Assembly (NCBI GenBank): GCA_002718515.1
Contig: PBEX01000020.1
Coordinates: forward strand, 78,272-95,259
Length of the DNA: 16,988 nt
Reading direction: 5' to 3'
Origin: Phycisphaerae bacterium
GTDB taxonomy: Bacteria > Planctomycetota > Phycisphaerae > Phycisphaerales > SM1A02
Shown: in pieces, positions 1 through 16,988 of the stretch
How the letters are laid out: the number at the start of each line of letters is the position of its first letter
Numbering within the stretch: the first letter of the stretch is position 1
Notes under the pieces: generated by a model
Seen by the model: the letters and a program-made list of their open reading frames with translations, nothing else
Told to the model about the DNA's origin: nothing
Databases searched by the model: none
Translations under genes and position numbers: made by a program

Positions 1-144
1 GAAGTACACGTAAAAGGTCCTGGTTCTGGCAGAGACTCAGCAGTCACTTCACTTGAGCAGAACGGTCTTCAGATTACTGCAGTCGAAGATCATACGCCAA
101 TCCCATTCAACGGATGCCGCCCACCAAAGCAGCGCCGTGTGTAA
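1..144 (+). CDS. rpsK: 30S ribosomal protein S11, C-terminal 47 residues (5' truncated by window edge)
   Basis: The frame opens at base 1 and runs to a TAA at 142-144. It encodes the S11 C-terminus, with GPGSGRDSA near the start, then [17 protein letters not shown] at the end. This segment is highly conserved in bacterial S11, which binds 16S rRNA in the platform of the small subunit close to the mRNA exit. The usual order rpsM-rpsK-rpsD-rpoA-rplQ is broken here: rpsD is not between rpsK and rpoA, and the two are separated by 118 bp of potentially structured DNA. Identity is secure; only the 3' part is visible. Confidence 0.97.
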
Positions 145-153
145 TTGATATTG

Positions 154-237
154 TCTCGCCCTACGAGATGGGTGTTGTGAGAAAAGGCAGCTCACAACAT
201 TCCGATTCATAGGAAGCGATGTTTGGGCTAAAACCCA
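154..237 (+). promoter_or_regulatory. Structured intergenic leader upstream of rpoA
   Basis: The 118-bp gap between rpsK and rpoA contains consecutive inverted repeats: TCTCG/CGAGA (154-158 with 164-168, 5-nt loop), a perfect 9-bp pair TGTTGTGAG/CTCACAACA (173-181 with 191-199, 9-nt loop) and a small TGGG/CCCA (224-227 with 234-237). The main hairpin lacks a convincing T-run, so it is unlikely to be a simple terminator. It may be an RNA-processing site, an attenuator or a ribosomal-protein binding site; the sequence does not decide. A good Shine-Dalgarno (AGAGGAG, 249-255) follows, 7 nt before the rpoA ATG at 263. Confidence 0.5.
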
Positions 238-262
238 CTGCCTTAGTTAGAGGAGATGCATC

Positions 263-1462
263 ATGATGCATGTAAAATGGCGAGGACTAGAGCTCCCCGC
301 AAGTGTCATTCTTGACGAGAAATCAGCGACAGATACATTTGGTCGATTTACGATTGAACCATTTGAGCGTGGTTTTGGTACCACCATTGGTAACAGTCTT
401 AGACGAATCCTATTGAGTAGTATCGAAGGATCAGCAATTACGTCAGTTCGCGTAAAAGGTGCTGACCATGAGTTCTGCACAATTGAAGGCGTCACACAAG
501 ACATGGTCGACATTGTGCTCAATGTCAAGGGACTTATCGTAAACGTAGACAGCGACGAAGAGAAAGTGCTTCGTCTATCCGCAAGTGGTCCTGGTGAAGT
601 GACAGCAGACCTCATTGAAGCAGACCCAAGCGTTACGGTTTACAACCCAAATCACGTGATTGCGACACTCACTGACTCCATCGACTTTGAGATGGAACTC
701 ACGATCGGTCGAGGTCGTGGTTACGTTCCTGCTGCTGAACAATATGCAACGAAGGATGACCAAGTCATTGGTGAAATCCCAATCGACGCAGTGTACAGCC
801 CAGTACAACGTGTCCGTTACCGTGTTGAAAACACACGTGTTGGACAACAAACAAACTTTGACCGTTTGATTCTCGACATCTGGACAGATGGCACAGTTTC
901 TCCAGAAATGTGTCTCGTTGAGTCAGCGAAGATTCTTCGTAAGCACCTCAACGCGTTTGTTCAGTTCAACTCACTTGGTTCATCCTTAGTGAGCGCTGAA
1001 GCAGCCGCTGCAGCAGCAGTCGACGAAGAACTCATTCGTAAACTCGAAATGCCAATTACAGAGTTAGACCTCACTGTGAGATCATCTAACTGCCTTGATA
1101 TGGCATGCATTACCAAAGTAGCTCAACTTGTTTCAATGACTGACAGAGAACTACTTGGGCTTCGAAGTTTCGGTAGAACTTCACTTCGTGAAATCAAACG
1201 AAAACTAGAAGATTTAAGTCTTTCACTTGGCATGCAACTTCCGCCAGGTGTTGATGGCACAATCGTGATGGAAGATTGCGGTGAAGGCGCAACATTTGAC
1301 CTTGGTGAAGAATTACCAAGTGAAGATGCAGAATTCACCATTGGTGAACCTACTGAAGAAGATGCTGTTGAAACAGAAGTTGTTGCAACAGACGATTCAG
1401 CGGTTACAGAAGAAGATTCAACTGAAGAACTCACTGGTGGTTCGGAAGAAGGAACTGAATAA
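263..1462 (+). CDS. rpoA: DNA-directed RNA polymerase subunit alpha with acidic C-terminal tail
   Basis: Alpha subunit of RNA polymerase, which dimerises to nucleate core assembly and contacts promoter DNA and activators through its C-terminal domain. The alpha-NTD spans about residues 15-235, with the dimerisation/assembly segment ERGFGTTIGNSLRRILLSS (35-53) and GRGRGYVPA (149-157). The alpha-CTD spans about 262-325 and has the DNA-binding pattern VRSSNCL (272-278; equivalents of E. coli R265, N268, C269) and FGRTSLREIK. At about 399 aa it is longer than the usual 310-340. The excess is a Glu/Asp/Thr-rich tail from about residue 337 to the end. The start is ATG at 263, immediately followed by a second ATG at 266; the Shine-Dalgarno AGAGGAG favours 263. 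It is followed by rplQ after 34 bp. The identity is certain; the role of the tail is unknown. Confidence 0.98.
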   Translation: MMHVKWRGLELPASVILDEKSATDTFGRFTIEPFERGFGTTIGNSLRRILLSSIEGSAITSVRVKGADHEFCTIEGVTQDMVDIVLNVKGLIVNVDSDEEKVLRLSASGPGEVTADLIEADPSVTVYNPNHVIATLTDSIDFEMELTIGRGRGYVPAAEQYATKDDQVIGEIPIDAVYSPVQRVRYRVENTRVGQQTNFDRLILDIWTDGTVSPEMCLVESAKILRKHLNAFVQFNSLGSSLVSAEAAAAAAVDEELIRKLEMPITELDLTVRSSNCLDMACITKVAQLVSMTDRELLGLRSFGRTSLREIKRKLEDLSLSLGMQLPPGVDGTIVMEDCGEGATFDLGEELPSEDAEFTIGEPTEEDAVETEVVATDDSAVTEEDSTEELTGGSEEGTE

Positions 1463-1463
1463 T

Positions 1464-1481
1464 CGAGGTTTCATTACCTCG
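1464..1481 (+). repeat. Hairpin just 5' of the rplQ ribosome-binding site
   Basis: A perfect 6-bp inverted repeat, CGAGGT (1464-1469) and ACCTCG (1476-1481), with a 6-nt loop. It begins one base after the rpoA stop and ends 1 base before the AAGGAG Shine-Dalgarno (1483-1488) of rplQ. It could modulate translation or processing between the two cistrons; this is inference from position only. Confidence 0.5.
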
Positions 1482-1496
1482 TAAGGAGTAACAGCC

Positions 1497-2294
1497 ATGC
1501 GACATAGAATCCATGGAAAACAACTTTGCCGCGACAGTGAACATCGAACTGCGATGCTTCGCAACCTCGCTGCTGGTCTTTTTGAACACGGTCAGATTGA
1601 AACAACGATGCCGAAAGCAAAAGCTGTTCAGCCATTCGTTGAAAAAATCATCACAATCGCAAAGCGTGGTGGTTTGAACTCAAGACGGCGAATCGAACAA
1701 CTCATCAACGATCGAAAGATTCACGCATGGGTTGCAGATCCAAATGTTCCAGATTCAAAGAAACACAATGATTTCTTCGACTTGCCAGACGAAGATGCAA
1801 TCGAATTCAACCGTTATGGTGAAGTGCGTAAGGCCCCAAGGCTCGTACAGCACATCATGACTGCGGTTGCACCTCGTTACGCTGATAGAGATGGCGGTTA
1901 CACCCGCATCGTCAAAATCGGCAAGCATCGTCTTGGTGACGGCACAGATCTTGTTATTCTCCAACTTGTTGGTGAAGAAGACGGTCCGCAACTTGGTGGA
2001 TCAGATTCACGTCGCCGAATGCAAAAACAACGTAGACGTGACTTTGCAGCGAAAGTGCTTGCTTCCGTTCCTGCTGAAGAAGCAGTTGTTGAAGATGCAG
2101 AAGTTGTCGCTGACGCTGAAGCAGTAACAGAAGAGGCTGTTGTCGAAGAAACAGCAGTTGAAGAAGCCGTTACTGAAGAAGCGACTGAAGAAACGACTGA
2201 AGAAACGGCCCCTGCAGAAGAATCAGCAGAAGAATCAGCGGAAGCGGATGATGCTAGTGCTGACGCTTCAGATGATGAGGCAGCAAAAGAGTAA
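1497..2294 (+). CDS. rplQ: 50S ribosomal protein L17 with internal insertion and long acidic tail
   Basis: L17 is a 23S rRNA-binding protein near the polypeptide exit tunnel. The N-terminal signature is clear: MRHRIHGKQLCRDSEHR, then RNLAAGLFEHGQIETTMPKAK, matching the family's MRHRxxGxxLxRxxxHRxAM...TTLPKAK. The conserved C-terminal core YADRDGGYTRIVKIGKHRLGDG (about 128-149) is also present. Bacterial L17 is typically 115-130 aa, and this protein is 265 aa. The extra length comes from an insertion of about 40 residues (roughly 72-112), a basic patch (SRRRMQKQRRRDFAAK, 171-186) and an approximately 70-residue tail almost entirely of Glu, Ala, Val, Thr, Ser and Asp. Start ATG is preceded by AAGGAG at 8-nt spacing. 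It is the last gene of the operon, with a strong terminator 28 bp after the stop. Confidence 0.97.
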   Translation: MRHRIHGKQLCRDSEHRTAMLRNLAAGLFEHGQIETTMPKAKAVQPFVEKIITIAKRGGLNSRRRIEQLINDRKIHAWVADPNVPDSKKHNDFFDLPDEDAIEFNRYGEVRKAPRLVQHIMTAVAPRYADRDGGYTRIVKIGKHRLGDGTDLVILQLVGEEDGPQLGGSDSRRRMQKQRRRDFAAKVLASVPAEEAVVEDAEVVADAEAVTEEAVVEETAVEEAVTEEATEETTEETAPAEESAEESAEADDASADASDDEAAKE

Positions 2295-2322
2295 CGTTTC
2301 TTTGAAATGTTGATTGAACTTG

Positions 2323-2357
2323 AGGTCCCTCGCATGTTGCGAGGGACCTTTTCTTTT
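2323..2357 (+). terminator. Intrinsic terminator of the rpsK-rpoA-rplQ operon
   Basis: A perfect 11-bp stem, AGGTCCCTCGC (2323-2333) and GCGAGGGACCT (2339-2349), with a 5-nt ATGTT loop followed by the T-rich tract TTTTCTTTT. This is a textbook rho-independent terminator 28 bp after the rplQ stop. Its T-tract ends about 19 nt before the pheS ATG, so either pheS is transcribed from a promoter embedded in this short space or it depends on readthrough. Confidence 0.93.
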
Positions 2358-2376
2358 ATCATGCGTCTATTCAATC

Positions 2377-3360
2377 ATGTTAGATACACTCGACAAACTC
2401 GAATCAGAAGCACTCTCTGAGATACAGAGCGTCCAAAATGATGACTCCCTAGAGACCTGGCGAATTGCATTCCTTGGTTCAAAAGGCAGGCTCAAGAGCG
2501 TTATGCCAATGCTCAAGGACGTTTCCAAAGAAGATAAACCAGCGGTGGGGAAACGACTCAATGAAGTCAAGGTCGCTCTTGAGTCTGCGTTCGATGAGCG
2601 AAAGCAAACTCTTTCCGGTCAAGTCGATGCTCAGCCCCCAATGGATGTGACAGAGCCCGGTGATGCAGCGCGACTCGGTCGAAGGCACATCATCACGAAG
2701 ACCATCGATGAAATCTCAGAAGTGTTCAAGCGGATGGGATTTTCAATTGCCTTTGGCCCAGAAGTTGAGGATGAATACCACAATTTCAATGCACTCAATA
2801 TTCCAGAAGACCATCCAGCACGCGAACCCATCGATAACTTTTACATGGGTGATGACCGTATGCTACGCAGTCAGACTTCTACGGTTCAGATTCGCGTTAT
2901 GGAACAAACAGCACCACCAATCAAGGTGATTGCAGTTGGCCGAGTCTACCGTCCAGACACCCACGATGCGACGCATTACAGCATGTTCCATCAGTGTGAA
3001 GGTTTATTGGTCGCGCCAAAAGTTTCAATGGTTGACTTAAAGACGACCCTCTTCCAATTTGCAAAATCATATTTTGGTGAAGAAGCTGAAGTACGGTTTA
3101 GGCCAAGTTTTTTCCCCTTTACTGAACCCTCTGCAGAAGTCGACATGAAAATGAAGATTAAAGGTAAGTGGCAATGGGTAGAGATTGGTGGATGCGGCTT
3201 AGTAGACCCTCAAGTGTTTACCGAAGTTGGATATGATCCTGAACAATGGCAGGGGTATGCATTTGGATTAGGCATCGAACGAATTGCAATGTTAAAAAAT
3301 GGTATTCCAGACATTCGATTGCTGTTTGAAAACGATGCCCGCTTCTTGAGGCAGTTTTGA
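2377..3360 (+). CDS. pheS: Phenylalanine--tRNA ligase, alpha subunit
   Basis: Catalytic alpha subunit of the alpha2-beta2 PheRS (class II), which charges tRNA-Phe. The N-terminal coiled-coil region (about 1-85) is followed by the catalytic core with FGPEVEDEYHNFNALN, LRSQTSTVQIR, motif 2 FHQCEG (204-209), RFRPSFFPFTEPSAEVD (240-256) and motif 3 GLGIER (297-302), ending NDARFLRQF. I chose the ATG at 2377, giving 327 aa, the same as E. coli PheS. An in-frame ATG at 2314 would add 21 residues translated from the terminator hairpin and is rejected. No Shine-Dalgarno is visible before 2377. The beta-subunit gene pheT, usually adjacent, is not next to it. The downstream gene starts on a TTG overlapping this stop codon. 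Confidence 0.97.
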   Translation: MLDTLDKLESEALSEIQSVQNDDSLETWRIAFLGSKGRLKSVMPMLKDVSKEDKPAVGKRLNEVKVALESAFDERKQTLSGQVDAQPPMDVTEPGDAARLGRRHIITKTIDEISEVFKRMGFSIAFGPEVEDEYHNFNALNIPEDHPAREPIDNFYMGDDRMLRSQTSTVQIRVMEQTAPPIKVIAVGRVYRPDTHDATHYSMFHQCEGLLVAPKVSMVDLKTTLFQFAKSYFGEEAEVRFRPSFFPFTEPSAEVDMKMKIKGKWQWVEIGGCGLVDPQVFTEVGYDPEQWQGYAFGLGIERIAMLKNGIPDIRLLFENDARFLRQF

Positions 3361-3884
3361 GCGACACTGAAACAAATCAGTTGCAATGGGTCACCGTATG
3401 TGGAGCCATTTGCGTGATCGTTGGTGGATTAATGCTGTTTGGTGGTTGCCTTGGACTCTCTGGCATGGATGAGTTGCAACAACTTCATACCGCAATTCCA
3501 ATCGGTGATGGGGAAATGAGCGATTCACTTCAAGCAGAACTCATCGAGCACGGGCCTCCAATGTGGTTTGCAAGGGTCAACAGCATTTGTGTCGTCTGTT
3601 TCTCACTGTTTTTGCTCATGCAGGGCATCTTCCTCATTCAAAGAGACCCCAAAGTGCCGAGGCGACTCATCCTTTGGTCATTCTGTTTCATCATCTTTAC
3701 ATTCGTGGTCGTCCTGATGAACTGGGTACCAAGGTGGTTGCTTGTTGCTTCGAACTCAGAAGTAAAGGCAATGTTCCTAGCACAATTGTTGATTGCAATG
3801 CCAATGCAACTAGCGCTTCCAGTTGGGCTCATCATTTTCTTTAACAAACAAAAAGTGAAAGCCGATATTGCTCAGTGGAGATAA
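3357..3884 (+). CDS. Four-helix integral membrane protein of unknown function
   Basis: I do not recognise a family. The 175-residue protein has four hydrophobic stretches at about residues 11-33, 74-94, 103-124 and 141-162, with a mainly polar loop (about 35-72) between the first two and a basic segment (RDPKVPRR, 96-103) between helices 2 and 3. The start is a TTG at 3357 that overlaps the pheS stop (TTGA), suggesting translational coupling; no independent Shine-Dalgarno or better upstream start is visible, and a later start would cut into helix 1. The gene lies 9 bp before tyrS, so pheS, this gene and tyrS probably form one transcript. Nothing in the sequence links it to aminoacylation. Confidence 0.8.
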   Translation: MSDTETNQLQWVTVCGAICVIVGGLMLFGGCLGLSGMDELQQLHTAIPIGDGEMSDSLQAELIEHGPPMWFARVNSICVVCFSLFLLMQGIFLIQRDPKVPRRLILWSFCFIIFTFVVVLMNWVPRWLLVASNSEVKAMFLAQLLIAMPMQLALPVGLIIFFNKQKVKADIAQWR

Positions 3885-3893
3885 ACTGTACAC

Positions 3894-5198
3894 ATGAATT
3901 TTCTTCAAGAACTTGAGTGGCGCGGGCTCCTTCACCAAACGACTGGTGGAGATGAGTTGCACAAGCACTTAGAACAAAAGGGTTGTGTAGCGTATTGTGG
4001 GTTCGATCCAACGAAAGAAAGTTTAACGATTGGCAACTACATGCCAATCAAACTACTCCGCCACTGGCAACTCGCTGGCCATACGCCAATCATTTTGATG
4101 GGCGGTGGGACAGGGCTCATCGGAGACCCCTCTGGTAAAGATGCTGAGCGCACGCTTCAATCAAAAGAAGTTGTTGAGAAAAATATTGAAGGGCAATTGC
4201 GAGCATTCTCCAAAGTGCTTGATTTTGAAGGCGAAAACGCCGCGATCATCGTGAACAATGCAGATTGGCTTTGTGAACTTGGTTTCATCGATGTACTTCG
4301 CGATGTTGGCAAACATTTTTCTGTCAACGTCATGATTCAAAAAGACTCTGTCAAAGACCGGCTCAATAACCGTGAACAAGGCATTTCATACACTGAGTTC
4401 AGTTACATGATTCTTCAGGCGTATGATTTTCTTCACTTGCGAAAATCGCATAACTGCACTGTACAGATTGCAGGCAGTGACCAATATGGAAACATTGTTG
4501 CAGGCATCGACCTGATTCGCCGTGATATGAGCGGAGCAGATGATAACGAGTTTAGGGGGGCTGGAATCACGTCGCCGCTCGTCACAGCAAGTGATGGTTC
4601 AAAGATAGGCAAAACCGAAGATGGCGCGATTTGGCTTACAGATGATTTGACTTCTGCGTATGCGTTCCATCAATATTGGCTGAATGTTCCAGATGAAGAT
4701 GCTGGAAAGTTCCTCCGCTGGTTTACATTCTTGAACCAAGAAGACATTGAATCAATCGAAACAGAACACAATGCAGCACCGCATTTGCGACTTGCACAGA
4801 AGCGACTTGCTGATGAAATGACTCAAATTTTTCATGGCGAAGAAAATGTAAAACGGTGTAATGATGCAGCACAAGCACTGTTTGGCGGCGATGTCACTTC
4901 GCTAGACGAGGCAATGCTAAGCGACGTATTCGCGGAAGTCCCTGCAGGGGAGTTTTCAATAACAGCATTGGGTACCGATGAAGCAAGTCTTGTTGAACTC
5001 TTGCCACAAACATCGCTTTGTAAAAGCAAACGAGAAGCAAGAGAGTTTCTGCAAAATGGTTCTGTCGCTGTCAATGGCAAAAAAGTGAATGGCGACGAAG
5101 CCCTCGAACGAGTCCTTAGCGATGGAGACCTCCTTCACGGAACGACTATCTTGCTTAGACGCGGTAAAAAGTCTTGGTTTGCTACACGCTGGGCGTGA
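3894..5198 (+). CDS. tyrS: Tyrosine--tRNA ligase
   Basis: Class I TyrRS that charges tRNA-Tyr as a cytoplasmic homodimer. The Rossmann-fold catalytic domain shows CGFDPTKESLTIGN (35-48), GGGTGLIGDPSGKDAER (70-86), GKHFSVNVMI (139-148), QGISYTEFSYMILQAYDF (162-179) and QIAGSDQYGN (191-200). The KMSKS-loop equivalent is KIGKT (237-241). A C-terminal S4-like RNA-binding domain follows (about 366-434: CKSKREAREFLQNGSVAVNGKKV ... LLRRGKKSW). Length 434 aa is normal for the bacterial type. The HIGH signature reads TIGN, so both histidines are replaced while Thr40 of DPT is kept. A GGAG lies 14 nt upstream of ATG, inside the end of the preceding gene. It ends 20 bp from the convergent ybbR-like gene with no clear terminator between. 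Confidence 0.96.
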   Translation: MNFLQELEWRGLLHQTTGGDELHKHLEQKGCVAYCGFDPTKESLTIGNYMPIKLLRHWQLAGHTPIILMGGGTGLIGDPSGKDAERTLQSKEVVEKNIEGQLRAFSKVLDFEGENAAIIVNNADWLCELGFIDVLRDVGKHFSVNVMIQKDSVKDRLNNREQGISYTEFSYMILQAYDFLHLRKSHNCTVQIAGSDQYGNIVAGIDLIRRDMSGADDNEFRGAGITSPLVTASDGSKIGKTEDGAIWLTDDLTSAYAFHQYWLNVPDEDAGKFLRWFTFLNQEDIESIETEHNAAPHLRLAQKRLADEMTQIFHGEENVKRCNDAAQALFGGDVTSLDEAMLSDVFAEVPAGEFSITALGTDEASLVELLPQTSLCKSKREAREFLQNGSVAVNGKKVNGDEALERVLSDGDLLHGTTILLRRGKKSWFATRWA

Positions 5199-5218
5199 CA
5201 CAGTACTCATTCAGTGGC

Positions 5219-6226
5219 TTACTCAGCCCCTGAGACTGGTGCGATGTTCAACTCGACATTGAGGGCATCAGGGTTTTCGACACTGACATCGAGTTGGTGC
5301 CCTGCGCCATCCTTACCAATCGCAAGGAATGATGTGACTGGTTTAGAACTGATCAGTTGTTCCATATCTCTAGAAGCAAGTCTGATGACAGCAAAGACCG
5401 CGTATTCGCCTGATTTAATACCATCAATAATGTCAATGTCACCTTCAACGGTGACGTTTGAAATCGTTTTTCTTGGAAGTTCGACTGTATACGAAGCATA
5501 ATCCTCAGGTGGACCTGCCAAGATGATGCGAACTTGAGGAATAACCGTTTCCTCTTTCATGGACTGAATTTTAAATGTGACTTCGACTCGGCTTGGAGAG
5601 ACAGTGACATCTGGAACGTCAAGTGGAATGGGAAGACGAATCGCTGCGTCACGAGTATGAACGACGCCTGGTGAAAGTTGTTGAAGGGCTGAATCGCTCA
5701 CGACAGCTTGTACTGTGATTGCATCAGGCAATGTTGCTCTAATGCGTTTTGGAATACTGAGCGTAACCGTAGCGGGGTTTACTGTTACGTCACCGCTGAC
5801 TGTGACATTTGATAGGACCGCTTCGACTGCTGCTTCAACTTGAACCATCGTTTGGATATCAACATTAAATGCAGAAGGCTCAGCAGAAACAGTCGTTGCA
5901 CCAGATGTTTTCAATTCATCGAGTGCATTGAGTCTTGAAGCAATGTCATTGATGGAAACAGTGCCATCTGTTTCAGCGACGGTTAAATCGAGCCCGTTTG
6001 CACACGCTGCTTTTGCAGTATTGACCGCAGAGCGGGGGCCTGCAAGCGTTAGCGTGACAGAAGCAAAGGATGGTGTGACGGTGCTCGTCATGCCTTCGGG
6101 CGCTTTAAAACGTACTGTAGTCGTGACAGTTGCCTCAGTCTTTGTTTGACCTGCTGCCCAAAGCCAAATGATTACTGTGAGCGTTGTCACAAACAAGAGC
6201 ATGACACCAGTGTCTTTTTGTTTCAT
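5219..6226 (-). CDS. YbbR-domain protein, CdaR-like regulator of c-di-AMP synthase
   Basis: The 335-residue protein has one N-terminal membrane anchor (about residues 7-25, VMLLFVTTLTVIIWLWAAG) and a long beta-rich, extracytoplasmic part with repeating modules of about 80 residues (for example FKAPEGMTSTVTPSFASVTLTLAGPR and later VTVSPSRVEVTFKIQ), typical of YbbR-like proteins. In Firmicutes cdaR (ybbR) follows cdaA and its product binds and modulates the cyclase. The same order is seen here: its ATG overlaps the cdaA TGA by 4 bp (ATGA), with GGAG 8 nt upstream. Assignment rests on topology, repeat pattern and synteny more than on strict sequence motifs, so the name cdaR is an inference. Confidence 0.8.
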   Translation of the reverse strand: MKQKDTGVMLLFVTTLTVIIWLWAAGQTKTEATVTTTVRFKAPEGMTSTVTPSFASVTLTLAGPRSAVNTAKAACANGLDLTVAETDGTVSINDIASRLNALDELKTSGATTVSAEPSAFNVDIQTMVQVEAAVEAVLSNVTVSGDVTVNPATVTLSIPKRIRATLPDAITVQAVVSDSALQQLSPGVVHTRDAAIRLPIPLDVPDVTVSPSRVEVTFKIQSMKEETVIPQVRIILAGPPEDYASYTVELPRKTISNVTVEGDIDIIDGIKSGEYAVFAVIRLASRDMEQLISSKPVTSFLAIGKDGAGHQLDVSVENPDALNVELNIAPVSGAE

Positions 6227-7083
6227 TCTGCTGACTCCGGTGTTGCTTGTGGATTCAATTCGGTTTCTTCGAGTTCTTCAGGTTCAGTATCTGATTCACT
6301 GCTTATCTCAGCATTCAACCGTGTAGTGAGCGTTTGTTCTAACTCATCTCTGTCTACAGTTGTCAGAACGCCTTGTTCAGCAATTGAAATGCGACCAGTC
6401 TGTTCACTGATGACGACAATGAGTGCATCACACCGCATTGATAAGCCAATGGCGGCTCTATGTCTTGAGCCTAACTCTGAGGGCAGAGCTACCGAATCAT
6501 CTGCAAGTGGAAACTGTACGCTTGCTTTTGTGATTCTGTCACCTCGAATAATGAGACCTAAATCATGTAATGGGTTGTTCGGCCAAAAGATAGACTGAAG
6601 TAATGACGAACTGACTTGCGCATCAATCACCTGTCCACCAATGACGTGATCAGATGTGCGGTTTTCACGCTCAATGGCAATGAGCCCGCCAAATTGATTT
6701 CGACTTAAAAAGACGGATGCGTCAGCGATTGATGTAATTGTGATATCACCAATCGTAGGGGCGTGACTGAAGCGTGAGAAGAGCCCAGATTGGCTGACTC
6801 GCAGTGCAGCTTGCCTCAGTTCTGGCTGGAAGATGATGATGAGTAGCAAAACGACATATGTCAAGAATTGCTCAGCAAAGAAATCAAGTCGCTGGAATTG
6901 CCCTGTCGTATCGGCAAGCATTTGGAGTAGCCAAAGTGGTGCGAGTAAGACAATAAGACCGCGAATGACACCGCCACCTCTCGTGCCTTGTAAAAAACGA
7001 AATGCTAAAAAGACGCTAAGCCAAATGATGAGAAGCTCAATAATGGTCTCAAAAACATCGTATCCAAAAATATTCCAACTCAT
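6223..7083 (-). CDS. cdaA: CdaA-type diadenylate cyclase (DisA_N domain), variant DLG motif
   Basis: Membrane-bound cyclase of the DAC family, expected to condense two ATP into c-di-AMP at the cytoplasmic face. There are three N-terminal transmembrane helices (about residues 10-30, 38-58 and 70-86, the last ending in IIIFQPELR), then the DAC domain about 108-252. Family landmarks are visible: GGLIAIERE (132-140), DAQVSSSLLQSIF (154-166), NNPLHD (169-174), ELGSRHRAAIGLS (203-215, the RHR motif) and VVISEQTG (223-230). The canonical DGA after LHD is DLG here (Asp174-Leu175-Gly176); codons checked on the complementary strand. A Glu-rich tail (about 262-286) follows. Start ATG has no clear Shine-Dalgarno; a TATACT box lies 10 nt upstream. 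Operon with the downstream ybbR-like gene. Confidence 0.9.
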   Translation of the reverse strand: MSWNIFGYDVFETIIELLIIWLSVFLAFRFLQGTRGGGVIRGLIVLLAPLWLLQMLADTTGQFQRLDFFAEQFLTYVVLLLIIIFQPELRQAALRVSQSGLFSRFSHAPTIGDITITSIADASVFLSRNQFGGLIAIERENRTSDHVIGGQVIDAQVSSSLLQSIFWPNNPLHDLGLIIRGDRITKASVQFPLADDSVALPSELGSRHRAAIGLSMRCDALIVVISEQTGRISIAEQGVLTTVDRDELEQTLTTRLNAEISSESDTEPEELEETELNPQATPESAE

Positions 7084-7093
7084 ATGTACTCAA

Positions 7094-7122
7094 AGTATAC
7101 GCTGATACCGTAGGATTCTCAT
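7094..7122 (-). promoter_or_regulatory. Possible sigma70-type promoter of cdaA
   Basis: Read on the minus strand: -35 ATGAGA (complement of 7117-7122, 4/6 to consensus), 17-bp spacer, -10 TATACT (complement of 7094-7099, 5/6). The -10 ends 10 nt before the cdaA ATG, implying a leader of only a few nucleotides. It occupies most of the 41-bp divergent gap shared with the gene at 7125. Confidence 0.4.
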
Positions 7123-7124
7123 CT

Positions 7125-7640
7125 ATGACACGATTCGGAAATGCACAAAGTGTGTCTAGATCCACCGGAATTTGCTCAATCAGCGGTGAACAGTTATCCC
7201 CTGGTACAAAAGCAGTGGCTGCACTTTGCGAGCGAGAGGATGACGAGGGCTTCGATAGAGTTGATTATTCAGAAGCATCATGGGAAGAGGCGTCGCCTCC
7301 TGAGCGGCTCTTTAGCCACTGGCGTTACCTTGTACCAGATCAAGAAGATAAGCAAGATATTGTCATCGATGACGAAGTATTGCTCGACTTGTTTGAACGG
7401 CTAGATGGCGATGAACGACCCCAAAGAGTCGCTTTTCGCTATATTTTGGCGCTTGTGCTGCTTCGGAAACGAAAACTGCAACTTGTTTCAAGAGACCAAG
7501 ATGAAGCGGGTGAACTTTGGAATTTGAGATTCAGGGGCACAGATTGCGACCCAGTCACCGTTCGAAATCCCGGCATCGAGGAAGATGAAATCCAAGATTT
7601 GTCTGACCAACTTGGCGAGATTCTCCAAGGCGATTTTTAA
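7125..7640 (+). CDS. Conserved unknown protein, acidic, cytoplasmic
   Basis: The 171-residue protein has no signal peptide or membrane segment. An N-terminal CSISGEQLSPGTKAVAALCERED (17-39) could be a small Cys-containing module. The centre has the hydrophobic RVAFRYILALVLLRKRKLQLV and an upstream DDEVLLDLFERLDGDERPQ. I recall similar proteins in Planctomycetota but no named family or function. There is no Shine-Dalgarno before the ATG. It is divergent from cdaA across 41 bp and its TAA overlaps the next ATG (TAATG), so it is co-translated with the lipoprotein gene. Function unknown. Confidence 0.8.
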   Translation: MTRFGNAQSVSRSTGICSISGEQLSPGTKAVAALCEREDDEGFDRVDYSEASWEEASPPERLFSHWRYLVPDQEDKQDIVIDDEVLLDLFERLDGDERPQRVAFRYILALVLLRKRKLQLVSRDQDEAGELWNLRFRGTDCDPVTVRNPGIEEDEIQDLSDQLGEILQGDF

Positions 7641-8377
7641 TGTGGCGGCTTCTGTTCATCACATTGATGCTTCTGAGTTGCACGCAAGAAAAAATTGAAA
7701 ATTTTCATGATAAGCCGTCCATAGTTGGCATCGCGGAGCGTGAAGTTGACCGGACGAGTAGGCTAAAGGAACTTGTTGGCTACGGTGTGATTGAGTTCAA
7801 ATGGGAGGACGAAAACGGTAAACACAGAGAGCAAGGTGATTTTGATTTTTGGAAATCAGGTCGCAGTGTTTCGCTGAGAGTTTCAAAACTAGGGGAGCTT
7901 ATTGTGTGGGCGGGGTGTGCGAACGGCGAAAGTTGGATGTTCGACTTTACACAAGATCGTCCAGTGCTCAGAATCAACGACAAAGAGTTGTTTTTTGCAG
8001 ACGCACTATTAGCGTTGCAGTTGATTGGGCTTGAGCCGATTCCAGTAAAGCGAGATGATTGGGAAGAAGGGTGGACAGTTACCTTCGTTGAAGATTTGCC
8101 ATCCTCGCTCATCAATCAAAAGGGTGATCGGACTTGGTCTTCAAGATTACGCGACCCAATTGGCGTTGAAATTGCAGAAACACATGAGTTGCATTGGCCA
8201 AAAACACCATCCAATATCGATGTGGTGAGTACGGTCAATGATGTGGAACTCAAACTTGCGTTCGCAGGGCTATCAACGATTGTGGAAGAGGAACCGATGG
8301 ACCGAGTATTCAATCAGGCTTATCTCATCGAGAAACTCAATCCCGATTCAATCGTTGTCTTCGATGAATCCCAGTGA
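7640..8377 (+). CDS. Putative lipoprotein, possibly LolA/LolB-like beta fold
   Basis: The 245-residue product starts with a lipoprotein signal, MWRLLFITLMLLSC (lipobox LLSC, Cys14), so it should be lipidated and anchored in a membrane outside the cytoplasm. The mature part is rich in alternating hydrophobic/polar residues (GYGVIEFKWEDENGKHREQGDF, SVSLRVSKLGELIVWAG), suggesting antiparallel beta sheet; the pattern resembles LolA/LolB/outer-membrane lipoprotein carrier folds, which is inference only. Its ATG overlaps the upstream TAA (TAATG), so it forms a two-gene unit with the preceding unknown gene. A structured region follows the stop. No named family is recognised. Confidence 0.78.
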   Translation: MWRLLFITLMLLSCTQEKIENFHDKPSIVGIAEREVDRTSRLKELVGYGVIEFKWEDENGKHREQGDFDFWKSGRSVSLRVSKLGELIVWAGCANGESWMFDFTQDRPVLRINDKELFFADALLALQLIGLEPIPVKRDDWEEGWTVTFVEDLPSSLINQKGDRTWSSRLRDPIGVEIAETHELHWPKTPSNIDVVSTVNDVELKLAFAGLSTIVEEEPMDRVFNQAYLIEKLNPDSIVVFDESQ

Positions 8378-8430
8378 TTGAGGTCCACCCTCTTTAAATG
8401 CTAGTAAACAGGGGGCAATAGCCGATAGTT

Positions 8431-8479
8431 TGGTATGGCGTTGCGCATGGAGGCGCAGTTAATACGCTTTTTTGTACCA
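8431..8479 (+). promoter_or_regulatory. Nested hairpin before the gene at 8497 (leader element or terminator)
   Basis: Three nested complementary segments: TGGTA/TACCA (8431-8435 with 8475-8479), GCGT/ACGC (8438-8441 with 8464-8467) and TGCGC/GCGCA (8442-8446 with 8453-8457), with a six-T run at 8468-8473. The inner two stems plus T-run resemble an imperfect terminator for the lipoprotein gene; the outer pair closes only if the T-run is transcribed. The Shine-Dalgarno GGAGAGGA (8483-8490) of the next gene starts 3 nt after it, so a regulatory switch is possible. Confidence 0.4.
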
Positions 8480-8496
8480 CACGGAGAGGATGATTC

Positions 8497-9273
8497 GTGC
8501 CAAATTCCAGTCAATCACAACATGGACATTCTGTTTCGGATGCGTCGTCTGAGCATCGCGCTTCATCTATGGTTGTGCTTCTGCTGATTTCATTTGTCAT
8601 CGGCCTCTGCTTGTCAACAGTTACTTGGGGAGAAGTGTTGTTCGTGGAAGATGATTCAACACGACACAATGAACTCACGTTGCCCACTCTCAAATCACAA
8701 GTAGAAGACGCACTAGGACTGTCCGTTGCAACCATTCAAGCGACCTTTGAAAGGCCTCAAGAGGGGACCGTTCCAATCCCATGGCGTAATCAACTAGAAC
8801 CTGTCATTCGAATCGCACTCCCGCAACAATGGGTTTCAGATCGTGCTTCAATACAAGGCTCACAATTCATCGTGTTAGAAGAAGTGAAGCACATCGCACT
8901 GCTTGCTGTTCCGAGTGCTCGCATCGAACTTCAAGTTGTTCCTCAGCAGCAAGTGCTCGCCGGTTCAACTGAGCAGCCAATGTTTCTAGGTAAGCAAGTT
9001 GTCGTCCTTCTTGGACTTGTCGCAATGTTCTTTGCAACATACGTCACATCTCGCAGAAAGAGTAACGTTGAAACAGTCTCTTACAATCCGCTCTTTAATG
9101 CGTCGAGTGAAGCCGAACGCATTCTTCAAATGGATTACGTCCATGCGAGACAAGCCATCGACCGGCTCCATGGCAACCGAAAACAAGAAGTGCTTCATCA
9201 CATTGCTTCAAATGAAGAAGAACTCATACCAATTGTGGAAGTGTCTACACAGAAACAGCACGCAACTGTGTGA
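8497..9273 (+). CDS. Two-helix membrane protein of unknown function
   Basis: The 258-residue protein has two transmembrane segments, about residues 25-43 and 167-184, separated by an extracytoplasmic domain of about 120 residues (LPTLKSQVEDALGLSVATIQ ... IRIALPQQWV), and ends in a cytoplasmic, helix-rich tail (SEAERILQMDYVHARQAIDRL). The topology and the middle segment recall the FliF/SctJ ring-protein layout, but I see no convincing motif and no flagellar or secretion genes nearby, so this stays a hint. The start is GTG at 8497, chosen because of an excellent Shine-Dalgarno (GGAGAGGA, 6 nt upstream); the ATG at 8490 is out of frame. It is convergent with the DegT-like gene, with 5 bp between stops. 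Confidence 0.78.
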   Translation: MPNSSQSQHGHSVSDASSEHRASSMVVLLLISFVIGLCLSTVTWGEVLFVEDDSTRHNELTLPTLKSQVEDALGLSVATIQATFERPQEGTVPIPWRNQLEPVIRIALPQQWVSDRASIQGSQFIVLEEVKHIALLAVPSARIELQVVPQQQVLAGSTEQPMFLGKQVVVLLGLVAMFFATYVTSRRKSNVETVSYNPLFNASSEAERILQMDYVHARQAIDRLHGNRKQEVLHHIASNEEELIPIVEVSTQKQHATV

Positions 9274-9278
9274 ATCTG

Positions 9279-10448
9279 TTAAATGTCACTGAACGTTCCG
9301 CGGGTCAACATTAATTCTAGCGTCTGACAAACGATGTCGACATCTCGTTGTGTGAGCGTCGTGTAGAAGGGAAGTGCTACCGTGCGTTTCGCAAGCGATT
9401 GTGCGACAGGACAGGCGTTTTCCTTCGTGTCAAATGAATGGAAGGGCGGAAGTGTAGGAATCGATTGGTAGAAATCCGCAGCACCGATCTCATGTCGATG
9501 AAGTCCTCGAATGACTTCATCGCGTTCTTCCCTTGAAAACCGGTCTCCAAGCCGAACGACATAGCCATCCCAGCTCATCTCAACATCAGGCTCAATGGTT
9601 GGGCACATAATCTCTGAGACGCCGCAAAGGCGCTCCGTGTACCACTCTGCAATTGCTGCCCGTTTTTCTAGAATGGATTCCATGCGGTTCATCTGAACGC
9701 ACCCAACTGCAGCATGGACTTCGCTGAGCCGGTACCCATGACCTCTGGTGTGTAAATGTTCAGAGGTACGGACTTGGTGAAGTTCATCAAGCGTCGCGAC
9801 ATGGCTATGGTCATACCCGTGGTTTCTCGATAGCCTACACCGTGTTGCAAGATGGTCGTCGTCTGTGACAATCATGCCACCTTCAACGCACGTTAGTTGA
9901 GCAGCTGAGTGGAACGCAAACACGGCAACCCTTCCGAATGTTCCAACTTGGCGTTCCCCAAGTTTGCTCCCAATGGCTTGTCTCGCATCTTCGATGAGAG
10001 GAATTTCATATTCTTGAGCAATTCGGGCAAGTTCATCGATGCCAGAGGGGCTTCCGAATGTGTGCGTCGCAATGATTGCTTTGGTTGACTCCACAATCTT
10101 CGATTCAACATCTTTTGCATCTAAGTTTAATGTCCTAGCGTCGCAATCGACGAATCGTGGCGTCGCTCCAATATGCAGAATGGCTGAAGCAGTCGATGGG
10201 AAAGCGAAAGACGCAGTAAGCACTTCGTGACCATTTCCTATGCCAAGTGACTCAAGTGCAATTTCCATTGCGCTATTGCCAGAATTTGTGGCAATGCCAT
10301 TTCTGTTGTTGGTGTGTTTGCTAACGAGGCCCTCAAACTTTTCCGTCCATGGACCAAGTGTTAATTTTTGACTACGCAACGCATCAGTTGCTGCAAGAAT
10401 TTCTTCTTCAGTAATGTTTGCAAGACTTAGAGGAATTTGGGAAGACAC
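9279..10448 (-). CDS. DegT/DnrJ/EryC1-family protein lacking the PLP-binding lysine
   Basis: Overall a complete 389-residue member of the sugar aminotransferase family (PLP fold type I). Recognisable segments are NSGNSAMEIALESLGIGNGHEV (55-76), TASFAFPSTASAILHIGATPRFVD (78-101), HTFGSPSGIDEL (129-140), LIEDARQAIGSKLG (151-164, with the Asp that normally holds the pyridine nitrogen), and RLSEVHAAVG. The active-site motif, normally FSFHxxKxxTTGEGG, reads FAFHSAAQLTCVEGG (177-191): the lysine position is Ala183 (GCT), confirmed from the complementary bases 9900-9902. Other usual PLP contacts are also altered (SGT to SGN; GYNYR to GHGYR). It is therefore unlikely to be a normal transaminase; a lysine-independent activity or a binding/regulatory role is possible. 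GTG start, 5 nt after the stop of the upstream helical-repeat gene. Confidence 0.88.
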   Translation of the reverse strand: MSSQIPLSLANITEEEILAATDALRSQKLTLGPWTEKFEGLVSKHTNNRNGIATNSGNSAMEIALESLGIGNGHEVLTASFAFPSTASAILHIGATPRFVDCDARTLNLDAKDVESKIVESTKAIIATHTFGSPSGIDELARIAQEYEIPLIEDARQAIGSKLGERQVGTFGRVAVFAFHSAAQLTCVEGGMIVTDDDHLATRCRLSRNHGYDHSHVATLDELHQVRTSEHLHTRGHGYRLSEVHAAVGCVQMNRMESILEKRAAIAEWYTERLCGVSEIMCPTIEPDVEMSWDGYVVRLGDRFSREERDEVIRGLHRHEIGAADFYQSIPTLPPFHSFDTKENACPVAQSLAKRTVALPFYTTLTQRDVDIVCQTLELMLTRGTFSDI

Positions 10449-10453
10449 TTCAG

Positions 10454-11929
10454 TTACTGTGTGCTTACTGCGGCAAGCGCTTTATCAGCAAGACCCATCT
10501 TCTTGAGATAGAGCCAAGCTGCTTGTGTTTTGAGTGGCTGAATGACATCGCCGCCACCAGCTGCAATGATGCCCAGATACTTTTGGTCGATGTCTGGGAG
10601 TGGTTCTTGCCCGCGCGCCATCAATAACAATGTCATCACATCCGCTTTGTTTACGCCAATTCTTTTCAACATGGACGCTTGTTCGATGGCGTCATTCATG
10701 ATGAGGTCGTCTGTAATCTGAAGCATTTCGAACAGCATGTATTCTTGTTGTGCACTGTCATCTTTTGTTTCATGCAACAACTCCCATGCCTTCTCCGGTT
10801 TGATAGTGATGAGTTGTCTGAATGCGCGGCTTGCGGAGTATCTGCGCCTTAGTGATGCGTCATCTTCAAACTGTGCAAGTTCACCGTAGAGCCGAATTTG
10901 ATTTGCTTCGCTAAGTTTTTGGGCAGCATCAAATGCCCACTCGGTTGAATCGCGATGGCCGCGTTTGATGAGGTTGGCAAGTGCATCAACTTCGCTGTCT
11001 GTCACGCGGTCGATTGGTTTATTCACAGCACCAGAAGTCGCCATTAACCCAAGCAATGAATCATCAAGATCGATGTCTAGCCTTTCAATCATTTTTGATG
11101 TTGGAATAATGTCTGATTCCAACAGAATAAGTAAATACCTAACTTGTTCTTTCCTACTTGGTTCAGTTGGGAATTGACTCTCCCAAAGGGCGATGCCTTC
11201 ATCAGGCGCGATTTTTAGCAGTGTGTGCAGTGCAAAGTATCGTTCATTGTCGTTGAGTACGATTGCGTTGTTTTCGATAATGTCTTTCAACCAAACGGCA
11301 GCGCTTTGTAATTCGTATTGACGAATCATTTCGAAAGTCGTTTGGAGCGCTTTATCTTTTTCAATGCTTGAAGCTCTTCTCAGTCGTCTTGTGACTTCAT
11401 CGATGACTTCTTCATCGCCAAGCAGGAGTGAAGCAAACATTGCAACACTCAACTCAGTTGTGCTTGATAATTCACGCAACATCGTTTTGTTTGGCTCTTC
11501 GCCAAGCATTGACAGTTCTGAAATCAGCCATAGTTTTGGAGTGTTTTCAAGAAGGGGCCACTTCAGAAGTGATTCCATCTGTTCTTTTTGAACGAGACCA
11601 TCGTCGATTGCTTCCAGCAATAAGTGCTCACGAGCAAGCGGTGCAACCTGTTGCACAAGCCACGGATCAATTGTTTGTTCATCGCTCAGTTCAGCAAGAC
11701 CAAGAACGGCATGCACTTGTACCGGCCAGTCAGGATGTTGTGCAAACTGAAAAAAGAAGGGGCGAAGGTCGATGTCTCTTAAGTTTCTAAGTGCGGCAAG
11801 GTGGATTAAACTGTTTTCACTGCTTGTCGCTTTTTGCAATTGCACAAGCGCTGCATCAGTTTTATCTGTGTCACGAGATACTGACGCAAACATCAATGTT
11901 GAAACCACCATGGCAATGATGCATTGCAT
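10454..11929 (-). CDS. Exported or membrane-associated HEAT-like helical repeat protein
   Basis: The 491-residue protein begins with a hydrophobic segment (IIAMVVSTLMFASVS, residues 4-18) that could be a signal peptide, though it lacks the usual N-terminal Lys/Arg. The rest is almost entirely amphipathic helix pairs with HEAT/armadillo spacing, for example SLIHLAALRNLRDIDLRPFF, WPVQVHAVLGLAELSDEQ and EHLLLEAIDDGLVQKEQ near the N-terminus. Such solenoids usually bind proteins. No catalytic motif is visible. The first ATG (11929) is used; Met7 is an alternative that would shorten the signal. It lies 5 nt upstream of the DegT-like gene, so both are probably one operon, and 95 bp after dnaA on the same strand with a hairpin between. 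Confidence 0.8.
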   Translation of the reverse strand: MQCIIAMVVSTLMFASVSRDTDKTDAALVQLQKATSSENSLIHLAALRNLRDIDLRPFFFQFAQHPDWPVQVHAVLGLAELSDEQTIDPWLVQQVAPLAREHLLLEAIDDGLVQKEQMESLLKWPLLENTPKLWLISELSMLGEEPNKTMLRELSSTTELSVAMFASLLLGDEEVIDEVTRRLRRASSIEKDKALQTTFEMIRQYELQSAAVWLKDIIENNAIVLNDNERYFALHTLLKIAPDEGIALWESQFPTEPSRKEQVRYLLILLESDIIPTSKMIERLDIDLDDSLLGLMATSGAVNKPIDRVTDSEVDALANLIKRGHRDSTEWAFDAAQKLSEANQIRLYGELAQFEDDASLRRRYSASRAFRQLITIKPEKAWELLHETKDDSAQQEYMLFEMLQITDDLIMNDAIEQASMLKRIGVNKADVMTLLLMARGQEPLPDIDQKYLGIIAAGGGDVIQPLKTQAAWLYLKKMGLADKALAAVSTQ

Positions 11930-11982
11930 GCCCCGATTGTAACATTAAATGAGGTCGTTTCTCACGGAATAGTGGCGTCAAA

Positions 11983-12031
11983 GCGATGAAAGAAGTGCTG
12001 TTACTTCCTTGAAACAGCACTCCCTCATCGC
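11983..12031 (-). terminator. Large hairpin after dnaA
   Basis: A two-part inverted repeat: outer GCGATGA/TCATCGC (11983-11989 with 12025-12031, 7 bp, reaching into the dnaA stop codon) and inner AGTGCTGTT/AACAGCACT (11994-12002 with 12013-12021, perfect 9 bp, 10-nt loop), separated by a 4/3-nt internal loop. On the minus strand the structure is followed only by TTTG, and the inner stem by TCTTTC, so it is a weak intrinsic terminator at best. It may equally be a 3' stabilising structure on the dnaA mRNA. Confidence 0.6.
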
Positions 12032-13455
12032 GTGATTCGGGCAGGCTCCTTCCTTGCCCGTGCTTTTGTTGAACTAGACTGGGCGTGATTCCGAATTGCC
12101 CAAGTGAGTTGGTCGACGAGCTCCCGAATTTCTATATGCTCAGAACCACATTTTTGCTTTGGCGATTCACTTTGAAGTTCTTCGGTGATGCGTTTAACAG
12201 CAGCATGGACTGTTGAGTGATTCTTTCGACCGAGCGCTTGAGCGAGTTCTGGATAACTCATATTCGTCATTGAACGACCCAAGTATGCGGATACTGAACG
12301 CCAGAATACAACAGTCGTAGCCCTTGAACGTCCACGCAGTTCATTGCTCGTTATTGCTGCTCGTTTACAGACGGCTTCAATAACGTCATTCATGCTGACT
12401 TGCGTGTGCACAGTGTTTGATGATTTCATGACTTGTTGTACTGAGTCAATGCCTAAACACGATTCGTTCTTCATGAGTAGACCGGAAACGGCCTTAAGTC
12501 GCGTCATAACACCTTCTATCTCGCGGACTGAACCAACTGCTTGAGAAGCAAGGTGGTCGATGGCACCTTCCGTTAATGTGATGCCTTTGACAAGCGAAAG
12601 TTTGGCGATAATCTGTTTTCGTGTTTCACGGTCTGGCCTACTGATTTCAGCAATCATGCCAGCAACGAAGCGGTTCGCGAGGGCTCTGTTGAGTTGTTTG
12701 ATTTGGCGTGGGTCTTCGTCTGAAGCAAGAACGAGCCGAGCGCCTCTTAGACCTGCAGCGTCAAGGGTATGCAGGAGTTCTTCTTGGGTTTTCTTTTTGC
12801 TCGCAACGAAATGGACATCATCAATTGCGAGGAGGTCGAGTGTGCGGTAACGATTTCTAAAACGAGCGAAATCTCCGCACCTTGAACTGGCGATGAATTC
12901 GTTGGTGAACTGTTCTGCTGTGATGTAGCGGACTTTGCTTCCCTCAGCTTGAGCAGCGTGTTTGCAAATGGCTTGGAGGAGATGCGTTTTCCCTACGCCA
13001 CAAACGCCATGAATAAAGAGGGGAGAGATGCTGAGTCCGCCTGAGGATGACATCTCTTTGGCAGCAGCACACGCAAGTGCGTTGCACTGTCCGACGACGA
13101 ACTCATCGAAACCAAGTAGTTGCCTGACACGCTTGATGACAGGTCTTTGCGTTTGTTGAGATGAAACTAGAACTGGTTGAACATCTTCTTTTTGGGAGGT
13201 CTGCTCTTGAACGCCTACGGTGTATCGAATATCTTCGTTTCCATATGCATCTTGCAATGCTTTAGTGAGTTGTGCTGAAAACCGGTCTCGAATCCAACCT
13301 GCAGCAAGTGGTGTCGCAGCATGGATATGAACCTCATTGTCCCCGCAGTCAAATGTTGTGCCTGCAAACCACATGTTGTATGGTCGCTTACCCATCGATT
13401 GATTGAGCGATGCTCTTACTTGCTGCTCAATGATTGGGATGTTTGCTTGATCCAT
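12025..13455 (-). CDS. dnaA: Chromosomal replication initiator protein DnaA
   Basis: The 476-residue AAA+ ATPase that opens oriC. Domain I is about residues 1-80 (NMWFAGTTF), followed by a short linker. Domain III has Walker A GVCGVGKT (150-157), Walker B LLAIDDVHF (208-216), the arginine-finger region ALANRF (258-263) and sensor 2 VREIEGVMTRL (310-320). Domain IV has the DnaA signature ALGRKNHSTVHAAVKRI (407-423). The segment before it, RATTVVFWRSVSAYLGR, departs from the usual ARPRQxAMxLxRE. About 50 residues, ending in a basic stretch (STKARARKEPARITR), follow domain IV, longer than usual. ATG start with GAGG 13 nt upstream. Its upstream gap holds DnaA boxes. dnaN is not adjacent in this window. 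Confidence 0.97.
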   Translation of the reverse strand: MDQANIPIIEQQVRASLNQSMGKRPYNMWFAGTTFDCGDNEVHIHAATPLAAGWIRDRFSAQLTKALQDAYGNEDIRYTVGVQEQTSQKEDVQPVLVSSQQTQRPVIKRVRQLLGFDEFVVGQCNALACAAAKEMSSSGGLSISPLFIHGVCGVGKTHLLQAICKHAAQAEGSKVRYITAEQFTNEFIASSRCGDFARFRNRYRTLDLLAIDDVHFVASKKKTQEELLHTLDAAGLRGARLVLASDEDPRQIKQLNRALANRFVAGMIAEISRPDRETRKQIIAKLSLVKGITLTEGAIDHLASQAVGSVREIEGVMTRLKAVSGLLMKNESCLGIDSVQQVMKSSNTVHTQVSMNDVIEAVCKRAAITSNELRGRSRATTVVFWRSVSAYLGRSMTNMSYPELAQALGRKNHSTVHAAVKRITEELQSESPKQKCGSEHIEIRELVDQLTWAIRNHAQSSSTKARARKEPARITR

Positions 13456-13478
13456 AAGACTGGATTCGCCTCACACAA

Positions 13479-13508
13479 AACGGACGCAGAGATTCAATCG
13501 AGTCCGTT
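13479..13508. repeat. Inverted repeat in the dnaA leader
   Basis: Perfect 7-bp arms AACGGAC (13479-13485) and GTCCGTT (13502-13508) with a 16-bp spacer, 24 bp upstream of the dnaA ATG. In the minus-strand transcript the second arm runs into TTTTG, so it could act as an attenuator; as DNA it could be an operator for a dimeric repressor. Neither is proven. Confidence 0.45.
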
Positions 13509-13544
13509 CAAAAACATTGCTCATCCTTAAGCAGTTCAGGAAGA

Positions 13545-13719
13545 TTACTCAATAAAAAAATGAATGCAACCCCTCAGTATGAGATAGAGATTCGGTTTCG
13601 ACACTCCATGTTTCATAAGTGCAGTGTTTTCCTGAGTCAACAGTCCTAAATTTTTTTTCAATTTGACTTATGCACATTTATGAACAAAGTGTGGACAAGT
13701 TCAGCACAACTTATGCATG
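13545..13719. other. Candidate chromosomal origin (oriC) upstream of dnaA
   Basis: The 245-bp gap between dnaA and the GNAT gene combines two AT-rich tracts (around 13545-13561 with a seven-A run, and around 13645-13667 with an eight-T run) and, next to the second, a cluster of DnaA-box-like 9-mers: TTATGCACA (13668-13676, perfect match to TTATNCACA), TTATGAACA (13678-13686, one mismatch, same strand, 10 bp apart), TTGTCCACA on the complementary strand (13690-13698, one mismatch) and TTATGCATG (13711-13719, two mismatches). Adjacent AT-rich DNA and phased boxes beside dnaA are the standard signature of a bacterial origin. GC-skew on the whole chromosome is needed to be sure; it could instead be only dnaA autoregulation. 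Confidence 0.65.
13668..13698. promoter_or_regulatory. DnaA box cluster
   Basis: Three 9-mers in 31 bp: TTATGCACA (+), TTATGAACA (+, starting 10 bp after the first, one helical turn) and TTGTCCACA (- strand). The first matches the TTATNCACA consensus exactly. They begin 3 bp after the AT-rich tract and end just outside the GNAT coding region. Confidence 0.72.
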
Positions 13720-14567
13720 AAAGCGTGCCGAGATTGAGTCTTTGTAAAGCCCCACTTGGCGTAGAGTTCCCCAGCGTTAACGTTCGCCTTGTCGACGACA
13801 AGCGTAATCCGTTGAAAGTCATGATGTTGTGCAAGTTGAATCGTTTTTGTGAGGCAGCAATCGGCAATGCCTCGTCCCCTTTGGCTTGGGATCACGCCGA
13901 CATACGCGAGTTCAAGGTCGCCATCTTTTGGATTGAGTAACAGAACGCAAGCAGGTGACTCGTCGATGGTGCCGATGAACCAGTACGCTGGCTGATAGGG
14001 TGTACTCATACGGTGTCCATCGATGATGTCTTGGATGGGACGGACGCCATGAAGATTTGGGCAATCAAGTGAGCCGACATATGTATCTTCAAGCACTTTT
14101 CCAAGTGCTACATCGTTGAGCGTTTCCATTGATTCAAAGTGAACTTCTGGTTTGTTAGAAACACGAGGCATCGGAATTGTTGCTTGTCGCTTTAGGTAGT
14201 TCAGTTTGGCAAGTTCTTCAAAGCCGGCCTCTGTGATGGCGTGAATCTGCAATGGCGGCACTGGCTCGTTGAGCACAATCTGAGCGAGCGTCAGGGATTG
14301 ACTACTCAATGCTGTTATGGCATGTTTCAAGAGCGATTGGAGGGTATCGCTATCGGCACTGCGTTCAGGAATGCTAGTCAATAAGGAAACAGTCCTGCCC
14401 TCGTTGATGACAGAGAGCACAGCCATTTCACCCTCACGGTAGAAAGTGTACGCTCCACACGCTTTTGACCTCAATAACTCAAGGAGGCGAATCCCGCCTT
14501 GTTTGCCAGCAATCAATTCTGCTGCAATGACCTCATGTTTCTTCGTATTCATGTGTACTGAAGGCAT
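13701..14567 (-). CDS. GNAT-family N-acetyltransferase, probably two-domain
   Basis: The 288-residue protein has a clear GNAT acetyl-CoA-binding half at the C-terminus (about 142-288): motif A LELAYVGVIPSQRGRGIAD (218-236) with the QRGRGI pyrophosphate loop, and motif B NVNAGELYAKWGF (262-274). The N-terminal half (about 20-130) has a similar order of helices and strands (LLELLRSKACGAYTFYREGE ... LTLAQIVLNEP) and is probably a degenerate GNAT fold, as in tandem-GNAT enzymes. The substrate cannot be predicted. ATG at 14567 has an AGGA only 2 nt upstream; Met6 is an alternative start. Its 3' end abuts the DnaA boxes; it is divergent from the exported protein gene at 14603. Confidence 0.87.
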   Translation of the reverse strand: MPSVHMNTKKHEVIAAELIAGKQGGIRLLELLRSKACGAYTFYREGEMAVLSVINEGRTVSLLTSIPERSADSDTLQSLLKHAITALSSQSLTLAQIVLNEPVPPLQIHAITEAGFEELAKLNYLKRQATIPMPRVSNKPEVHFESMETLNDVALGKVLEDTYVGSLDCPNLHGVRPIQDIIDGHRMSTPYQPAYWFIGTIDESPACVLLLNPKDGDLELAYVGVIPSQRGRGIADCCLTKTIQLAQHHDFQRITLVVDKANVNAGELYAKWGFTKTQSRHAFMHKLC

Positions 14568-14583
14568 ATCCTACTGCTAGAAT
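14554..14583 (+). promoter_or_regulatory. Possible promoter of the gene at 14603
   Basis: A -10-like TAGAAT (14578-14583, 5/6) with a poor -35 (TGTACT, 14554-14559) at 18-bp spacing, in the 35-bp divergent gap and extending into the start of the GNAT gene. The predicted start site is just upstream of the AGGAG Shine-Dalgarno (14591-14595). Confidence 0.35.
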
Positions 14584-14602
14584 ATGGGACAGGAGTTTCT
14601 GT

Positions 14603-15280
14603 ATGAAAAAGCACATCATCTTCCTATCACTCATGACCTTGTTCGTTTTGGCTTGCACAACGATTGCTTCTGCATATCCCAAAGCAACAGACCATGCGAA
14701 ACGCTGGCAGTTTGACTTTGACCCAGGCGACCTTGCGTTTTACCGTGATGAAGATAGTGGTGATGGCTTCTGGGTCATGCGGTATGAAGTGACCAACAAT
14801 ACAGGGAACGACCGACAGTGGACTCCAAACATGGAACTCGTCACTGATAAGGGTGAAATCATCGTCGACGGCAAGGATGTGCCTCGTGATGTCCAACTTC
14901 GCCTCCTTGATGTGTACGGTGATGAGTTATTGAAATCACAGTCAAACGCAACTGGTAAATTCCTTCAAGGCAAGGAAAATGCGATTCGTGGTCTTGTCAT
15001 TTGGAGAGCAGGCGATGAGCGTGCGAAGGAAATCCAAGTCTTTGTCGCAGGCGTCAGCGGTGATACTGCTGATGTGGTTCACCCAATCACTGGCGAGAAA
15101 CACAAACTCCACCGCGTCATTCAACTCTCATGGAAAGTTGATGGCCCGCTAGATGACTTACAACTCGTGCCACTCCCAACTCGCCCAGTGAGTGGCGGCA
15201 CGAGCACTCGAAGGCTAACGACAGACGACAGAGACGCGATTAATGGCGATGAAGTCGTTCAAAAGTGGATTTTTAGGTAA
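14603..15280 (+). CDS. Exported protein of unknown function
   Basis: The 225-residue product has a strong signal sequence: MKK, a hydrophobic core (IIFLSLMTLFVLAC) and a signal peptidase I site ASA before Tyr25. VLAC at 15-18 is a weak lipobox, so a lipoprotein is an alternative. The mature part looks beta-rich, Ig-like: FWVMRYEVTNNTGNDRQW and the later AIRGLVIWRAGDERAKEIQVFVAG read like a domain comparing one measured property to another, and I recall planctomycete relatives without a named function. The AGGAG Shine-Dalgarno is 7 nt before the ATG. It appears monocistronic, with a GC-rich hairpin directly after the stop and the rpmA promoter beyond. Confidence 0.82.
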   Translation: MKKHIIFLSLMTLFVLACTTIASAYPKATDHAKRWQFDFDPGDLAFYRDEDSGDGFWVMRYEVTNNTGNDRQWTPNMELVTDKGEIIVDGKDVPRDVQLRLLDVYGDELLKSQSNATGKFLQGKENAIRGLVIWRAGDERAKEIQVFVAGVSGDTADVVHPITGEKHKLHRVIQLSWKVDGPLDDLQLVPLPTRPVSGGTSTRRLTTDDRDAINGDEVVQKWIFR

Positions 15281-15307
15281 ACCCCAAGGGGGTGTTTCTA
15301 AGGGGTT
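15280..15307 (+). terminator. GC-rich hairpin after the exported-protein gene, with two alternative pairings
   Basis: ACCCC (15281-15285) can pair with GGGGT (15289-15293, 3-nt loop, followed by GTTTCT) or, as AACCCC (15280-15285), with GGGGTT (15302-15307). The pairings exclude each other. The first resembles a weak terminator; the second overlaps the -35 of rpmA. It begins at the last base of the stop codon. Confidence 0.45.
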
Positions 15308-15333
15308 GAAGCGTACCCGCATTTTGATACAAT
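15306..15333 (+). promoter_or_regulatory. Promoter of rpmA (sigma70-type, extended -10)
   Basis: -35 TTGAAG (15306-15311, 4/6), 16-bp spacer and -10 TACAAT (15328-15333, 5/6) preceded by TGA, which forms an extended -10 (TGnTACAAT). The start site is expected near 15340, giving a leader of about 40 nt for rpmA. Confidence 0.65.
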
Positions 15334-15340
15334 ACGGGGC

Positions 15341-15357
15341 TCCAGCACGTGGCTGGA
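15341..15357 (+). promoter_or_regulatory. Hairpin at the 5' end of the rpmA leader
   Basis: TCCAGC (15341-15346) and GCTGGA (15352-15357) form a 6-bp stem with a 5-nt loop, at or next to the predicted transcript start and 8 nt before the AAGGAG. It could be a 5' stabiliser or an autoregulatory site; position is the only evidence. Confidence 0.45.
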
Positions 15358-15379
15358 ATACGAAGTAAGGAGCTTTGCT

Positions 15380-15652
15380 GTGGCCCATAAGAAGAGTGGT
15401 GGTTCAACCAACAACGGACGCGATTCAAACCCACAATATCGTGGTATTAAGTTGTACAGTGGTGAAACTGCGAAAGCAGGTTCAATCATCGTTCGTCAGT
15501 GTGGTACGAAGTTTAAAGCTGGTTACTTAGTGCGTCGTGGTAACGATGACACCCTCTATGCAACAGAGCCAGGACTCGTTCGCTTCAGAGGCAGATTTGT
15601 GGACATCGTTCCAGCAAATCCTGACGTCCCGCAATACACAGCGGTTGGGTAA
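15380..15652 (+). CDS. rpmA: 50S ribosomal protein L27
   Basis: L27, a large-subunit protein whose N-terminus reaches the peptidyl transferase centre. The N-terminal [17 protein letters not shown] and the core [26 protein letters not shown] match the family. At 90 aa it is normal length, and no N-terminal cleavage extension is present. It starts with GTG at 15380, with GGAG (15369-15372) 7 nt upstream. rplU (L21), usually just upstream, is missing here; rpmA has its own promoter and is followed by obg after 80 bp. The stop codon TAA is the loop of a perfect inverted repeat. Confidence 0.97.
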
Positions 15653-15659
15653 CCCAACC
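15643..15659 (+). repeat. Perfect hairpin whose loop is the rpmA stop codon
   Basis: GGTTGGG (15643-15649), the stop codon TAA (15650-15652), CCCAACC (15653-15659): a 7-bp stem with a 3-nt loop. No T-run follows. Confidence 0.7.
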
Positions 15660-15674
15660 CCCGGACCAATCCTC

Positions 15675-15717
15675 GGAATCCCTCACTTTTGATTTTCGGG
15701 AGGTTTTTCGGGATTCC
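15675..15717 (+). repeat. Inverted repeat in the rpmA-obg gap
   Basis: GGAATCCC (15675-15682) and GGGATTCC (15710-15717), perfect 8-bp arms with a 27-nt spacer containing T-rich stretches (CTTTTGATTTTC). A competing short pairing CCTC (15681-15684) / GAGG (15700-15703) is followed by TTTTT, so a weak terminator is possible. It ends 15 nt before the obg ATG. Confidence 0.5.
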
Positions 15718-15732
15718 CTTACACTGAATCAC

Positions 15733-16728
15733 ATGTTAATTGACCGAGCAAGAATCTTTGTCCGTGGTGGCAAGGGCGGTGATGGCTGTATGAGTTTTCG
15801 CCGCGAGAAGTTCATCCCCAAGGGTGGTCCCAATGGTGGCGATGGTGGTGATGGCGGTTCAGTTGTGCTCGTCGGTGATGCGTCTGTTGGCACGTTGCTG
15901 CCACTCACACACAAACCGCACTACAGGGCAGAGCATGGCGGGCAGGGCAAGGGAAGCCAAATGCATGGCGCAAATGGTGCAGACCGTGTTGTACATGTTC
16001 CCCTCGGGACGCTCGTCACAGATGAAGAAAGTGGCGAACTGATTGCAGATATATCTGAGGAAGGACAGCGAGTCGTTGTCGTTCCAGGTGGCAAGGGGGG
16101 TTTTGGTAATGAGCATTTCAAATCAGCGACGAATCAAGCACCCCGTGAGTTTACGCATGGCGAGCCGTACGTTGAGAAAATCCTTAACCTTGAACTGAAA
16201 CTCATCGCTGACATTGGATTGGTCGGTTTACCAAACGCAGGTAAATCCACGTTCCTGACTGCGGTGTCTGCGGCAAGACCAAAGACTGCTGACTACCCCT
16301 TCACGACTCTGCATCCACATCTCGGCATTGCTGAACTTGACATCAATCGCCGGCTCATTATTGCGGACATCCCAGGACTCATCGAAGGGGCCTCAGACGG
16401 TGCAGGGCTTGGCCACCGATTTTTAAAACACATTGAGCGGACGAATGCTCTGCTCCACCTCATCGATATCTGCCCCGTTGACGGTAGTTGCCCTGTTGAA
16501 AACTATAAGACGATTCGCAATGAACTTGAGCGGTATTCGCCAGAACTCGCTGCGAAGAAGGAACTGGTTGTCCTGAACAAGATTGACATGATTCCAGAAG
16601 CTGACCGGCTTGAATTGATGCAATCAATCTTTAAAGGGCTTGCGATTGATGACGCGCTCGTATGCTCTGGTGTGAGCAGGGAAGGCGTTCCTGCAGTCTT
16701 AGAGGCGTGTTTTAGAATCATTTCATGA
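15733..16728 (+). CDS. obg: Obg/CgtA-family GTPase
   Basis: Obg GTPases bind the 50S subunit and act in ribosome assembly and stress response. The N-terminal glycine-rich Obg fold (1-157) has RGGKGGDG (11-18), the GGPNGGDGGDGGSV run (31-44) and GGQGKGSQMHG (69-79). The G domain has G1 GLPNAGKST (165-173), switch I PFTTLHPHLG (189-198), G3 ADIPGLIEGASDG (211-223), G4 NKID (282-285) and G5 CSGVSREG (311-318). At 331 aa it ends right after the G domain, so it lacks the variable C-terminal (OCT) domain, as many Obg proteins do. No Shine-Dalgarno precedes the ATG; a TACACT lies 7 nt upstream, so a leaderless transcript is possible. Confidence 0.97.
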   Translation: MLIDRARIFVRGGKGGDGCMSFRREKFIPKGGPNGGDGGDGGSVVLVGDASVGTLLPLTHKPHYRAEHGGQGKGSQMHGANGADRVVHVPLGTLVTDEESGELIADISEEGQRVVVVPGGKGGFGNEHFKSATNQAPREFTHGEPYVEKILNLELKLIADIGLVGLPNAGKSTFLTAVSAARPKTADYPFTTLHPHLGIAELDINRRLIIADIPGLIEGASDGAGLGHRFLKHIERTNALLHLIDICPVDGSCPVENYKTIRNELERYSPELAAKKELVVLNKIDMIPEADRLELMQSIFKGLAIDDALVCSGVSREGVPAVLEACFRIIS

Positions 16729-16752
16729 CATCATAAGAAAAGCATTTATACT
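16725..16752 (+). promoter_or_regulatory. Promoter of the gene at 16759, predicting a leaderless transcript
   Basis: -35 ATGACA (16725-16730, 5/6), 16-bp spacer and -10 TATACT (16747-16752, 5/6). The ATG at 16759 is 7 nt after the -10, where transcription is expected to begin, and no Shine-Dalgarno is present. The -35 overlaps the obg stop codon. Confidence 0.6.
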
Positions 16753-16758
16753 ATCTGA

Positions 16759-16988
16759 ATGCTAAAGAAATCGATTATCACCATGGGGTTCTGTCTTGGA
16801 CTCATCATTCTGATCTATGGTGTTTGGGTTTTCGTTGCAGTTCAACGGACAGCGACAATCACAGTTGACTACAAAGCGAAAATCAATGAGGTTGCAGCTG
16901 CGATACCTCAAGATGACCGAGCATGGCCACTTTATCGAGAAGCCTCGATTGCACTTCGATTAGACCCTGAACCAAACATTTACCAGAT
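16759..16988 (+). CDS. Membrane-anchored protein of unknown function, N-terminal 76 residues (3' truncated)
   Basis: An ATG at 16759 opens a frame that stays open to the window end. It begins MLKKSIITMGF, then has one hydrophobic helix (about residues 10-28, GFCLGLIILIYGVWVFVAV), followed by an apparently soluble part (TVDYKAKINEVAAAIPQDDR and AWPLYREASIALRLDPEP). This is the layout of a single-pass protein with its C-terminal part outside the cytoplasm. The family cannot be named from the visible part. It sits 30 bp after obg and has its own promoter. Confidence 0.75.
   Translation, partial: MLKKSIITMGFCLGLIILIYGVWVFVAVQRTATITVDYKAKINEVAAAIPQDDRAWPLYREASIALRLDPEPNIYQ

What the first reader, a model, noticed from the sequence alone, without database searches (positions are those of the whole stretch)
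9279..10448. DegT/DnrJ/EryC1-family protein without its PLP lysine
The fold-defining segments are intact and the frame is clean over 389 codons, but the Schiff-base lysine of the FSFHxxK motif is Ala183 (GCT), two base changes from any Lys codon, so not a single sequencing error. The Asp for the pyridine nitrogen (EDA) remains, while the SGT phosphate contact is SGN and GYNYR is GHGYR. Known lysine-less members such as ColD use His instead; Ala is different. This points to a pseudo-enzyme with a binding or regulatory role, or to a different chemistry.
Basis: partly seen in the sequence, partly recalled or inferred. Interest (0 to 1): 0.7.

Follow-up and report, generated by a model that had tools for sequence, protein, structure and literature searches.

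The report
Sugar-aminotransferase look-alike without catalytic lysine
A marine planctomycete gene next to the replication initiator gene dnaA encodes a protein built like a sugar-modifying enzyme but lacking the lysine such enzymes need; relatives across a bacterial family have kept this apparently non-catalytic protein under strong selection, so it probably does another job.

Summary
The ORF (minus strand, 389 aa) is a DegT/ArnB-type sugar-aminotransferase fold with Ala at the Schiff-base lysine. It is no lone exception: in its clade of 87 sequences (query included) none has Lys there (Thr 37, Ala 30, Ser 20). Thr58 and Asn238 are also gone, while Asp154 stays in 87 of 87. Selection is purifying (dN/dS 0.034-0.10 in the clade). 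In the window's family 137 of 151 genomes could be assigned: 101 K-less, 36 with Lys. The 18 other DegT loci read in nine genomes of the genus keep Lys. What survives the loss is a set of residues outside the lysine motif (E148, R318; less strictly H319, R383) that the Lys-bearing relatives also have. Best reading: an aminotransferase fold turned into a non-catalytic binding or scaffold protein, probably co-expressed with DnaA. Partner and ligand are unknown; no assay exists. The number of lysine losses is unsettled (one to four). New variant of a known kind (pseudoenzyme).

The parts
9279..10448 (-). K-less DegT-fold protein, 389 aa, GTG start
9900..9902 (-). Codon GCT, Ala183, at the Schiff-base lysine position
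   Evidence: 87 of 87 clade sequences not Lys
10275..10277 (-). Asn58, at the Thr of the SGT motif (Thr in 33 of 33 Lys-bearing relatives, 3 of 82 clade members with a letter there)
   Evidence: phosphate role recalled
9735..9737 (-). Gly238, at the Asn of GYNYR (Asn in 33 of 33 Lys-bearing relatives, 0 of 87 clade members)
   Evidence: contact across the dimer recalled
9987..9989 (-). Asp154, pyridine-nitrogen Asp, kept in 87 of 87 of the window's clade, replaced in many other K-less copies
   Evidence: role recalled
10005..10007 (-). Glu148, frequency 1.00 over 80 K-less rows, 0.00 in 17 outgroup rows
9492..9497 (-). Arg318-His319 (G-L-x-R-H-[DE]-I); Arg318 frequency 1.00 over 80 K-less rows, 0.00 in 17 outgroup rows
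9300..9302 (-). Arg383 in the C-terminal helix (367-386)
10454..11929 (-). HEAT-repeat-like protein with a signal-peptide-like N-terminus; 5 bases lie between its stop codon and the DegT start codon
   Evidence: HEAT_2 E 1.6e-4, 22.3 bits, below its cut-off of 27.7; synteny; signal peptide judged by eye
12025..13455 (-). dnaA
   Evidence: Bac_DnaA, Bac_DnaA_C, DnaA_N; synteny
13701..14567 (-). GNAT-domain protein upstream of dnaA, part of the recurring neighbourhood

Best explanation
The gene descends from a working ArnB/perosamine-synthase-like sugar aminotransferase that sits behind dnaA in this planctomycete order. Shown: in a large part of one family, including the window's genus, the protein lacks the lysine and further cofactor contacts but has kept its place and, where measured, purifying selection; the window's own copy keeps the predicted fold. 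Inferred: it no longer transaminates; it works as a non-catalytic, probably dimeric (recalled for the family) binding or scaffold protein whose selected surface lies outside the old lysine site (E148, R318-H319, R383, C-terminal helices). Since these residues are also frequent in the Lys-bearing copies behind dnaA, that second function probably arose before the lysine was lost, which made the loss tolerable. In the window's own clade the pyridine-ring side of the pocket (D154, Q157) is kept, so a ligand may still bind without a covalent bond. Co-expression with DnaA is inferred from gene order; the partner is unknown.
For: No Lys in 87 of 87 clade sequences, residue 183 T 37, A 30, S 20. T58 in 3 of 82 and N238 in 0 of 87 clade members with a letter there; both 33 of 33 in Lys-bearing relatives. 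dN/dS (NG86) 0.034 window-L061, 0.050 window-L062; 0.034-0.170 over the 17 of 19 K-less pairs with a usable dS. HEAT or dnaA gene on the same strand of the fetched stretch at 93 of 94 K-less genomes; the exception is a 1312-base contig end. Genera g42 and g44, mostly without a hit at 1e-60, carry more eroded copies behind dnaA-HEAT in 7 of the 13 stretches fetched. E148 and R318 1.00 over 80 K-less rows, 0.00 in 17 outgroup rows, 0.98 and 0.88 in 49 Lys-bearing syntenic rows. C-terminal region more alike than the large domain in 46 of 59 clade A pairs and 84 of 84 clade A x g42/g44 pairs, against 4 of 131 outgroup pairs. 18 of 18 other DegT loci read in nine genomes of the genus keep Lys.
Against: No function was measured. 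In the R clade the C-terminal region is not the more alike one (70 of 455 pairs), nor between outgroup and clade A (24 of 204), and Lys-bearing copies of the same family are already even (87 of 175), so the shift is not tied cleanly to the loss. H319 and R383 are at 0.86 each over the 80 rows, and R318 is missing in 12% of Lys-bearing syntenic rows. E148 and R318 may be structural. D154 in 87 and Q157 in 84 of 87 could mean that the pocket is still used. The HEAT protein looks exported, which speaks against it as direct partner of a cytosolic protein. Gene order can reflect co-expression alone.
Confidence: 0.6

Rival explanations
1. Ligand sensor or sequestering protein: the window's clade still binds a B6 vitamer, PMP or a nucleotide (amino)sugar non-covalently in the old pocket, like the laboratory Lys-to-Ala mutants of ArnB, perosamine synthase and WbpE, and signals or stores it.
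For: D154 87 of 87, Q157 84 of 87, F81 84 of 84, H180 82 of 87, R240 81 of 87. The fold matches include Lys-to-Ala mutants whose titles name bound sugar ligand (3dr4 K186A), PLP and UDP-Ara4N (4oca K188A) or PLP (3nys K185A).
Against: T58 and N238, the recalled phosphate-side contacts, are lost in the clade; many other K-less copies have replaced Asp154 as well, so a ligand role would be special to this clade.
Confidence: 0.2
2. Inactive subunit of a heteromer: it pairs with a Lys-bearing DegT protein encoded elsewhere and modulates it, as SPTLC1 does for SPTLC2 (recalled).
For: Each of the nine genomes searched has at least one further DegT match; 18 of the 19 further matches were read, all with Lys. 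One paralog, in open frames of 420-487 codons, was read in seven of the nine. The DegT active site is recalled to be built at a dimer interface.
Against: With profile A1 at E <= 1e-60 each of the 11 window-genus genomes drawn has only the K-less copy; with profile A2 the best paralog reaches 7.2e-80 against 1e-162 or better for the K-less copy, so the paralogs are distant. None lies among the neighbours of the gene. N238, recalled to reach into the partner's site, is lost in the clade.
Confidence: 0.1
3. Different chemistry without lysine, for example a PMP-dependent dehydratase as in ColD or E1, with another residue such as H180 as base.
For: H129, H180 and Q157 differ from the Lys-bearing relatives (E, Y, E) and are nearly fixed in the clade: 85, 82 and 84 of 87. 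ColD and E1 belong to the same fold family.
Against: The lysine column itself drifts T/A/S; ColD and E1 have His there (recalled; an E1 H220K mutant, 3bb8, is listed). In the other K-less groups position 180 is most often Gly.
Confidence: 0.07
4. Decaying pseudogene or assembly error.
For: Active-site residues are lost.
Against: Open frame in several independent assemblies, dN/dS 0.034-0.10 in the clade, fixed residues, confident fold.
Confidence: 0.01

Closest known systems
ArnB (1mdo, 4oca K188A) and GDP-perosamine synthase (3bn1, 3dr4 K186A)
   Different: Here the Lys-to-Ala state is natural and shared by a clade; T58 and N238 are lost too; the gene sits behind dnaA, and none of the nine neighbours scanned with Pfam matches a sugar-pathway family.
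ColD / E1-type PMP-dependent dehydratases of the DegT family
   Same: DegT fold without the lysine.
   Different: They carry His at the lysine position (recalled); here Ala, in relatives Thr or Ser.
PseC (TIGR03588), the best NCBIfam model
   Same: Best-scoring curated family, 267.3 bits.
   Different: Far below that model's cut-off of 423.5 bits; none of the 11 NCBIfam models matched reaches its cut-off.
Yeast Alt2 (PMC3458083, listing and abstract opening only) and SPTLC1 (recalled): aminotransferase-fold proteins without their ancestral activity
   Same: PLP fold kept, ancestral activity lost.
   Different: Eukaryotic and of other PLP families; Alt2 is one of a paralogous pair, whereas here the copy at the dnaA locus itself lacks the residue.
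DiaA of E. coli (recalled): sugar-isomerase-like protein that binds DnaA
   Same: Precedent for a sugar-enzyme fold used at the replication initiator.
   Different: Another fold (recalled), and no DnaA binding has been shown here; analogy only.

Membership tests
DegT/DnrJ/EryC1 fold family (PF01041), by descent | Profile match above the curated cut-off | tested here: met
   331.7 bits against 19.8
DegT/DnrJ/EryC1 fold family (PF01041), by descent | Fold-type I DegT structure | tested here: met
DegT PLP aminotransferase (enzyme) | Schiff-base lysine | tested here: not met
   Ala183; 87 of 87 clade sequences not Lys
DegT PLP aminotransferase (enzyme) | SGT Thr and GYNYR Asn | tested here: not met
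   Asn58, Gly238
DegT PLP aminotransferase (enzyme) | Asp for the pyridine nitrogen | tested here: met
   D154 in 87 of 87
DegT PLP aminotransferase (enzyme) | PLP binding and transamination | not testable with these tools
   needs protein
ColD/E1-type dehydratase | His at the lysine position | tested here: not met
   A/T/S in 87 of 87 clade sequences; that His defines ColD/E1 is recalled
Inactive subunit of a DegT heteromer | Lys-bearing partner in the same genome | tested here: inconclusive
   distant Lys-bearing paralogs exist; pairing unknown
DnaA-binding regulator | Gene in the same row as dnaA | tested here: met
   proximity is not binding
DnaA-binding regulator | Physical binding to DnaA | not testable with these tools
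   single-chain prediction only

The most novel reading that the evidence does not exclude
A sugar-aminotransferase fold has become a dedicated, non-enzymatic partner of DnaA (or of replication initiation) in an order of Planctomycetota: a DiaA-like principle reached from a different fold, with the binding surface fixed before the lysine was lost.
Probability: 0.12. Interest if true: 0.85.

Novelty: new variant of a known kind. Interest (0 to 1): 0.6.

Why it matters
DegT-family proteins are usually annotated as aminotransferases on sight; source names of this kind appear. Here 101 of the 137 genomes that could be assigned in one planctomycete family carry a copy that cannot form the internal aldimine. 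To my knowledge it is a rare prokaryotic case in which the same gene, at the same place, can be compared with and without its catalytic residue across some 40 genera, so that the order of events (new function first, loss of catalysis later) becomes testable. If the link to DnaA is real, it would also offer an entry into replication control in a phylum where that is little known (recalled).

Tried and rejected
Lone exception or sequencing error: rejected. Substitute lysine: no conserved candidate in the motif; distances not measured. ColD-like His: not at that column. Own genome: not held, so sister genomes were used.

Number of lysine losses: I expected several independent ones. The DegT tree of 118 rows needs three changes, starred branches force two; a tree of 83 rows needs two, and the AU test does not reject one single K-less clade (p 0.613, the held-together tree even scored better). 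The DnaA tree of 93 rows needs four changes, starred branches force one, and the AU test rejects one clade marginally (p 0.041); seven DnaA rows of the window's genus are flagged for odd composition, so this is weak. I claim only one to four.

C-terminal conservation as a universal rule: it fails in the R clade (70 of 455 pairs) and between outgroup and clade A (24 of 204), and it is already half-way in Lys-bearing copies of the family (87 of 175). HEAT protein as direct partner: weakened by its signal-peptide-like start (four members read by eye) and its absence in some Lys-bearing loci (L294). G161 and G155 show dnaA without HEAT and DegT in the stretch fetched; in G035, G162 and G090 neither followed the DnaA-like gene found, whose lower score suggests a second dnaA-like gene (my reading).

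Relaxed selection: not seen. K-less pairs 0.034-0.170 overlap Lys-bearing pairs 0.077-0.213.

Papers: eight searches (one search listed 20 of 23, 15 of 18 papers). Listings and abstract openings only were seen, plus passages of PMC9309667 and PMC6522883. None of these reported a lysine-less DegT pseudoenzyme or a dnaA-DegT neighbourhood. The DiaA search listed no primary paper on its DnaA binding, so DiaA is recalled. Subscription journals are mostly not held.

Full report
CHECK. The reading frame is real and on the minus strand (10448 to 9279, GTG start, 389 aa). It is a full-length DegT-family protein (PF01041, 331.7 bits) but reaches no curated subfamily: of 11 NCBIfam models matched, the best, PseC, gives 267.3 bits against a cut-off of 423.5. 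Residue 183 is Ala (GCT, 9902-9900), in the column of the ArnB lysine (the K188A mutant 4oca is itself among the matches).

CLOSE RELATIVES. The protein search found 2415 proteins at E <= 0.001; the best 120 were listed and aligned with the query. Of these 121 sequences 87 form the window's clade (query and a 99% copy included), none with Lys: T 37, A 30, S 20. 33 are Lys-bearing, mostly about 50% identical, and one (P0089) has Gln. In the clade T58 survives in 3 of 82 and N238 in 0 of 87 members with a letter there, whereas D154 is kept in 87, Q157 in 84 and H180 in 82 of 87. The lysine column thus drifts among small residues while one side of the pocket stays fixed. The other 2295 proteins were not seen.

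SELECTION. Pairwise NG86 dN/dS is 0.034 for window against L061 (dN 0.044, dS 1.30) and 0.050 against L062. Of 26 pairs tried, 19 were K-less: 17 gave 0.034 to 0.170, two gave no dS (saturated). Of seven Lys-bearing pairs six gave 0.077 to 0.213 and one no dS. So the K-less copies are at least as constrained. Several dS values exceed 1 and are rough, and the stretches compared include a few codons before the start.

CONTEXT. Neighbouring ORFs (chosen by length and overlap, no gene finder) in 80 loci from named records and the window were clustered. Of these 81 loci the HEAT-like cluster occurs in 48, the dnaA cluster in 43, the GNAT cluster in 45 (a loose cluster, 60 members), and the next three in 35, 33 and 17; the last two are obgE and L27 by eye, not scanned. 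Many loci are cut by contig ends. The row obgE, L27, a further gene, GNAT gene, dnaA, HEAT-like gene, DegT recurs around K-less and Lys-bearing planctomycete copies alike, while what follows DegT differs between clades and the homologues outside the phylum have other neighbours. In the window 5 bases separate the HEAT stop codon from the DegT start codon.

HOW WIDE. In the window's family 132 of 151 genomes drawn had a match at 1e-60. I tabulated 130 of them: 94 without Lys, 36 with; the two left out by my script, G016 and G017, have Lys (L020 and L018). Two of the 36 'Lys' hits (G107, G122) are paralogs away from dnaA; their own copies behind dnaA-HEAT are K-less (L292, L287). Five further genomes without a hit at 1e-60 (G086, G058, G060, G148, G088) have eroded K-less copies behind dnaA-HEAT (alignment there is approximate). 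That makes 101 K-less, 36 with Lys and 14 not assigned, of 151. Residues at the site are R, S, T, A, E, D, G and, in the eroded copies, S, T, G and V. No genus is mixed in the table. Of the 94 K-less genomes 93 have the HEAT or dnaA gene on the same strand of the stretch fetched, of the 36 with Lys 30; the one K-less exception is a 1312-base contig end. All 24 genomes tabulated from other families have Lys, 18 of them with HEAT or dnaA at hand, but these come from the 30 best-scoring loci alone, so K-less copies in other families may have been missed. In nine genomes of the window's genus 18 of the 19 other DegT matches were read and all have Lys (L319 was not read); more distant paralogs than E 1e-15 were not sought there.

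WHAT IS KEPT. Over 80 K-less rows E148 and R318 are at 1.00, in the 17 outgroup rows at 0.00, in 49 Lys-bearing syntenic rows at 0.98 and 0.88. H319 (0.86 / 0.12 / 1.00) and R383 (0.86 / 0.06 / 1.00) behave alike. So a signature outside the lysine motif seems to have come first and outlived the lysine. In the outgroup the large domain is the more alike part (C-terminal part higher in 4 of 131 pairs). In clade A, the S/T clade, the S/D/E/G rows and g42/g44 it is the other way round (46 of 59, 13 of 13, 221 of 242, 21 of 21 pairs). Against a simple rule: R clade 70 of 455, outgroup x clade A 24 of 204, all Lys-bearing syntenic rows 159 of 1129, those of the family 87 of 175 (pairs of 75% identity or more in the large domain were dropped before counting). 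Conservation is not a structure: without coordinates I could not test whether these residues form one surface.

HISTORY. The number of losses is open. DegT trees need two or three changes, a DnaA tree four. A single K-less clade is not rejected on DegT (p 0.613) and marginally rejected on DnaA (p 0.041).

READING. Absence of the lysine with retained place and selection makes catalysis by the usual route most unlikely (inference; no assay). I take a non-catalytic binding or scaffold function as most likely, with a ligand sensor, a heteromer subunit and a lysine-free chemistry as rivals. Gene order suggests co-expression with DnaA; binding to DnaA is a bold reading that nothing here excludes. 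Roles given to single pocket residues, ColD/E1 chemistry, SPTLC1 and DiaA are recalled, not looked up.

Noticed in passing
L178 (G051) and L151 (G031): Lys-bearing copies with other pocket residues already lost: L178 has GSAAA and GWSCR, L151 has Val at the pyridine Asp. They may be intermediates.
   Followed up: no
P0089: A single protein among the Lys-bearing relatives reads FGFYPNQQ, Gln at the lysine; possibly an error or a fresh loss.
   Followed up: no
L181, L182, L184, L294 (genus g30; L182 and L294 are the same place): dnaA directly followed by a Lys-bearing DegT gene without the HEAT gene and without the R-H motif.
   Followed up: partly
5219-7083: A DisA-type diadenylate cyclase domain protein next to a YbbR-domain protein, like the CdaA-CdaR pair (recalled); both clusters recur in relatives of the window's genus.
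   Followed up: no
8497-9273: Protein without a Pfam match and with a hydrophobic N-terminal stretch (by eye), found next to the DegT gene only in the window's clade, 14 of 81 loci.
   Followed up: no
between 8377 and 8497; L063:12465-13439: A gene (cluster c21) that lies between these two neighbours in 11 relatives is missing in the window, L061 and L062.
   Followed up: no
G058, G086, G088, G122, G148: These genomes give two dnaA matches each, a strong and a weaker one.
   Followed up: no
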